This document shows positions 1 through 64,000 of a DNA stretch of 64,000 bases, piece by piece (the stretch's first letter is position 1; the number at the start of each line of letters is the position of its first letter). The notes under the pieces are model-generated. The model saw only the letters and a list, made by a program, of their open reading frames with translations, was not told where the DNA came from and did not search any database. Position numbers and translations under genes: made by a program. The stretch is from Magnetospirillum sp. ME-1 (GTDB lineage Bacteria; Pseudomonadota; Alphaproteobacteria; Rhodospirillales; Magnetospirillaceae), in contig NZ_CP015848.1 of the NCBI RefSeq assembly GCF_002105535.1, positions 744,907 through 808,906 on the forward strand. Reading direction: 5' to 3'.

Positions 1-317
1 CCGAAGACGAAGGGATCGCCGCCCTTGAGACGCAACACCTTCTTGCCCGCCCGGGCCAGATCGATCAGCCGTGCGGTGATGTCGGCCTGCCGCGCCGAAG
101 CCTCGCCGCCGCGCTTGCCCATGGACTCGGCCGCCACACCGGCGGGAATGAGCGCCAGAATGCGGGCATCGACCAGGGCGTCGTGGACGACTACGTCGGC
201 GCTGCGCAGCGCATGCAGCGCCAGCAGGGTCAGCAGGCCGGGGTCGCCGGGACCGGCGCCCGCCAGCCAGACGGAACCGGGTTCGAAAACGGGAAGGTCG
301 AAAGGCAGGTCGAGCAT
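1..317 (-). CDS. cobA: Uroporphyrinogen-III C-methyltransferase, N-terminal part (cut by window edge)
   Basis: SAM-dependent methyltransferase making precorrin-2 from uroporphyrinogen III, the entry step to cobalamin and siroheme. Only the first ~105 residues are in the window. They show the glycine-rich SAM-site start VWLAGAGPGDPGLLT (~17-31), then VVHDALVD and the conserved KRGGEA region, ending in RLKGGDPFVFG at the edge. The ATG at 317 was chosen because translation from it gives the normal short lead before the glycine-rich strand; I see no strong ribosome binding site. It follows cobM by 37 bp on the same strand, so a corrin operon is likely. Family assignment is firm. Whether a CysG-like fusion exists beyond the edge cannot be seen. 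Confidence 0.88.
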   Translation of the reverse strand, partial: MLDLPFDLPVFEPGSVWLAGAGPGDPGLLTLLALHALRSADVVVHDALVDARILALIPAGVAAESMGKRGGEASARQADITARLIDLARAGKKVLRLKGGDPFVF

Positions 318-354
318 GGTGGCCCGTACTATAGGACGTTGTTCGGTCCGAGTC

Positions 355-1116
355 TCACCCCTTGGCCGGGCGAAGCACGTGGGTATGGTCCTCGGCGTAA
401 AGGCGCGAATCCGTGAACTCGGCGCCCCCCAGCACCCGGCCCACCAGGATCAGCGCGGTGCGGGTCAGCCCCGCCGCCTTCACCGATTCGCGGATGTCGG
501 ACAGGGTTCCCCGGATGAAGCTCTGGTCCGGCCAGCCCACCCGGAAGGCCACCACCACCGGGCAATCCTCGCCGTAAAGGGGCGACAGCTCCTTGACCAC
601 ATGGGCCAGGTTGCTCACCGAAAGGTGAATGGCCAGCGTCGCGCCGCTTTTGCCCAGCGTCGCCAGGTCCTCGTTGTTGGGCATGGCCGACGAGCGCACC
701 GAGGTGCGGGTCAGGATCACCGTCTGGCTGATGTCGGGCAGGGTCAGCTCGGTGGACAGCGCGGCCGCGGCCGCCGCGAAGGCGGGCACGCCCGGCGTCA
801 CGTCATAGGGAATGCCAAGCTGGTCCAGGCGGCGCATCTGCTCGGCGATGGCGCCGTAGATGGACGGATCGCCCGAATGGACGCGGGCCACGTCGTGTCC
901 CCTGGCGTGGGCAGCCTCCATCTCGGCGATGATCTCGTCCAGATTGAGCGGCGCGGTGTCGACCACCTGGGCCGAGGGCATGGCCTCGGCGACGATCTCG
1001 GGCGGCACCAGCGAGCCGGCGTAGAGCACCACCGGACAGCGGCGGATCAGGTTCAGCCCCCGCACCGTGATCAGGTCGGGAGCACCGGGGCCGGCACCGA
1101 TGAAATGGACGGTCAT
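355..1116 (-). CDS. cobM: Precorrin-4 C11-methyltransferase
   Basis: Methylates C-11 of precorrin-4 in the cobalamin pathway, using SAM in the cytoplasm. The 253-residue protein has the normal family length. It begins with [16 protein letters not shown] (~5-20) and carries [12 protein letters not shown], the [13 protein letters not shown] motif (~97-109) typical of CobM/CbiF, and [13 protein letters not shown]. It lies just upstream of cobA on the minus strand, which supports a corrin biosynthesis operon. The protein ends in LRPAKG with no odd features. Confidence 0.93.
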
Positions 1117-1132
1117 GAATTACCTTCCGAAA

Positions 1133-1196
1133 ATCGTCATGGCCGGGCTTGACCCGGCCATCCATGGACCCCCGGGTCAAGCCCGGGGGTGACGAT
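1133..1196. repeat. Intergenic hairpin repeat, family A copy 1
   Basis: The element begins ATCGTCA and ends with the inverse TGACGAT. In between are two nested palindromes built on CCGGGCTTGACCCGG and CCCGGGTCAAGCCCGGG. It sits between cobM and pgk, which are both on the minus strand. A second, longer and more decayed member lies at 58516-58627. Such extragenic palindromes are common in alphaproteobacterial genomes, and the transcript could fold into a stable hairpin. Confidence 0.8.
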
Positions 1197-1217
1197 GAAG
1201 ATTGGCGGACTTCAATC

Positions 1218-2465
1218 TCAGCCGCAACCGCCGACGCCGCCGGCGCCGCAGCCGCAGCCGGTGCCGCGCACCTGGTCGGGCTGGACGTGCAGCGCCGCCA
1301 CGCCGGGCAGCTCCTTGCCTTCCAGCCATTCCAGGAAGGCGCCGCCGGCAGTCGAGATGTAGGAGAACTTCTCCTCCACCCCCGCCTTGGCCAGGGCCGA
1401 GACGGTGTCGCCGCCGCCGCCCACGGTGAGCAGCTTGCCCTTGGCGGTGAGAGCCGCCGCCGCCTGGGCCACGGCGTTGGTGGCCTTGTCGAAGGGAGCG
1501 ATCTCGAAGGCGCCCAGCGGGCCGTTCCACACCAGGGTCTTGCAGCCTTCCAGCAGCTTGACCACCGCCTGGGCGGAAGCCGGGCCGGCGTCGAGGATCA
1601 TCTTGTCCTCGGGCACGGCATCGACGGAGACCACGGCATTGGCGGCGTTCTCGGCGAACTCGCCGGCCACCACCGCGTCGGTGGGCAGCACGATGCGGCA
1701 CTTGGCCGCCTCGGCCTTCTTGAGGATCTCGCGCGCGGTATCGGCCAGATCCTTCTCGCACAGGGACTTGCCCACCGCCTTGCCTTGGGCGAACAGGAAG
1801 GTGTTGGCCATGCCGCCGCCGATGATCAGGTAGTCCACCTTGGCCACCAGATTGCCCAGCAGGTCCAGCTTGGTGGAGACCTTGGCGCCGCCGACGATGG
1901 CGGCCACCGGCTTTTCCGGGACTTCAAGCGCACGCCCCAGGGCCTCCAACTCGGCCTGCATCAGGCGGCCGGCGGCGGCCGGCAGCAGGTGCGCCAGACC
2001 TTCGGTGGAGGCATGCGCCCGGTGCGCGGTGGAGAAGGCGTCGTTGACATAGGCGTCGCCCAGGGCGGCCAGCGCCTTGGCGAAGGCGGGGTCGTTCTTC
2101 TCTTCCTCGGGATGGAAGCGGACGTTTTCCAGGAGCGCGATGTCGCCGTCCTTCATGGAGGCGATCAGCTTTTCCACCTCCGGCCCGATGCAGTCGTCGG
2201 CCCAGGCCACCTTCTTGCCCACCGCACGCGCCAGCGGCTCGACCAGCAGCTTCTGCGAGTACTTGTCCTCGCGCCCCTTGGGGCGGCCGAAATGGGTGAG
2301 CACGATGACCTTGGCGCCCTTGTCCGCCAGCTGGATCAGCGTGGCGGCCGAGCGGTCGATACGGGTGGTGTCGGTAACCTTGCCGTCCTTGGCCGGGACG
2401 TTGAGGTCGGCGCGCACCAGCACCCGCTTGCCCTGGACGTCCAGCTTGTCGATGGTCCGGAACAT
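1218..2465 (-). CDS. pgk: Phosphoglycerate kinase with an extra Cys/Gly tail
   Basis: Glycolytic/gluconeogenic kinase interconverting 1,3-bisphosphoglycerate + ADP and 3-phosphoglycerate + ATP. The start is [23 protein letters not shown]. It has [10 protein letters not shown] (substrate site), LLENVRF, the hinge region [12 protein letters not shown], and the C-terminal nucleotide loop GGGGDTVSA. The core normally ends near [11 protein letters not shown]; here about 23 further residues follow, ending [15 protein letters not shown] with three cysteines. A GGAG ribosome site precedes the ATG. gap lies immediately upstream on the same strand (71 bp), forming a gap-pgk unit. Confidence 0.96.
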
Positions 2466-2536
2466 GGAAGCTCCTTATGTCTGGAAGAAATTCGGGCGGA
2501 AGGGAGACCCTTCCGCCCGGTTCCGTGCGATGCGGC

Positions 2537-3849
<1,313 letters not shown>

Positions 3850-4671
3850 ATGAAGATGCTGTTCGCGCGCCGCCCCATGCTCGCCCTGTCCCTGGCGGCC
3901 GGGCTGGCCGCCAGCCCGGCGTTCGCCGCCGACACCGTTGTCGCCAACGTCAACGGCTCCGACATCAAGATGTCGCAGCTGGCCGAATACGGCCGTCAGA
4001 TGGGCCCCCAGGCCCCCTACGAGGCGGTGCTCGAGGTCGCCATCAACAACCAGCTGGTCTATGAGCTGGCCAAGAAGGAAAAGATGGATTCCGACCCCGA
4101 CGTCAAGGCGGCGCTGAAGCGGGTCGAGACCCAGCTGATGGCCCAGGCCCTGATGCAGAAGAAGGTGCGTGGCGCCGTCACCGACGAGGCCATCAAGGCC
4201 CGCTACGACATGGCCGTGAAGAACTTCCAGCCGCAGGAAGAAGTGCGCGCCCGCCACATCCTGGTGGAAACCGAGGAAGGTGCGCGCTCGATCATCGCCG
4301 ACCTGAGCCGCGGCACGGACTTCGGCGAGCTGGCCAAGAGCCGCTCCTCCGACAAGGGGTCGGGCCAGATGGGCGGCGACCTCGGCTATTTCGTCAAGGA
4401 CGCCATGGTGCCGGAATTCTCCGCCGCCGCCTTCGCCATGCGCCCCGGCGAGGTCTCCAAGACCCCGGTGAAGAGTCAGTTCGGCTATCACGTCATCAAG
4501 GTCGAGGACAAGCGCATGGCCACGATCCCGCCCTTCGACCAGGCCAAGCCCGTGATCGCCCGGCAGATCGCCGAGGACATCCAGGAAAAGATGGTCGTCG
4601 AGCTGCGCGAAAAGGCCAAGATCAAGCGGTTCAAGCCCGATGGCTCGCCGCTGGAAGCGGCCAAGAAGTAA
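3850..4671 (+). CDS. Exported parvulin-type peptidyl-prolyl isomerase
   Basis: Periplasmic foldase of the PrsA/SurA/PpiC group, assisting folding of exported proteins. The 273-residue protein has a signal peptide (residues ~1-26, ending ASPAFAA). A helical chaperone-like segment follows. The parvulin domain (~135-230) contains VRARHILVETEEGA, ELAKSRSSDKGSGQMGGDLGYF and QFGYHVIKVED, which are the classic rotamase signatures. A Lys-rich C-terminus ends AAKK. It is probably monocistronic, since a hairpin terminator follows before argJ. The exact ortholog name is uncertain. Confidence 0.9.
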   Translation: MKMLFARRPMLALSLAAGLAASPAFAADTVVANVNGSDIKMSQLAEYGRQMGPQAPYEAVLEVAINNQLVYELAKKEKMDSDPDVKAALKRVETQLMAQALMQKKVRGAVTDEAIKARYDMAVKNFQPQEEVRARHILVETEEGARSIIADLSRGTDFGELAKSRSSDKGSGQMGGDLGYFVKDAMVPEFSAAAFAMRPGEVSKTPVKSQFGYHVIKVEDKRMATIPPFDQAKPVIARQIAEDIQEKMVVELREKAKIKRFKPDGSPLEAAKK

Positions 4672-4683
4672 AAGCCTCCAACG

Positions 4684-4715
4684 GGCCCGGCCAGTTAAAA
4701 GCGGCCGGGCCTTTT
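4684..4715 (+). terminator. Rho-independent terminator after parvulin gene
   Basis: The stem GGCCCGGCC (4684-4692) pairs with GGCCGGGCC (4703-4711) and is followed by TTTT. It begins 12 bp after the stop codon of the isomerase gene. Confidence 0.8.
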
Positions 4716-4744
4716 ACCTTCGCGAATACGGAAAACGCCCCGCC

Positions 4745-5977
4745 ATGAGCACCGCCATCTCCCCGCTTGCGCCCAAGAGCTTTCCCGACATGCCCGTCAT
4801 CAAAGGCGTCCGGCTGGCCAGCCACGCCTGCGGCGTGCGCTATGCCGGGCGCACCGACCTCCTGATGGTCGAGATGGACAAGGGCACCGCCGCCGCCGGC
4901 GTCTTCACCCGCTCGCTCACCGCCTCGGCCCCGGTGGAATGGTGCCGCGCCGCCGTGGCCAAGGGCTCGGCCCGCGCCCTGGTGGTCAATTCCGGCAACG
5001 CCAACGCCTTCACCGGCTCGGTGGGCGTCGCCTCGGTCAGGCGCACGGTGGACTCCACCGCCGCCCTGGTGGGCTGCAAGGACTCCGAGGTCTACATCGC
5101 GTCCACCGGCACCATCGGCGTGCGCCTGCCCGACGAGAAGATCACCGCGGCGCTGGCCGACGTGCGGGCCAAGCTGCAGCCCGGCAACTGGCTGGAAGCC
5201 GCCCAGGCCATCATGACCACCGACACCTATCCCAAGGGCGCCACCCGCACCGCCATGATCGACGGCACCAAGGTGGTCATCAACGGCATCGCCAAGGGCG
5301 CCGGCATGATCGCCCCCGACATGGCCACCATGCTGTCCTACGTCTTCACCGACGCCAACCTGCCGGCCGAGGTGCTGCAGGACCTGCTCTCCAGGGGCGT
5401 GGACAAGTCGTTCAATGCCATCACGGTGGATTCCGACACCTCGACCAGCGACACCCTGATGCTGTTCGCCACCGGAAAGGCCGGCAACAAGCCGATCAAG
5501 GATTCCAAGGACAAGCGTCTGGCCGATTTCAAGGCCAAGCTGTTCGACCTGCTGCTCGACCTGGCGCTGCAGGTGGTCAAGGACGGCGAGGGCGCCACCA
5601 AGTTCGTCACCATCCACGTGACCGGCGCGGCGGGCAAGCGGGCGGCCAGGACCATCGGCATGGCCATCGCCAATTCCCCCCTGGTCAAGACCGCCATCGC
5701 CGGCGAGGACGCCAATTGGGGCCGGGTGGTGATGGCGGTGGGCAAGTCGGGCGAGAAAGCCAGCCGCGACCGTCTGTCCATCCGCATGGGCGGCGTGGTG
5801 GTGGCCGACAAGGGCGAGATGGCCCACGGCTATGACGAAGCGCCCGTCACTGCCCACTTCAAGGGCCAGGATATCGTCATCGAGGTGGACGTGGGCGTGG
5901 GCAAGGGGAAGGCGACGGTCTATACTTGCGACCTGACCCATGCGTATATCGATATCAACGGGTCCTATCGCACCTGA
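4745..5977 (+). CDS. argJ: Bifunctional glutamate N-acetyltransferase / ornithine acetyltransferase
   Basis: Arginine biosynthesis: transfers acetyl from N-acetylornithine to glutamate, and may also use acetyl-CoA. The 410-residue proenzyme self-cleaves before the Thr in KGAGMIAPDMATMLSYVFTDA (around residue 190), giving alpha and beta chains. Other family motifs are NSGNANAFTG and AGEDANWGRV; it ends YIDINGSYRT. I chose the ATG at 4745 (MSTAISPLAPKSFPDMP), which matches the family N-terminus; the open frame runs further upstream through the terminator. It heads a likely operon with the three genes downstream. Confidence 0.95.
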   Translation: MSTAISPLAPKSFPDMPVIKGVRLASHACGVRYAGRTDLLMVEMDKGTAAAGVFTRSLTASAPVEWCRAAVAKGSARALVVNSGNANAFTGSVGVASVRRTVDSTAALVGCKDSEVYIASTGTIGVRLPDEKITAALADVRAKLQPGNWLEAAQAIMTTDTYPKGATRTAMIDGTKVVINGIAKGAGMIAPDMATMLSYVFTDANLPAEVLQDLLSRGVDKSFNAITVDSDTSTSDTLMLFATGKAGNKPIKDSKDKRLADFKAKLFDLLLDLALQVVKDGEGATKFVTIHVTGAAGKRAARTIGMAIANSPLVKTAIAGEDANWGRVVMAVGKSGEKASRDRLSIRMGGVVVADKGEMAHGYDEAPVTAHFKGQDIVIEVDVGVGKGKATVYTCDLTHAYIDINGSYRT

Positions 5978-5996
5978 GGCAACGAAAGAGGGAGTC

Positions 5997-6980
5997 ATGG
6001 CGGAACGCGGTTGCCGGGAACCCGGCACGGTCTGGGCGGGACACCCGCTGCTCACCGCCCGGCTGCGCATGCGCCCGGTGGCCGACAGGGACCTGGACGC
6101 CCTGGTGGCGCTGCTGGGCGACTGGGACGTGGTGCGGCTGACCGCCGCCATTCCCCATCCCTACGGCCTGGATGACGCCAAGGCCTTCGTCGCCAACCAG
6201 GAAGTCCGCCGCATCGAGGGCAGGGGCGCGGCCCTGGCGCTCGAACGCACCACCGATGGCGTACTGGTCGGCATCATGGGCTTCGGGCTGGAGCGGGACG
6301 GCACGCCCGAACTGGGCTATTGGATCGGCAAGGATTTCTGGGGCCAGGGCTATGCCACCGAGGCCGCCCACCGCCTGATCCGCCACCTGTTCGACACCCT
6401 GGGCTTCGAGCGGGTCTGGGCCCATTTCCATCCCGACAACGCCGCCTCGAAGCGGGTGCTGGAAAAGGTGGGGCTCACCTTCCACCACGTGGACACCTGC
6501 CCCATGCCGGCCCGGGGCGAAAGCGTGGTCGCCCCCGTCTTCCATCTGCGCAAGGCCGAATGGGAAATGGCCCGCAGCTTGCGCCCCACCCTGCTGGTGG
6601 TGGCCGCCGCCCTGGTGGACGGCGACGGCCGCGTGCTGATGGCGTCGCGTCCCGCCGGCAAGGCCATGGCCGGCCTGTGGGAGTTCCCCGGCGGCAAGAT
6701 CCATGAGGGCGAAACCCCGGAAAGCGCCCTGGTGCGCGAGCTGGAGGAGGAACTGGGCATCGACGTACGGGAAAGCTGCCTGGCGCCCGTCGCCTTCGCC
6801 TCCCATGACTACGACACCTTCCACCTGCTGATGCCGCTCTATCTGGTGCGGGTGTGGAAGGGCAATCCCGCCGCCCGCGAGGGACAGGAACTGCGCTGGG
6901 TGCGCGCCGCCCGCTTGGGCGACCTGCCCATGCCGCCCGCCGACATCCCTCTGGTCGCCATCCTGCGGGAGTGGGTATAA
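5997..6980 (+). CDS. Fused GNAT acetyltransferase - Nudix (MutT-like) hydrolase
   Basis: A two-domain protein of 327 residues. The N-terminal GNAT domain (~15-180) has GYWIGKDFWGQGYATEA, the acetyl-CoA pyrophosphate loop, and NAASKRVLEKVGL. The C-terminal Nudix domain (~195-325) has a complete Nudix box, G-x5-E-x7-REL-x-EE-L-GI, in GKIHEGETPESALVRELEEE. That domain resembles MutT 8-oxo-dGTP hydrolases. The ATG at 5997 follows GAGGGA; it starts 19 bp after argJ. The acetyl acceptor is unknown. The GNAT half resembles RimJ/RimL-type enzymes. Confidence 0.9.
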   Translation: MAERGCREPGTVWAGHPLLTARLRMRPVADRDLDALVALLGDWDVVRLTAAIPHPYGLDDAKAFVANQEVRRIEGRGAALALERTTDGVLVGIMGFGLERDGTPELGYWIGKDFWGQGYATEAAHRLIRHLFDTLGFERVWAHFHPDNAASKRVLEKVGLTFHHVDTCPMPARGESVVAPVFHLRKAEWEMARSLRPTLLVVAAALVDGDGRVLMASRPAGKAMAGLWEFPGGKIHEGETPESALVRELEEELGIDVRESCLAPVAFASHDYDTFHLLMPLYLVRVWKGNPAAREGQELRWVRAARLGDLPMPPADIPLVAILREWV

Positions 6981-7008
6981 TACCATTCCCTGATACGGGA
7001 GTGCGGTC

Positions 7009-7743
7009 ATGGCCAATGCGGCGATCCTGGTGATCGGCAACGAGATCCTGTCGGGACGTACCCAGGATTCCAACGTCGCCTTTCTGGGCAAGGAACTGGC
7101 GGAGCGCGGCATCCGGCTTGCCGAAGTGCGCATCGTCAGGGACGACCAGGCGGCCATCGTCGCCGCCCTGGACGCGCTTCGGTCCGCGTACACCTACGTC
7201 TTCACCTCGGGCGGCATCGGCCCCACCCACGACGACATCACCTCGGCTGCGGTGGCCAAGGCCTTTGGCGTGGCCCTGGAGCGCAACCCCGAAGCCGTCC
7301 GCCGCCTGCAAAGCCGCTACGGCGAAGGCGAACTCAACGCCGCCCGCCTGAAGATGGCGGAAATCCCCGAAGGCGCCGCGCTGATCGACAACCCCATCAG
7401 CCAGGCCCCCGGCTTCCGCATGGGCAACGTCTTCGTGATGGCCGGGGTGCCGTCGATCCTGCGGGCCATGTTCGAGGGAATACGCGGCACGCTGGCCGAA
7501 GGGCCGCCCCAGATGTCGCGCTCGATCACCTTGTCCGTGCGGGAAGGCGATCTGGCCGAAGGACTGACCCGCATCCAGGACCGCCATCCCGAGGTGGAGG
7601 TGGGCTCCTATCCCTCCTTCACCGAGGGCCGCTCCCTGGTCACCATCGTGGCGCGCGGCGTCGACGCCCACATGCTGGACAGCGTCATGGTCCAGACCCG
7701 CGCCCTGGCCACCGAACTGGGCGCCGCCATCGCCGAGGGGTGA
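7009..7743 (+). CDS. MoCF/CinA N-domain protein (molybdopterin-binding fold)
   Basis: A 244-residue protein consisting of the MoaB/Mog-like domain found at the N-terminus of CinA. It has AAILVIGNEILSGRTQDSN (~3-21) and FTSGGIGPTHDDITSAAVAKAFG (~65-87), the pterin-phosphate site. There is no C-terminal PncC deamidase domain, so it is shorter than full CinA. The family is often annotated competence/damage-inducible protein A; the substrate is not established. It begins 28 bp after the GNAT-Nudix gene in the same direction. Confidence 0.85.
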   Translation: MANAAILVIGNEILSGRTQDSNVAFLGKELAERGIRLAEVRIVRDDQAAIVAALDALRSAYTYVFTSGGIGPTHDDITSAAVAKAFGVALERNPEAVRRLQSRYGEGELNAARLKMAEIPEGAALIDNPISQAPGFRMGNVFVMAGVPSILRAMFEGIRGTLAEGPPQMSRSITLSVREGDLAEGLTRIQDRHPEVEVGSYPSFTEGRSLVTIVARGVDAHMLDSVMVQTRALATELGAAIAEG

Positions 7744-7747
7744 GGCC

Positions 7748-8008
7748 ATGACGCAGAAGGAACGCGAACCCCTGCAATTCCTGGCCCAGCATCTGTGCTA
7801 CGGCCTCGCCGCCGGGGCGACCTTCGGCGGCCTGGTGCTGGCCACCGATCTCGGCCATATCCGCACCATGGCCATGGAATCCCCCAATCCCGTCCCGGTT
7901 CTTCTCCTGCTGTTCGGCGGGCTGTTCGTCACCTTCGGCTCGGTGGCCATGGGGGTGGGAATCATGAGTCTGGCCAAGGACGATGAACGGGACCGCGACA
8001 TCTACTGA
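7748..8008 (+). CDS. Small membrane protein, unknown function
   Basis: An 86-residue protein with two predicted membrane segments (~16-34 and ~48-70) and a charged C-terminus KDDERDRDIY. It begins 4 bp after the preceding stop, so it is translationally coupled. I do not recognise the family. Its function cannot be read from the sequence. Confidence 0.7.
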   Translation: MTQKEREPLQFLAQHLCYGLAAGATFGGLVLATDLGHIRTMAMESPNPVPVLLLLFGGLFVTFGSVAMGVGIMSLAKDDERDRDIY

Positions 8009-8132
8009 ACCGGCAGGCTTTTCCCCGCACCCGGCAGTTTTTTCCGTCCGGCCCCGCCCTTCTCCTTCCCCGGGGGCTCCCCCGAAAAAATAAATTTCAA
8101 TATTTTCAATGCATTAACCGAGTTGGCACAAC

Positions 8133-8149
8133 TTGGCCCGCCGCTTGCT
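8133..8149 (+). promoter_or_regulatory. Sigma-54 promoter for fliK-flgD-flgE
   Basis: TTGGCCCGCCGCTTGCT matches the consensus TTGGCACG-N4-TTGCW with one substitution and the strict 10-nt spacing between GG and GC. Transcription would start near 8160, about 42 bp before the fliK ATG. The sigma-54 activator FlbD is encoded downstream at 17267. An upstream TTAACC at 8114-8119, with a poor partner TTTT at 8103, may be a weak CtrA half-site. Confidence 0.75.
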
Positions 8150-8201
8150 GAGGAATGGACGCGACAGACCGTTCGCAAGCCCATTTCGCGGGGACAAGAC
8201 C

Positions 8202-9971
8202 ATGACCGTGCAAACCATCGACAAGCGTGCAGTACCCGAAGCCAACATGACTGCGGTCTCCCAGGACAAGCAGCAGGCCGGCATGTCGGCGGAAGACGCC
8301 TTCCTTTCGGTGTTGCAGCAGACCACCCAGCGCTTCGCCGGCGTCAACGGCAAGCTGGGCGGCCTGACTTCGGGCGACAAGGTCCTGTCCGAACACATCA
8401 CCCGCCTGCACATGGAAGTGAAGGTGGACGCCAAGGACGCCCGCCAGGACGCCCAGCCCGACGCCAAGGACGCCCGTCCCGCCGTCAAGGCCGACAAGCC
8501 GTCCCGTGCCACCGGCAACACTGCGGCCAATGCCCGCAAGAGCGACGACGCCCAACCCGCTTCGGCCCCGGCTCCGGTCAAGAATGACGGCGACACCGCC
8601 TCCGTCCAGACCGCCGACACCGACGCCTCCGGCGAGGACGCCTCGGCCCAGGACGACGACACCATCCAGGCTCCCGCCGAGGCCAAGGCCAAGGACGATG
8701 AACAGGTCGTCGTCGCCATCGACGTGACCATCACCGAGACCGTCCAGGTCGTACAGGTGGACACCTCCGACGACGCCCCCACCCTGGACCTCAACGCCCT
8801 GGCCCAGAACGTGAAGGCCCAGTTGGCCGGCACCGAGGACGGCAAGGCCGAGAAAAGCCCCCTGGCCGGTCTGTCCGCCGACGACCGCCAGCGCATCACC
8901 GATCTGCAGAACCGTCTGGTCAACGACGTCGAGGACGGCGACATGGAAGACGCGCTCGACGCCGCCACCGAACTGGTCAACCAGATGATCTCCAAGGTGG
9001 GCCAGCACAAGGCCGCCGCCGAGGCCACCACCACCGGTCAGATGGAGGATCTGGCCGATCAGCAGGCCCGTGATCTGGCCGCCTTGCTGGCCGGCTCCAA
9101 CGTCCACATGGACATCAAGGTTCAGACCAAGACCGCCGATTCCACCCCCGTCACCCAGGCGGCCGCCACGGTGGTCGAGACCTTCTCGCTGCTCGACCTC
9201 GCCGCCCAGACGGCGGGTGCCCAGGGCAACGGCCAGGACCAGCAGACCGGCCAGGGCTTCGCCTCCAACCAGGACGCCGCCGCCGCCGTCGTCCAGGCCG
9301 ATCCCACGCCGACCCAGGACACGGGCGCCGCCACGGCGACCGAGGCCGAGACCCGCCCCTTCGCCGCCATCCTGGCCGCCCAGGTCGAAGCCTCCACCGC
9401 CGAGGATGCCGCCCCCGAACAGCGCACCGTCGCCGGCCTCGCCGGGGTGGGCTCGACCCAGGCCGCCGACAAGGCGTCGGCCGGCCAGGCCGCCCAGTCC
9501 GCGGCGCGGACGCCGCGCACCCAATTGCAGGCCCAGGTGATGGAGCAGGTCTCCGTCCAGATCGACAAGCAGGTCAAGGACGGCGCCGACACCATCAAAA
9601 TCCAGTTGAAGCCCCATGAGCTGGGCAAGATCGAGATCAAGCTGGAGGTCAGCAGCGATGGCCGTGTCTCGGCCACCGTCACCGCCGACAAGCCCGAAAC
9701 CCTCGCCATGCTGCAAAAGGATGCCAAGGGGCTGGAAAAGGCCCTGGAAGACGCCGGGCTCAAGCCCGACAGCACCGCCACCAGCTTCAGCCTGAAGGGC
9801 GGCGAGCAGCAGCAGAACGCCGATCGCGGCAACAACAACACCCGCTCCCGCCGTGGCCGCAACCGCCAGGCCGCCGGCGGCGACGATGCCCAGCTGGCCG
9901 GCGCCGGCGCGGCCCAGGCCGCCCGCGGCCGCACCCTGGGCGGACGCTCCGGCGTCGATATCTCGGTGTAG
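8202..9971 (+). CDS. fliK: Flagellar hook-length control protein FliK
   Basis: Secreted ruler that sets hook length and triggers the export specificity switch through FlhB. The 589-residue product has a long, low-complexity Ala/Asp/Thr-rich N-terminal and middle region. The conserved C-terminal FliK domain (~500-575) shows IQLKPHELGKIEIKLEVSSD and GRVSATVTADKPETLAMLQ. A Gly/Arg/Asn-rich tail follows. The ATG at 8202 is used; an upstream TTG would start inside the sigma-54 promoter. flgD and flgE follow in the usual order. Confidence 0.92.
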   Translation: MTVQTIDKRAVPEANMTAVSQDKQQAGMSAEDAFLSVLQQTTQRFAGVNGKLGGLTSGDKVLSEHITRLHMEVKVDAKDARQDAQPDAKDARPAVKADKPSRATGNTAANARKSDDAQPASAPAPVKNDGDTASVQTADTDASGEDASAQDDDTIQAPAEAKAKDDEQVVVAIDVTITETVQVVQVDTSDDAPTLDLNALAQNVKAQLAGTEDGKAEKSPLAGLSADDRQRITDLQNRLVNDVEDGDMEDALDAATELVNQMISKVGQHKAAAEATTTGQMEDLADQQARDLAALLAGSNVHMDIKVQTKTADSTPVTQAAATVVETFSLLDLAAQTAGAQGNGQDQQTGQGFASNQDAAAAVVQADPTPTQDTGAATATEAETRPFAAILAAQVEASTAEDAAPEQRTVAGLAGVGSTQAADKASAGQAAQSAARTPRTQLQAQVMEQVSVQIDKQVKDGADTIKIQLKPHELGKIEIKLEVSSDGRVSATVTADKPETLAMLQKDAKGLEKALEDAGLKPDSTATSFSLKGGEQQQNADRGNNNTRSRRGRNRQAAGGDDAQLAGAGAAQAARGRTLGGRSGVDISV

Positions 9972-9982
9972 GAGCCAGTCCG

Positions 9983-10789
9983 ATGACCACCATCGACACA
10001 TCAGCCACCGCCGCCAATGCCGCTTCCGCCGCCACCGGCTCGGCCGCGGGCAAGGCGACCCTGGGCAGCAACTTCAACACCTTCCTGACCATGCTGACCA
10101 CTCAGCTGAAGCATCAGGATCCGCTGTCGCCCATGGACTCGACCCAGTTCACCAACCAGCTGGTCCAGTTCTCCAGCGTCGAGCAGCAGATCAACGCCAA
10201 TTCCAACCTGGAAAAGCTGATCAAGCTGCAGCAGACCTCGCAGACCAGCCAGGGCATCAACTATCTCGGCCAGACGGTCGAGATGTCGGGCACCGATCTG
10301 CCGCTGCAGGACGGCGCCGCGTCGCTGACCTATACGCTTCCCAAGGAAGCCCGCGACGTGAAGATCGCCATCCGGGATTCGTCGGGCGCGGTGGTCAAGA
10401 CCATCAACGGCGAGACCAAGGCCGGGGCCCACAGCCTCGACTGGGACGGCAAGAACTCGTCGGGTACCCAGTTGGATGACGGCCGCTATTCCATCACGGT
10501 GACGGCCACCGCCGCCGACGGATCGAGCATCACCACCACCAGCACCACCTTCGGGCGGGTCACCAAGGTCACCAACGACGCCACCAGCGGCACCACCCTG
10601 GTGATGGCCGCCGGGACCAAGGGCAACGACATCTCGCTCTCCATGGATAAGGTGGTCAGCGTCAAGGACAACACCAGCAGCATCAACACCGCCCAGTTGA
10701 ATGCCGCGAACGCCCAATACCAGGCCGCACTGGCGCAGCTTAATGCGCTGAAGGCCGCAACGAACAACACCGGCTCGAGCAGCCAGTAA
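9983..10789 (+). CDS. flgD: Flagellar hook assembly protein FlgD
   Basis: Hook-cap protein that scaffolds FlgE polymerisation. It is 268 residues. The conserved N-terminal part has LGSNFNTFLTMLTTQLKHQDPLSPMDSTQFTNQLVQFSSVEQQ (~31-72). The C-terminal part carries a FlgD Ig-like/Tudor-type region, including SLDWDGKNSSGTQLDDGRYS. It lies 11 bp after fliK and 23 bp before flgE. Confidence 0.95.
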   Translation: MTTIDTSATAANAASAATGSAAGKATLGSNFNTFLTMLTTQLKHQDPLSPMDSTQFTNQLVQFSSVEQQINANSNLEKLIKLQQTSQTSQGINYLGQTVEMSGTDLPLQDGAASLTYTLPKEARDVKIAIRDSSGAVVKTINGETKAGAHSLDWDGKNSSGTQLDDGRYSITVTATAADGSSITTTSTTFGRVTKVTNDATSGTTLVMAAGTKGNDISLSMDKVVSVKDNTSSINTAQLNAANAQYQAALAQLNALKAATNNTGSSSQ

Positions 10790-10812
10790 GAATTTAGGAT
10801 CAGGAGGATATC

Positions 10813-13317
10813 ATGAGCTTGTACGGCGCATTGTTCTCGGGTGTCTCCGGTCTGGCTTCTCAGTCCAGCGCCATGGGAGCCATCTCGGACAACATCACCA
10901 ACGTGAACACCACCGGCTACAAGGGTGCCAAGGTCAACTTCCAGACCCTGGTGACCAAGCAGGTCTCCCTGACCACCTATTCGCCGGGCGGCGTGCAGTC
11001 AAAGCCCCGCGCGGCCATCGACAACCAGGGCCTTCTGCAGGCCACGTCCAACTCCACCGACCTGGCCCTGTCGGGCCAAGGCATGTTCGTGGTCAACACC
11101 GACCCCGATCCCGCCACCTCGGGCAACGGCATGTTCGCCTATACCCGCGCCGGGTCGTTCAAGGTGGACAAGGAAGGCTATCTGCAGAACGTGTCGGGCT
11201 TCTATGTCCAGGGCTGGCCGCTGCAGCCCACCAACAACAACGTTCTGGCCAAGCCGACCGAACTGACCGTGGACGGCAACACCTATATGAAGGCCTACAA
11301 GCAGGCCGACGGCACCTTCCACTACGTCAACCAGAACATCATCAACCCGCAGGAAGTGAAGTCCCTCAATCTGAAGACCATCGGCGGCACCGCCGACCAG
11401 ACCACTCAGATCAAGATGGGCGCCAACCTGCCGTCGGGCGACACCATCTACAACCCGGCCAGCACCTCGTCGTCCGGCTATCACCAGACCAGCGTGCTGA
11501 TCTACGACTCGCTCGGCGACACCCACAATTTCAACGTCAACTGGACGAAGACCAATTCGAACCAGTGGGACGTGGAAACCAAGAGCAACTTCTACTCGGT
11601 GTCCACCACGCTGACCGACGTCAAGCAGAACTCGACCGCAACTCTCAAGCTCTATGGCGACGCCGCCGGCAACACCTCGAACGGCGTCTCCACGTTGCTT
11701 GCCTCGGGTACGGCGCTTGGCTATTTCGCCAGCACCGGGGCCATCGCCATGCCCACGGGCACGCTCGCCAGCAGTAACGTGCTGCCCGTCGGCACCATCC
11801 TCAACGTTTCGGGAGCATCGGGCACCGCCAGCACCAACAATGGCGATTGGTACGTCAAGACCGCCTTGACCACCAGCCCGACCATCACGGACACCGCATC
11901 CACCTCGATTACGATCGAAGTCGGGGGAGCCACGAAGAACTACACCGGGTCCTTCACGGCCGCGGGTCCGAACCTCGACTTCACGGGCGATGCCTCGTAC
12001 TCGGCCAGCCTCTTCTCGGCGGGCGACTACATCAAGGTCAGCAACACCCTCAGCGGCACGGCGAATACCGGCTATTACAAGGTCACCGGCACCCCCGCAA
12101 CCGACGCCCCCAAGCTGTTTCTGACCCCTGCCGACTACATCGTCACCTCCACCGCCCCCTATCTGGACCAGCGTGGCGTCACCCCGCCGTCGGGTGCCGC
12201 ATCCATGGACATCCTGGATCAATCCAATCCGTCTCTCGTCTATGCCAGCCAGGCCAGAATCGACTTCTCCGCCTCGTCGTTCTCCGACGTTCAGTCGCTG
12301 AATGCCAAGAGCTTCTCCATCACCATCAACGGCTACGATCTGAACGTCTATTTCGACACCACCGGCACGAAAGCACCGGCGGCGGGCCGGGAAGTCGTCA
12401 TCAACCTCAACAACGTCAACTACACCTCGGGCGCGGACGTCGCCACCTTGGTGGCCCAGGCCCTGCGCAATCCGAAGAACTGGGACGAAAACACGAACGC
12501 GGGCATCGCTGCCGGCAAGACCGTCGTGGCCCTGGGCAGCACGCTGCCGCTTTTCCGGGCCAATGGCTCTACCGTGGAAATCGTCCAGCAGTCCGGCGGC
12601 CCCACCGCCAAGTTCAACTTGTCGGGCATGGGAACCTCCGTCGCCCAGTCGCAGACCCGCAACTGGAGCTCGGCCATTCCTTCGGTCGATACCGTGGACG
12701 GCCTCTTCTACCTGAACACCATCACCGCCACCAACCCGGCCATCACCTTCAACGGCGACGGCACGCCGAAGCAGATCAACGTCGGCAAGATGGCGGTGAA
12801 CTGGGCCAACGGCGCGCAAAGCATGACCCTGGTGCCCAACGGCACCGGCGCCGACCAGCGCATCAGCTGGTTCGTGGGCAACACCTCGCAGGCCGACGGC
12901 ATGACCCAGCTGGGCGGCACCTACCAGCTGGCCTATCTCAGCCAGAACGGCGCCAAGTTCGGCAACTTCTCCGGCGTGTCCGTGGGCACCGATGGCGTGG
13001 TCACCGCCCTGTTCGACAACGGTGTCCGCCGCCCGGTGTTCCAGATCCCGGTGGCCACCTTCACCAACCCCAACGGCCTGGAATCGCTGACCGGCAATTC
13101 CTGGATCGAGACCAACACGTCGGGCACCTACACCCTGCGCCAGGCCAACAACGCGGGCGCCGGCTCGGTGCAGTCGGCCTCGCTGGAAGCCTCGACCGTG
13201 GATATCGGCGCCGAGTTCACCACCATGATCGTGACCCAGCGCGCCTACTCGGCGGCGGCCAAGATCATCACCACTGCCGACCAGATGCTGGACGAGCTGG
13301 TGCAGATCAAACGTTAA
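10813..13317 (+). CDS. flgE: Flagellar hook protein FlgE, oversized
   Basis: Structural subunit of the hook, exported by the flagellar type III system. The N-terminus (MSLYGALFSGVSGLASQSSAMGAISDNITNVNTTGYK) and the C-terminus (ASTVDIGAEFTTMIVTQRAYSAAAKIITT) are the standard helical D0 elements. At 834 residues it is about twice the enterobacterial size of ~400. The extra length lies in the central, surface-exposed part (~250-600), which is Ser/Thr/Gly-rich and poorly conserved. GGAGG precedes the ATG, and a strong terminator follows. Confidence 0.93.
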   Translation: MSLYGALFSGVSGLASQSSAMGAISDNITNVNTTGYKGAKVNFQTLVTKQVSLTTYSPGGVQSKPRAAIDNQGLLQATSNSTDLALSGQGMFVVNTDPDPATSGNGMFAYTRAGSFKVDKEGYLQNVSGFYVQGWPLQPTNNNVLAKPTELTVDGNTYMKAYKQADGTFHYVNQNIINPQEVKSLNLKTIGGTADQTTQIKMGANLPSGDTIYNPASTSSSGYHQTSVLIYDSLGDTHNFNVNWTKTNSNQWDVETKSNFYSVSTTLTDVKQNSTATLKLYGDAAGNTSNGVSTLLASGTALGYFASTGAIAMPTGTLASSNVLPVGTILNVSGASGTASTNNGDWYVKTALTTSPTITDTASTSITIEVGGATKNYTGSFTAAGPNLDFTGDASYSASLFSAGDYIKVSNTLSGTANTGYYKVTGTPATDAPKLFLTPADYIVTSTAPYLDQRGVTPPSGAASMDILDQSNPSLVYASQARIDFSASSFSDVQSLNAKSFSITINGYDLNVYFDTTGTKAPAAGREVVINLNNVNYTSGADVATLVAQALRNPKNWDENTNAGIAAGKTVVALGSTLPLFRANGSTVEIVQQSGGPTAKFNLSGMGTSVAQSQTRNWSSAIPSVDTVDGLFYLNTITATNPAITFNGDGTPKQINVGKMAVNWANGAQSMTLVPNGTGADQRISWFVGNTSQADGMTQLGGTYQLAYLSQNGAKFGNFSGVSVGTDGVVTALFDNGVRRPVFQIPVATFTNPNGLESLTGNSWIETNTSGTYTLRQANNAGAGSVQSASLEASTVDIGAEFTTMIVTQRAYSAAAKIITTADQMLDELVQIKR

Positions 13318-13350
13318 CCGTCCAATCCCTGAACCTGCTTCCTAACACCC

Positions 13351-13384
13351 AACCGGCGGCCAGAAGGCCGCCGGTTTAGTGTTT
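13351..13384 (+). terminator. Terminator after flgE
   Basis: AACCGGCGGCC (13351-13361) pairs perfectly with GGCCGCCGGTT (13366-13376) around an AGAA loop. It is followed by a T-rich stretch (TTTAGTGTTT). It separates the fliK-flgD-flgE unit from the fliF operon. Confidence 0.8.
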
Positions 13385-13413
13385 CGCGCCTCCCCGACTA
13401 CACAAAAACCCCA

Positions 13414-13432
13414 CCCGGCAAAAATTGCCGGG
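13414..13432. promoter_or_regulatory. Perfect inverted repeat upstream of fliF (candidate FlbD or other operator)
   Basis: CCCGGCAA-AAA-TTGCCGGG is an 8-bp perfect inverted repeat 92 bp upstream of the fliF start. It is immediately followed by TTAACCAT (13435-13442), which looks like a CtrA half-site. In Caulobacter, FlbD binds palindromic enhancer elements near flagellar promoters. The resemblance suggests an FlbD site, but I cannot align it to an experimentally defined consensus here. Confidence 0.45.
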
Positions 13433-13523
13433 CGTTAACCATCTCTTCAGCGGCAAGACCTTAGTCTGTCCTCTGGACGCGCCTGCCGGCCGGCGGCGTG
13501 CGCGTGCATCCGATGGAGACGAC

Positions 13524-15185
13524 GTGAACGCATTCCTGCAGATGCTGCGCGGCCTGGGGCCCATGCGGCTGGCCGCCATCGCTGGCGTCGGTGTCAGCAT
13601 CCTGGGCTTCTTCATCTATCTGATGAGCCGCGTCGCCGCGCCGCAGATGGAGCTGCTTTACGGCGATCTCGACCTGGGCGATTCCAAGGCGATCATCGAG
13701 AAGCTGACCGCCGACAAGGTCCCCTACGAACTCCGCAAGGACGGCACAGAGGTCTGGGTGCCCAAGGACCGCAAGCTGGACCTGCGCGTGCGCATGGCCG
13801 AACAGGCGCTGCCCGCCGGCGGCCGCATGGCCGGCTACGAGCTGTTCGACAAGCAGGACGCCCTGGGCTCCACCAGCTTCCAGCAGAACATCACCATGGT
13901 CCGCGCCCTGGAAGGCGAGCTGTCCAAGACCATCCGCTCCATCGACAAGGTCAAGGCCGCCCGCGTCCACCTGGTGCTGCCCAAGCGCGAGGCCTTCTCG
14001 CGCGATACCCAGGAACCGTCGGCCTCGGTGATCATCAAGATGAACGGCGCCCAGCGCCTGGACAAGGGCCAGGTCAGCGCCATCCAGCACCTGATCGCGG
14101 CCGCCGTGCCTAAGATGAAGCCGTCGCGCATCTCCATCGTCGACGACAAGGGCACCCTGCTGGCCAAGGGCTTCGAGAATTCCAAGGAATATCAGGCCCA
14201 AAGCGCCGAGGAAATGAAGGTCAAGACCGAGGCCAAGCTGGTCAAGACCATCGAGGACCTGCTGGAGCGCTCGCTGGGTCCGGGCCGCGTGCGCGCCGAG
14301 GTCACGGTGGACATGGACATGAGCCATGCCACCACCACCGAGGAAACCTTCGATCCCGAGACCAAGGTGGTCCGCTCCCAGGTCACCGTCAACGAGGGCG
14401 AGCAGAGCCAGGACGCCGAGCCCACCCCGGTCACCGTGCAGCAGAACCTGCCCGATCCCAACGCCTCGTCCTCGGGCAACATCCGCACGTCCACCAAGAT
14501 CAACAAGAACCAGGAAACCGTGAACTACGAGATCTCGCGCAAGACCAAGAGCACGGTGCGCGAGATCGGCGAGATCAGAAAGGTTTCCGCCGCCGTCATC
14601 GTCGACGGCGTGCGCGAGCAATCGGCCGACGGCAAGCAGACCTCGTACCGCGACCGCACGGCGGAAGAGCTGTCGCAGATCGAGGCGCTGGTCAAATCCG
14701 CCATCGGCTACACCAAGGACCGCGACGATCAGGTCAAGGTCGCCTCCATGCCCTTCTACAAGGGCGAGGAACTGCTCCAGGCCGAGGAACCCGGCGAGTT
14801 CATCTTCGGCATGCGCCGCGACTTCGTCGAGAAGGTGGCGTCGAACCTGGGCCTGTCCGTGGTCGCCATCCTGTTCCTGCTCCTGGTGCTGCGCCCGCTC
14901 ATCAGCCGCGCCATCGAGTCCATGCAGGGCCAGGTGGGCCCCGACGGCCGCCGCCTGCTGACCGCCGAGGGCGGCGCCATGCCGCAGCTCACCGGCCCCG
15001 GCGCGGCCGCCATGCCGGCGCCCTTGGGCGGCGAGGAAGAGGTCATCGCCGACGAGCTCATCGACATCGACAAGGTGGAAGGCCGCGTCAAGGCGTCCTC
15101 GATCCGCAAGATCGGCGAGATCGTCGACAAGCACCCGGAAGAGGCCCTGTCCATCATCCGCAACTGGCTCTACCAGGAAAGCTGA
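13524..15185 (+). CDS. fliF: Flagellar MS-ring protein FliF
   Basis: Forms the membrane/supramembrane ring of the basal body. It is 553 residues with a TM helix at ~17-37. The YscJ/FliF ring-building domain (~40-215) includes LDLRVRMAEQALPAGG and KAARVHLVLPKREAF. A second TM lies at ~440-460, and the C-terminal cytoplasmic tail, which binds FliG, ends SIIRNWLYQES. The GTG at 13524 is preceded by GGAG at 13514 and gives the expected short N-terminal lead; the frame is open further upstream. First gene of the fliF-fliG-fliH-fliN-flbD-flhA run. Confidence 0.95.
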   Translation: MNAFLQMLRGLGPMRLAAIAGVGVSILGFFIYLMSRVAAPQMELLYGDLDLGDSKAIIEKLTADKVPYELRKDGTEVWVPKDRKLDLRVRMAEQALPAGGRMAGYELFDKQDALGSTSFQQNITMVRALEGELSKTIRSIDKVKAARVHLVLPKREAFSRDTQEPSASVIIKMNGAQRLDKGQVSAIQHLIAAAVPKMKPSRISIVDDKGTLLAKGFENSKEYQAQSAEEMKVKTEAKLVKTIEDLLERSLGPGRVRAEVTVDMDMSHATTTEETFDPETKVVRSQVTVNEGEQSQDAEPTPVTVQQNLPDPNASSSGNIRTSTKINKNQETVNYEISRKTKSTVREIGEIRKVSAAVIVDGVREQSADGKQTSYRDRTAEELSQIEALVKSAIGYTKDRDDQVKVASMPFYKGEELLQAEEPGEFIFGMRRDFVEKVASNLGLSVVAILFLLLVLRPLISRAIESMQGQVGPDGRRLLTAEGGAMPQLTGPGAAAMPAPLGGEEEVIADELIDIDKVEGRVKASSIRKIGEIVDKHPEEALSIIRNWLYQES

Positions 15186-15197
15186 GGAGGTCTTTAG

Positions 15198-16217
15198 ATG
15201 GCGCGCGTCAAGGAAGACTACCGCAGCCTCACCGGCCCCCAGAAGGCCGCCATGTTCATGCTGTCCTTGAACGAGGAGCACTCGTCCAAGCTGTTCGGCA
15301 TGCTGGGCGACGACGAGATCAAGGAACTGTCCCAGATCATGGCGTCCTTGGGCACCGTGTCGTCCAATCTGGTGGAGCGCGTGTTCGTGGAATTCGCCGA
15401 CGCGCTGTCGTCCACCGGCTCGCTGACCGGCTCGTTCGACACCACCGAACGCCTGCTGATGAAGAGCCTGCCCAAGGATCGCGTCAACTCCATCATGGAG
15501 GAAATCCGCGGTCCCGCCGGCCGTACCATGTGGGACAAGCTGGGCAACGTGTCCGAGCAGGTGCTGGCCAACTACCTGAAGAACGAATACCCCCAGACCG
15601 TCGCCGTGGTGCTGGCCAAGATCAAGCCCGACCACGCGTCGCGCGTGCTGGCCATCCTGCCCGAGAACTTCGCCATGGAAGTCATCATGCGCATGCTGCG
15701 CATGGAGGCGGTGCAGAAGGAAGTGCTCGACGGCGTGGAAAAGACCCTGAGGACCGAGTTCATGACCAACCTCGCCCGCACCCAGCGCCGCGACGCCCAC
15801 GAACTGATGGCCGACATCTTCAACAACCTGGACCGCAACACCGAAAACCGGTTCATGTCGGCCCTGGAAGAGCGCAACCGCGAAAGCGCCGAGAAGATCA
15901 AGGCGCTGATGTTCACCTTCGACGACCTCACCCGCATCGACGCCGCCGGTATCCAGGTGCTGCTGCGCTCGGTGGAAAAGGACAAGCTGGCCATCGCGCT
16001 CAAGGGCGGCGCCGACGCCGTCAAGGAGCTGTTCTTCAAGAACATGTCCGAACGCGCCGGCAAGATGCTGCGTGAAGACATGGAGGCGCTGGGTCCGGTG
16101 CGCTTGCGCGACGTGGATCAGGCCCAGGCGGCCATCGTGGTCATGGCCAAGGAACTGGCGGCATCGGGACAGATCGTCATCTCCGAAGGCCGCGAGGAAG
16201 ACGAGCTGGTGTACTAA
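15198..16217 (+). CDS. fliG: Flagellar motor switch protein FliG
   Basis: C-ring protein that couples the MotA stator to rotor torque and direction. The 339 residues match the family size. The N-domain has [20 protein letters not shown]. The middle domain contains [27 protein letters not shown], with the EHPQ-like motif as EYPQ. The C-terminal torque helix region includes [30 protein letters not shown]. It is separated from fliF by 12 bp with an AGGAGG site. Confidence 0.96.
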
Positions 16218-16220
16218 TCC

Positions 16221-16898
16221 ATGGCATACCAGAAATACATGTTCGACCTGGATTTCGGTCCGCCGCCGGCCAACCGGCCCAAGGCGGCCGAACCGGCCGA
16301 GGATGCCTATCAGACCGAGGCCGAGCCCGAGCCGCCGCCGCCGCCTACCTTCACCGAGGAGGACCTCCAGGTGGTGCGCGAGGCCGCCTACGAGGAGGGC
16401 CACCGCAACGGCATGGCCGAGGCCAACGAGACCCAGCAGGCCCTGCTGGCCGCCTCGCTGGAGCGGGTGTCCAACGCGCTGGCCATGCTGGACAACGCCC
16501 AGGCCGACGCCAACGACACCAACCAGCGGGTGGCCGCCCGCGTGGCCATGGCGGTGCTGAAAAAGGTGCTGCCCGCCGCCTGCGAGCAGAACGCCTTCGA
16601 GGAGATCGTGCGGACCGTCCACGAATGCCTGGGCCATGTGCTCGACGAGCCGCGCATCATCGTCCGGGTGGATTCCGCACTGGTCGATCCCATGCGCGAA
16701 CGCCTGGAGCAGACCGCCATCGAACACGGCTTCGAGGGCCGCGTGGTGGTCCAGGCCGACCCCCGGGTGGCCATCGGCGATTGCCGGGTGGAATGGACGG
16801 ACGGCGGTGCCGAGCGGGATCAGGCCCGCCTGATCGCCGACATCGAAGCGGCGGTGAACCGGGCCCTGGCGCCGCCCGAAAATCGCCCGGAAGAGTAA
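16221..16898 (+). CDS. fliH: Flagellar assembly protein FliH-like
   Basis: Probable stator/regulator of the export ATPase FliI. It is 225 residues with a Pro-rich N-terminal segment (~10-45). A helical central part has VREAAYEEGHRNGMAEANETQQALL, in the style of FliH glycine-repeat helices. The C-terminal domain has RIIVRVDSALVDPMRERLEQ and GDCRVEWTDGGAERD, matching the FliH/YscL tail. It lies 3 bp after fliG and 12 bp before fliN. Assignment rests on the C-terminal pattern plus position. Confidence 0.85.
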   Translation: MAYQKYMFDLDFGPPPANRPKAAEPAEDAYQTEAEPEPPPPPTFTEEDLQVVREAAYEEGHRNGMAEANETQQALLAASLERVSNALAMLDNAQADANDTNQRVAARVAMAVLKKVLPAACEQNAFEEIVRTVHECLGHVLDEPRIIVRVDSALVDPMRERLEQTAIEHGFEGRVVVQADPRVAIGDCRVEWTDGGAERDQARLIADIEAAVNRALAPPENRPEE

Positions 16899-16910
16899 CT
16901 GGAGGTCATC

Positions 16911-17240
16911 ATGCCCGATTTCGAACTCAACGACTTCAAGCCGGAAGGCGAAGATCAGGTAGGACGCGGCGATGTTCCGGACATGCCGCGATCGGCCCGC
17001 GACCTGGAAGCCGTCTACGACATCCCGGTGCAGGTCTCGGCGGTGCTGGGCAAGGCCACCATGCAGGTCAACCAGCTGTTGAAGCTGGGACGCGGCGCGG
17101 TGGTGGAACTGGACCGCAAGGTGGGCGAGGCCATCGACATCTACGTCAACAACCGCCTGGTGGCGCGCGGCGAGGTGGTCGTGGTGGAAGACCGCCTGGG
17201 CGTGACCATGACCGAAATCATCAAGACCGACCGGGCCTAA
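16911..17240 (+). CDS. fliN: Flagellar motor switch protein FliN
   Basis: C-ring component of 109 residues. The SpoA domain (~38-109) reads YDIPVQVSAVLGKATMQVNQ, LLKLGRGAVVELDRKVGEA and IYVNNRLVARGEVVVVEDRLG, and ends in the conserved TEIIKTDRA. No fliM is present in the window, so the third switch protein must be encoded elsewhere. Tight spacing with fliH and flbD supports one transcript. Confidence 0.95.
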   Translation: MPDFELNDFKPEGEDQVGRGDVPDMPRSARDLEAVYDIPVQVSAVLGKATMQVNQLLKLGRGAVVELDRKVGEAIDIYVNNRLVARGEVVVVEDRLGVTMTEIIKTDRA

Positions 17241-17266
17241 AAGCGCTCTAGCGGGAGAGGGACGAC

Positions 17267-18643
<1,377 letters not shown>

Positions 18644-18647
18644 AGCC

Positions 18648-20759
18648 ATGGCAGAAGGACAGGCCCAGAGCCAAAGCGCAGGCAGGGATATCCTGGACCG
18701 CTTCGCCGCGTCGGCCCGACGCGGCGACGTGGGCCTGGCGTTCGGCATCATCGTCATCCTGATGGTGCTGATCCTGCCGCTGCCGCCGTGGCTGCTCGAC
18801 ATCGGCCTGGCCCTGTCTCTCACCATCTCGGTGCTGATCCTGATGGTGGCCATCTTCATCGAGAAGCCGCTGCAGTTCAGCTCGTTCCCGACGGTTCTGC
18901 TGCTCACCACCCTGATCCGGCTGGCGCTGAATCTGGCCTCGACCCGACTGATCCTGTCCCATGGCCATGAAGGCGTCGAGGGCGCCGGACAGGTGATCGC
19001 CGCCTTCGCCAGCTTCATCATGAGCGGCAGCTTCGTCATCGGCATCATCGTCTTCGCCATCCTGGTGATCGTCAATTTCGTGGTCATCACCAAGGGCTCG
19101 ACCCGTATCGCCGAAGTGGCGGCGCGCTTCACCCTGGACGCCATGCCCGGCAAGCAGATGGCCATCGACGCCGACCTGTCGGCGGGCCTGTGCGACGAAC
19201 CCACCGCCCGCAAGCGCCGCGCCGAGCTGGAGGGCGAATCCGCCTTCTTCGGCGCCATGGACGGCGCGTCCAAGTTCGTGCGCGGCGACGCCGTCGCCGG
19301 CCTGATGATCACCGCCATCAACGTCATCGGCGGCATGATCATCGGCATGGCGCAGCAGGGCCTGACCTTCAGCCAGGCGGCCGAGTTCTACACCAAGCTG
19401 ACGGTGGGCGACGGTCTGGTCACCCAGGTCCCGGCCCTGATCGTCTCGGTGTCGGCGGGCATGCTGGTCACCAAGGCCGGCGTGCAGGAAGCGGTGGACC
19501 GCGCCCTGTTCGCCCAGCTGGCCGGCTATCCCCGCGCCGTGGGCATGGCCGGCGCGCTGATGACCCTGATGGCGCTGGTGCCCAACATGCCGTTCATTCC
19601 CTTCGCCCTCTTGGGCCTGGGCATGGGGGCTTCGGCCTTTCTGCTGGACCGCGACCAGCGGGCCAAGGCCGAGCAGCAGGTACAGGAGGCCGAAGCCGAG
19701 GCGCTGCAGCAGGCGCCGATCCCGGAAGAGCCCATCTCCACCGCGCTCAAGATCGACCACGTGCGCCTGGAGCTGGGCTATGGCCTGCTGCAGCTGATCA
19801 ACACGCCCAAGGGCCAGCGCCTGACCGACCAGATCAAGTCGCTTCGCCGCGCCATCGCCACCGAGATGGGCTTCGTCATGCCGTCGGTGCGCATTCAGGA
19901 CAACATGCAGCTGCCGGCCAACACCTACGTCATCCATGTGAAGGAGGTGGAGGCGGGCCGAGGCGATCTGCGCCCCGCCGCATTGCTGATCATGGACCCC
20001 CGGGGCGAGGACATCACGCTGCCGGGCGAGAAGACACGCGAGCCCACCTTCGGCCTGCCCGCCATGTGGATCGACCCCACCAACCGCGAGGAAGCGCTGT
20101 TCCGCGGCTATACCGTGGTGGACCCGCCCACCGTGATCACCACCCACCTGACCGAGGTGATCAAGGACAACATGAGCGAGCTGTTGTCCCATGCCGAGAC
20201 CCAGAAGCTGCTGGACGAGCTGGACAAGGAGCACCAGAAGCTGATCGCCGAGCTGATTCCCAGCCAGATGACCATCGGCGGCCTGCAGCGGGTGCTGCAG
20301 AACCTTTTGGGCGAGCGCATCTCCATCCGCGACCTGCCCACCATCCTGGAAGGCATCGCCGAGGCCTGCGGCCATACCCGCAACGTCACCATGATCACCG
20401 AGCACGTGCGCGCCCGCCTGGCACGGCAGATCTCGGACAACAACACCGGGCCGCAGGGCTTCATCCCGCTGGTGACCCTGTCGCCGGAATGGGAGCAGGC
20501 CTTCGCCGAATCCCTGGTGGGCACCGGCGAGGAAAAGCAGATCTCCATGGCGCCGTCGCAGCTGCAGGACTTCATCAGCCGCACCCGCCAGACCTTCGAA
20601 CGCTTCGCCATGCAGGGCGAGACCCCCATCCTGCTGACCAGTCCCATGGTCCGGCCCTATGTGCGTTCCATCGTCGAGCGCTTCCGGCCCATGACCGTGG
20701 TGATGAGCCAGTCGGAAATCCATCCCAAGGCCCGCATCAAGACACTGGGGCAGATCTGA
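18648..20759 (+). CDS. flhA: Flagellar export apparatus protein FlhA
   Basis: Nonameric inner-membrane export gate of the flagellar type III system. It is 703 residues. About eight TM segments lie in the N-terminal half, beginning ~30. The FHIPEP-type cytoplasmic loop shows KGSTRIAEVAARFTLDAMPGKQMAIDADLSAG. The C-terminal cytoplasmic domain follows (~340-703). It begins 4 bp after flbD. Length and motifs are normal. Confidence 0.97.
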   Translation: MAEGQAQSQSAGRDILDRFAASARRGDVGLAFGIIVILMVLILPLPPWLLDIGLALSLTISVLILMVAIFIEKPLQFSSFPTVLLLTTLIRLALNLASTRLILSHGHEGVEGAGQVIAAFASFIMSGSFVIGIIVFAILVIVNFVVITKGSTRIAEVAARFTLDAMPGKQMAIDADLSAGLCDEPTARKRRAELEGESAFFGAMDGASKFVRGDAVAGLMITAINVIGGMIIGMAQQGLTFSQAAEFYTKLTVGDGLVTQVPALIVSVSAGMLVTKAGVQEAVDRALFAQLAGYPRAVGMAGALMTLMALVPNMPFIPFALLGLGMGASAFLLDRDQRAKAEQQVQEAEAEALQQAPIPEEPISTALKIDHVRLELGYGLLQLINTPKGQRLTDQIKSLRRAIATEMGFVMPSVRIQDNMQLPANTYVIHVKEVEAGRGDLRPAALLIMDPRGEDITLPGEKTREPTFGLPAMWIDPTNREEALFRGYTVVDPPTVITTHLTEVIKDNMSELLSHAETQKLLDELDKEHQKLIAELIPSQMTIGGLQRVLQNLLGERISIRDLPTILEGIAEACGHTRNVTMITEHVRARLARQISDNNTGPQGFIPLVTLSPEWEQAFAESLVGTGEEKQISMAPSQLQDFISRTRQTFERFAMQGETPILLTSPMVRPYVRSIVERFRPMTVVMSQSEIHPKARIKTLGQI

Positions 20760-20770
20760 TGAGCGCGCAG

Positions 20771-20875
20771 ATGTCATCCCGACGACCACCGGGAGGAGGG
20801 ATCTCGTCCTGCTCCGCTCTGCCCGTTCTCCCGCCATCGTTCCAGACGGAGATCCCTCGCTCCGCTCGGGATGAC
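20771..20875. repeat. Intergenic hairpin repeat, family B copy 1
   Basis: The element starts GTCATCCCGACGACCACCGG and ends with the inverse CGGGATGAC after GAGATCCCTCGCTCCGCT. It lies between flhA and flhF inside an otherwise tightly packed flagellar operon. Copies 2 and 3 are at 26062-26160 and 29047-29150, and all share GGAGATCCCTCG-like cores. Confidence 0.85.
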
Positions 20876-20889
20876 ATGGGGAGCGGCAA

Positions 20890-21891
20890 ATGAGACTCAA
20901 ATCCTTCACCGCGCCCACCATGGCCGAGGCCATGGAACTGGTCCGCCAGGAACTGGGCGACGACGCCATCATCGTCTCGACCCAGCGGGCGGCGGGCTCC
21001 AAGGGGGTGCGCATCACCGCCGCCCTGGAATCCGTCGATGCCGACCTGGCCGTCGCCTCCATGCTGGAGGAAGCCACCGGCGGCTCGGAAGTCTCCGAGG
21101 CGGTGCGAAAGGCGCTTTCCGAGCACAGCGTGCCCCAGCGCCTGATGGACCGGCTGGTCAACGCCGCCCAGACCTCGGGCCTGACCCAGCCGCCGCTGGC
21201 CTGCGCCGCCGCGCTGGAAGCCGGCTTCACCTTCGCCCATCTGCCCGAGCACGGGGCGCCCAGACCCTTCATGCTGGTGGGGCCCAACGGTTCGGGCAAG
21301 TCCATCGCGGCCGCCAAGCTGGCGGCGCGCTCGGTGCTGAAGCAGTGGCAGGTGGGCGTCGTCACCTGCGACAACATCCGCGCCGGCGCGGTGGAGCAGC
21401 TGGCCGCCTTCACCTCCATCCTGGAGATCGATCTGGTCCGCGCCAGGGGCCCGGAATCCCTGTCCCGGGTGGTGGAAAGCATGAACGGCATGTTCGATCT
21501 GGTGGTGATCGATTCCCCCGGTCTCAATCCCTTCAAGCAGAGCGACATGGACTACCTGCAGGCGCTGATCGAGGCCGCCGACGTCGAGCCCGTCCTGGTG
21601 ATGGCCGCCGGCGGCGACCCGGAAGAGGCCGCCGAGATCGGCGAGGCCTTTGCCGCCATCGGCGCGACCCGGCTGTTCGCGTCCCGGCTCGACACCACGC
21701 GCCGCCTGGGATCGATCCTGGCGGCGGCCGAGGCCGGGCAGATGGCCTTCTGCGACGTTTCCGCCAGCCCCCACGTGGCGTCGGGCATCTCGCCCATCTC
21801 CGCCGTGGCGCTGGCGCGGCTGATCATGCCGCAATCGGCCGAGGCCGAACCCAAAGACGAAACCTTCTGGACCGAGGCATCCGCATCATGA
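20890..21891 (+). CDS. flhF: Flagellar biosynthesis SRP-type GTPase FlhF, divergent
   Basis: Polar flagellum placement GTPase of the SRP family. The 333-residue protein begins MRLKSFTAPTMAEAMELVRQELGDDAIIVST, the standard FlhF B-domain start. The G-domain P-loop is VGPNGSGKSIAAAKLA (usual GPTGVGKTTT), G2 is TCDNIRAGAVEQLAAF (usual DTYRIGA) and G3 is IDSPGLNP (usual DTAGR). These changes suggest altered or weak GTP hydrolysis. It overlaps flhG by 4 bp (ATGA). Confidence 0.9.
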   Translation: MRLKSFTAPTMAEAMELVRQELGDDAIIVSTQRAAGSKGVRITAALESVDADLAVASMLEEATGGSEVSEAVRKALSEHSVPQRLMDRLVNAAQTSGLTQPPLACAAALEAGFTFAHLPEHGAPRPFMLVGPNGSGKSIAAAKLAARSVLKQWQVGVVTCDNIRAGAVEQLAAFTSILEIDLVRARGPESLSRVVESMNGMFDLVVIDSPGLNPFKQSDMDYLQALIEAADVEPVLVMAAGGDPEEAAEIGEAFAAIGATRLFASRLDTTRRLGSILAAAEAGQMAFCDVSASPHVASGISPISAVALARLIMPQSAEAEPKDETFWTEASAS

Positions 21892-22685
21892 CCACGATGG
21901 AAGTTCCCACCCTGGCGCCCCGCCCCACCCTCCGGGCCAAGGGACGCAACATCGTCGCGGTGGCGTCCGGCAAGGGCGGCGTGGGCAAGACCTGGTTCTC
22001 CATCACGCTGTCCCACGCCTTGGCGCGGGCCAACCAGCGGGTGCTGCTGTTCGACGGCGATCTGGGGCTGGCCAACGTGGACATCCAGCTGGGCCTGATG
22101 CCCAAGACCGACCTGGGCAGCGTGGTGGCCGGGCGCATGACGCTGAACCAGGCGCTGACCCGCTTTCCCGAGGGTGGTTTCGACATCATCGCCGGACGCT
22201 CGGGGTCGGGCACGCTGGCCAACATTCCGCTGTCGCGGCTGCAGATGCTGGGCGACGATCTGGTGCTGCTGGCCGGCAATTACGACCGGGTGGTGGTCGA
22301 CCTGGGCGCCGGCGTGGAAAAGACCACGCGCAATTTCTCGCAACAGGCCGGCACCATCATGGTGGTGACCACCGACGAGCCCACCTCGCTCACCGATGCC
22401 TACGCCTTCATCAAGGTCACCCATATGGAGCGGCCCGGCACCGACATGCGCATCGTGGTCAATATGGCCAATTCGACCCGCGAGGGCGAGCGCATCTACA
22501 ACACGCTCCTGAAGGCCTGCGAGGGCTTCCTGAAGATTTCCCCGCCCCTGGCCGGCGTCATCCGCCGCGACCTCAAGGTGAGGGAGGCCATCCGCAACCA
22601 GACGCCGATCATGATGCGCTCGCCCAACGCCGAGGCCGCCGCCGACGTCGAGGCCATCGTCGAGCGCCTGATCCGCTCGCGCTAG
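21888..22685 (+). CDS. flhG: Flagellar number regulator FlhG (MinD/ParA-like ATPase)
   Basis: A 265-residue MinD-family ATPase that acts with FlhF to control flagellar number and position. The deviant Walker A is VASGKGGVGKTWFSITL (~24-40), followed by LLFDGDLGLANVDIQLGL and VVDLGAGVEKTTRNF. The usual MinD C-terminal amphipathic helix is not obvious; the protein ends EAIVERLIRSR. The ATG overlaps the flhF stop. A second in-frame ATG is 9 bp downstream. Confidence 0.92.
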   Translation: MTTMEVPTLAPRPTLRAKGRNIVAVASGKGGVGKTWFSITLSHALARANQRVLLFDGDLGLANVDIQLGLMPKTDLGSVVAGRMTLNQALTRFPEGGFDIIAGRSGSGTLANIPLSRLQMLGDDLVLLAGNYDRVVVDLGAGVEKTTRNFSQQAGTIMVVTTDEPTSLTDAYAFIKVTHMERPGTDMRIVVNMANSTREGERIYNTLLKACEGFLKISPPLAGVIRRDLKVREAIRNQTPIMMRSPNAEAAADVEAIVERLIRSR

Positions 22686-22689
22686 CGCC

Positions 22690-24459
22690 ATGTGCTCGGC
22701 CATCCCGCCGGCCCCACCCCCGGTCGCACCGCCGCCCCAGGCCAGCGCCCCGGTGGTGCTGAGCGTGGTGGCCGACAAGGGCAACGCCGAGGCACTGGCC
22801 AAGCTCCAGGCCGGAATGGTGATCGCCGCCGCCATGACCGCCGTCGAAGGCAAGGGAACCGTCCAGGTGATGACCGCCGACGGCAGTTCCCTGTCGCTCC
22901 GCCTGCCCCCCGGCCAGCCCTTGCCGCCAGACGGCGCGCAACTGGCCATGCAGTACATCTCGCAGAACGGCCTGCCCGCCTTCAAGCTGCTGTCCATCAA
23001 CGGGCGGCCTGCGAGCGGCCTGCCCCTGGCCCCGCTTCAGACCGGCCTGCCCAATCTGCCCGACCTTGCCGCCCTGCTCGGGCCCGGCGGCGGGGCCAAG
23101 CCCCAGGCGGCGCCGAACGCCCTGGCCCAACCCGGCCCGGCCGGAGCGCCGGTGGTGACCTCCCCCGGACTGGCGGCGGGACCGGTGGGCCTTACCGCCA
23201 CGGTAATCCGCTCCGGCCCGCACGAAGCGGTGATGCTGCCCGGGAATACCGGCACGCCGGGACTGGACATCAACCAGCCCCTGCCCGAGACGCTCTCCGG
23301 GCTGGCGTCGGGCACGCGGCTCACCGTGCGCATCGCCGCCATGGCTCCGCCGCCCCAGGGCGCGGTGAGCGGCGGCCAGCCGGTTCCCACCGCGACGGCC
23401 CAGCCCGCCGCCAGCGCCGCCCCCCCGCCACAAGGCCAGCAGGCCGCCACGCCGCAGGCCACCCCGTCCGTTCCCGCCGCCGGAATGCCGGCGGCTCCGC
23501 ATACGCCCCAACTTGCCGGTCAGCCGGCTCCGGCGGCCGCCGCCGTCCCTGTTCCCGGCGGCACGCCCGCCGCCCCGCCGGCGCCCGGCCCATCCCAACC
23601 GCAGCCGACCACCACCATGCCCGCCGTGGTGCTGTCCCAGCCGGCCGGCGGCGCCGCCCTGGTGCAGAGCCCGGCAGGGGTGCTGTCGCTCAACGTCGCC
23701 TCGCCGCTGCAGGTGGGCAGCCTGCTGCGCCTGGAGGTGATCGGCCAGCCTTTGCCTCCGCCGCCCCTGGCCCCCGCCCCCAGCCCGCCCCAGGGCCTCA
23801 CCCCCGGCGGCTGGCCCAGCCTGGACCAGGCGGTGGATGCCCTGATGCAGACCGACCGCCAGGCGGCCGAGCAGCTGATGCGGATGATCCCCCAGGCGGG
23901 GCCCCGGCTGGCCGCCGCCCTGTCCATGTTCGCGGGCGCGGTGCGGTCGGGTGATGCCAAGGCTCTGCTCTCCGAACCGGTGACCCGCGGGCTGGAAAAG
24001 GCCGGGCGCAAGGATCTGGCCGACAGGCTGAAGCAGGAGTTCATGGATCTGGCCGAGGATTCCGCCCGCCCCATGGGCCGCGGCGACTGGCATTCCATCA
24101 CCCTGCCCTTCGCCCATGGCGCCAACATCGACCCCATCGACCTCTACGTCCACCGTCCGCCCGACGACGACGAGGGACGGGGCAAGCAGGGGGCCGAGCA
24201 GCGCTTCATCCTGGACGTGCGCATGAGCGTGCTGGGCCGCATCCAGCTGGACGGGCTGGTGCAGAAGGACCTCAAGCGCTTCGACCTGATCGTGCGCACC
24301 GCCGAGCCGTTGCCCGCCGTCCTGTGCCGCGATATTTCCGGCATCTTCGCCGAATGCGGCCAGCTGACCGGCATCAAGGGCCAGGTGTCGTTCCAGGCGG
24401 GACGGCCCTTCGTGGACCTTTTGCCGTCGGCCGCACCGGCAACGCAAATCGTGGTATGA
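22690..24459 (+). CDS. Second FliK-like proline-rich protein
   Basis: A 589-residue protein whose middle (~120-400) is Pro/Ala/Gly/Gln-rich and probably unstructured. The folded C-terminal domain (~440-580) reads LGRIQLDGLVQKDLKRFDLIVRTAEP and GIKGQVSFQAGRPFVDLLP. The arrangement resembles hook-length-control proteins, and the gene starts 4 bp after flhG in the flagellar operon. Since a canonical fliK is at 8202, this may be a paralogue for another export or length-control step. I am not certain of the family. Confidence 0.65.
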   Translation: MCSAIPPAPPPVAPPPQASAPVVLSVVADKGNAEALAKLQAGMVIAAAMTAVEGKGTVQVMTADGSSLSLRLPPGQPLPPDGAQLAMQYISQNGLPAFKLLSINGRPASGLPLAPLQTGLPNLPDLAALLGPGGGAKPQAAPNALAQPGPAGAPVVTSPGLAAGPVGLTATVIRSGPHEAVMLPGNTGTPGLDINQPLPETLSGLASGTRLTVRIAAMAPPPQGAVSGGQPVPTATAQPAASAAPPPQGQQAATPQATPSVPAAGMPAAPHTPQLAGQPAPAAAAVPVPGGTPAAPPAPGPSQPQPTTTMPAVVLSQPAGGAALVQSPAGVLSLNVASPLQVGSLLRLEVIGQPLPPPPLAPAPSPPQGLTPGGWPSLDQAVDALMQTDRQAAEQLMRMIPQAGPRLAAALSMFAGAVRSGDAKALLSEPVTRGLEKAGRKDLADRLKQEFMDLAEDSARPMGRGDWHSITLPFAHGANIDPIDLYVHRPPDDDEGRGKQGAEQRFILDVRMSVLGRIQLDGLVQKDLKRFDLIVRTAEPLPAVLCRDISGIFAECGQLTGIKGQVSFQAGRPFVDLLPSAAPATQIVV

Positions 24460-24540
24460 TCCCTGCGCGGCGTCTTCCCTCCCCGACCGATGGCATAGGC
24501 TTTGCTTGAAGATTCAGGAAAACCACAAGCATCGTCTGAG

Positions 24541-26040
24541 ATGAACACCATCGCGCGCGACCCCAAAGGCTATTACGCGATCCTCGGCCTCGCCCCCGGA
24601 GCCGATGCCGGCGCCATCAAGAGCGCCTACCGTTCCCGCGTGAAGACGGTCCATCCCGACCGCAACGCCTCGAAGCGTGCGCAGGAGGAATTTCAAAGGG
24701 TTATCGAAGCCTACGGCGTGCTGAAGGACGTGGTGCGCCGGGCCGAATACGACACTTTCGGCCAGGAGGCCAGCCACGACGACGACGCCCAGGTGGCGGG
24801 CGCGCCCATCGCCTGTGGGGGCTGCGGCGCGCTGACCGCCCAGCCCCGCTACGTGATCTACCACTGGGTCCGCTCGTATCTGGTGTGGGCAAAAAACGGC
24901 ACGGTAGAGGGAATTTTTTGCCGGGCATGCGCCGACCGCGCCTCTGTCCGCGCCTCGATCATCACCTGGGCCTGGGGCTGGTGGTCGCTGCCCGGATTGC
25001 TGCTCGCCCCCCTGGCGCTGTTGCGCAATCTGCTGGGCGGCACCAAGCCGCGCCACGAGAACGCCCGGGTGCTGATCCGCCAGGCCCGCGCCTTCCTTGG
25101 CCGCGGCGAGTTGGAACTGGCCCGCTCGCTGGCGCAGCAGGCCGGACGTTTCGCCCGCCTGCCCGACGACCGCGCCCGGGTCGAGGATCTGATGCACGCC
25201 ACCCGCGACGTGCCCGACAACCGCCGGCTCAAGGCCCGCTGGCGCTTGAGGGGCGGCGTGTTCCTGGCCCAGGCCCTGCCCCTGATGGCCCTGCCCGTCA
25301 CCGTCGGGGTCTTCGCCCTGATCGCCACCAAACCGTGGGATCTGCCGGTCGCCACCTCCGCCGCGCCCATCGCCATGCAGCCGGCCAAAAGCGGCGAAAT
25401 CCGCCATGTGGCGGTGGACAGCCTGAAGGTGCGCATGGCGCCCTTGCCCGGCGCCCCGGTGCTGACCCTGCTGGACCGCTTCACCACCGTCGAGGTCGGA
25501 GCCGACCCCGTCGATCCCGAATGGGTCAAGATCAGGACGCCGTCGGGCATCGACGGCTTCGTCGAGACCCGCTCGCTCTATGCCGGATCGGGCGGGCGCT
25601 TCAAGGCGCAGTGGTGCGCCGAGAACCGGGGCGCCCAGCCCAGTGCCGGCGAAATCCTGACGAGGCGGGTCAGCGGCGACCACCGGCTGCTGGTCCACAA
25701 CGAGGGCCGGCGCGACGGCGTGATCAAGTTGAAGACCCTGGCCGGCAACACGGTCACCGCCTTCTACGTGCCCGCCACCTACCATATCGGCATCGGCGGC
25801 ATCCCCGAGGGCACCTACCGCATCGAATTCGCCACCGGCGCCCGCTATTCGCGCGGCTGCGGAGTGTTCCTCGACGACATGCAGGCCTCGGTGCTGCCGG
25901 TGACGCTGACCTTCAAGTACCAGTCGGCGGGAACCATCCGCTCGCTGACCAAGATCGCCGAAATCTCGCTGGCCCCCGCCCCCGACGATCCGGTCCAGCC
26001 GCAGCCGCTGCCCGCCGACCGTTTCGCGGCGGACGATTGA
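24541..26040 (+). CDS. Membrane DnaJ-domain protein with zinc ribbon and SH3-like domain
   Basis: A 499-residue multi-domain protein. The N-terminal J-domain (~8-75) has the HPD motif in KTVHPDRNASKRAQEEFQ. A likely zinc-binding segment has CGGC at ~99-102 and CRAC at ~132-135. Hydrophobic segments lie near ~145-170 and ~245-270. A bacterial SH3-like domain (~290-350) shows SLKVRMAPLPGAPVLTLLDR and WVKIRTPSGIDGFVETR. The C-terminal ~130 residues are unknown. I prefer the ATG at 4541-type position 24541 over the upstream TTG at 24502. It follows the flagellar run by 81 bp and may be a co-transcribed chaperone or assembly factor. Confidence 0.8.
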   Translation: MNTIARDPKGYYAILGLAPGADAGAIKSAYRSRVKTVHPDRNASKRAQEEFQRVIEAYGVLKDVVRRAEYDTFGQEASHDDDAQVAGAPIACGGCGALTAQPRYVIYHWVRSYLVWAKNGTVEGIFCRACADRASVRASIITWAWGWWSLPGLLLAPLALLRNLLGGTKPRHENARVLIRQARAFLGRGELELARSLAQQAGRFARLPDDRARVEDLMHATRDVPDNRRLKARWRLRGGVFLAQALPLMALPVTVGVFALIATKPWDLPVATSAAPIAMQPAKSGEIRHVAVDSLKVRMAPLPGAPVLTLLDRFTTVEVGADPVDPEWVKIRTPSGIDGFVETRSLYAGSGGRFKAQWCAENRGAQPSAGEILTRRVSGDHRLLVHNEGRRDGVIKLKTLAGNTVTAFYVPATYHIGIGGIPEGTYRIEFATGARYSRGCGVFLDDMQASVLPVTLTFKYQSAGTIRSLTKIAEISLAPAPDDPVQPQPLPADRFAADD

Positions 26041-26061
26041 CGGCGGGGCTTATCACCGAGT

Positions 26062-26160
26062 GTCATCCCGAGCGAAGTCGAGGGATCTCCGCTTGGCGCG
26101 ACGGAACCAATTCTGAAATATCGCCCCAGGATGAGATCCCTCGCTTGCGCTCGGGATGAC
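26062..26160. repeat. Intergenic hairpin repeat, family B copy 2
   Basis: Starts GTCATCCCGAGCGAAGTCGA and ends CGCTCGGGATGAC, forming a long inverted repeat. It lies between the convergent DnaJ-SH3 gene and the receiver/cNMP gene, where it could serve as a bidirectional transcript end. It shares its arms with the copies at 20771 and 29047. Confidence 0.85.
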
Positions 26161-26172
26161 AAATCGAAGCGC

Positions 26173-27159
26173 CTACTTCCCCGCCCGTTTCTTTTCCAGG
26201 GTGGCCCGCACCTGCCCCAGCTCGCGTCCCATCTTGCGGATGTCGTAAAGCAGGGTTTCCAGCACCAGGATCACCAGATCGGGCGTCTTGCCGATCTGGG
26301 ATTTCAGCGCCGCCATGGGAATCACCAGGCAGGTGGTGTCCTCGGCGGCCATGGCGGACGCCATGCGCGGCTCGTTGTCGATCAGGGCCATCTCGCCGAA
26401 CACCCCGTTGGCGCCGATCTGGCCGAGCGTGACCTTCTGGCCGCCCACCGTCTTGAAGATGGAGACCTTGCCGTTTTCCACCACATAGGCCATGTCGCCG
26501 GGATCACCTTCGTTGAAGATGACCTGGCCGGCGTGAAACTTCTTGCGCCCCGTCCGTTCCTGGGCGGGCTTGGGCGCCTGGACCACCGGGGCGTGGGGCG
26601 CGGCGGCGGGGCGCGCCGGCGGGGTGGCGCCCATGGGCACCACCAGGGGCAGCGGCTTGACCAGGGGGGCGGCGACGCGGCGCTCGGCCACGCCGGGCGG
26701 CGGCCGCGACAGCAGCCGGCGGTCCGGCCCCTTGAAGGACGCGGTGCGCACGAAGGCCTTGGGATTGACCAGGGCGTTGCGAATGCGGCGGAACAGGGAA
26801 TCCGTGGACATGGGCTTGACCAGGAATTCGTTCACGCCGGCGCCCCGGGCCTGGAACACCACCTCGGTCGCCGATTCGGCGCTCATCATGATGATGGCCA
26901 CGTCGTCGCAGGCCACCATGTCGCCGGCCCGCACGAAGCGGGTGAAATCGATGCCGTCCATGGGCGACATGTCGTGATCGACGATGACCAGATGCACCGG
27001 CTGCTGCCCCAGAATCTCCAGCCCCGTGGGGCCGTCGCCCGCCTCGAGGATGGTCTTGATGCCGAAGGATTGCAGCGCGGTCTTGATGAACGACCGGGCA
27101 TAGCGCGAATCGTCGATGATGAGCGCAGTGATCGGGCTCAGATCGACATCGATGTTCAT
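26173..27159 (-). CDS. Response regulator with cyclic-nucleotide-binding-type domain
   Basis: A 328-residue protein with an N-terminal receiver (~8-125). Phospho-acceptor Asp is in LVIVDHDMSPMDG, with conserved Lys in EFLVKPMS. A Pro/Ala linker (~160-205) follows. The C-terminal cNMP/CRP-type effector domain (~210-305) shows HAGQVIFNEGDPGDMAYVVENGKVSIF and FGEMALIDNEPRMASA. No DNA-binding domain is present, so output is probably by protein interaction. The ATG at 27159 has GGAGGGA upstream. It is divergent from ubiT across a shared 191-bp region with an FNR-type box. Confidence 0.88.
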   Translation of the reverse strand: MNIDVDLSPITALIIDDSRYARSFIKTALQSFGIKTILEAGDGPTGLEILGQQPVHLVIVDHDMSPMDGIDFTRFVRAGDMVACDDVAIIMMSAESATEVVFQARGAGVNEFLVKPMSTDSLFRRIRNALVNPKAFVRTASFKGPDRRLLSRPPPGVAERRVAAPLVKPLPLVVPMGATPPARPAAAPHAPVVQAPKPAQERTGRKKFHAGQVIFNEGDPGDMAYVVENGKVSIFKTVGGQKVTLGQIGANGVFGEMALIDNEPRMASAMAAEDTTCLVIPMAALKSQIGKTPDLVILVLETLLYDIRKMGRELGQVRATLEKKRAGK

Positions 27160-27275
27160 CCGGACGTTCCCTCCACCCGCTGGTCCCCTGAGGTTAGCCA
27201 GGGCGCGGGCATCTGCCAAGCCCTACTGGAGCCAGGACTGCCTTCCCCGTCACTTGCCCGCACGGAGTCCTTTGC

Positions 27276-27289
27276 TTGACGGCGGTCAA
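27276..27289. promoter_or_regulatory. FNR/FixK-type palindrome upstream of ubiTUV
   Basis: TTGAC-GGCG-GTCAA is a perfect 5-bp inverted repeat with a 4-bp centre, matching the FNR/FixK pattern TTGAT-N4-ATCAA with G/C at the inner base. It is 61 bp before the ubiT ATG and 117 bp from the divergent receiver/cNMP gene. Oxygen-independent ubiquinone genes are FNR-regulated in enterobacteria, so control by an FnrL/FixK protein is plausible. Confidence 0.7.
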
Positions 27290-27350
27290 TGAGCGGCGCT
27301 ATCACCGGCGGGCAGAATGCCTGTCTCCTGGGAAGAGGGCCGCGAAAGTC

Positions 27351-28031
27351 ATGACGCAAGCACACGCCAGAACCGGAACGACACCGGTAACGCCGCCGTT
27401 TTCGCCGGTGCTGCTGCTGGGCATGGCCTTGAAGCCGTTCCGCCCGGCGGCGCTGCAGCCGCTGTTCGACGCCATGCTGAAGGTGATCCGCCGCCGCCAT
27501 CCGGACATTCTGGAGCGCATGTCCGATTATGCCGACAAGGCGGTGTGCATCGACCCCGTCGACCTGCCCTTCGTCATCCTGCTCGAGCCCAATCCGGAAG
27601 ACCCGCGCCTCTCCGTCCGCCGCTCCATCGAGCCGGGCGAGGTGGCCGCCACCATCCACGGGCCGCTGGAGATGCTGATCGCGCTGGCCGAGGGCAAGGT
27701 GGACGGCGACGCCCTGTTCTTCTCGCGCCGCCTGGTGATCGAGGGCGACACCGAGGTGGTGGTGGCGCTCAGAAACGCCATCGACGGCGCCGGCATCGAC
27801 CTGATCGAAGACATCAGCCTGGAACTGGGCCCGCTGGCCCGTCCCTTCCGCGGCCTGGCCGGCGCGGCCATCGGCCTGATGGGCCGCATGCGCGAGGATT
27901 TCGAGACGCTGCGCAATGCCATCATCGCCCCGGCGGTCAAGGACGTCACGAACCAGGGCGCCCGCATCGCCCAGCTGGAGGGTGAGTTGAAGCAATTGCG
28001 CAAGGCGGCACGGCGCGGAGGCGCGGCCTGA
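27351..28031 (+). CDS. ubiT: Anaerobic ubiquinone biosynthesis lipid-binding protein UbiT
   Basis: SCP2-domain accessory factor of oxygen-independent ubiquinone synthesis, thought to bind lipophilic intermediates. The 226-residue product has the SCP2 fold (~45-150), including IHGPLEMLIALAEGKVDGDALFFSRRLVIEGDTEV, which is characteristic. The C-terminal helical tail reads NQGARIAQLEGELKQLRKA. The ATG at 27351 follows GGAAGAGGG; an in-frame TTG upstream would start inside the FNR box. Its stop overlaps the ubiU ATG. Confidence 0.9.
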   Translation: MTQAHARTGTTPVTPPFSPVLLLGMALKPFRPAALQPLFDAMLKVIRRRHPDILERMSDYADKAVCIDPVDLPFVILLEPNPEDPRLSVRRSIEPGEVAATIHGPLEMLIALAEGKVDGDALFFSRRLVIEGDTEVVVALRNAIDGAGIDLIEDISLELGPLARPFRGLAGAAIGLMGRMREDFETLRNAIIAPAVKDVTNQGARIAQLEGELKQLRKAARRGGAA

Positions 28032-29038
28032 TGGCATCCGTGAATTTCCCCGTCCGTCCCGAGCTGGTTTGCCCGGCCGGCACCCCGGCGGCACTGAGGA
28101 GCGCCGTGGATGCCGGCGCCGATTGCGTCTATGTGGGGTTCCGCGACGAGACCAACGCCCGGAACTTCCCCGGCCTCAACTTCAATCGCAAGGAACTGGC
28201 CGAAGGCATCGCCTATGCCCACGAGCGGGGCGCCAAGGTCCTGGTGGCCATCAACACCTTCCCCCGCGCCGGCGCCCCCGAGATCTGGCATCAGGCGGTG
28301 GCCGACGCCGCCAGGCTCAGGGCCGATGCCGCCATCCTGGCCGATATCGGCCTGATCGCCCACGCGGCCCAAGCCCATCCCGAGCTGCGGCTCCATCTTT
28401 CGGTGCAGGCCGCCGCCTCCAATCCGGATGCCATCCGCTTCTACGCCGAACGCTTCGGCGTGAAGCGCGTGGTGCTGCCCCGCGTGCTGACGGTCCAGGA
28501 GATCGCCGCCGTCAATGCCCGCATCGCCCCCGTCGAGACCGAGGTCTTCGTGTTCGGCGGGCTGTGCGTCATGGCCGAGGGACGCTGCGCCCTGTCCTCC
28601 TACGCCACCGGCCAGTCGCCCAACATGAACGGCGTCTGCTCGCCCGCCGGCGAGGTGCGCTATACCGAAACCTCCCAGGGCATCACCTCGGAGCTGGGCG
28701 GCTTCACCATCAACAAGTTCGCCCACAACGAGCCGGCCGGCTATCCCACCCTGTGCAAGGGCCGCTTCATCGCCAAGGACAAGGCCAGCTATCTGTTCGA
28801 GGAACCCACCTCGCTCAACACGCTCACCATGCTGCCCGACCTGATCAAGGCCGGCGTCACCGCCTTCAAGATCGAGGGCCGCCAGCGCGGCCGCGCCTAT
28901 GTGGCCGCCGTGGTCCAGGCCTTCCGCGCCGGCGTCGATGCCGTCATGGACGGCAAGCCGCTGCCCGACATCGACCTCGACCGCATCACCGAGGGCGGCA
29001 AGCAGACCACCGGCGCCTACGAGAAGGCTTGGCGATGA
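28031..29038 (+). CDS. ubiU: Anaerobic ubiquinone hydroxylation protein UbiU (U32 peptidase family)
   Basis: Forms a heterodimer with UbiV for O2-independent hydroxylation of the ubiquinone ring, using prephenate as oxygen donor in E. coli. It is 335 residues. Four cysteines able to bind a 4Fe-4S cluster occur in GGLCVMAEGRCALSS, MNGVCSPAGE and YPTLCKGRF (~177-250). The U32 signature is in FKIEGRQRGRAYVAAVV. The order ubiT-ubiU-ubiV is complete, and the protein begins 1 bp over the ubiT stop. Confidence 0.93.
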   Translation: MASVNFPVRPELVCPAGTPAALRSAVDAGADCVYVGFRDETNARNFPGLNFNRKELAEGIAYAHERGAKVLVAINTFPRAGAPEIWHQAVADAARLRADAAILADIGLIAHAAQAHPELRLHLSVQAAASNPDAIRFYAERFGVKRVVLPRVLTVQEIAAVNARIAPVETEVFVFGGLCVMAEGRCALSSYATGQSPNMNGVCSPAGEVRYTETSQGITSELGGFTINKFAHNEPAGYPTLCKGRFIAKDKASYLFEEPTSLNTLTMLPDLIKAGVTAFKIEGRQRGRAYVAAVVQAFRAGVDAVMDGKPLPDIDLDRITEGGKQTTGAYEKAWR

Positions 29039-29046
29039 GCATTTCT

Positions 29047-29150
29047 GTCATTCCGACGACCATCGGAAGGAGGAATCTCCTTCTGGCCGAGCGAGTCCGA
29101 TTGGCCCGCATCCTGCCAAGCGGAGATCCCTCGGCTTCGCTCGGGATGAC
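29047..29150. repeat. Intergenic hairpin repeat, family B copy 3
   Basis: Starts GTCATTCCGACGACCATCGG and ends CTTCGCTCGGGATGAC. It is inserted between ubiU and ubiV, 9 bp after the ubiU stop and 25 bp before the ubiV start. In the RNA it could fold into a long hairpin within the operon and affect relative ubiV levels. Confidence 0.85.
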
Positions 29151-29174
29151 AGAAATGGCCAAGGGACCGAATCA

Positions 29175-30080
29175 ATGACCTCTTCCCCCAAACTGACCCT
29201 CGGCCCGGTCCTGTTCAACTGGAAGCCGGAAGACCTCCGTGACTTCTACTTCCGCATGGCCGACGAGGCGGACGTGGACACCGTGCATGTGGGCGAGGTG
29301 GTGTGCTCCAAGCGCACGCCGTTCTTCGAGCCCTTCATCCCCGAGGTGGTGGAACGCCTGGCCGCCGCCGGCAAGGAAGTGGTGCTGTCGTCGCTGGCCC
29401 TGATCATGAGCGACCGCGAAATCGCCCAGGCCCGCGACCTGGCGCAAAACGACGGCATCCTGGTGGAAGCCAACGACATCTCGGTGGCCGCCCTGATGCA
29501 GGGGCGCCCCTTCGTCGCCGGGCCGCTGCTCAACATCTACAACGAAGGCACGCTGGCCACCCTGGCCGCCATGGGCGCCACCCGCGTCTGCCTGCCGGCC
29601 GAGCTGTCCGCCGACGCGGTGGCTGCGCTGGCCGCCTCCACCGCCATGGAAACGGAAGTCCAGGCCTTCGGCCGCCTGCCGCTGGCCATCTCGGCCCGCT
29701 GCTACGCCGCCCGCGCCCGCAACCTGTCCAAGGACGGCTGCCAGTACGTCTGCGCCGACGATCCCGACGGCATGGCGGTGGAGACCCTGGACGAGGTGCC
29801 CTTCCTGGCGGTCAACGGCACCCAGACCATGTCGTACCACATCATGGACCTGCTGGGCGACGCGGCCGGGCTGGCGGCGCGCGGCGTCGAGCGCTTCCGC
29901 CTGTGGCCGCAGACCTTCGACATGGTGGCGGTGGCCGCCCTGTTCCGCGCCGTGCTGGCCGGCAAGACCGGCCTGGACGAGGCCGAGGACCGGCTGGCCG
30001 GCCTGTGTCCGGGGGCGGAATTCGCCAACGGCTACATTCACGGCCGCCCCGGCCACCTCTTCATTGAAGCGCAAGATTGA
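29175..30080 (+). CDS. ubiV: Anaerobic ubiquinone hydroxylation protein UbiV
   Basis: Partner of UbiU, also of the U32 peptidase family but without peptidase evidence. The 301 residues contain four candidate Fe-S cysteines: GEVVCSKRTPFFEP (~39) and ARCYAARARNLSKDGCQYVC (~176-193). They also contain NDISVAALMQGRPFVAGPLLN. The ATG at 29175 matches the family start; the longer open frame runs back through the repeat and ubiU. Confidence 0.92.
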   Translation: MTSSPKLTLGPVLFNWKPEDLRDFYFRMADEADVDTVHVGEVVCSKRTPFFEPFIPEVVERLAAAGKEVVLSSLALIMSDREIAQARDLAQNDGILVEANDISVAALMQGRPFVAGPLLNIYNEGTLATLAAMGATRVCLPAELSADAVAALAASTAMETEVQAFGRLPLAISARCYAARARNLSKDGCQYVCADDPDGMAVETLDEVPFLAVNGTQTMSYHIMDLLGDAAGLAARGVERFRLWPQTFDMVAVAALFRAVLAGKTGLDEAEDRLAGLCPGAEFANGYIHGRPGHLFIEAQD

Positions 30081-30190
30081 CCATCTCTTGTTCATGAGCG
30101 CGCGGCCCGGCATACTGTATGGGCCGTATTTTGGCTTTTCGGGACGGCGGTGCGGCCTTGGGGGGCTCCCGCCTGGGGTGAGCGACATAC

Positions 30191-31201
30191 ATGGCTGATG
30201 ATGGCAAGGGCAAGGATGCTGAGGCGGCCGAAGGCGAAGTCTCCTTCGAGCACAAATTCTTCACGTCCTTCGAGGATCTCTATTTCCGACTGACCGATTC
30301 GGGCGAGCCCGTGGCGGTCTTGAAACTCGCCACCAACGAGGCGGTGCTGTCCTTCGACGGCATCAAGCGCGAGTTCGGGATGAAGGAGGACCAGCACGAT
30401 TTCAAGATGCTGGACAAGGTGGCCGAGGGGCTGCAATTCGTCCGCGGCCTGCGCCCCGGCGACCGCCTGCCCAAGGAGGTCACCACCCGCGAGGCGTCGT
30501 GGGAACCCCAGGACCGCCACCGCCGCATCGCCTATCAGCGCCTGACCATGCAGCTGGTGACCTGGCTGACGGGCAACGAGCACGTCATCAGCAACGTCTC
30601 GGAACTGGCCCAGGTGGCCGACGACCCCCAGGTGAAGAAGAATGTCCAGCTGGCCTTCACCGAGGCCGCCGAGGAACTGGGCCTGGGGCGCGAGAACCGC
30701 GACGAGGTGGTGCGCTACATCGAGACCCTGGCCAAGGAACTGGCCTATATCGAGGCGCTGCGCGACACCTACGGCGAGGTGCAGAAGATCGACGAGAAGC
30801 TGCAGGGCCTGCGGCGCATCTACGGCGCCGACCGTTCCATGATCGAGACCACCGACCAGGTCGGCCGCCTGTCCCAGCGGGCGCTCAAGGTCTTCCAGGA
30901 CTATTTCGACCAGGTGGACGCCCAGACCGGCGAAATCCTGGCCATGCTGAAGAACATCGACAACCAGATCGGCTATATCCGCCAGGTGCGCGACGCGCTG
31001 CATTGCCGCCTGCTGCCGTGGGAGGATTTCATCCAGATCTGGAAGACGGTCTTCGTGGTCCGCTCGGACGACAACACCAACAAGATCAGGGATATCTACC
31101 AGTTCCTGGCGCCCCGCTACATGCAGTTCAACGACTGGGTCCTGGTGACCAAGCGCGGCATGCAGAAATCCAAACCCCTGGGCGGCCAGATGCGCTGGTA
31201 G
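30191..31201 (+). CDS. Conserved-looking helical protein of unknown function
   Basis: A 336-residue cytosolic protein. The N-terminal charged segment (MADDGKGKDAEAAEGE) is followed by FTSFEDLYFRLTDSGEPVAVLKLATNEAVLSFDGI (~27-61). A long helical, heptad-rich central part (~150-275) includes YIEALRDTYGEVQKIDEKLQ and VGRLSQRALKVFQDYFDQ. It ends FNDWVLVTKRGMQKSKP. No signal peptide or TM is visible. I do not recognise the family. It is 110 bp after ubiV and may or may not be in that operon. Confidence 0.75.
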   Translation: MADDGKGKDAEAAEGEVSFEHKFFTSFEDLYFRLTDSGEPVAVLKLATNEAVLSFDGIKREFGMKEDQHDFKMLDKVAEGLQFVRGLRPGDRLPKEVTTREASWEPQDRHRRIAYQRLTMQLVTWLTGNEHVISNVSELAQVADDPQVKKNVQLAFTEAAEELGLGRENRDEVVRYIETLAKELAYIEALRDTYGEVQKIDEKLQGLRRIYGADRSMIETTDQVGRLSQRALKVFQDYFDQVDAQTGEILAMLKNIDNQIGYIRQVRDALHCRLLPWEDFIQIWKTVFVVRSDDNTNKIRDIYQFLAPRYMQFNDWVLVTKRGMQKSKPLGGQMRW

Positions 31202-31206
31202 GGCGC

Positions 31207-31235
31207 TTGACAGGCCCGTCCGATTTGAACATTAT
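31207..31235 (+). promoter_or_regulatory. Sigma-70 promoter for tRNA-Ala
   Basis: TTGACA (31207-31212), a 17-bp spacer and CATTAT (31230-31235, 4 of 6 to TATAAT). Predicted start is near 31242, ten bases before the tRNA 5' end. Confidence 0.65.
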
Positions 31236-31251
31236 CCCGCTTCCCGTTTTC

Positions 31252-31327
31252 GGGGCCGTAGCTCAGTTGGGAGAGCGCCTCGTTCGCAATGAGGAGGTCA
31301 GCGGTTCGATCCCGCTCGGCTCCACCA
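31252..31327 (+). tRNA. tRNA-Ala (CGC anticodon)
   Basis: A 76-nt cloverleaf with encoded CCA. The acceptor stem GGGGCCG pairs with CGGCTCC and includes the G3-U70 wobble pair that identifies tRNA-Ala. The D-arm is GCTCAGTTGGGAGAGC. The anticodon arm CCTCG-TTCGCAA-TGAGG has CGC at the anticodon. The T-arm is GCGGTTCGATCCCGC. Confidence 0.96.
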
Positions 31328-31358
31328 AGTTTCCGAGCCAAGGAAATCAGGTACATGC

Positions 31359-31385
31359 AGGGCCGGTGGTCACTCCACCGGCCCT
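31359..31385. terminator. Hairpin between tRNA-Ala and the signalling operon end
   Basis: AGGGCCGGTGG (31359-31369) pairs perfectly with CCACCGGCCCT (31375-31385) across a 5-nt loop. There is no U-run on either side. It may stop the tRNA transcript and the convergent kinase transcript. Confidence 0.5.
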
Positions 31386-31464
31386 AAGTGTGTCGCAATC
31401 TGCGAAGCGGGCACAAGATCTCTTCCAGCCGCTCGGGCAGCGGAAAGCGAAGTCCTAAGAGCAA

Positions 31465-33402
31465 TCATCCCACCGGAATCCGGATGGTGAAGATTGCCCC
31501 GTGTCCCTGCTCTCCGCCGACCAGGATCTGGCCACCATGCTTGTTCACCACCACGTCATAACAGATGGCAAGGCCCTGGCCGGTTCCCTTCCCGACCTCC
31601 TTGGTGGTGAAGAACGGGTCGAAGATATGATGGGCGATGTCTTCGGAAATGCCGGTTCCAGTGTCGGAAATCCGGATCTCCACCCAATCGCCGCACAGCG
31701 CGGTTTCAGCGGTGATGGTTCCCGGCAGCGGCTTCCCTGATTCCTCGATGGCATGGGCCGCATTGACGAGCAGGTTCAAGAAGACCTGATTCATCTCGCC
31801 GGGATGGCAGTTGACCAGCGGCAAAGCCGGGTCAAAGCGGGTTTCCATCCGGGCCACGTGTTTCCACGTGTTACGGCAGACCACCAAGGTATTTTCCAGC
31901 GCGCGATTGATATCCGCAGCGGTTTTCTGTGTCGTGCCGGGATGGGAGAATTCTTTCATGGACAAGACGATGCGCGCCACCTGCGCCACGCCCTCAAGGG
32001 ATTGGGTGACTGCGGGCAAGGTCTCTTCCCTCAGGAAGTCCATACCGGCGGCATCATAATGCTGCAGGAATTCCTCGGCCTTGCGGCAATCGGCCTCTCC
32101 CTCCCGTCCGCTCTGCGCCAGCACCCGCGCCTCCTCCAACAGCGGGAAGACGGCTTCGGCGGCGGACTGGATGAAGGTGAGGTTGTCGCCCACATACTGG
32201 ATGGGCGTGTTGATCTCGTGGGCGATGCCCGCCGCCAGCTGGCCGACGCTGGCCATGCGTGATGCCTGCAACGCCTCGATCTGAGCCTGTTTCAGTTCTT
32301 CCGTCCGCTCCTCCACCAGGCGTTCGAGCTTGGCGTGCTGATCGGCCAGTTCCAGTTGGGCCTGACGGGCGCGCTCTTCCGCCCGCGCCTCGCGGGTCAC
32401 GTCAGCACCGATACCGCGATAGCCGATGAAGACCCCATCCTGATCGTAGAAGGGCATGCCACTGATGCGGACGATCTTCTCGTCCTTGCCGTCCACAGGC
32501 CCGATATGGAACATCAGGTCGCGGAAGGGGAGATGATTCGCCAGATCGTCGGCATGGGTGCGAGCCAGGTCCGCATCGAAATCGGACAGGCCCACGTCGA
32601 AATAGGTGTAGCCCAGAATGGCCGCCGGCTTGACCCCCAGGATGGCGCCGATGCGATCCGAAACGAAGGTCAGACGGTAATCCGTATCGGTCTCCCAGAA
32701 CCAATCCGACGCCGATTCGGCCAGATCGCGGAAACGCCCCTCGCTTTCGGTCAGAGCGGCTTCGCGATGGGCCACCGAAGAACGCATCGCCTCGAACGCG
32801 GAGACCAGATTGCCGACCTCATCCGCCGAGGGTGGCGGCAGGACCACGTCATAGCGCCCCTTGGACAACAGGTGGCTGGCTTCCACCAGCCGCCGCAGGG
32901 GCGCAATGACGGTTCGCGCCTGCAGCCCCACCACCGCCATGGTTCCCAGGATCAGAATCAAGGCGATGGCCAGTTCCAGGCCATAGACGACGGAGAGCGC
33001 CGGGGCCACCAGGCTCTCCTGGTCCACCTCCACACTCAGCGTCCCCATCTGGCGGCCAGCCGCCCTAACCTGGGCGGTCAGGCGCAGACCAGTGTTGGGC
33101 ACGGCATCGTGCGGGAGCAGAGGATAAAGGCGCAAGCCATCCGGGCTGCTCAGGGTCAGGACCCGCCACCAGGGATGCTGAGCATTCGACTCGTCCATGG
33201 TCTCGTGGATCTTGGCCAGATCACCGGCCTGGACATCCGGCGCGATCGCCAAAGCCAGCAGGCTGAGGGCGCGCTGCTCGCCGCTGACCCGCTCGACCAC
33301 CAGCGTCTGCTTCAGCGTATCGAAGGCAATGAAGTGCATTGCGGCAAGAACACAAGCCGCCAACGACAGCAGGGGAATGAGGAGTTTCGCGCGAATGCTC
33401 AT
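31465..33402 (-). CDS. Membrane PAS sensor histidine kinase (with PhnD-like partner)
   Basis: A 645-residue kinase with TM segments at ~7-27 and ~145-170 flanking a periplasmic region. HAMP follows (~170-220), then PAS (~225-345; SASDWFWETDTDYRLTFVSD) and a coiled coil (ERLVEERTEELKQAQ). The dimerisation H-box is AAGIAHEINTPIQYVGDN. The ATPase domain has N-box NLLVNAAHAIEE, ISDTGTGI, FFTTKEVGKGTGQGL. Its ATG overlaps the stop of the upstream binding-protein gene (ATGA), implying coupled synthesis and probably joint sensing. It is last gene of the six-gene operon. Confidence 0.9.
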   Translation of the reverse strand: MSIRAKLLIPLLSLAACVLAAMHFIAFDTLKQTLVVERVSGEQRALSLLALAIAPDVQAGDLAKIHETMDESNAQHPWWRVLTLSSPDGLRLYPLLPHDAVPNTGLRLTAQVRAAGRQMGTLSVEVDQESLVAPALSVVYGLELAIALILILGTMAVVGLQARTVIAPLRRLVEASHLLSKGRYDVVLPPPSADEVGNLVSAFEAMRSSVAHREAALTESEGRFRDLAESASDWFWETDTDYRLTFVSDRIGAILGVKPAAILGYTYFDVGLSDFDADLARTHADDLANHLPFRDLMFHIGPVDGKDEKIVRISGMPFYDQDGVFIGYRGIGADVTREARAEERARQAQLELADQHAKLERLVEERTEELKQAQIEALQASRMASVGQLAAGIAHEINTPIQYVGDNLTFIQSAAEAVFPLLEEARVLAQSGREGEADCRKAEEFLQHYDAAGMDFLREETLPAVTQSLEGVAQVARIVLSMKEFSHPGTTQKTAADINRALENTLVVCRNTWKHVARMETRFDPALPLVNCHPGEMNQVFLNLLVNAAHAIEESGKPLPGTITAETALCGDWVEIRISDTGTGISEDIAHHIFDPFFTTKEVGKGTGQGLAICYDVVVNKHGGQILVGGEQGHGAIFTIRIPVG

Positions 33403-34235
33403 TGTTCGACGTAAAACGCCTCCAGCCCGAGGTTGCGCAGGGTGTCGTAATCGCTATCCGAAGCAGTCCCGATGGCCTTGATGGGAATGCCCTCCAGCAG
33501 GGCATCCCCTTTGGAGGTTTTCCCCAAGGCGATCATCGCCTGCTGAACCTTTGCCGCCAATTCGGCGGATACGCGGGGATGAACCGCCAGAGGATGCGGG
33601 GTGTAACGCTCGGTCTCGTAGATGACGGTCAGACCGCCACGCACCTCCGGCTTTTGCTGCTCGAATGTGGCGCGGATCCCGCCGGCGGCATCCGCTTGCC
33701 CCAGCAATACGTTGAGATAGGCCGAGTCATGGGACTTGACGTAGAGTTCTGTGACCTTGATCCCCAGCTTGCGGGAGAACTCCGCCCGGGGAATGAGGGC
33801 GGCCCCCATGGCGTTGGGAGCGGGAAAGGCCACCTTGCGGCCATCGAGCATCCGGGCGTCGGTCAGCCCGGAATCCTTGCGCACCACGATGATGCCCGAA
33901 AGTTTCCCCTCCACGTCGCGAACCAGCGCTCCATACCCCTGACGCCCATGGGCTACAACGTAGTGGTAGGGGTTCATGTAGGCGAAGTCATAGGTGCCGG
34001 CATGTAGCCCTTTTTCGAAGACCGGGATGGTGGTCTCGGTCACCAATGTGAAGCGAGCGCCCGTGGCCGATTGCAGATGGTCGATGATGGGGCGCCAGAC
34101 CGCCTCGATCCGCCGAAGATCGAATTGAGGCACCACCGCCAAGGTATAGGTCTCCGGCTCGGCCGCCCCCGCCACGGGGAACCCGGCGACCAGAACCCCA
34201 CACACCAAGAGTGTCTTCCGGACTCTGTGTTTCAT
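33399..34235 (-). CDS. PhnD-like periplasmic substrate-binding protein
   Basis: A 278-residue exported protein of the phosphate/phosphite/phosphonate binding family. The signal peptide is at ~1-25 (ends VAGAAEP). The family core reads YDFAYMNPYHYVVAHGRQGYGALVRD and GRKVAFPAPNAMGAALIPR. No ABC permease or ATPase is adjacent. The gene instead overlaps a histidine kinase, suggesting a sensory rather than a transport role. The ligand cannot be inferred. The ATG at 34235 gives the signal peptide directly, although the frame is open upstream. Confidence 0.88.
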   Translation of the reverse strand: MKHRVRKTLLVCGVLVAGFPVAGAAEPETYTLAVVPQFDLRRIEAVWRPIIDHLQSATGARFTLVTETTIPVFEKGLHAGTYDFAYMNPYHYVVAHGRQGYGALVRDVEGKLSGIIVVRKDSGLTDARMLDGRKVAFPAPNAMGAALIPRAEFSRKLGIKVTELYVKSHDSAYLNVLLGQADAAGGIRATFEQQKPEVRGGLTVIYETERYTPHPLAVHPRVSAELAAKVQQAMIALGKTSKGDALLEGIPIKAIGTASDSDYDTLRNLGLEAFYVEQ

Positions 34236-34257
34236 GCCATGCCCCTCGTTCCTAGGG

Positions 34258-35424
34258 TCAAAGCCGACCAGCGCGGCGGACCCGCACGGGTTCACGGAAC
34301 TTGTACATTTTGTGCAGGTTCTGAAGGCGTACGAATAAGGCGTCCGTGATGGTCTGGCCGGCCGCCAGCACCAGCTTGCCGTTTTCCAGTTCAAGCTGGG
34401 CTTCGAGATAGTCGCCCGGCCGAAGCCCGGTGCTGGGAATTTCCAGCCTGGTGAAGGAGGCTTCATCCACCACCATGGCGGACAAGCCACGGGCTGCGGC
34501 CGTCAGCACGGCCGGATCGAAACGCCCCGGCATCTTTTCCAGGGCGGCAAAGCCGCTTCGCGTCAGTTCCCCCGATCCGATGGCGTCCAGAGCCAGCAGG
34601 ACATGCAGGATTCGGGCATTGAGCGGGATGTCTTGCCCGGCCTTTCCATCTTGCGGCAAGCCTTTCCCGTTGAACCACTTTTCTTGATAAGCGATGGCGT
34701 CGGCCACCGGGGCCATGCGGGGTATCTTGCGCACCAGAGCGGCCCCGGTCTCCGGTACGCGCGCCAGCATCTCTTCCTCCACCGGCGCCAGACGGCTTCC
34801 CGACCTGTGGCGGGCCAGCACCTCCGACGGCACGGATATCTCACCGATCCTGGCCAGGGTCGCGGCCAGTTCCAACTCCCACGGCGCGTCCATGCCCATG
34901 GAGGCCGCCAGTTGCAGGGACCAGCCCCGCAGACGCAGTGACCGCTGGAAACTTTCGGGTGCCACCATGGACAGCACGTCATTCATCAGGGCGATGCTGC
35001 CCGACAGGGTCCCTTCCAGCAGGACTTTCTCCGCGGTGACCAGCCGGTGTTGCCGGATACCGGCCAGGATCCCCTCGGTCAAGGTCGCCATCGAGCAGGG
35101 TTTGTTGAAGAAGCGGAAGATCTGCCCGGTGTTGATGGCGTCCACTGCGGTCTTCTGGTCGGCATTGCCGGTCAGCATGATGCGGCTGGTATCGGGAGAA
35201 ATCTCCTGAAGCCGCCGCAGCACCTCGACGCCGTCCATGCCGGGCATGCGCATGTCACACACCACGACGGCGAACGGCCCTTCATTCTGTGCCTTTCCGA
35301 GGGCCTCGATCCCGCCTTCCGCCGTGGTGATGGCCAGTTTCTGCCCCAGCAGCCGCTTGATGCCGGCCAGCAGGTTGGCATCGTCGTCAACCACCAGAAT
35401 CTTGTCGCTGAGTTCGGGCATCAT
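34258..35424 (-). CDS. Response regulator with degenerate HD-GYP-like domain
   Basis: A 388-residue protein. The receiver (~7-122) keeps Asp in VVVCDMRMPGMDG and Lys in FRFFNKPC. The C-terminal region (~150-300) follows the RpfG-type HD-GYP layout but has lost its catalytic residues. The HD position reads LAATLARIGEISVPSEVL instead of HDIGK, HHE reads AYQEKW, and DGxGYP reads NGKGLP. c-di-GMP hydrolysis is therefore unlikely; a binding or scaffolding role is possible. The start overlaps the preceding stop by 4 bp. Confidence 0.85.
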   Translation of the reverse strand: MMPELSDKILVVDDDANLLAGIKRLLGQKLAITTAEGGIEALGKAQNEGPFAVVVCDMRMPGMDGVEVLRRLQEISPDTSRIMLTGNADQKTAVDAINTGQIFRFFNKPCSMATLTEGILAGIRQHRLVTAEKVLLEGTLSGSIALMNDVLSMVAPESFQRSLRLRGWSLQLAASMGMDAPWELELAATLARIGEISVPSEVLARHRSGSRLAPVEEEMLARVPETGAALVRKIPRMAPVADAIAYQEKWFNGKGLPQDGKAGQDIPLNARILHVLLALDAIGSGELTRSGFAALEKMPGRFDPAVLTAAARGLSAMVVDEASFTRLEIPSTGLRPGDYLEAQLELENGKLVLAAGQTITDALFVRLQNLHKMYKFREPVRVRRAGRL

Positions 35425-36653
35425 GATTCCTCCTGACGAAGGGGCTCCGCCATTTTGGCCCAGTCGCCGATTTTCTCCGTGGCGCCGATCCGTTGGAGAA
35501 AGGCGAGGTCCAGACCGTCGGTCCAGGCAGTCATGGGTTCAACGCCGTCTGGAACCGGCTTGATCAGATGTTGGGCGGCATGAACCGCCACCAGAGGCGA
35601 TACTTCCGCCGAGGAATGGTATTCGCAGCGGCTAGGCTCGTGGTGATAGAGCACGGCCTCCACCACCGGATCGGTGAAGCCCCACAATCCCAGCAGAACG
35701 CCGCCCAGTTCAGCGTGGGTAGCGCCAAAGGCCTGCCTCTCCGCCGCGATAATGCCGCCGCCCGAACGATCCAGTTCCCGGCGTAATTCCGCCATGGCGT
35801 CTGGCCAGTTGGAAAACAGCAGCAGCGAGCCCACATGGGCCAGCATCCCGGCGCATTGGGTTTGCTCCAAGGCCGCTTGGCCAAGGCCATGCGCTTCGGC
35901 AATCCTGCGGGCCAGCGCACCGATCTGCAGGCTGCGCCGCTCCAATTGCAGCAGCACGTCGCAGTCGATGCCGCCGCACCGGAAGGCTTCGAAGATGCCG
36001 GCCATCACCGTCAGGGCTCGGATCATCTCGAAGCCCAACATCTTGACGGCCTGGAGTACGTCGGTGATGGCCGAAGGAATGTAGAAGAAGCCTGAATTGG
36101 TGAGCTTCAGCAGATTGACCGTCAGCCCCACATCGGAAGAAATGATCCGGGCGACCTCGGAGGCCGAGCCGTTGGGCGATTGCAATTCGGCAAACAGGGC
36201 GGTCAAGGCGTTGGGCACGGCGGGGATGGAAGTGGCGCCGGCCACCAGGGCGAGCAGTTCCGGACTTCGTAGGGTACGGCGTACGCCGAGCGCGCGGCGG
36301 ATCGCCTCGACCAGCACCTGCGGCGGACATGGCTTGACGTAGTATTGATGGGCTGGGCCAACCGTGCGGAAGATGGCTTCGCGTTCGGAAAAGCCGGAGA
36401 GCACGATGCGTGCCGTTTCCGGCTGCAGGGTTCTCACCCGGTCGAGCAGGGCGGCACCGTCCATGCCGGGCATCCGCATGTCGGTAATCACCACGTCGAT
36501 GGGCTGGGCCTCGAGAATGCTCAGCGCCTCGTCACCTCCCAGAGCAAACCGCATGTTCCACTCGTTGCGCTGGCCGTAGAGGCTGCGGCGCAAGCCATCC
36601 AGAACGCCCTTCTCGTCATCCACGAACAAGATGGTGGGTAAGGCCATATCCAT
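35421..36653 (-). CDS. Response regulator with HDOD domain
   Basis: A 410-residue protein. The receiver (~6-125) has Asp in DVVITDMRMPGMDG and Lys in YYVKPCPP. An HDOD output domain (~140-350) shows SIPAVPNALTALFAELQS, ISSDVGLTVNLLKLTNSGFF, ITDVLQAVKMLGFEMIRAL and YHHEPSRCEY. HDOD proteins act in signalling without proven nucleotide hydrolysis. It starts 1 bp after the kinase stop and overlaps the next regulator gene. Confidence 0.9.
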   Translation of the reverse strand: MDMALPTILFVDDEKGVLDGLRRSLYGQRNEWNMRFALGGDEALSILEAQPIDVVITDMRMPGMDGAALLDRVRTLQPETARIVLSGFSEREAIFRTVGPAHQYYVKPCPPQVLVEAIRRALGVRRTLRSPELLALVAGATSIPAVPNALTALFAELQSPNGSASEVARIISSDVGLTVNLLKLTNSGFFYIPSAITDVLQAVKMLGFEMIRALTVMAGIFEAFRCGGIDCDVLLQLERRSLQIGALARRIAEAHGLGQAALEQTQCAGMLAHVGSLLLFSNWPDAMAELRRELDRSGGGIIAAERQAFGATHAELGGVLLGLWGFTDPVVEAVLYHHEPSRCEYHSSAEVSPLVAVHAAQHLIKPVPDGVEPMTAWTDGLDLAFLQRIGATEKIGDWAKMAEPLRQEES

Positions 36654-36654
36654 G

Positions 36655-38883
36655 TCAGGCGTCCTGTGTCTGGGTCAGCGGAAGGCGAATGCGGAAGCAG
36701 GCTCCGGCCCCTGGGAGCGATTCCGCCGAGATTTGGCCCCCATGACGATGGATGATGGCGCGGCTGATGGCCAGCCCCTGCCCGGTGCCCTGACCCGGGG
36801 CCTTGGTGGTGAAGAACATGTCGAAGATCAGTTTCAGATTGGCCTCGGGAATGCCGGGGCCGGTGTCGCTGATGCTCAGTTCCACCTCGTCGCCCAATCG
36901 GCGCGTCATCACCCTTATGCGGCCCGGAGCGTCCCCGCCCTTTTCGGCGATGGCCTGTGCCGCGTTGACGATGAGATTGACCAGCACCTGGTTGATCTCA
37001 CCTTCGATAACCGAGGCTTTCGGCAGGTCCGGATCCAGGTCGCACTCCATCTCAGCCACGTATTTCCACTGGTTGCGCGTGACGGTGGCCACTACGTCGA
37101 TCATGTGATTGAGATCGACCGGATGGGCGCTCTTTGAACTTGGATAGGAAAACTCCTTGATCGCCTGCACGATCTTGGAGATCTGGGCGGTGCCGTCCAG
37201 GGCCTGCTCCACCGCCGCAGGCAATTCGGTGGACAGGAAGTCGAGATCCAGGGCATCGACCCTGGCGCCCGAATCGCCGCCTGACCGCACCGACTGGGCA
37301 AGGTCGAGCAAGCCGGCCAGGCTCTCTTTCATGAAGGTGATGTTGTCGCCCACATATTGGGTCGGAGTGTTGATTTCGTGAGCGATGCCCCCGGCCAGGG
37401 TGCCGAGGGCCTCGAAGCGATCGGACTCGGCAATGCGCTCGATCATGGCCGCCCGCTCCTCTTCGGCCGCCTTGCGCGCCGTGATGTCCTGCAAGGTAAT
37501 GATGACGTGACCATCCTCGGCCAAATCGCCGGTCAGGGCATGCAGGACCTTGCGGCTCTCCCCCGCATCAACCCGGAACTCCAGATCCACGGGCTGGTCG
37601 GCCGCATGGAGAAAGGTATGCAGAACCCTCTCGATATCATCGGAATGAACGCCTTGCAGCATGGACTGGATGGAGCCCCCCGTCTGCTCCTGCATCAGAC
37701 CCAGCATTTCCGCCGCGCCCTCGCCGATCACGCACATTCCCTGGTCAAGATCCAGTTCCACACTGGCCAATTTGGCGATGCGCTGGGCTTCGCCGAGGCG
37801 TCTCCTGGCCCGGCTCATTTCACGGGCAACCGCCGTGGCCCTCTCAGCTTGGGTCATCCGCCCCTTCAGGACGGACAGGTAGAAGATCGTGAACAACAGG
37901 GAGAGAGCCAACAGGGCAAGGGATGCCGTGGGACGGCTGCTTGACATGAACGCTGCGCTCGGCGTGGCGACCAGCAGCCATGAACGGCCCGCCATGGCAA
38001 AAGCGTCCGAGACATGCAGCCCCGAGGTGAGTTCTTCCGGAGAGCGGTTATCGGTCTTGGGAAACAGGCGTTTCTCTCCGTCCGGGGCGCTCATGTCGAA
38101 CAGATGGATATCGACCAGCGGCAACGCCATGCTAACGGCCTTGCTGCCGGACTCGGACGAAATCAGGTCGCCAAGCCTGAAGACCCCTGAAACGTAACCG
38201 GTCAAGGCGCGCCGGTTGGCCTCTGCGCTGCTGGACGCACCCGAGGCGAGGACTGGTGCAAGGATCAGCACACCGTACTGATCGCCATATTCCTGGACCA
38301 GGGTGATACGGCCCGTTGCTTCGGGGGCGCCCTTGTCTCGGCCTCGTTCCAGGGCCAGCCGCCGGATGGGATTCGATGCCAGATCGAAGCCCAGGGCGGG
38401 CCGGTTGGAGGCCATGGGCTCCATATAGTAGATGGGAATATACTCTTCACGCCGGGCGGCGGGGCGCAAAGCCCCTTGGGCATCGCGCTCGGTGAACGTG
38501 AAAGTGTCGAGGCCGTCACGCCGCGCCATGTCCTCATAGCGGGCCCGTTGGTGATCATGCACCAGGGGATTCCAGGAATAGCCCTGGATGAAACCGTGGT
38601 TCCGGATGGTCTGTCCCACCATTCGCCGGAAATCCTCGCGGCTGGTGGATCCAGCAGGGGCCACCGCGAAGTGAGCGGCCAGCAGGTTCACGCTGTCCTG
38701 GGCGATGGCGATATTGGCGCGGATGGCGATGATCCGCTGTTCGGCCAGTTCGCCGAAGCGGCTTTCCGAACTGTCCCGCTCCAGCAGGTAGACGATGCCG
38801 AAAAGCGCCAACGACGACAGGACACCCATGACCGACATGGGAAACAATTGCCCAACGATCTTCACGGACTTGAATGTCGCCAT
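36655..38883 (-). CDS. CHASE/PAS sensor histidine kinase
   Basis: A 742-residue membrane kinase. TM is at ~12-32. A periplasmic CHASE-like domain (~40-280) shows HFAVAPAGSTSREDFRRMV and GYSWNPLVHDHQRARYEDMARRDG. A second TM lies at ~320-340, then PAS (~375-470). The H-box GGIAHEINTPTQYVGDN is nearly identical to that of the kinase at 31465. The catalytic domain has NLIVNAAQAIAE, ISDTGPGIPE, FFTTKAPGQGTGQGL. CHASE domains sense small extracellular ligands; the ligand is unknown. The ATG at 38883 was chosen because GGAG lies upstream; earlier in-frame starts lack this. Confidence 0.9.
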   Translation of the reverse strand: MATFKSVKIVGQLFPMSVMGVLSSLALFGIVYLLERDSSESRFGELAEQRIIAIRANIAIAQDSVNLLAAHFAVAPAGSTSREDFRRMVGQTIRNHGFIQGYSWNPLVHDHQRARYEDMARRDGLDTFTFTERDAQGALRPAARREEYIPIYYMEPMASNRPALGFDLASNPIRRLALERGRDKGAPEATGRITLVQEYGDQYGVLILAPVLASGASSSAEANRRALTGYVSGVFRLGDLISSESGSKAVSMALPLVDIHLFDMSAPDGEKRLFPKTDNRSPEELTSGLHVSDAFAMAGRSWLLVATPSAAFMSSSRPTASLALLALSLLFTIFYLSVLKGRMTQAERATAVAREMSRARRRLGEAQRIAKLASVELDLDQGMCVIGEGAAEMLGLMQEQTGGSIQSMLQGVHSDDIERVLHTFLHAADQPVDLEFRVDAGESRKVLHALTGDLAEDGHVIITLQDITARKAAEEERAAMIERIAESDRFEALGTLAGGIAHEINTPTQYVGDNITFMKESLAGLLDLAQSVRSGGDSGARVDALDLDFLSTELPAAVEQALDGTAQISKIVQAIKEFSYPSSKSAHPVDLNHMIDVVATVTRNQWKYVAEMECDLDPDLPKASVIEGEINQVLVNLIVNAAQAIAEKGGDAPGRIRVMTRRLGDEVELSISDTGPGIPEANLKLIFDMFFTTKAPGQGTGQGLAISRAIIHRHGGQISAESLPGAGACFRIRLPLTQTQDA

Positions 38884-38932
38884 GACCACGCTCCGAGGGA
38901 AGGTTAACAACCTACCTTGGACATAGTCCATC

Positions 38933-39925
38933 TTATTTAGTTTTGGAGGCACTCCCATTTGGGAGGGCGACCGGCAGGCTCAGGATAAGCCGGACCAATT
39001 CTGCCTGCCGGGCCTTGCCGGTCTTGGCGAAAATCTGCTTCAGGTATCCCCGCGCCGTACCAACGGTAATGCCCCCTTCCACGGCGGCCTCGTCAAGGGA
39101 CAAGCCGCGCGCCATGGCATGGGCGAGTTTGGCTTCGGCATGGGTCAGTTCCAGCAGGCGCATCACCTCGTTGGCATTGGGAATGGGATGGTTGTCGGGA
39201 TCGGAAATGTAAAGTGCGGCCTTTGGCGTGCTGCCCCCTCCTTCCAGGGCGGTCACCGCCACCGACAGCGGAGAGGCATCGGACCGGGATAGACGCATCA
39301 CGCCGTCATCTCCGGTCTGGATCGCCGATACGATCAGCGCATGCAGATGGGATGTTTCAACCGGCGTGGCAGCGCGGCAGACCTTTCGTGCCCCGATGAT
39401 GATGCCGTCCCCGGCGGCACTGAAGGCCCCTCCCAGTCGGTTCATGAACAAGACCCGGGCGTCGGCATCCACCACCAGGATGGCAACAGGGAGTTTGTCC
39501 AAGGCCGTATCGGCAAAAGTATCTGCCGTGGGCACGGGCATGGGGTCTGGCGTGGCCAGGGCCGCCTCTATCCCCTCAACCAACAGGAACGAAGGACAGG
39601 GCTTGGTGAAAAAACGGAATATCTCCGCCTGGTTTATGGCGTCGATGGCGGTCCGCAAATCGGCCGTGCCCGTCAGAACGATATAACGAGCCGTATCGCC
39701 GATGCGCCGCATGGCCATAACCATCTGGAGGCCGTTCATGCCCGGCATTTTCATGTCGGTCACCACCACCTGGGGCTTCCACGTCCGGTACGTCTCCACA
39801 GCCGCCTCTGGGGACGACTGGAACTCCATCTCCCAGCGCGCAGCCTGAGGATGCAGGGACCGGCGCAAAGCCGCCAGAACCCGGATATCGTCGTCAACAA
39901 ACAGGATACGGGCTTTGCAAGACAT
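38933..39925 (-). CDS. Response regulator with PAS-like linker and LuxR-type HTH
   Basis: A 330-residue DNA-binding regulator. The receiver (~4-120) has Asp in VVVTDMKMPGMNG and Lys in FRFFTKPC. The central part (~145-245) shows AILVVDADARVLFMNRLG, as in PAS/LuxR regulators. The C-terminal LuxR HTH (~255-320) reads LTHAEAKLAHAMARGLSLDEAA and TVGTARGYLKQIFAKTGKARQAELVRL. It is first gene of the signalling operon and is divergent from the octapeptide-repeat gene, so it is a candidate regulator of that gene and of its own operon. Confidence 0.9.
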   Translation of the reverse strand: MSCKARILFVDDDIRVLAALRRSLHPQAARWEMEFQSSPEAAVETYRTWKPQVVVTDMKMPGMNGLQMVMAMRRIGDTARYIVLTGTADLRTAIDAINQAEIFRFFTKPCPSFLLVEGIEAALATPDPMPVPTADTFADTALDKLPVAILVVDADARVLFMNRLGGAFSAAGDGIIIGARKVCRAATPVETSHLHALIVSAIQTGDDGVMRLSRSDASPLSVAVTALEGGGSTPKAALYISDPDNHPIPNANEVMRLLELTHAEAKLAHAMARGLSLDEAAVEGGITVGTARGYLKQIFAKTGKARQAELVRLILSLPVALPNGSASKTK

Positions 39926-39966
39926 AGACCCTACGCTTCCGGATGCTCCGCGCCAGCGAACCACGA

Positions 39967-40002
39967 TAACGCGGTTCCCTCCGGCTCGGAACATCCGCGT
40001 TA
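39967..40002. promoter_or_regulatory. Large dyad between REC-LuxR gene and repeat-protein gene
   Basis: TAACGCGG (39967-39974) is inverted as CCGCGTTA (39995-40002). Between them is an inner GTTCC / GGAAC pair. A third half-site GGCGTTA follows at 40007-40013. The dyad lies 42-77 bp upstream of the regulator start and 71 bp upstream of the repeat gene start. That is a fitting place for an operator controlling both. Confidence 0.5.
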
Positions 40003-40072
40003 ACCTGGCGTTATGACCACTTCTGCTATTCGGTAAAGGTTACGGCTTTCCCAAAACTGGAAGTGCTGCTCC

Positions 40073-43000
40073 GTGGTCTCGCCTGTCTCATTCCTGACAG
40101 CCACACAGATCTCCGCCCTTACGGTGACGGCGGTGCAGTCGCTGTCGTCGGCATCGCTGACAGCCCTGAACGCGACGCAGGTCCAGGCGTTCACCGTCAC
40201 CAACATCCAGGCGCTGTCGTCGACTCAGATCAGCCAGTTGGGCACCACCCAGGCGGCGGCGCTGACCACCACCCAGATTCATGCCCTGACCCCCGGCCAG
40301 ATGGGCTTCACGCCCACCCAGCTGTCGATCCTGAGCGCCGCCCAGGTGGACGCCTTCGACGCCGCCGAGGTCGCCGTGCTCTCCAGCCTGCAGATCAGGG
40401 GCCTGACCGTCACCGAGGTGGGAGCGCTGAACACCACCCAGGTCGCCGTCCTGGCCTCGACCCAGCTGGGGGCGCTGACGGCAAGTCAGGCGCGCGGGCT
40501 GACATCGACCCATCTGAACGCCGTCACCACCACGCAGATGGCCGGGCTGGGCAGCACTCATCTGGGGGCGTTGAACACCACGCAGATTTCCGGCCTGACC
40601 ACCACTCAGCTGGCGGATCTCACCACCACCCAGGTGACGGGCTTTTCCACCACCGGCATTTCCGGCATCTCCACCACCCAGCTGAACGCGCTCAGCTCCA
40701 CCCAGCTGGGCAGCCTGACGCGGACCCAGGTCGCCGGGTTGAGCTCCACCCATGTTTCCGCGCTGGATACCACCCATCTCAACGCCTTGACCGCCACCCA
40801 GATCGGCGGAATGACCGTCACCCAGGTACGCTCGCTCAGCACGACGGTGGTGGCCGATCTCACCTCGACCCAGGTGGCGGCCCTGTCCGCCGCCCAGGTG
40901 GCGGCGCTGACCACCACCCAGGTGGCGGGGATCGAGACCACCGATGTGGCGGCGCTCTCCACCACCCAGATGGCGGCGCTGGAACGCACCGACCTGGGCG
41001 TCATGTCCACCACCCAGTTCGCCAGTCTGGCCGCGACCCAGCTGGCCGCGCTGACGGCAACCAACGTCACCGGCCTGACCACCACCCAGCTGGCGGCGGT
41101 GTCCACCACCCAGATCACCGGCCTGGCCTGCACCCAGGTCAGCAATTTGACCGCCACCCAGATGGGCGGATTGACCACCACCTCGCTGGCGGCGGTGTCC
41201 ACCATCCAACTGTCGCAATTGTCCGCCACGGCTGTACGCGCGCTCAGCACCACCCAGGTCGGGGGGCTCTCCACCACCCAGGTGGCGGGCCTGGGCTTCA
41301 CCCAGCTGGTGCAGTTGACCACGACCCAGCTGACCTCCATCTCCACCACCCAGCTGTCGGCGCTGACCACGACCCAAATGGGCATGCTGACCCAGACGCA
41401 GGTGGCGGGTCTCACCACCACCGAGGTGGGGCAGCTCTCCACCACCCAGCTGTCGGCCCTGAGCGCCACCGGCATCGCCAGCCTGACCACGCCGCAACTG
41501 GGAAGTTCCTCGACCACCCAGGTGGCGGCGCTGACGGTGACCCAGATCGGCGGCCTGACCCTCACCCAGATCGGCGGCCTGTCCACCACCCAGCTGGCGG
41601 CGGTGTCCACCACCCAGTTGAGCCGGCTCAGCCTCACCCAGTTGCGCGGACTGACCACCACCGAGGTCGATTCGCTGTCGACCACGCAATTGAGCGGACT
41701 GACCGCCACCCAGTTCAGCAGCCTGACCGCGTCGCAGCTGGGCGCGGTCTCCACCACCAGCCTGGCGACGCTGTCCACCACCCAACTGGGCGGATTGTCC
41801 TCGGGCGTGCTGGTGGGGATGACCTCCACCCAGCTCACCAACCTGACCACCACCCAGATGGGGGGATTGACCACCGCCCAGACCCGGGGCTTCACCGCCA
41901 CCCAGCTGGGGGCGTTCACCACCACCCAGCTTGCCGCCCTGTCCACCACCCAGGTGGCCGGACTGACCACCACCCAGATCAACGGCCTGTCCACCACCAC
42001 CCTGGACGCCATGACCACCACCCAGCTGCGCTCGCTGAGCGTGTTGCAGGTGGCGGCGCTGTCGTCGTCGGGTCTGGCCGGACTGACCACCACCGACCTG
42101 AACTCGCTGACCACTGTCCAGGTCGCCGGACTGGAAGCCACCGATGTGGCCGCGCTGTCCACCACCCAGGTCGCGTCGTTGCAGACCACGCAGTTGTCGG
42201 CGATGACCGCGTCCCAGATGACCGGCTTGAGCTCATCGCTGATCAACGCCTTGACGACCACCCAGGTCGGCAGCCTGACCTTCACCCAGGTCGGCGCGCT
42301 GACCGCCACCCAGCTCGGGGTTCTGGACACCACCGACCTGGCCCAGCTGTCCACCACCCAGCTCAGCCGGCTGAGCTCCACCGCGGCCGCATCCCTCACC
42401 ACCACCCAGATCAACGGCCTCACCTGCACTCAGCTGGGCAGTTTGGCGGCGGCATCCTTCGCTGCGCTGAACACCACGGATCTGGCGTCGCTCTCCACCA
42501 CCCAGATCACCGGGGTCGGCGCCTTCCAGCTGATCGCCCTGACCGCGACCCAGGCCGCCGGCCTGACCACCACCGCGCTTTCGACCTTTTCCACCACCCA
42601 GATCGCCGGCCTGTCCGTCACCGGTCTGGCGGTGCTGTCCTCCACCCAGCTCAATACCATCGCGACCACCCAGATCACCGCGCTGACCACCAACCAGACG
42701 GCCAGGCTGACCGCGACCCAGCTGGCCGCCCTGGACACCACGTCGCTCAGCGCGCTGACCACCACCCAGGTCGGCACCCTGTCCACCACCCAGGTGGGAG
42801 GCATCACCACCACGGGGCTGGTGGCTCTTTCCACCACCCAGCTCTGCAACCTGCGCGCCACCGCCATCGCCACCTTGGCCACCACCAAGCTCGCGGCGCT
42901 GTCCTCCACCCAGGTCGGCGGACTGACGACCACCGCGGTGGCGGCGCTCAGCGCGTCGGGCGTGGGGGCCTTGACCACCACCCAGGTGGGAAGCCTTTCC

Positions 43001-44404
43001 ACCACCCAGCTGGCGTCCATCAGCGGCGCCAGCATCCGTGGCCTGACCACCACCGAATTGGGATCCCTTTCCACCACCCAGGCCGCCGGCCTGTCCTCGT
43101 CGCTGCTCGGCGCGCTGACCGCCACCCAGTTCAATGGCCTGTCCACCACCGGCCTGGCCCAGCTGTCGACCACTCAGATGACGGGTCTGGTCGCCGCCCA
43201 GTTGGGCGGGCTGTCCACCACCATGGCGACCGGGCTGTCCACCACGGGTCTGGTCGGCCTGACCGCGACCCAGGTCAGGTTCCTTTCGACCACCAATCTG
43301 CAAGCCCTGAGCACGACCCAGTCGGCGGCTTTGACCACCACCCAGATCGCGGGATTGACGGCCACCCAGGTTCGCGGCCTGTCCACCACCACCCTGGGCA
43401 ACCTGTCCACGACCCAGGTCAACGGCCTGTCCCTGGGCAATGTCACGGCGCTCACCACCACGCAGATGACCGGACTGAGCTCGACCGCCATCGGCTCGCT
43501 GAGCACCACCGGCATCGCCCAATTGAGCGCCACCACCATAACGGGGCTGACATCGACCCAGATTACCGGGCTGACCACCACCCAATTGTCGCGGATCACC
43601 ACCACCTCGGTCGCGGCCCTGTCCACCACGGCTCTTACCGGTCTGTCGACCACCCAGCTGGCCGGCCTCAGCGCCACCCAGGTCGCCACCCTGACCACCA
43701 CCCAGATCGGCGGACTGACCTCCACCGAGGCGCAGGCGTTGACCACCACCCAAATCGGCGCCCTGACCGCCACCAGCATGACGGGCCTCAACACCACCCA
43801 GTTCTCGACGCTCACCACCACCCAGGTGGCGGCCATCAGCGCGGCCCAGGCCCGCGGCCTGGATTCCACCGATTTCAGCGCCCTGTCCACCACCCAGCTC
43901 GGCAGCCTGGGCGCCACCACCCTGGGTTCCATACTCTCCACCGCCGTGCCCGGGCTGAACTCGCTTTCGCTGGCGGCACTCTCCACCACCCAGGTCAGGG
44001 GCCTGAGCGCCACCGTCATGGCGGTGCTCAAGACCAGCCAGCTGGACGGGCTGACCAGCACCCAGGTGGCGTCCCTGATTTCCACCCAGCTTCGCGGACT
44101 GAGCTCGACCGGGATCGGAGGGTTGTCGTCGACCCAATTGGCAGCCGTCACTTCCGCCCAGCTCGGCGCCCTGACCACCGCCCAGTTGGCGGCCCTGTCC
44201 TCCACCAGCGTGGCCAATCTGACCACCAGCCAGATCGACGGCCTGACCGCCACCCAGGCGGGGGCGCTCTCGTCGGCCAGCGTGGCGGCACTGTCCACCA
44301 CCCAGATCCTGTCGCTCAGCACCACCCAGGCCGCCGCGCTCAACGCCACCCAGATCGCCGCCTTGAGCACTACCCAGATCGACAGTCTGGTTACGTTGTT
44401 CTAA
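40073..44404 (+). CDS. Giant octapeptide-repeat protein, unknown function
   Basis: A 1443-residue protein made almost entirely of octads Leu-[Ser/Thr]-x-Thr-Gln-[Val/Ile/Leu]-x-[Gly/Ala]; typical units are LTTTQVAG and LSTTQIGG. The first ~78 residues follow the octad loosely, with one 7-residue unit (LTPGQMG). From 40307 the Leu codon recurs every 24 bp without phase change up to 44386, exactly 170 units; the chain then ends LVTLF. The protein is rich in Thr, Ser, Leu, Ala and Gln and very poor in Lys, Arg, Asp, Glu and Cys. No signal peptide, TM or other domain is seen. The GTG start at 40073 has GGAAG 9 bp upstream. Other frames stay open only because the repeat is a multiple of three. I know of no function. 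Confidence 0.85.
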   Translation: MVSPVSFLTATQISALTVTAVQSLSSASLTALNATQVQAFTVTNIQALSSTQISQLGTTQAAALTTTQIHALTPGQMGFTPTQLSILSAAQVDAFDAAEVAVLSSLQIRGLTVTEVGALNTTQVAVLASTQLGALTASQARGLTSTHLNAVTTTQMAGLGSTHLGALNTTQISGLTTTQLADLTTTQVTGFSTTGISGISTTQLNALSSTQLGSLTRTQVAGLSSTHVSALDTTHLNALTATQIGGMTVTQVRSLSTTVVADLTSTQVAALSAAQVAALTTTQVAGIETTDVAALSTTQMAALERTDLGVMSTTQFASLAATQLAALTATNVTGLTTTQLAAVSTTQITGLACTQVSNLTATQMGGLTTTSLAAVSTIQLSQLSATAVRALSTTQVGGLSTTQVAGLGFTQLVQLTTTQLTSISTTQLSALTTTQMGMLTQTQVAGLTTTEVGQLSTTQLSALSATGIASLTTPQLGSSSTTQVAALTVTQIGGLTLTQIGGLSTTQLAAVSTTQLSRLSLTQLRGLTTTEVDSLSTTQLSGLTATQFSSLTASQLGAVSTTSLATLSTTQLGGLSSGVLVGMTSTQLTNLTTTQMGGLTTAQTRGFTATQLGAFTTTQLAALSTTQVAGLTTTQINGLSTTTLDAMTTTQLRSLSVLQVAALSSSGLAGLTTTDLNSLTTVQVAGLEATDVAALSTTQVASLQTTQLSAMTASQMTGLSSSLINALTTTQVGSLTFTQVGALTATQLGVLDTTDLAQLSTTQLSRLSSTAAASLTTTQINGLTCTQLGSLAAASFAALNTTDLASLSTTQITGVGAFQLIALTATQAAGLTTTALSTFSTTQIAGLSVTGLAVLSSTQLNTIATTQITALTTNQTARLTATQLAALDTTSLSALTTTQVGTLSTTQVGGITTTGLVALSTTQLCNLRATAIATLATTKLAALSSTQVGGLTTTAVAALSASGVGALTTTQVGSLSTTQLASISGASIRGLTTTELGSLSTTQAAGLSSSLLGALTATQFNGLSTTGLAQLSTTQMTGLVAAQLGGLSTTMATGLSTTGLVGLTATQVRFLSTTNLQALSTTQSAALTTTQIAGLTATQVRGLSTTTLGNLSTTQVNGLSLGNVTALTTTQMTGLSSTAIGSLSTTGIAQLSATTITGLTSTQITGLTTTQLSRITTTSVAALSTTALTGLSTTQLAGLSATQVATLTTTQIGGLTSTEAQALTTTQIGALTATSMTGLNTTQFSTLTTTQVAAISAAQARGLDSTDFSALSTTQLGSLGATTLGSILSTAVPGLNSLSLAALSTTQVRGLSATVMAVLKTSQLDGLTSTQVASLISTQLRGLSSTGIGGLSSTQLAAVTSAQLGALTTAQLAALSSTSVANLTTSQIDGLTATQAGALSSASVAALSTTQILSLSTTQAAALNATQIAALSTTQIDSLVTLF
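40307..44386 (+). repeat. 170 tandem degenerate 24-bp repeats (coding)
   Basis: The repeat consensus is about CTGACCACCACCCAGGTGGC plus four variable bases. Leu codons fall at 40307 + 24n; I checked 41219 (TTG), 42059 (CTG), 43499 (CTG) and 44387 (CTG), all in phase. Individual units differ at many bases, including synonymous ones, so this is an old array rather than a fresh expansion. Confidence 0.9.
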
Positions 44405-44514
44405 GAGCGGCCGCTGCCGGGCTTTATGCTTGCCCCTCGCCGGGCGCGCGCTTTCAGCGCGCTTGGCCCCTCGCTCAATGCTCGCATGAGCGCCGCGCCC
44501 GTCCATCACAACAA

Positions 44515-44550
44515 AGGCCACCCGCCTTCCGACGGGTGGCCTCTTTTCTT
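44515..44550. terminator. Bidirectional terminator, repeat gene / recA
   Basis: AGGCCACCCG (44515-44524) pairs with CGGGTGGCCT (44533-44542), followed by CTTTTCTT on the plus strand. On the minus strand the stem is followed by TTTGTTGT. It can therefore end both the repeat gene and recA. A further small hairpin, GCGCGCT-TTC-AGCGCGC, lies upstream at 44446-44462. Confidence 0.8.
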
Positions 44551-44592
44551 GCGGCGGACGGATGGTTCCCCGGCCGATATTTTCGACCGGAC

Positions 44593-45672
44593 CTATTCCT
44601 CGACCGGCGTGCCGTCCAGATCGCCGGGACCGCCGGCCAGGGCCTCGGAAATGAGGCCGGCGTTCTGGCGGATGGCGCCCTCGATCTCGGCGGCCATGGC
44701 CGGATTGTCGCGCAGGAACTGCTTGGCGTTCTCGCGGCCCTGGCCGATGCGGGTGGAATTGTAGGAGAACCACGCCCCCGACTTCTCCACCACGTTGGCC
44801 TTGACGCCGAGATCGATGAGCTCTCCCATCTTGGAGACGCCCTCGCCGTACATGATGTCGAAATCCACCACCTTGAACGGCGGGGCCAGCTTGTTCTTCA
44901 CCACCTTGACGCGGGTCTGGTTGCCCACCACCTCGTCTCTGTCCTTGATGGCGCCGACCCGGCGGATCTCCATGCGCACCGAGGCATAGAACTTCAGCGC
45001 GTTGCCGCCGGTGGTGGTCTCCGGGTTGCCGAACATCACGCCGATCTTCATGCGGATCTGGTTGATGAAGATGACGATGGTCTTGGACTTGGACACCGAG
45101 CCGGTCAGCTTGCGCAGCGCCTGGCTCATCAGGCGGGCATGCAGGCCCATGTGGTTGTCGCCCATCTCGCCTTCCAGCTCGGCGCGCGGCACCAGGGCGG
45201 CCACCGAGTCCACCACGAGGACGTCGATGGCGCCCGAACGCACCAGGGTGTCGGCGATTTCCAGCGCCTGTTCGCCGGCATCGGGCTGGCTGATCAGCAA
45301 TTCGTCGAGGTTGACACCCAGCTTGCGGGCGTAGACGGGGTCCAGCGCATGCTCGGCGTCGACGAAGGCGCAGGTGCCGCCCTTCTTCTGGGCCTCGGCG
45401 ATGACGTGCAGCGCCAGCGTGGTCTTGCCCGAGCTTTCCGGACCATAGACCTCGATGATGCGCCCGCGCGGCAGGCCACCGATGCCCAAAGCCACGTCCA
45501 GACCCAGCGACCCGGTGGAGATCACCTCGGTCTCGACCACCTGGTCCTTCTGGCCCATCTTCATGATGGAGCCCTTGCCGAACGCCCGCTCGATCTGGCT
45601 GACGGCGGCTTCCAAAGCCTTCTGTCTATCCATGGTATCCTTGTCCACGAGACGCAATGCAGCCTGAGACAT
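44593..45672 (-). CDS. recA: Recombinase A
   Basis: DNA strand exchange protein and SOS co-protease. It is 359 residues. Walker A is GPESSGKT (77-84). It has the MAW motif region, [29 protein letters not shown] (loop L2) and an acidic C-terminus DLDGTPVEE. Upstream is an alphaproteobacterial SOS box (45732-45746). It is followed by a terminator and is monocistronic by appearance. Confidence 0.98.
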
Positions 45673-45731
45673 GGCCGTTCCCCTTCATCTATCCCGAACC
45701 GGGCGGTTCCGCAATGAGGATTACCGTACAC

Positions 45732-45746
45732 GAACGAGATGAGAAC
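45732..45746 (-). promoter_or_regulatory. LexA (SOS) box of recA
   Basis: On the minus strand this reads GTTC-TCATCTC-GTTC, a perfect match to the alphaproteobacterial LexA motif GTTC-N7-GTTC. It is about 60 bp upstream of the recA ATG. Confidence 0.85.
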
Positions 45747-45795
45747 GCAAGGGGAATTGTTCGCATTTGTTCTTATTGGGTTCCGGCGACGGTTC

Positions 45796-48180
45796 CTATC
45801 CCCCCTCCATCACCTGCTTGACCGCCCCGGCCAGCTGCTTGAGCGAAAAGGGCTTGGGAAGGAAGTGGATGCCGGCATCGGGGTCGATGCCGTCGCGGGC
45901 GACGTCTTCGGAATAGCCGGAGATAAGGATGACGCGGATGTCGGGGCGTTCCATGCGCACGAAGCGGGCCAGCGTGACGCCGTCCATGCCGGGCATGACC
46001 ACGTCGGAGATGAGGACGGCGATGGGCTCGCCACCGTTCAGCACCTCCATGGCCTGCTCGCCCGAACGGGCCTCGATCACCGTGTAGCCCTTGTTCCTGA
46101 GCGCGCGGGCGCCGAACAGCCGCACGGCGTCCTCGTCCTCCACCAGCAGGATGGTGCCCGAGCCGGTGAGGTCGGCGCCGGCGGCTTCGGCCTGCTGGGC
46201 GGGGCGCCTGGTTTCGGCCGCCGGGTCGGCGTCGATGCGCGGCAGGTAGATGGAGAAGGTGGCGCCCTGGCCGGGTTCTGATTCCACGAAGATGAAGCCG
46301 TCGGTCTGGCGCACGATGCCGTAGACGGTGGACAGGCCGAGACCGGTGCCCGCCCCCACCTCCTTGGTGGAGAAGAACGGCTCGAAGATGCGCGCCAGGT
46401 TTTCCTTGCCGATGCCGGTGCCGGTGTCAATCACCTCGATCTGCACGTAGTCGCCGGCCGGCATCAGTTCAGGGCCCCGCTGAATGGGCTGGTCCACATG
46501 GACGGTGTTGGTGCGGATGGTGAGCGCCCCGCCGCCGGGCATGGCGTCGCGGGCGTTGACGGCAAGGTTGATGATGACCTGGTCGAACTGGCCGGGATCG
46601 ACGCGCACCAGGCCAAGCGCGCGGCCGTGGGTCATGCGCAGCTCGATGGTCTCGCCCAGGAGGCGGCGCAGCAGGTTGGAGAGTTCGGCCAGCGCGTCGG
46701 TGACGTTCAGCAGGCGGGGTTGAAGCGCCTGACGGCGCGAGAAGGCCAGCAGCTGGCGCACCAGCGAGGCGGCGCGGTTGGCGTTCTGCTTGACCTGCAT
46801 GATGTCGGCGAAGCTGGGATCGCCCGCCCCGTGGCGCTGAAGCAGCAGATCGCAAAAGCCGATCATGGCGGTGAGCAGGTTGTTGAAATCGTGGGCCACG
46901 CCGCCGGCCAGCTGGCCCATGGCCTGCATCTTCTGGCTCTGGGCGAACTGCATTTCCAGGTTGCGCTGCTCGGTGGCGTCGATGAAGTGGATGACCAGGC
47001 CCGAGATGTCGCCGTCCTCGTGGCTGGGGCTGACGAACAGCTGGGCGATGAGGTTGCGCCGCCCTTTCAGGCGCACTTCCAGATGGGTGCCCGGCGTCGA
47101 GCCGGCGATGACCTTGCCCAGCTGCTCCGAGGCGGCGGCGCGATTATCCTCGGCGATGACGTCGATCACCGGACGGCCCACCATGTCGTCGCGGTCGATG
47201 CCCAGCATGGCCTGGAGCGCCAGATTGCAGGCGCCGATGGCTCCGTCCAGATCCACCAGGGCGATGCCCACCGGCGCGTCGTCGAACAGCCAGCGGAAGC
47301 GGCGTTCGGCGGCGCGCAGCGCCTTTTCCCATTGCTGTTCCGGCACCAGGTCGCGCACCACGACGGAACGGGTGAACATCTCGCCGCCCTCGTCGAACAC
47401 CGAATGGGCGACCAGGGCCTGGAAGACCTCGCCCGAGCGGCCCCTGAGGCGCAGCTCGGCCCGCTCTTCTTCCGGATTGGGGACGGTGCCGAACACCTCG
47501 GCCAGATTGTGGCCGACGATCTCGTCGCCGCTCTTGCCCAGCCATTCGGCCAGGCGCTGGTTGACGTAGCGCACCGTGCCGTCGGCATCCGCCGAATAGC
47601 AGCCCACCGGCAGCAGATCGACGAAATCGGAAAGCAGTTCGTTCTCGCGCCGCAGGGTCTCCTCGATGGCGCGGCGCGGGCTGATGTCCTCGATGCTCCA
47701 GGCCACCGCCTGGGCGCCGCCGGCCGGGCGGACCTCGAGCGCGAACCACTCGCGCCCGCCGCCCGCCGAGATGACGCTCACCTCGGTGCGCCGCGGCGCG
47801 CCCACCGCGGCCGCCGCGTCCAGGCGCTCCAGCTCGGCCAGGGCGCGGTCGTCATCGGCGGCCCGCGCCTTGAGCGGCGCCAGGGGGTCGGCGGCACTCC
47901 CCAGCAGGCGGCGGGCCGCCTGATTGCGGTAGAGCTCGCGCCCGTCGGAGGCCGCCACCAGCACGGCGCGGGTTTCCGAATCCAGCGCCCCGGCCAGGGC
48001 GGCCTCCTCGCCCGCCGGACGGCCGCGCCGGCGCAGCAGCATCCCCCCCGACACCGCCGCCACCAGGGCGCTGGCGGCGATGGAAGGCCAGCCGGCCTCG
48101 GCCACCCCCAGCAGCGCGGTCCCGGCCACCGCGGCGGCCAGGCTGAGGACCAGCGGGGAGGCGATGGATTCAGTGCGCAA
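45796..48180 (-). CDS. cckA: Hybrid histidine kinase CckA
   Basis: Master kinase/phosphatase feeding phosphate through ChpT to CtrA. It is 794 residues. Two TM helices lie at ~8-50 and two PAS domains at ~170-285 and ~290-410. The H-box is [29 protein letters not shown], which is diagnostic. It also has [29 protein letters not shown], and a C-terminal receiver (~675-790) with Asp in [13 protein letters not shown]. The start is TTG at 48180, overlapping the flhB stop by 11 bp, with AGGG in position; an ATG start is not available nearby. It is last gene of the flgB-flgC-fliE-fliQ-fliR-flhB run. Confidence 0.9.
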
Positions 48181-49240
48181 TTTCGCCCTTCAGCTTCATG
48201 ACGTAACCGATGATCTCCGCCACCGTCTTGTAGTGCTCAGGCGGAATTTCCTCGTCCAGGTCCACGCTGGCGTAGAGGGCGCGGGCAAGCGGCGGATTCT
48301 CGACGATGGGCACCTCGTTCTCGGTGGCGAGGTCGCGGATGCGCTTGGCGATCAGATCGACGCCCTTGGCCACCAGGATGGGAGCCCCCATGGAATCCTG
48401 GTCGTATTGCAGCGCCACCGCGTAATGGGTGGGGTTGGTGACCACCACGCTGGCCTTGGGCACCGCGGCCATCATGCGCTGGCGGGCGCGCTGCATGCGC
48501 AACGCGCGCAGGCGGCCCTTGATCATGGGGTCGCCTTCGGTCTGCTTGTGCTCGTCCTTGATCTCCTGCTTGGTCATCTTCATCTGCTGATTGAACGACC
48601 AGCGCTGGTAGAACCAGTCGGCGGCGGCCAGGGCGAAGACCATCAGCACCACGATCAGGATCATGGCCAACACCTGGTGGCGCAGGTACTCCATCACCGC
48701 CATCAGCTCCAGCGCCGCCAGTCCGGCGTATTCGCTCATATGCGATTTCAGCACCAGGAAGATGACGAAGCCGATGGCGCCGACCTTGAACAGGGACTTC
48801 ACGAACTCGACCAGATTGCGGCCGGAAAAAATGCGCGTAAGGCCCTTCATGGGACTCAGCTTGGAAAAATCCATGGTCAGCTTGTCGGGCAGGAACATCA
48901 GCCCGCTCTGGGCCATGGACGAGGCGACGGCCAGGACCATCAGCAGCAGCATGGGCAGGATCATCAGCTTGATCATGCTGAGCGTCACTTCGGCCAGCAC
49001 CTGCCCCACATCGGCCTGCTCCATGGGAAAGGCGTGGGGATGCTCGATGAAGGGCAGCATCAGGCGCTGGACGTCCTGGGCCATGTGGGGCGCGAACATG
49101 GCGACGATGGCCAAGGCGCCCACCAGACCGGCCCAGACCTTCACCTCCTGGGAGGTGGGAATGTTGCCCTGCTCGCGGGCCTGGCTCAGTTTTCGGTCTG
49201 TCGGCTCTTCTGTTTTGTCTTCGGCGGAATCGTCGGCCAT
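48170..49240 (-). CDS. flhB: Flagellar export switch protein FlhB
   Basis: Inner-membrane export gate component that autocleaves to switch substrate class after hook completion. It is 356 residues with four TM helices (~30-215). The cytoplasmic domain has the self-cleavage motif in VVVTNPTHYAVALQYDQ (cleaved after Asn). It is followed by GAPILVAKGVDLIAKRI and PPEHYKTVAEIIGYVMKL. The N-terminus is charged (DDSAEDKTEEPTDRKLSQAREQG). It lies 4 bp after fliR. Confidence 0.97.
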   Translation of the reverse strand: MADDSAEDKTEEPTDRKLSQAREQGNIPTSQEVKVWAGLVGALAIVAMFAPHMAQDVQRLMLPFIEHPHAFPMEQADVGQVLAEVTLSMIKLMILPMLLLMVLAVASSMAQSGLMFLPDKLTMDFSKLSPMKGLTRIFSGRNLVEFVKSLFKVGAIGFVIFLVLKSHMSEYAGLAALELMAVMEYLRHQVLAMILIVVLMVFALAAADWFYQRWSFNQQMKMTKQEIKDEHKQTEGDPMIKGRLRALRMQRARQRMMAAVPKASVVVTNPTHYAVALQYDQDSMGAPILVAKGVDLIAKRIRDLATENEVPIVENPPLARALYASVDLDEEIPPEHYKTVAEIIGYVMKLKGEIAH

Positions 49241-49244
49241 GGTC

Positions 49245-50009
49245 TCACCTGGGCTGGACGTAGGGCATCAGGCCGGCTTCGAAGAAACGCAGGAACAAGG
49301 TGACGATCAGGGGCATCGATACCATGAACAGCCACATCCCCACCATCACCTGCACCGGCATGGCGACGAAGAACACCTGCAGCGAGGGCACGAGGCGCGA
49401 CAGCAGGCCGAGGCCAGTGTAGAACACCAGCCCGAACACCACCAGCGGCGCCGCGAACTGGGTGCCGACCTTGAAGGTCTCGGTGACCAGATGACCCAGC
49501 GTCTCGGCGTAGTCGCCGAATTGCAGCGGCTGGCCGGGGGGAAACAGGGCGTAGGATTCGAACACCGCCTGGAACATCAGATGATGCAGGTCGGTGGCGA
49601 ACACCGCCACCAGGCCGATATTGGACAGGAAGCCGGTCAGCAGCTGGCTCTGCTGCTGGGCGATGGGGTCGAACGAGAAGGCGTTGGTCAGGCCCGTCTG
49701 ATAGCCGATCATGGAACCGGCCATGTTCAGCGTCGACATGATGATCATCACCACCGTGCCGAGATAGATGCCGATCACCGCCTCGCCGAAGATGGCGAGC
49801 AGCATGCCGCCCACCGAACCCGGCACCCGCGGGAACGAGCCCCCCACCGCCGGCAGCATGACGAAGGCCACCGACAGCGCCAGCAGCAGGCGGATGCGGG
49901 TCGAGACCAGCGAGCCGCCCAGGCCGGGAAACAGCATCAGCGCCGCGCCCAGGCGGGTGAACACCAGAAAGAAGCGGAAGATGTCCAGTTGCAGCAGTTC
50001 GGTCAGCAC
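49245..50009 (-). CDS. fliR: Flagellar export apparatus protein FliR
   Basis: Core export gate membrane protein of 254 residues with about six hydrophobic helices. Motifs include FFLVFTRLGAALMLFPGLGG, TRIRLLLALSVAFVMLP and GLGLLSRLVPSLQVFFVAMP. The start is GTG at 50009, 1 bp after the fliQ stop. Confidence 0.95.
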   Translation of the reverse strand: MLTELLQLDIFRFFLVFTRLGAALMLFPGLGGSLVSTRIRLLLALSVAFVMLPAVGGSFPRVPGSVGGMLLAIFGEAVIGIYLGTVVMIIMSTLNMAGSMIGYQTGLTNAFSFDPIAQQQSQLLTGFLSNIGLVAVFATDLHHLMFQAVFESYALFPPGQPLQFGDYAETLGHLVTETFKVGTQFAAPLVVFGLVFYTGLGLLSRLVPSLQVFFVAMPVQVMVGMWLFMVSMPLIVTLFLRFFEAGLMPYVQPR

Positions 50010-50010
50010 G

Positions 50011-50280
50011 TCAGCCGCCGCCGGCGATGACGCGGTCCATGATCAACTTCCAGAACTCGGTCAGCGAGTGCAGCATGAAGGGCAGGAACAGAATCATGGA
50101 GGCGAAGACCAACAGCATTTTCGGCACGAAGGTCAGGGTCTGTTCCTGAATTTGGGTCAGCGTCTGGAAGATGGAAATCACCAGGCCCACCACCAGGCCG
50201 GTCAGCAGGGTGGGCGCCGCCACCTTCAGCATGACGAGGATGGATTCGCGAGCGATGTCGATGAGTTCTGGTTCGGTCAT
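50011..50280 (-). CDS. fliQ: Flagellar export apparatus protein FliQ
   Basis: An 89-residue protein with two TM helices that packs with FliP and FliR in the export gate. It shows PTLLTGLVVGLVISIFQTLTQIQEQTLTFVPKM, the standard signature. Lies between fliE and fliR. Confidence 0.96.
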   Translation of the reverse strand: MTEPELIDIARESILVMLKVAAPTLLTGLVVGLVISIFQTLTQIQEQTLTFVPKMLLVFASMILFLPFMLHSLTEFWKLIMDRVIAGGG

Positions 50281-50299
50281 CCTTGCGGCGGCCCCAGGC

Positions 50300-50611
50300 T
50301 CAGATGGGCATGCGCAGGATTTCGTTATAGGCGTTGATCACCTTGTCGCGGACATTGACCACGGTTTCCAGGGTCATTTCCGCATTGGCCACGGCGGCCA
50401 CCACTTCCCGGATGTCGGCCTTGCCGGCGATGGCGGCCATGGAGGCCTTTTCCGCCGACTTGGCGTCGCCCACCACCACCTTGGCGGCATCCTTCAGCAC
50501 GCTGGCGAAATCGGTGCCGTTACCCTCGGGCTCGGCAGCCTTGCCCACCGATTCGAACGGGTTGGCGGCGGTCTTGTAGGCGGAGATGGCGTCGGTCAGG
50601 CGGGAAGTCAT
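50300..50611 (-). CDS. fliE: Flagellar hook-basal body protein FliE
   Basis: A 103-residue adaptor between the MS ring and the proximal rod. The C-terminal half has the conserved ANAEMTLETVVNVRDKVINAYNEILRMPI. Located 29 bp after flgC, the normal order. Confidence 0.95.
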   Translation of the reverse strand: MTSRLTDAISAYKTAANPFESVGKAAEPEGNGTDFASVLKDAAKVVVGDAKSAEKASMAAIAGKADIREVVAAVANAEMTLETVVNVRDKVINAYNEILRMPI

Positions 50612-50640
50612 GATGGCGAATCCTTAAACCGGCATCAGGC

Positions 50641-51051
50641 CTAGCGCAACATCTCGATGGTGCGCGACAGCAGCGAGCGGGACGTGTTGATGACGTTCAT
50701 GTTGGCCTCGTAGCTGCGCTGGGCCTCGCGCATGTCCATCATCTCGATCAGCGGATTGACGTTGGGCGCCAGAACATAGCCGTCGCGGTCGGCGGCCGGA
50801 TGCTTGGGGTCGTAGCGGCGCTGGAACTCGGACGAATCGCCCCGGACCTTGTCCACCTTGACGGTGGCCACGCCGGTGGCGCGATCCAGCTCGTTCTTGA
50901 AGGTCATCACCTTGCGGCGATAGGGCAGCCCCTCGGGCGTCTGGGCCAGCGAATCGGCGTTGGCGAGATTCTCCGAGATCAGGCGCAGGCGCTGGGACTG
51001 CACCTTCATGCCCGAAATGGCGGTCTGCGTACTTTTGCTCAGTTCGTCCAT
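50641..51051 (-). CDS. flgC: Flagellar proximal rod protein FlgC
   Basis: A 136-residue rod subunit. It shows SGMKVQSQRLRLISENLANADS near the N-terminus, then GYVLAPNVNPLIEMMDMREAQRSYEANMNVI and the helical C-terminus SRTIEMLR. Confidence 0.96.
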   Translation of the reverse strand: MDELSKSTQTAISGMKVQSQRLRLISENLANADSLAQTPEGLPYRRKVMTFKNELDRATGVATVKVDKVRGDSSEFQRRYDPKHPAADRDGYVLAPNVNPLIEMMDMREAQRSYEANMNVINTSRSLLSRTIEMLR

Positions 51052-51083
51052 GGCGGTCTCTTCGACTTACCCGGTCAGCGGTT

Positions 51084-51485
51084 CTAACGGCCGCCCGAGG
51101 CGGTCTTGATCATCTTCTGGTACTTCTGGAACAGCGAGGCGGCCGCGTTGTAGCGGGAATTGGCCTCGCCCATCTTGGCCATCTGCTCTTCCAGGATGAC
51201 GGCGTTGCCGTCGGGCGTGGATTCGTAGGTGCGGCGCTGGGTCACGGCCTTGAACGGGCTGGGCGCCATCTCGGGCACGATATGCTTGGCGTTGGTGGCG
51301 GCGGCACCGACCTCGGGCTGGGAGGTTCCGGCCAGGACCTCCTTGAAGTTCAGCGGCTTGATGTCCTTGGGCAGGTAGCGCGGCGTGTTGGCGTTGGCGA
51401 TGTTGCCGGCCAGCACCTCCTGGCGCTGGGCGATCCAGTCCATCTGGGCCTTGGCCATCTTGAAAATGCCGAGATCGTCGTACAT
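51084..51485 (-). CDS. flgB: Flagellar proximal rod protein FlgB
   Basis: A 133-residue rod subunit, first gene of the flgB-to-cckA transcript. Conserved N-terminal motif WIAQRQEVLAGNIANANTPRY and C-terminal helix EEQMAKMGEANSRYNAAASLFQKYQKMI. I use the ATG at 51485; a TTG at 51494 would add three residues. Two CtrA-type boxes lie upstream. Confidence 0.93.
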   Translation of the reverse strand: MYDDLGIFKMAKAQMDWIAQRQEVLAGNIANANTPRYLPKDIKPLNFKEVLAGTSQPEVGAAATNAKHIVPEMAPSPFKAVTQRRTYESTPDGNAVILEEQMAKMGEANSRYNAAASLFQKYQKMIKTASGGR

Positions 51486-51564
51486 TCGCGCCAAACCTTA
51501 CGCCTGCAGCAATGATGGGCGAGCAGAGCCTTTTCTCGCCATGTTCACTATCCGCCCGACCCTT

Positions 51565-51579
51565 TTAAGATTCCGTAAA
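51565..51579 (-). promoter_or_regulatory. CtrA-type box, flgB side
   Basis: The minus strand reads TTTA-CGGAATC-TTAA, one mismatch to TTAA-N7-TTAA. It is about 80 bp upstream of the flgB ATG, in the divergent flagellar control region. Confidence 0.55.
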
Positions 51580-51625
51580 GTCCGAGTCGCGGCGCGGGTT
51601 TGAGGCGGATCGGGCCACCCTTGGC

Positions 51626-51640
51626 TTAAACGAATTTTAA
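51626..51640. promoter_or_regulatory. CtrA box in divergent flagellar promoter region
   Basis: TTAA-ACGAATT-TTAA is a perfect match to the alphaproteobacterial CtrA motif TTAA-N7-TTAA. It lies 50 bp upstream of the plus-strand ATG at 51690 and 141 bp upstream of flgB. The kinase for CtrA, cckA, is the last gene of the minus-strand operon. Confidence 0.7.
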
Positions 51641-51689
51641 GCGCGCCGGGGCCATTGTGAAGGCTGACGATTGCGTTGGGAAGCCGCCC

Positions 51690-52043
51690 ATGGGCAACAG
51701 GGACATTTGGGACGAGGAGGCGGAAAGCGAGCGGGCCAAGGCCGCCGCCCGGCCCCAGCGCCGTCAGGTCGCCGTGGCGCTGGCCGACGATCCCGACAAT
51801 CCGGGCATGCCCACCGTCACCGCATCGGGGCGCGGCGCGGTGGCCGAACAGATTCTGCAACTGGCCTTCGCCCACGGGGTGAAGGTCCGCACCGATCCCG
51901 ATCTGGCCGAGGTGCTGGCCGCCGTCGAGGTGGACACCGTGATCCCGGTGGAGGCCTTCGTCGCCGTGGCCGAGATCCTGGCCTATGTCTACCGCGCCAA
52001 CGCCGCCATGGGCGCGGCCCCGCCTCCGGGAGGGAGCGCATGA
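51690..52043 (+). CDS. FlhB C-terminal-domain homologue (FlhX/YlqH-like)
   Basis: A 117-residue protein equivalent to the part of FlhB after the NPTH cleavage site. It reads QVAVALADDP, GRGAVAEQILQLAFAHGVKVRTDPDLAEVLAAVEVDTVIPVEAF and VAVAEILAYVYRANA. It lacks the membrane domain and the NPTH motif. Related stand-alone proteins can substitute for the cleaved FlhB fragment in some bacteria. I prefer ATG 51690 with GGGAAG upstream. A GTG at 51657 is also in frame, but would be very close to the CtrA box and the probable transcription start. Confidence 0.85.
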   Translation: MGNRDIWDEEAESERAKAAARPQRRQVAVALADDPDNPGMPTVTASGRGAVAEQILQLAFAHGVKVRTDPDLAEVLAAVEVDTVIPVEAFVAVAEILAYVYRANAAMGAAPPPGGSA

Positions 52044-52306
52044 GCGAACAGTCCGAGACCGTCGCCCGGGAACTGGAAAAGGCCGCCACCCTGGTGGGCA
52101 CCGCCCGCCGGCTGCTCGCCACCGGCACCGAGGTGGACCTGGCCGCCCTGGAAGGCCGGGTGAAGTTCGTCTGCGGCGCCGTCCTCGGCCTGGAGCGAAC
52201 CGAGGGCGCCGCCTTCCGCCCCGGCCTCGAGGCCCTGGTCGCCGACCTCGACCGGCTGGCCGCCGCGCTGACCCAGCGCCACAACCCGACCTCCCTGGAC
52301 GCCTGA
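52040..52306 (+). CDS. Small helical protein in fliO-fliP operon, unknown
   Basis: An 88-residue protein: SEQSETVARELEKAATLVGT, RRLLATGTEVDLAALEGRVKFVC, LEALVADLDRLAAALTQRHN. It appears mostly helical, with a FliT/FlgN-like chaperone size, but I cannot assign a family. The ATG overlaps the preceding stop by 4 bp and GGGAGG precedes it. fliO starts 2 bp after its stop. Confidence 0.75.
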   Translation: MSEQSETVARELEKAATLVGTARRLLATGTEVDLAALEGRVKFVCGAVLGLERTEGAAFRPGLEALVADLDRLAAALTQRHNPTSLDA

Positions 52307-52308
52307 GC

Positions 52309-52638
52309 ATGGATTCAGCCAATTACCTGCGCTTCATCCTGTCGCTGGTGGCGGTGCTGGGATTGATCTTCGCCGTGGTCTGGGTGGTGCGCCAACGCCT
52401 GCCCGGCGTCATGCCCGGGCGCAATGCCGCCGGACGGCGCCTCGGCATCGTCGAATCCTTGACGCTGGACGTGAAACATCGTCTTGTCCTGGTGCGCCGC
52501 GACGACCGCGAGCATCTGCTGGTCCTGGGCGGCGCGCAGCCCGTGGTGGTGGAAGCCGATTGTCCCCGGGCCGCCTTCGCCCTGTCCAAGGCCGAGGCCG
52601 AATGGCCCAACGCAACCAAGCCGGAGACCGGAGTATGA
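52309..52638 (+). CDS. fliO: Flagellar biosynthesis protein FliO
   Basis: A 109-residue bitopic membrane protein that helps FliP assemble. TM is at ~8-28 (FILSLVAVLGLIFAVVWVV). The short cytoplasmic domain has RLGIVESLTLDVKHRLVLVRRDDREHLLVLGG, the FliO signature. Its stop overlaps the fliP ATG. Confidence 0.92.
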   Translation: MDSANYLRFILSLVAVLGLIFAVVWVVRQRLPGVMPGRNAAGRRLGIVESLTLDVKHRLVLVRRDDREHLLVLGGAQPVVVEADCPRAAFALSKAEAEWPNATKPETGV

Positions 52639-53390
52639 CCCGCCTGCCGACGTCCCGCCCCCGGCTGATCCTGGCCATCGCCGCCGGCATCATGACCGCC
52701 CTGCTGGCGGGACCGGCGCTGGCCCAGTCGCTGAACATCGATCTGGGCGGCCCCCAGGCCAGCGCCACCTCGCGCATCATCCAGCTGATCGCGCTGACCA
52801 CCGTGCTGTCGGTGGCGCCCTCCATCCTGGTGATGGTGACGTCGTTCACCCGCTTCGTGGTGGTGCTGGGCTTTCTGCGCCAGGCGCTGGGCACCCAGCA
52901 GAGCCCGCCCAACACGGTGATGGTCAGCCTGGCCATGTTTCTCACCGCCTTCGTCATGGCGCCTACCTTCGAGAAGGCCTGGACCGACGGCATCCAGCCG
53001 GTGATGGACGGCCACCTGGACGAACTGGAGGGGTTCGAGAAGGCCGTCAGGCCGTTTCACGCCTTCATGAGCAAGCATGTGCGCGCCCAGGACCTGAAGC
53101 TGTTCATGGACCTGTCGCGCTCTAGGGAAGTGGCCAGGGCCGAGGACGTGCCCCTGAAGGCCCTGATTCCCGCCTTCATGATCAGCGAGCTGCGCCGGGC
53201 CTTCGAGATCGGCTTCCTGGTCTTCCTGCCCTTCCTGATCATCGACATGGTCATCGCCTCGGTGCTGATGAGCATGGGCATGATGATGATTCCACCGGCC
53301 ATGATCTCACTTCCGTTCAAGCTGATCTTCTTCGTCATGGTGGACGGGTGGTATCTGGTCGTAGGCTCCCTGGTACAGAGTTACGGGTAA
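52635..53390 (+). CDS. fliP: Flagellar export apparatus protein FliP
   Basis: Core export gate protein of 251 residues. The cleavable signal peptide (~1-31) ends LAGPALAQS. Signature motifs are SFTRFVVVLGFLRQALGTQQSPPNTVMVSLAMFLT and FLPFLIIDMVIASVLMSMGMMM. It starts 4 bp before the fliO stop (ATGA overlap). Confidence 0.97.
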   Translation: MTRLPTSRPRLILAIAAGIMTALLAGPALAQSLNIDLGGPQASATSRIIQLIALTTVLSVAPSILVMVTSFTRFVVVLGFLRQALGTQQSPPNTVMVSLAMFLTAFVMAPTFEKAWTDGIQPVMDGHLDELEGFEKAVRPFHAFMSKHVRAQDLKLFMDLSRSREVARAEDVPLKALIPAFMISELRRAFEIGFLVFLPFLIIDMVIASVLMSMGMMMIPPAMISLPFKLIFFVMVDGWYLVVGSLVQSYG

Positions 53391-53434
53391 GGACCTACTA
53401 CCGAATCGAGACGTGACGGCACATTTCGCATTGG

Positions 53435-53449
53435 TTTAAATTCAGTTAA
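53435..53449 (+). promoter_or_regulatory. CtrA-type box upstream of 43-aa gene
   Basis: TTTA-AATTCAG-TTAACC, one mismatch to TTAA-N7-TTAACC, lies in a near-palindrome TTGGTT...AACCAA (53431-53453). A TTGACA is at 53479-53484 with no clear -10 partner. The box is 91 bp before the small-gene ATG. Confidence 0.55.
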
Positions 53450-53539
53450 CCAACGGCGCGAATTGTGTTGACCGATCTTTGACATACTTCGCGCATAGCC
53501 AATGCCTGGACCAAATCCAGCCGAAGGAAGCGCCGAAGA

Positions 53540-53671
53540 ATGCAGTTCAATCTCGACACCTTTCGCGCCGGTTTCGGCGCCGCCATGGCCAAGATCAGGG
53601 ATAATCTGCGTGAATTGAGCAATGCCCAAGAGGAGATGCGCCGTCGCATCGAAGCGTTCGGCATCCGCTGA
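53540..53671 (+). CDS. 43-residue small protein, unknown
   Basis: An open frame of 43 codons, starting MQFNLDTFRAGFGAAMAKIR and ending RRRIEAFGIR. It has its own upstream region with a CtrA-type box, AAGGAAG in ribosome-site position, and a perfect Rho-independent terminator 14 bp after the stop. That is the layout of a complete small transcript. The peptide looks helical, with an amphipathic central stretch (NLRELSNAQEEMRRRI). No family is recognised. Its location after fliP suggests a link to motility or cell-cycle control. Confidence 0.65.
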   Translation: MQFNLDTFRAGFGAAMAKIRDNLRELSNAQEEMRRRIEAFGIR

Positions 53672-53685
53672 TCCCGCCAAACAGA

Positions 53686-53724
53686 AACCCCGCCGACGCA
53701 TTCGCCTCGGCGGGGTTCTTTTTT
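53686..53724 (+). terminator. Terminator after 43-aa gene
   Basis: AACCCCGCCGA (53686-53696) pairs perfectly with TCGGCGGGGTT (53707-53717), then C and six T. It also lies at the end of the convergent icd gene. Confidence 0.88.
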
Positions 53725-53747
53725 GACCGAACGGTCAGTCTGGCGAA

Positions 53748-54965
53748 TCAGGCCAGACCCATCCGCTTCTTCAGGTTCTCGTCCAGCTTGTCCAGGAACT
53801 GCTGGGTGGTCAGCCACGACTGGCCGGGGCCGATCAGGATGGCCAGGTCCTTGGTCATGAAGCCGGATTCCACGGTTTCGACGCACACTTCCTCGAGGGA
53901 CTGGGCGAACTTGGCCACCTCGGGGGTGTTGTCGAACTGGGCGCGGTAGAACAGGCCCCGGGTCCAGGCGAAGATGGACGCGATGGGGTTGGTCGAGGTC
54001 TCCTTGCCCTTCTGGTGCTCGCGGTAGTGACGGGTCACCGTGCCGTGGGCGGCCTCGGCCTCGACCACCTTGCCGTCGGGGCTCATCAGCACCGAGGTCA
54101 TCAGGCCCAACGAGCCGAAGCCCTGGGCCACGGTGTCCGACTGCACGTCGCCGTCATAGTTCTTGCAGGCCCAGACGAACTCGCCCGACCACTTCAGCGC
54201 CGAGGCGACCATGTCGTCGATCAGGCGGTGCTCGTAGGTGATGCCCAGCTTGTCGAACTCGGCCTTGAATTCACCATCGTAGACTTCCTGGAAGATGTCC
54301 TTGAAGCGGCCGTCATAGGCCTTGAGAATGGTGTTCTTGGTCGACAGGTACACCGGCCACTTCTTCTGCAGGCCGTAATTCATGCAGGCCCGGGCGAAGC
54401 CGTAGATGGACTCGTCCAGGTTGTACATGCCCATGGCCACGCCGGCGCCGGGGAAGTCGAACACTTCGTGCTCGATGGTCTCGCCGTTGGTGCCGACGAA
54501 CTTGATGGAGAGCTTGCCGGGGCCGGGGACGGTGAAGTCGGTGGCCTTGTACTGGTCGCCGAAGGCATGGCGGCCGATGACGATGGGCTTGGTCCAGCCG
54601 GGCACCAGGCGCGGCACGTTCTTGCAGATGATCGGCTCGCGGAACACGGTGCCGTCGAGGATGTTGCGGATGGTGCCGTTGGGCGACTTCCACATCTTCT
54701 TCAGGTTGAATTCCTTCACCCGCGCCTCGTCGGGGGTGATGGTGGCGCACTTGACGCCGACGCCGTACTTCTTGATGGCCTCCGAGGCCTCGACCGTCAC
54801 CTTGTCGTCGGTCTTGTCGCGGTATTCGATGCCCAGATCGTAATATTTCAGGTCGATGTCCAGATAGGGCAGGATCAGCTTGTCCTTGATGAACTTCCAG
54901 ATGATCCGGGTCATCTCGTCGCCGTCCAGCTCGACGATCGGGTTTGCGACTTTGATCTTCTTCAT
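53748..54965 (-). CDS. icd: NADP isocitrate dehydrogenase, dimeric (eukaryote-like subfamily)
   Basis: TCA-cycle oxidative decarboxylation of isocitrate to 2-oxoglutarate. It is 405 residues. It begins [20 protein letters not shown], the start typical of the mitochondrial-like IDH subfamily. It contains [19 protein letters not shown] (substrate Ser/Asn/Arg), the Lys/Asp metal site region [26 protein letters not shown], and [26 protein letters not shown] (NADP). The unrelated monomeric IDH lies directly upstream on the same strand. Confidence 0.96.
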
Positions 54966-55032
54966 TGACGGTGTTCCTCGGGGTGCGAAAGGCCCAATAA
55001 CTGCTTGTCTTTAGATGGCGGACCGGAACGAA

Positions 55033-55061
55033 GGCGGCGGGAGTTCGCTTCTCCCGCCGCC
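55033..55061. terminator. Hairpin between monomeric IDH and icd
   Basis: GGCGGCGGGAG (55033-55043) pairs with CTCCCGCCGCC (55051-55061). It lies just past the stop of the monomeric IDH gene on the minus strand. A clear U-run is missing, so it may be a weak terminator or attenuator rather than a full stop. Confidence 0.5.
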
Positions 55062-55072
55062 GCCGAACCGTA

Positions 55073-57304
<2,232 letters not shown>

Positions 57305-57486
57305 TCATCCCTTCGCTGGAAGCCCATGCCTTGGTTCGCCCGTGAAATCCCGCCACGCGGCAAACGCGGGACGATAGCATTCGAGACGCCAAACGCAAGA
57401 CTCAATCCTACTCGTTGGGAGGGGAAACGGGCGGGTAGGCCCCACCCGAAACCCATGAAACACACCGGAATGATGGATTCCCGCCC

Positions 57487-58497
57487 GTGACACTGGGGGA
57501 AATTAGAGCTAGGGTAGCGACCGCAAATTCTCCCGCCACCACCTCGCGAGGCGCCTTGAACCGGCCTACGCTCATCGCCCTGATCGGGCTCGCCGTCGCC
57601 GTCGTCGCCATCGTGCTGGCCATGCTCAGCCAGCGTGACGAAACCAGGGAGATGGTCACCCAGACCCTGCCGCCTCCCGGCGGTGCGTCCCCTGCCGCCG
57701 TGGCCGACGCGAACGAGCCGTCCTTCGACGTGGTGCGCATCGATGCCGGCGGCGACGCGGTCATCGCCGGCCGCGCCAAGCCCGGAGCCCGGGTCACCAT
57801 CATCGACGGCGGCAAGGAACTGGGACAGGTCACCGCCGACCAGCGCGGCGAGTGGGTGTTCCTCCCCTCCGGCCCGCTGCCCCCCGGCTCGCGGGAATTG
57901 AGGCTGAAGGCCGCCAATCCCGACGGCAGCCAGGCCGATTCCGGCGAAACCGTGGTCCTGGTGGTGCCGCCCCGCGGCCAGGGCCCCGCCTTGGCCATCA
58001 AGTCCAACCGCGACGGCAGCAGCCGCATTCTGCAGGGCCCCGCCAACGGCGCCCCGGGCGCGCTGTCGCTGGACATGGCCGATCACGACGACAAGGGCCG
58101 CATGTCGGTCAGCGGCCGTGCCCCGGCCGGGGCCAAGGTCAACGTCTACATGGACAACCGCCTGCTGGGCCGCGCCACCGCCGACGCGGACGGCAACTGG
58201 CGGGTGGGCTCGACCCTGGCGCCGGGCAAGGGCAGCCATACGCTGCGCGCCGATCAGGTGGACGACAAGGGCAAGGTGCTGGCCCGGGTCGAATTCCCGT
58301 GGACCCGGGGCGACACCGCCGCCCCCACCGGCGGCTCGACCGTGACGGTGCTGCAAGGCAATTCGCTGTGGCGCATCGCCCGGCGGCTTTACGGCCAGGG
58401 CGTCGCCTATACGGTGATCTTCGAGGCCAACCGCGACAGCATCAGGAACCCCGACCTCATCTATCCCGGCCAGGTGTTCAGCGTTCCGGCGAAGTAG
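57487..58497 (+). CDS. Membrane-anchored protein with Ig-like repeats and C-terminal LysM
   Basis: A 336-residue protein. TM lies at ~28-48 (TLIALIGLAVAVVAIVLAML). Two Ig/adhesion-type repeats follow: AVIAGRAKPGARVTIIDGGKELGQVTADQRGEW (~70-105) and MSVSGRAPAGAKVNVYMDNRLLGRATADADGNW (~206-238). A C-terminal LysM (~282-335) shows TVLQGNSLWRIARRLYG and NPDLIYPGQVFSVP, so peptidoglycan binding is likely. The start is GTG at 57487 without a clear ribosome site, and a later start is possible. Confidence 0.85.
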   Translation: MTLGEIRARVATANSPATTSRGALNRPTLIALIGLAVAVVAIVLAMLSQRDETREMVTQTLPPPGGASPAAVADANEPSFDVVRIDAGGDAVIAGRAKPGARVTIIDGGKELGQVTADQRGEWVFLPSGPLPPGSRELRLKAANPDGSQADSGETVVLVVPPRGQGPALAIKSNRDGSSRILQGPANGAPGALSLDMADHDDKGRMSVSGRAPAGAKVNVYMDNRLLGRATADADGNWRVGSTLAPGKGSHTLRADQVDDKGKVLARVEFPWTRGDTAAPTGGSTVTVLQGNSLWRIARRLYGQGVAYTVIFEANRDSIRNPDLIYPGQVFSVPAK

Positions 58498-58515
58498 GCC
58501 TGCTCCCAAAGCATT

Positions 58516-58627
58516 CCGTCATGCCCGGACTTGATCCGGACATCCATGGCGCGCCGCCTGTCCCCATGCTTCGGATGACGTTCCCACGACACCGCGTGGA
58601 TCACCGGGACAAGCCCGGTGATGACGA
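58516..58627. repeat. Intergenic hairpin repeat, family A copy 2
   Basis: The left arm is CCGTCATGCCCGGACTTGAT with CCGGACATCCATGG. The right arm is ACCGGGACAAGCCCGGTGAT followed by GACGATG. It matches the copy at 1133-1196 in its GTCATG..CGG-CTTGA-CCGG core but holds extra sequence in the middle. It lies between convergent genes. Confidence 0.75.
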
Positions 58628-58638
58628 TGACGAGGAAT

Positions 58639-59157
58639 TCAGCGTCCCCGGGGCTTCGCCTTGCGCCATTCCGGCCGCACGGCACTTTCGCCCGGACGGG
58701 CGGGGGCCAGCGGCGGACGCACATACATGGCGATCAGTTCCATGTAGGGAATGGCCGGAGCGAGGAAACGGGTCACCGCCGAAACCAGCCGGACCGCCGA
58801 GACCGGCGTGGCGATGGCGAACTCGCCGCCCAGCAGGATGCGCCCCTGGTTGATGCGGAAGCTTCCCCCGCCCAGCACGGAATTGCCGGCATCGACGATG
58901 CGCGCCAGCCCGGCGCGGGCCGCCGGCGATTCCGCCGAGAAGGGCATGGGCCCCAGATCGCCCACCAGCTTGAGCTGGACGGCGGCCGACCCGGCCTGTT
59001 CCAGACGGCCGGCGAAGCGGACGAAGCGGAAGCCGAAATCGAAGGCCACCGGACCATCGCCCAGGGCCAGGGGCGGAGCCTCCGCCCCCTCGAGCACCGC
59101 GTCGATATCCAACGGCAACGACATGCCGCCCAAAGAAAACGCATTCGACTTGGACAT
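58639..59157 (-). CDS. Hypothetical protein
   Basis: A 172-residue protein, mostly beta-rich: FDFGFRFVRFAGRLEQAG, AVQLKLVGDLGPMPFSAES, GSFRINQGRILLGGEFAIATPVSA. A basic tail ends PEWRKAKPRGR. It has no signal peptide. I do not recognise the family; the size and two-layer pattern recall small chaperone-like folds, but that is speculation. The ATG at 59157 is preceded by GAGGATCGGG. The frame is open far upstream antisense to psd, which is a shadow. Confidence 0.7.
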   Translation of the reverse strand: MSKSNAFSLGGMSLPLDIDAVLEGAEAPPLALGDGPVAFDFGFRFVRFAGRLEQAGSAAVQLKLVGDLGPMPFSAESPAARAGLARIVDAGNSVLGGGSFRINQGRILLGGEFAIATPVSAVRLVSAVTRFLAPAIPYMELIAMYVRPPLAPARPGESAVRPEWRKAKPRGR

Positions 59158-59313
59158 GCCGATGCCGCCCGATCCTCGACGAAATTCATGGTAGGAACTT
59201 GAGTTCCTCCACACTAGTATCATGCCGCCGACCGGGATGAAAATCCAAAAGGCCGGCCTTAGACAAGGACATCGCCCCGACCAAAGGAGGGGGCGGCCAT
59301 TGGGAGGTGACGC

Positions 59314-60021
59314 GTGCAGGCTCAGCAGATTTCCCTGACCAAGTATCTCTGGTTCCCCATCAACCGCGAGGGATGGCCCTTCGTCGGCCTGTTCGCGCTG
59401 GGAGCCCTGCTGCTGGGCCAGGTCTGGGGGCCGCTGGGCTGGGTCGGCGCGCTGCTCACCTGCTGGTGCGCCTGGTTCTTCCGCGACCCCGACCGCGTCA
59501 CGCCCACCCGCGACGGCCTGGTGATCAGCCCCGCCGACGGCGTGGTGCAGATGGTGGGCATGGCGGCCCCGCCGCCGGAACTGGAGATGGGCGATGCGCC
59601 GCGCATGCGCATTTCGGTGTTCATGAGCCTGTTCTCGGTCCACATCAACCGCTGCCCGGTGGACGGCACCGTCGTCAAGTGCTCGTACCGCCCCGGCAAG
59701 TTCCTCGACGCCTCCCTGGACAAGGCCAGCGCCGACAACGAGCGCATGAGCGTGCGCATGAGCCGCGCCGACGGCCGCGAGGTCGCCTTCGTGCAGATCG
59801 CCGGACTGGTGGCGCGCCGCATCAAGTGCGACCTGAAGGAAGGCCAGCAGGTCCGGGCCGGCCAGCGCTTCGGCCTGATCCGCTTCGGCTCGCGCGTCGA
59901 CGTCTACCTGCCCGACGGCGTCCAGCCGCTGGTCAGCCTGGGGCAAAGCATCATCGCCGGCGAGACCGTGCTGGCCGATCTCGACTCCGCCGAAGCCCAG
60001 CGGGAGGGAGCCATCCGCTGA
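59314..60021 (+). CDS. psd: Phosphatidylserine decarboxylase proenzyme
   Basis: Makes phosphatidylethanolamine. The 235-residue proenzyme has an N-terminal hydrophobic region (~20-50). RNP-like motifs follow: [29 protein letters not shown]. The self-cleavage site is Gly-Ser in [15 protein letters not shown] (~190), giving the pyruvoyl group. This is the short alpha-proteobacterial type. The start is GTG at 59314 with GGGAGG upstream. It overlaps pssA by 3 bp. Confidence 0.95.
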
Positions 60022-60815
60022 TGTTCCGCCCCAAGCGCCCGCCCCGCATCAAGGGGCTGTCCATCAACAAGCTGATTCCCAACATCCTCACCATGCTGGC
60101 GCTGTGCGCCGGGCTGACGTCCATCCGCTTCGCCGTTCACGGCATGTGGAAGGAAGCGGTGATCTCCACCGTGCTGGCCGCCATCCTGGACGGCCTCGAC
60201 GGCCGGGTGGCGCGCCTGCTGCAGGGCACGTCCAAGTTCGGCGCCGAACTGGATTCCCTTTCGGATTTCGTCAGCTTCGGCGTGGCGCCGGCCATGGTGC
60301 TGTATTTCTGGACCATGCAGGGCGCCGGCGGCTTCGGCTGGGCGCTGGTGCTGCTGTTCTCGGTGTGCTGCGCGCTGCGTCTGGCCCGCTTCAACACCAT
60401 GATCGGCGAGCCCGACCTGCCGCCCTACGCCTACAATTTCTTCACCGGCGTCCCCGCCCCGGCGGCGGCCGGCATCGTCCTGATGCCGCTGGTGTTCACC
60501 ATCCAGTTCGGCGCCGGCTTCTTCGACCAGCCGGCGGTGGTCTCGGTGTTCCTGCTGGGCGTGTCGTTCCTGATGGTCAGCAAGATCCCCACCTTCTCGT
60601 TCAAGAAGGTCCGCGTGCCCCACAAATGGGTGCTGCCCATCCTGCTGGTCATCGGCCTGGCCGCCGCCTTCCTGGTCACCGAGCCGTGGCTGACCCTGTC
60701 CGTGCTGGGCACGGCCTATCTCGGCATGATCCCGCTCAGCCTGCGCTCCTTCGCCCGTCTCAAGGCCCAGGCCGAATCCGCCCCCCCCGACGAACCGGCT
60801 ACGACTTCCGCGTAA
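60021..60815 (+). CDS. pssA: CDP-diacylglycerol--serine O-phosphatidyltransferase
   Basis: Makes phosphatidylserine, the substrate of Psd, so the pair forms the PE pathway. It is a 264-residue membrane protein with about seven TM helices. The CDP-alcohol transferase motif is DGLDGRVARLLQGTSKFGAELDSLSD (~55-80). The C-terminus is hydrophilic. The ATG overlaps the psd stop (TGATG). Confidence 0.95.
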   Translation: MFRPKRPPRIKGLSINKLIPNILTMLALCAGLTSIRFAVHGMWKEAVISTVLAAILDGLDGRVARLLQGTSKFGAELDSLSDFVSFGVAPAMVLYFWTMQGAGGFGWALVLLFSVCCALRLARFNTMIGEPDLPPYAYNFFTGVPAPAAAGIVLMPLVFTIQFGAGFFDQPAVVSVFLLGVSFLMVSKIPTFSFKKVRVPHKWVLPILLVIGLAAAFLVTEPWLTLSVLGTAYLGMIPLSLRSFARLKAQAESAPPDEPATTSA

Positions 60816-60950
60816 CAGCGTTGCTTTTCTGCAACACTCAGCCGGGATAGCGCTGCAGTGCGGCGAGCCGGCCTTGTCGCCCCCAGCCCCCGGCTGTACA
60901 TATGGGGGCAGATTCTCAACGCCTCGCACCCCTTTGGGAAGGTAAAAACC

Positions 60951-61982
60951 ATGCGCAGCATCAAGTCCCTCCTCGCCGCGGCCGTCGTCGCCGGCACTCT
61001 GGCCCCGGTGGCCGCCCAGGCCCAGTGGTATGTGGGCCTCGACGCCGGCGCCCAGTTCCTGCAGGATTCCAAGAACAGCGGAACCGGCGTCTCCGGCCTC
61101 AAGTCCGAGTCCGATGTGGGCTGGCTGACCCAGGGCGTGGTGGGCTACGGCTTCGGCCAGTGGCGCGTGGAAGGCGAGCTGTCCTACCGCGACAGCGGCA
61201 TCAGCAAGGTCGGCGGCGCCACCGGCAGCGGCAGCACCACCGCGCTGGCCCCGATGATCAACGGCGTCTACGAGTTCCTGCCCCAGTCCAAGTGGCATCC
61301 CTTCGTCGGCCTGGGTGTCGGTACCGCCTATGTGGACGCCGGCAAGGTCAAGAAGAACGGCGCCGACGCCTATAACGGCAGCGACTGGCAGTTCGCCTAT
61401 CAGGGCTTCGCCGGCGTGGGCTACGACCTCACCGACAACGTCGAGCTGAAGGCCCAGTACCGCTACTTCGCCACCCTGGACTACGAGACCAAGACCGCCG
61501 CCGGCGTGAAGACCGAGTCCGAGTATCGCGACCACGGCGTGCTGCTGGGCTTCGTCTACAAGTTCAACGCCCCCAAGGCCGCTCCGGCCCCGGCCCCGGC
61601 TCCCGTCGCCGCCCCGGCTCCGGCCCCGGCGCCCAAGCCCATGGCCCAGGTGCAGAAGAACTACATCGTGTTCTTCGACTTCGACAAGGCCGCCATCACC
61701 CCGGAAGCCGCCCGCGTCCTGCAGCAGGCCGCCGCCGCCGCCAAGTCGGCCGGCTCGGCCCGTATCGACCTGTCGGCCCACACCGACCTGTCGGGCAGCG
61801 CCAAGTACAACCAGGCCCTGTCCGAGAAGCGCGGCGCCGCCGTCAAGGCGCAGCTGGCCCAGCTCGGCATCCCCGCCGACCAGATCGTCGTGGTCGCCAA
61901 GGGCAAGTCGTCGCCCATGGTCCCGACCCCCGACGGCGTGCGCGAGCCGCAGAACCGCCGCGTGGAGATCGTCCTGCCCTAA
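60951..61982 (+). CDS. OmpA-family outer-membrane beta-barrel protein
   Basis: A 343-residue envelope protein. The signal peptide (~1-24) ends APVAAQAQ. An eight-stranded barrel of OmpA/Omp25 type (~25-200) shows GYGFGQWRVEGELSYRDSG and YFATLDYETKTAAGVKTESEYRD. An Ala/Pro hinge (~205-225) follows, then an OmpA C-domain binding peptidoglycan (~232-343) with FFDFDKAAITPEAARVLQQAA and EKRGAAVKAQLAQLGI, ending EPQNRRVEIVLP. GGGAAGG precedes the ATG. A terminator follows. Confidence 0.93.
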   Translation: MRSIKSLLAAAVVAGTLAPVAAQAQWYVGLDAGAQFLQDSKNSGTGVSGLKSESDVGWLTQGVVGYGFGQWRVEGELSYRDSGISKVGGATGSGSTTALAPMINGVYEFLPQSKWHPFVGLGVGTAYVDAGKVKKNGADAYNGSDWQFAYQGFAGVGYDLTDNVELKAQYRYFATLDYETKTAAGVKTESEYRDHGVLLGFVYKFNAPKAAPAPAPAPVAAPAPAPAPKPMAQVQKNYIVFFDFDKAAITPEAARVLQQAAAAAKSAGSARIDLSAHTDLSGSAKYNQALSEKRGAAVKAQLAQLGIPADQIVVVAKGKSSPMVPTPDGVREPQNRRVEIVLP

Positions 61983-62006
61983 TCGGCGGCGTCGAGACAG
62001 TTCCAG

Positions 62007-62036
62007 AAGGGCTCGGCCGCAAGGCCGGGCCCTTTT
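62007..62036 (+). terminator. Terminator after OmpA-family gene
   Basis: AAGGGCTCGGCC (62007-62018) pairs with GGCCGGGCCCTT (62023-62034) with one mismatch, followed by TTTT. Confidence 0.8.
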
Positions 62037-62099
62037 CGATTCACAATCCCGTCTTGGACGGCTATTAAGATTCCAGATGTTTGCCGAGGATTCCTGCCC

Positions 62100-62618
62100 A
62101 TGATCATCCGTTCGCTCGTCATCGCCGCCGCCGTGTTCGCGTCCACCGGCGCGGCCCTCGCCGCCGACACCACCAAGCGCCTGGGCAAGTTCGGCGAGTG
62201 GGAGGCCTTCTCCTACACCGAAGGCAAGGCCGCCACCTGCTACCTGGCCGCCACCGCCGGCAAGGTCACCGGCGGCGAGAAGGGCAAGCCCACCACCACC
62301 TACCTGATCGTCACCCACCGCCCCAGCGCCAAGAGCAGCGACGAGGTCAGCATCAACGGCGTCTACGGCTTCAAGAAGGACTCCAAGGTCGAGTTGCAGG
62401 TGGGCGCCATGAAGCACTCGCTGTTCACCAAGGGTGACCGCGCCTGGGCCGACGATGCCAAGGCCGACAAGGCCATCGTCACCTCCCTTCAGAAGGGCAA
62501 GGAAGCCATCCTGCACGCCAGCCCGGCCAAGGGAGGCGACGTGGCCGCCGCCTTCCCGCTGTCGGGCTTCTCCGACGCGCTGTCCGCCGCCGACAAGGCC
62601 TGCGGCATCAAGCGGTAG
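62100..62618 (+). CDS. Exported IalB-like (invasion-associated locus B) family protein
   Basis: A 172-residue protein. Signal peptide ~1-22 (ASTGAALAAD). The mature part shows KFGEWEAFSYTEGKAATCYLAA, YLIVTHRPSAKSSDEVSINGVYGFKKDSKVELQVG and HSLFTKGDRAWADDAKADKAIVTSLQKGKEAIL. This resembles the alphaproteobacterial IalB family of periplasmic proteins. Two Cys (in TCYLA and KACGIK) may form a disulfide. Function in this organism is unknown; the family name does not imply virulence. Confidence 0.75.
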   Translation: MIIRSLVIAAAVFASTGAALAADTTKRLGKFGEWEAFSYTEGKAATCYLAATAGKVTGGEKGKPTTTYLIVTHRPSAKSSDEVSINGVYGFKKDSKVELQVGAMKHSLFTKGDRAWADDAKADKAIVTSLQKGKEAILHASPAKGGDVAAAFPLSGFSDALSAADKACGIKR

Positions 62619-62625
62619 GGATCTA

Positions 62626-62742
62626 CGGGGCTTCCGCCCCGTCCCCCGATCGGGAGGCATGCCTCCCGAACCCTCTCTTTTATTGATAATCAAAAGGGTG
62701 GTCTGGAGGCATCGCCTCCAGGCGGGCTTGGGCGGCAGCCCA
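62626..62742. other. Cluster of small hairpins between convergent genes
   Basis: Successive perfect stems: GGGGC/GCCCC (62627-62640), CGGGAGGCATGCCTCCCG (62651-62668), and CTGGAGGC-ATC-GCCTCCAG (62703-62721). The middle one is followed by CTCTCTTTT, which can serve as a plus-strand terminator. Confidence 0.6.
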
Positions 62743-62747
62743 ATTCA

Positions 62748-63311
62748 TCAGACCCGCCCCCGCCACGGCACGAAGGCCGGCACCTGGGTCCGATAGGCGG
62801 CGTAATCCTCGCCGTAACGGGCCAGCAGGCGCCGCTCCTCGCAATACGTCCCGATCAGCAGATAGACGCTGCCCCAGATGGCCGTGGCAAGCCCCAGGGG
62901 CGAGAGCGCCGCGCCCCACAGGATCAGGAAGGCCCCGGCATAGAGGGGATGGCGCACCCAGGCATGGGGGCCGTCCAGGCGCAGGCCTTCGTCCTCCGGC
63001 TGGCCGGGATGGCGCAACTGGCTCAATCCCCCCAGGCGACCCAGGTCGTAATAGCGGGCCGACAGCAGCATCACCACCCAGCCGGCCACGTGCACGGTGC
63101 CCAGCCCCAGCCTCGCCCAAAGCGGCAGGTCGAAGGCGGGCTCTCCCCCCAACGCCCGGGCTCCCACTCCCCCCACGGCCAGAAAGGCGGCGACGGCGAT
63201 GACATTGTATACAATCCGCGACCAGCGCCCGGCGAGACGCCGCCCGGCCAGCCCGCTGTGGGACAGGCCGAAGGCGGCCCAGGCCAGCAGATAGGCGAGG
63301 TGGCCGCTCAT
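62748..63311 (-). CDS. Integral membrane methyltransferase-like protein (isoprenylcysteine methyltransferase / NnrU-related)
   Basis: A 187-residue protein with about five TM helices. The C-terminal motif [21 protein letters not shown] and [29 protein letters not shown] is the PEMT/ICMT-type SAM site (RHPxY...EE). The substrate is unknown; relatives methylate lipids, prenylcysteine or thiols. Its ATG overlaps the tgt stop (ATGA), so it is coupled to tgt. Confidence 0.85.
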
Positions 63312-64000
63312 AGGGGCGGAATGTCCCCCATCTCTTCCAGTGCCGCCGCGTCGGCCGCGAATTGGGCGAAACGCCCCTCGGCGATGGCCGCGCGCAATCC
63401 GGCCATCAGGGTCTGATAGGCCTGGATGTTGTGCCAGGTCAGCAGCATGGGCCCTAAAATCTCCTCGGACCGGATCAGGTGGTGGAGATAGGCTCGGCTG
63501 TGGTCGCGGCAGGCCGGGCAGGGGCAGCCCTCTTCCAGCGGCCGGGAATCGTCCTGGTGCCGGGCGTTCCTCAAGTTCACCGTGCCGCGCCGGGTGAAGG
63601 CCTGGGCGGTGCGGCCGGAACGCGTCGGCATGACGCAGTCGAACATGTCGATGCCGCGCCCCACCGCGCCGATGATGTCGGACGGGCGGCCCACGCCCAT
63701 CAGGTAGCGGGGCTTGTCCCTGGGCAGCAGCGGCGTGGTGACGTCGAGGGTGGCGAACATGGCCTCCTGTCCCTCGCCCACCGCCAGGCCGCCCACGGCA
63801 TAGCCCTCGAAGCCGATCTCCAGCAGGGCCTTGGCGGATTCGGCCCGCAGATCCGGGTAAACGCCACCCTGGACGATGCCGAACAGGCCATAACCCGGAC
63901 GCGCCACGAAGGCCTCCTTGGAGCGGCGCGCCCAGCGCATGGACAGGCGCATGCTCTCGTCCGCCTGTTCGTGGGTGGCGGGAAAGGGCGTGCATTCGTC
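63308..64000 (-). CDS. tgt: Queuine/preQ1 tRNA-ribosyltransferase, C-terminal part (cut by window edge)
   Basis: Inserts preQ1 at the wobble guanine of GUN-anticodon tRNAs. The visible ~230 residues start at [12 protein letters not shown], so the N-terminus lies outside. They include [33 protein letters not shown] and the nucleophile Asp in [13 protein letters not shown]. The zinc site is [17 protein letters not shown]. The last codon overlaps the start of the methyltransferase-like gene. Confidence 0.96.

Follow-up and report, generated by a model that had tools for sequence, protein, structure and literature searches.

A Magnetospirillum octad-repeat protein belongs to a family of predicted helical rods often encoded near a clade of OGT-like glycosyltransferases

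Magnetospirillum sp. ME-1 encodes, within the 64,000-nucleotide stretch of DNA analyzed here (the window), a protein of 1443 residues built almost entirely from one octapeptide, which raises the question of what such a chain folds into and what it is for. The gene starts with GTG and occupies 40073..44404 on the + strand. A dynamic-programming split resolved 178 octads covering 98.7% of the chain, which contains 51 charged residues, three Cys and neither Trp nor Tyr, bearing out the original prediction of an octad-repeat protein. Position preferences were L (84%), S+T (82%), S+T (69%) and S+T (87%; T 82%) at positions 1–4, and Q (65%), L, V or I (84%), A, G, S or T (77%) and A or G (67%) at positions 5–8. 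Self-identity reached 0.37–0.40 at lags of 8, 16 and 24, compared with 0.06–0.14 at the other tested lags up to 24. No signal peptide was seen on visual inspection of the sequence. We interpret the long open reading frames antisense to the gene (565, 607, 846 and 398 aa) as arising from the repeat itself. Between the gene and the convergent recA, direct reading of the sequence revealed an inverted repeat followed by a T-rich run (44516..44550, no strand assigned), probably a terminator common to both genes. An RNA-family search of the window returned a tRNA as its sole match.

The only break in octad phase is a seven-residue unit following ‘QMGF’ (residues 80–86; 40310..40330, +). Nine octads precede it and 169 follow without interruption (40331..44386, +), according to the repeat split and the AlphaFold models described below. 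The break closes a conserved N-terminal cap region (residues 1–86; 40073..40330, +), common to paralogs and distant relatives in alignments A1 and A2. The seven-residue unit lies at the same place in the 4586- and 2817-residue paralogs and in the protein of relative L082; among the proteins compared, those of C. sphaeroides, Niveispirillum and L085 lack it, and in L085 and L086 one additional residue at the break restores the octad. A strict motif of the break was present in 32 of 35 script-recognized N-termini, at residue 76 in 28 of the 32. At E ≤ 1.2e-29, the A1 profile recovered 36 N-termini across 55 genomes of the bacterial family. Those of G019 and G051 (E 4e-22 and 5e-21) scored in the range of internal repeats, the best of which reached 6.5e-21; we counted them as well, given their position at a gene start.

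Seven orthologs from the same genus keep the reading frame open over its whole length, so the repeat is not an artifact of codon bias. Once upstream extensions had been trimmed off four of the seven at the conserved start, five orthologs measured exactly 1443 aa and two 1444 aa; the two of these eight proteins that were split into octads have 178 each. In four orthologs, in-register amino-acid identity was 70–83%, compared with ~38–42% after a whole-octad shift (dN/dS 0.27–0.40), while the other three showed 46% in register and 39–43% shifted (dN/dS 0.62–0.70).

The protein is not a new family. It matched the Pfam ‘ALTTAQ repeat’ (PF20080) over 53 stretches with 522.5 bits (E 5e-161), the curated cut-off being 26.4 bits, and a solved chain, HeliScrew4 (PDB 9zem), has the same octad; the claim that it is unlike anything described thus fails. 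The original prediction had also counted placement in a well-characterized repeat family against itself; the profile search did find a known family, but PF20080 is catalogued rather than well characterized, so this point goes only partly against it. The Pfam match supplies the repeat name alone. Our literature searches turned up nothing on what PF20080 does, which enzyme might partner it or how it might be exported, and no relevant paper on ALTTAQ, HeliScrew or 9ZEM. Members reach 4586 residues here; their annotations read hypothetical, ‘heme utilization’ or ‘ICE nucleation’ protein. In relative L134 the repeat is fused to a Cadherin_4 domain. We attributed Pfam and PDB matches of the repeat to LRR, EndoS-LRR, CAAP1, HTH_25, sigma-70 and similar entries to composition, since the helical octad accounts for the periodicity.

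We modeled two segments with AlphaFold2: residues 1–240 from 18 sequences (pLDDT 94.6, pTM 0.85) and residues 567–806 from five window segments (pLDDT 90.4, pTM 0.81). Both models placed one helix in each octad, mostly of five residues and beginning directly after the Ser/Thr, with Leu as N′, Ser/Thr as Ncap, Gln at N3 and Val/Ile/Leu at N4, as the original helix-capping model had it. The full octad reads N′ (Leu), Ncap (Ser/Thr), N1, N2 (Thr), N3 (Gln), N4 (Val/Ile/Leu), N5 and C (Ala/Gly). The short helix per eight residues, the Ser/Thr Ncap and the Gln-like N3 are those of a HeliScrew-type repeat, 9zem itself having been compared by sequence alone. HeliScrew4 shares the octad L-[ST]-x-x-Q-[IV]-x-[AG] (phmmer E 9.5e-12) but is a chain of 120 residues in which, over the 12 octads compared, N1 is Pro in 10, N2 is Glu/Asp in all 12, and neither position ever holds Ser/Thr. 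The natural repeats, in contrast, carry mostly Thr/Ser at N1/N2 (69/87% in the window protein, 82/93% in the 4586-residue paralog). Since the HeliScrew4 octads do without them, the N1/N2 hydroxyls are dispensable for such an octad. In Foldseek searches, 9zem was not among the best 50 matches of either PDB run (library up to April 2026); the best PDB matches, to mesothelin, had query TM values of 0.20–0.44 and were not taken as the same fold, and the best viral model (TM 0.33) was uninformative.

The original prediction left the function open; linkage to glycosyltransferase and secretion genes in relatives, invisible to its author, narrows it. The 55 genomes hold 38 ALTTAQ genes defined by their N-terminus. 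A GT41 gene lies directly downstream on the same strand in 20, is lacking in 13, and five run off the contig; each genome holding one of the 13 unlinked copies also holds a linked one. Three copies outside the 38 (L197, L200 and L201) likewise showed no GT41 neighbor. Over 20 measured loci (15 of the linked family genes plus L095, L130, L136, L151 and L152), the ALTTAQ stop and the GT41 start were separated by −1 to 139 bp (median 34). Because some GT41 occurs in 52 of the 55 genomes, its presence alone was rejected as a signal, and only clade and adjacency are informative. In a tree of 74 GT41 sequences, 36 linked rows and L177 fell on one side of a branch with SH-aLRT 99 and the remaining 37 beyond it; L177, too, turned out to be close to an ALTTAQ gene. 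Searching the 55 genomes for this clade, with the best 20–21 candidates scored per genome, yielded 33 members at 661 bits or more, the next match scoring 411, and all 33 lie within ~3 kb of an ALTTAQ gene. The clade occurs in 25 of 29 ALTTAQ-positive genomes versus none of 26 ALTTAQ-negative ones (Fisher p 1e-11, kinship ignored); among those candidates it was not found in the positive genomes G005, G006, G008 and G031. The pairing with this GT41 clade is the new result; the repeat family itself was already known. The idea that N1/N2 Thr content tracks GT41 linkage was unsupported, the linked L085 protein having 40/63% and the unlinked 2817-residue paralog 31/67%.

The linked enzymes resemble O-GlcNAc transferases. 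That of L082, the sole one aligned, matched XcOGT (2jlb; E 4e-94) and human OGT (E 7e-93), and it retains the His at XcOGT position 218 and the Lys in the aligned YKLN/HKIN stretch, which we take to be the catalytic residues. What sets this clade apart from XcOGT and the human enzyme is its tie to ALTTAQ genes. The pairing extends beyond the bacterial family to other alphaproteobacteria and a Pseudomonas: it occurs in G223, G428 and two Azospirillum genomes, and in 10 of 15 plasmid loci examined, the Pseudomonas among them; no GT41 was near the repeat gene in the other five plasmid loci (L211, L214, L215, L217 and L220), in G086, G174, the second copies of G198 and G223, or the Caulobacter MAG L153. 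Genes resembling UDP-glucuronate decarboxylase occur near the ALTTAQ loci L130 and L135 (one genus) and L207, and 12 kb away in L220, a hint that UDP-xylose could be the donor in some lineages.

The window gene itself has no GT41 beside it. Its genome encodes two, behind the 4586-residue paralog, both with PF13844 (E 7e-82 and 4e-84) and TPR matches. The window copy would therefore be a stand-alone paralog, glycosylated in trans by these two enzymes.

Some relatives also carry a neighboring type I secretion system (T1SS). ABC and HlyD genes stand beside the ALTTAQ gene in five loci (L131, L133, L207, L212 and L213), and in L131 HlyD exceeds the TIGR01843 cut-off (292 versus 209 bits), whereas the ABC protein stays below that of TIGR01846 (606 versus 726). 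On plasmid pA of Cereibacter sphaeroides 2.4.1, the GT41, ABC, HlyD and ALTTAQ genes lie side by side. No T1SS genes adjoin the window gene. A search scoring the best 20–21 candidates per genome found no close secretion-ATPase homolog (E ≤ 1e-100) in its genome or in G019, G023, G024, G031, G037, G039, G041 and G043, so T1SS export cannot be asserted there. Overall, 20 of 29 ALTTAQ-positive and 7 of 26 negative genomes had a match (p 0.003), falling to 10 of 29 and 4 of 26 above ~580 bits (p 0.13). T1SS as a universal ALTTAQ export route is unsupported by these searches.

Our favored reading, to which we assign a probability of roughly 0.7, is that ALTTAQ rods are the acceptors of a dedicated TPR-GT41 clade, O-glycosylated on Thr/Ser in the cytoplasm, and that some are then exported. 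It draws on the predicted fold, membership in the family, the conserved length, GT41 genes that adjoin and co-occur with ALTTAQ, and T1SS genes beside it in some relatives; from these we infer that GT41 modifies the rod, the sites and sugar involved, any export of the window copy and its eventual role. The window protein would form a rod, a helical solenoid whose 178 octads each contribute a one-turn helix and in most turns present Ser/Thr at N1/N2; to these residues the TPR-containing, OGT-like clade would attach sugars. In several lineages the glycosylated rod may leave through the neighboring T1SS and serve outside the cell as a rod, a spacer or an adhesive coat. In other lineages, linkage to flagellar genes points to the flagellum as an alternative destination.

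Two known systems offer partial parallels. According to PMC7591256, Caulobacter FlmG combines TPR and glycosyltransferase domains, binds flagellins through its TPR domain and O-glycosylates them in the cytoplasm; its acceptor is flagellin and its donor pseudaminic acid, whereas here the acceptor would be ALTTAQ. In HMW1C/HMW1, as described in PMC3983070, a GT41 gene also sits beside that of a large exported protein, which the GT41 modifies in the cytoplasm, but HMW1C has an AAD domain rather than TPRs, N-glycosylates, and serves two-partner secretion. In the ALTTAQ pair, the enzyme has TPRs, the putative acceptor is a helical solenoid rich in Thr/Ser, and any adjacent secretion genes belong to a type I system.

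The protein might instead be a cytoplasmic structural rod or ruler that stays inside the cell, its constant octad count defining a length and GT41 glycosylation stabilizing it. Lengths of 1443–1444 aa are kept in the window protein and all seven orthologs even where an identity of 46% nears the shifted background, the 2817-residue paralog is exactly the same length in four species, and the lack of a visible signal peptide and of a close T1SS ATPase match in the genome agrees with such a role. Constant length may, however, merely reflect diverged DNA repeats that do not slip, and T1SS cassettes and the cadherin-domain fusion in relatives count against it; we regard a ruler as unlikely. A Thr-ladder β-solenoid, perhaps ice-binding, is very improbable: Thr-rich octads and the ‘ICE nucleation protein’ annotation of some Cereibacter relatives, a name only, recall it, but two confident AlphaFold2 models hold no strand in 480 modeled residues, and HeliScrew4 is the best match of solved sequence, no ice-nucleation protein appearing in the 60 listed of 77 matches.

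A flagellar destination deserves separate weighing, given the FlmG precedent (PMC7591256). ALTTAQ would then be a flagellum-associated component, using flagellar type III export or decorating the sheath, hook or filament, and the adjacent GT41 an FlmG-like flagellar glycosyltransferase. An FlgE-family hook gene follows the GT41 by 11–12 bp in L085 and L086, a flagellar export cluster lies upstream of the pair in Rhodovastum, flgE and two flagellins adjoin it in Pseudorhizobium, and the conserved N-terminus is Ser-rich without a signal peptide. Yet flagellar linkage is confined to these few loci, with a type I system instead in five. Homologs of the L085 hook gene (at least 120 bits) appeared in 3 of 100 sequences, all from one genus and one a second record of L085, and that threshold excludes the more distant hook genes found in the window, 27 kb away, and in L216. 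We judge this account quite unlikely as a whole.

Returning to glycosylated rods, the observations can be joined into a broader picture that we hold as an even bet: an unrecognized O-glycosylation system in which ALTTAQ rods of up to ~4,600 residues and a dedicated TPR-GT41 clade would together set Thr-linked sugars at regular intervals, up to hundreds of them, along a one-turn-helix solenoid, making a mucin-like bacterial brush on a rigid helical screw. Some lineages would also have a type I exporter and a UDP-xylose supply of their own, and Paramagnetospirillum would have up to three rods of lineage-fixed length served by two common enzymes that also act in trans.

To our knowledge, most bacterial OGT-like enzymes lack known substrates. 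The link to the GT41 clade offers them an obvious acceptor and gives the PF20080 family a testable function, for which Cereibacter sphaeroides 2.4.1, with all four genes together on plasmid pA, is a tractable host. With Thr/Ser fixed every eight residues, such a rod would be a clean natural system in which to ask how OGT handles repetitive substrates, and it might also find use as a biomaterial. Because a GT41 gene, and sometimes an exporter, so often adjoins them, these giant Thr-rich rods are probably sugar-coated, some of them for the cell exterior.

The ALTTAQ-repeat gene (40073–44404, + strand) has a GTG start and encodes 1443 residues, 98.7% of which fall into 178 octads (eight-residue repeats), bearing out the original prediction of a protein made of an octapeptide repeat. 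The octad phase is broken only once, by a seven-residue unit at residues 80–86. It falls within Pfam PF20080 (ALTTAQ repeat, E 5e-161), a family that is known but uncharacterised, and matches no NCBIfam model. The gene stands alone. Upstream, a response-regulator gene (38933–39994, − strand) points away from it, and downstream recA (44593–45672, − strand, named by eye) is convergent with it, with a terminator probably sitting between the two. A second ALTTAQ gene adjoining recA occurs in a genome of another family (L129, 7559–8701 and 8991–18671) in a different orientation, and this shared neighbourhood may be a coincidence. About 27 kb upstream of the window gene, 10813–13314 encodes a FlgE-family protein that carries the D1 and D2 hook domains and, at 834 residues, is long for a hook protein.

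Residues 1–240, modelled with 17 relatives, reached a mean pLDDT of 94.6, and a core segment (residues 567–806) modelled from window segments alone reached 90.4. In both predicted models each octad forms one helix, mostly of five residues, and no strand is present, which supports a helical octad array; both also agree with the earlier proposal that the helix begins after the Ser/Thr. Among solved structures, Foldseek analysis of the models revealed nothing convincing (mesothelin scored highest, at TM 0.44), and the best solved match by sequence was HeliScrew4 (PDB 9zem). On several plasmid records (H57, H60, H62–H68 and H70), ALTTAQ proteins are annotated as "heme utilization protein", "ICE nucleation protein" or "large exoprotein"; the predicted models lend no support to ice nucleation.

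The source genome, a single contig of 4,551,873 bases, carries two further ALTTAQ genes, encoding 4586 and 2817 residues. Among same-genus orthologues of the window protein, counted after trimming upstream ORF extensions, five have exactly 1443 residues and two have 1444. Their in-register identity to the window protein ranges from 83% down to 46%, versus roughly 38–43% when slid; for the three most distant (L081, L082 and L083) it lies near the slid level, so the case for their orthology comes mostly from their length and N-terminus. The 2817-residue paralogue is identical in length in four species (71–89% identity); in G039, which we take to be Magnetospirillum magneticum AMB-1, its open frame spans only 601 residues (L067, 11195–13000). 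The N-terminal phase break falls at the identical residue in three paralogues, and its strict motif occurs in 32 of the 35 N-termini recognised by script, being missed by the window protein, L062 and L088. Directly upstream of the 4586-residue-type paralogue, the source genome and five others have a radical-SAM-like gene, assigned by eye (L009, 18911–19900, with L010; L064, 13227–14573, and equivalents).

An N-terminus profile search of 55 genomes of the bacterial family identified 38 ALTTAQ genes, 36 with N-termini clear of internal repeats and two accepted by position; other N-terminus types fall outside this count. A GT41 gene, encoding an OGT-like, TPR-containing glycosyltransferase, directly follows 20 of the 38 and is absent there in 13, and in five the contig ends; for five of the 20, the gene end came from a separately fetched piece or from coordinates plus frame length. 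The gap between the genes was −1 to 139 bp across 20 measured loci (15 of them among the 38), and where a second GT41 copy is present, some 2 kb separate it from the array. Since some GT41 is present in 52/55 genomes, we asked whether the ALTTAQ-linked enzymes are special. In a midpoint-rooted tree of 74 GT41s, built by a quick method with no bootstrap and with a hand-picked sample of the listed unlinked enzymes, all 36 linked sequences and one labelled unlinked (L177) share one side of a branch with SH-aLRT 99. The contig encoding the L177 enzyme also carries an ALTTAQ gene (L198), at a distance of about 2.5 kb, and the L131 and L133 enzymes join the linked side on a long branch. With one clade member as the query against all 55 genomes, 33 matches reached at least 661 bits, the rest scoring at most 411. 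These 33 are spread over 25 genomes, all ALTTAQ-positive; among the best 21 candidates per genome, the clade was found in none of the 26 ALTTAQ-free genomes and was missing from four ALTTAQ-positive ones (G005, G006, G008 and G031). G006 encodes a different GT41-like protein 334 bp from an ALTTAQ start (tblastn), no GT41 was seen on the 7.8-kb contig of G005, and G031 has just one match, a weak one. These genomic data argue strongly that the ALTTAQ family has a dedicated OGT-like partner, a link that was not found in searches of openly licensed PMC papers.

Across the class, PF20080 occurs in 7/387 genomes, including the source genome. A clade GT41 adjoins ALTTAQ in G223 and G428, and GT41, HlyD and an HlyB-like ABC gene share one 6-kb stretch in G198 (Niveispirillum cyanobacteriorum) and G279; no GT41 was found near ALTTAQ in G086 or G174, or at the second copies of G198 and G223. 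Eighteen named loci were also looked at, most being records counted already. Two from Azospirillum (L151, L152) added linked pairs to the earlier counts, and no GT41 was seen at the ALTTAQ locus of a Caulobacter MAG (L153). Among 15 of the 56 matching plasmid records, picked non-randomly for diversity, GT41 lay within 10 kb of ALTTAQ in ten loci (L207–L210, L212, L213, L216, L218, L219 and L221; L210 and L218 are near copies, and the gap in L219 is 4.6 kb) and was not found within that distance in five.

Type I secretion (T1SS) genes were present in three of these 15 loci (L207, L212 and L213). On plasmid pA of Cereibacter sphaeroides 2.4.1, genes for HlyD, a C39-type ABC protein, GT41 and a 1561-residue ALTTAQ protein stand in a row, and a Pseudomonas locus has TolC, HlyD and ABC genes upstream and GT41 downstream. 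Together with an ALTTAQ array fused to a Cadherin_4 domain (L134), the T1SS cassettes support export in the lineages that carry them. Export is unsupported for the source genome because no cassette-ATPase match was found at 1e-100 among the best 20 candidates scored. UDP-glucuronate-decarboxylase-like genes occur at L130, L135 and L207 (annotated as such in L207), and 12 kb off at L220. In C. sphaeroides 2.4.1, a Calx-beta/RTX protein, of a kind typically exported by type I systems, adjoins the ALTTAQ cassette (L212, 13204–16293). Flagellar links of ALTTAQ loci were observed in L085/L086, Rhodovastum and Pseudorhizobium. In two Magnetospirillum-type genomes, a FlgE-family hook gene begins 11–12 bp after the ALTTAQ-linked GT41 (L085, 1195–2745; L086, 17257–18807), suggesting that the two form one operon.

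In two orthologues of the window gene, a clade GT41 follows the ALTTAQ stop by 21 bp (L081) and 3 bp (L082), and one is adjacent to a probable third orthologue (L204). The window copy and its closest relatives are without an adjacent clade GT41. The simplest interpretation would be loss of the linked GT41 at the window copy and in its closest relatives, with the two GT41s behind the 4586-residue paralogue serving all copies.

In the L082 enzyme, the His and Lys aligned to those of XcOGT are conserved. Within the octad, Ser/Thr occupies N1/N2, the positions after the helix-capping Ser/Thr (Ncap), in 69%/87% of window units and 82%/93% of those in the 4586-residue paralogue, unlike HeliScrew4, whose octads have none there. 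The N1/N2 hydroxyls are putative acceptor sites, and the Ncap hydroxyl would be structural. The GT41-linked L085 protein has fewer N1/N2 Ser/Thr (40/63%), and in the C. sphaeroides ALTTAQ protein they are nearly confined to N1 (96/12%); these values speak against a simple version of the acceptor proposal. What this analysis adds, for a family already known but uncharacterised, is strong genomic evidence of a dedicated partner enzyme of the OGT-like type.
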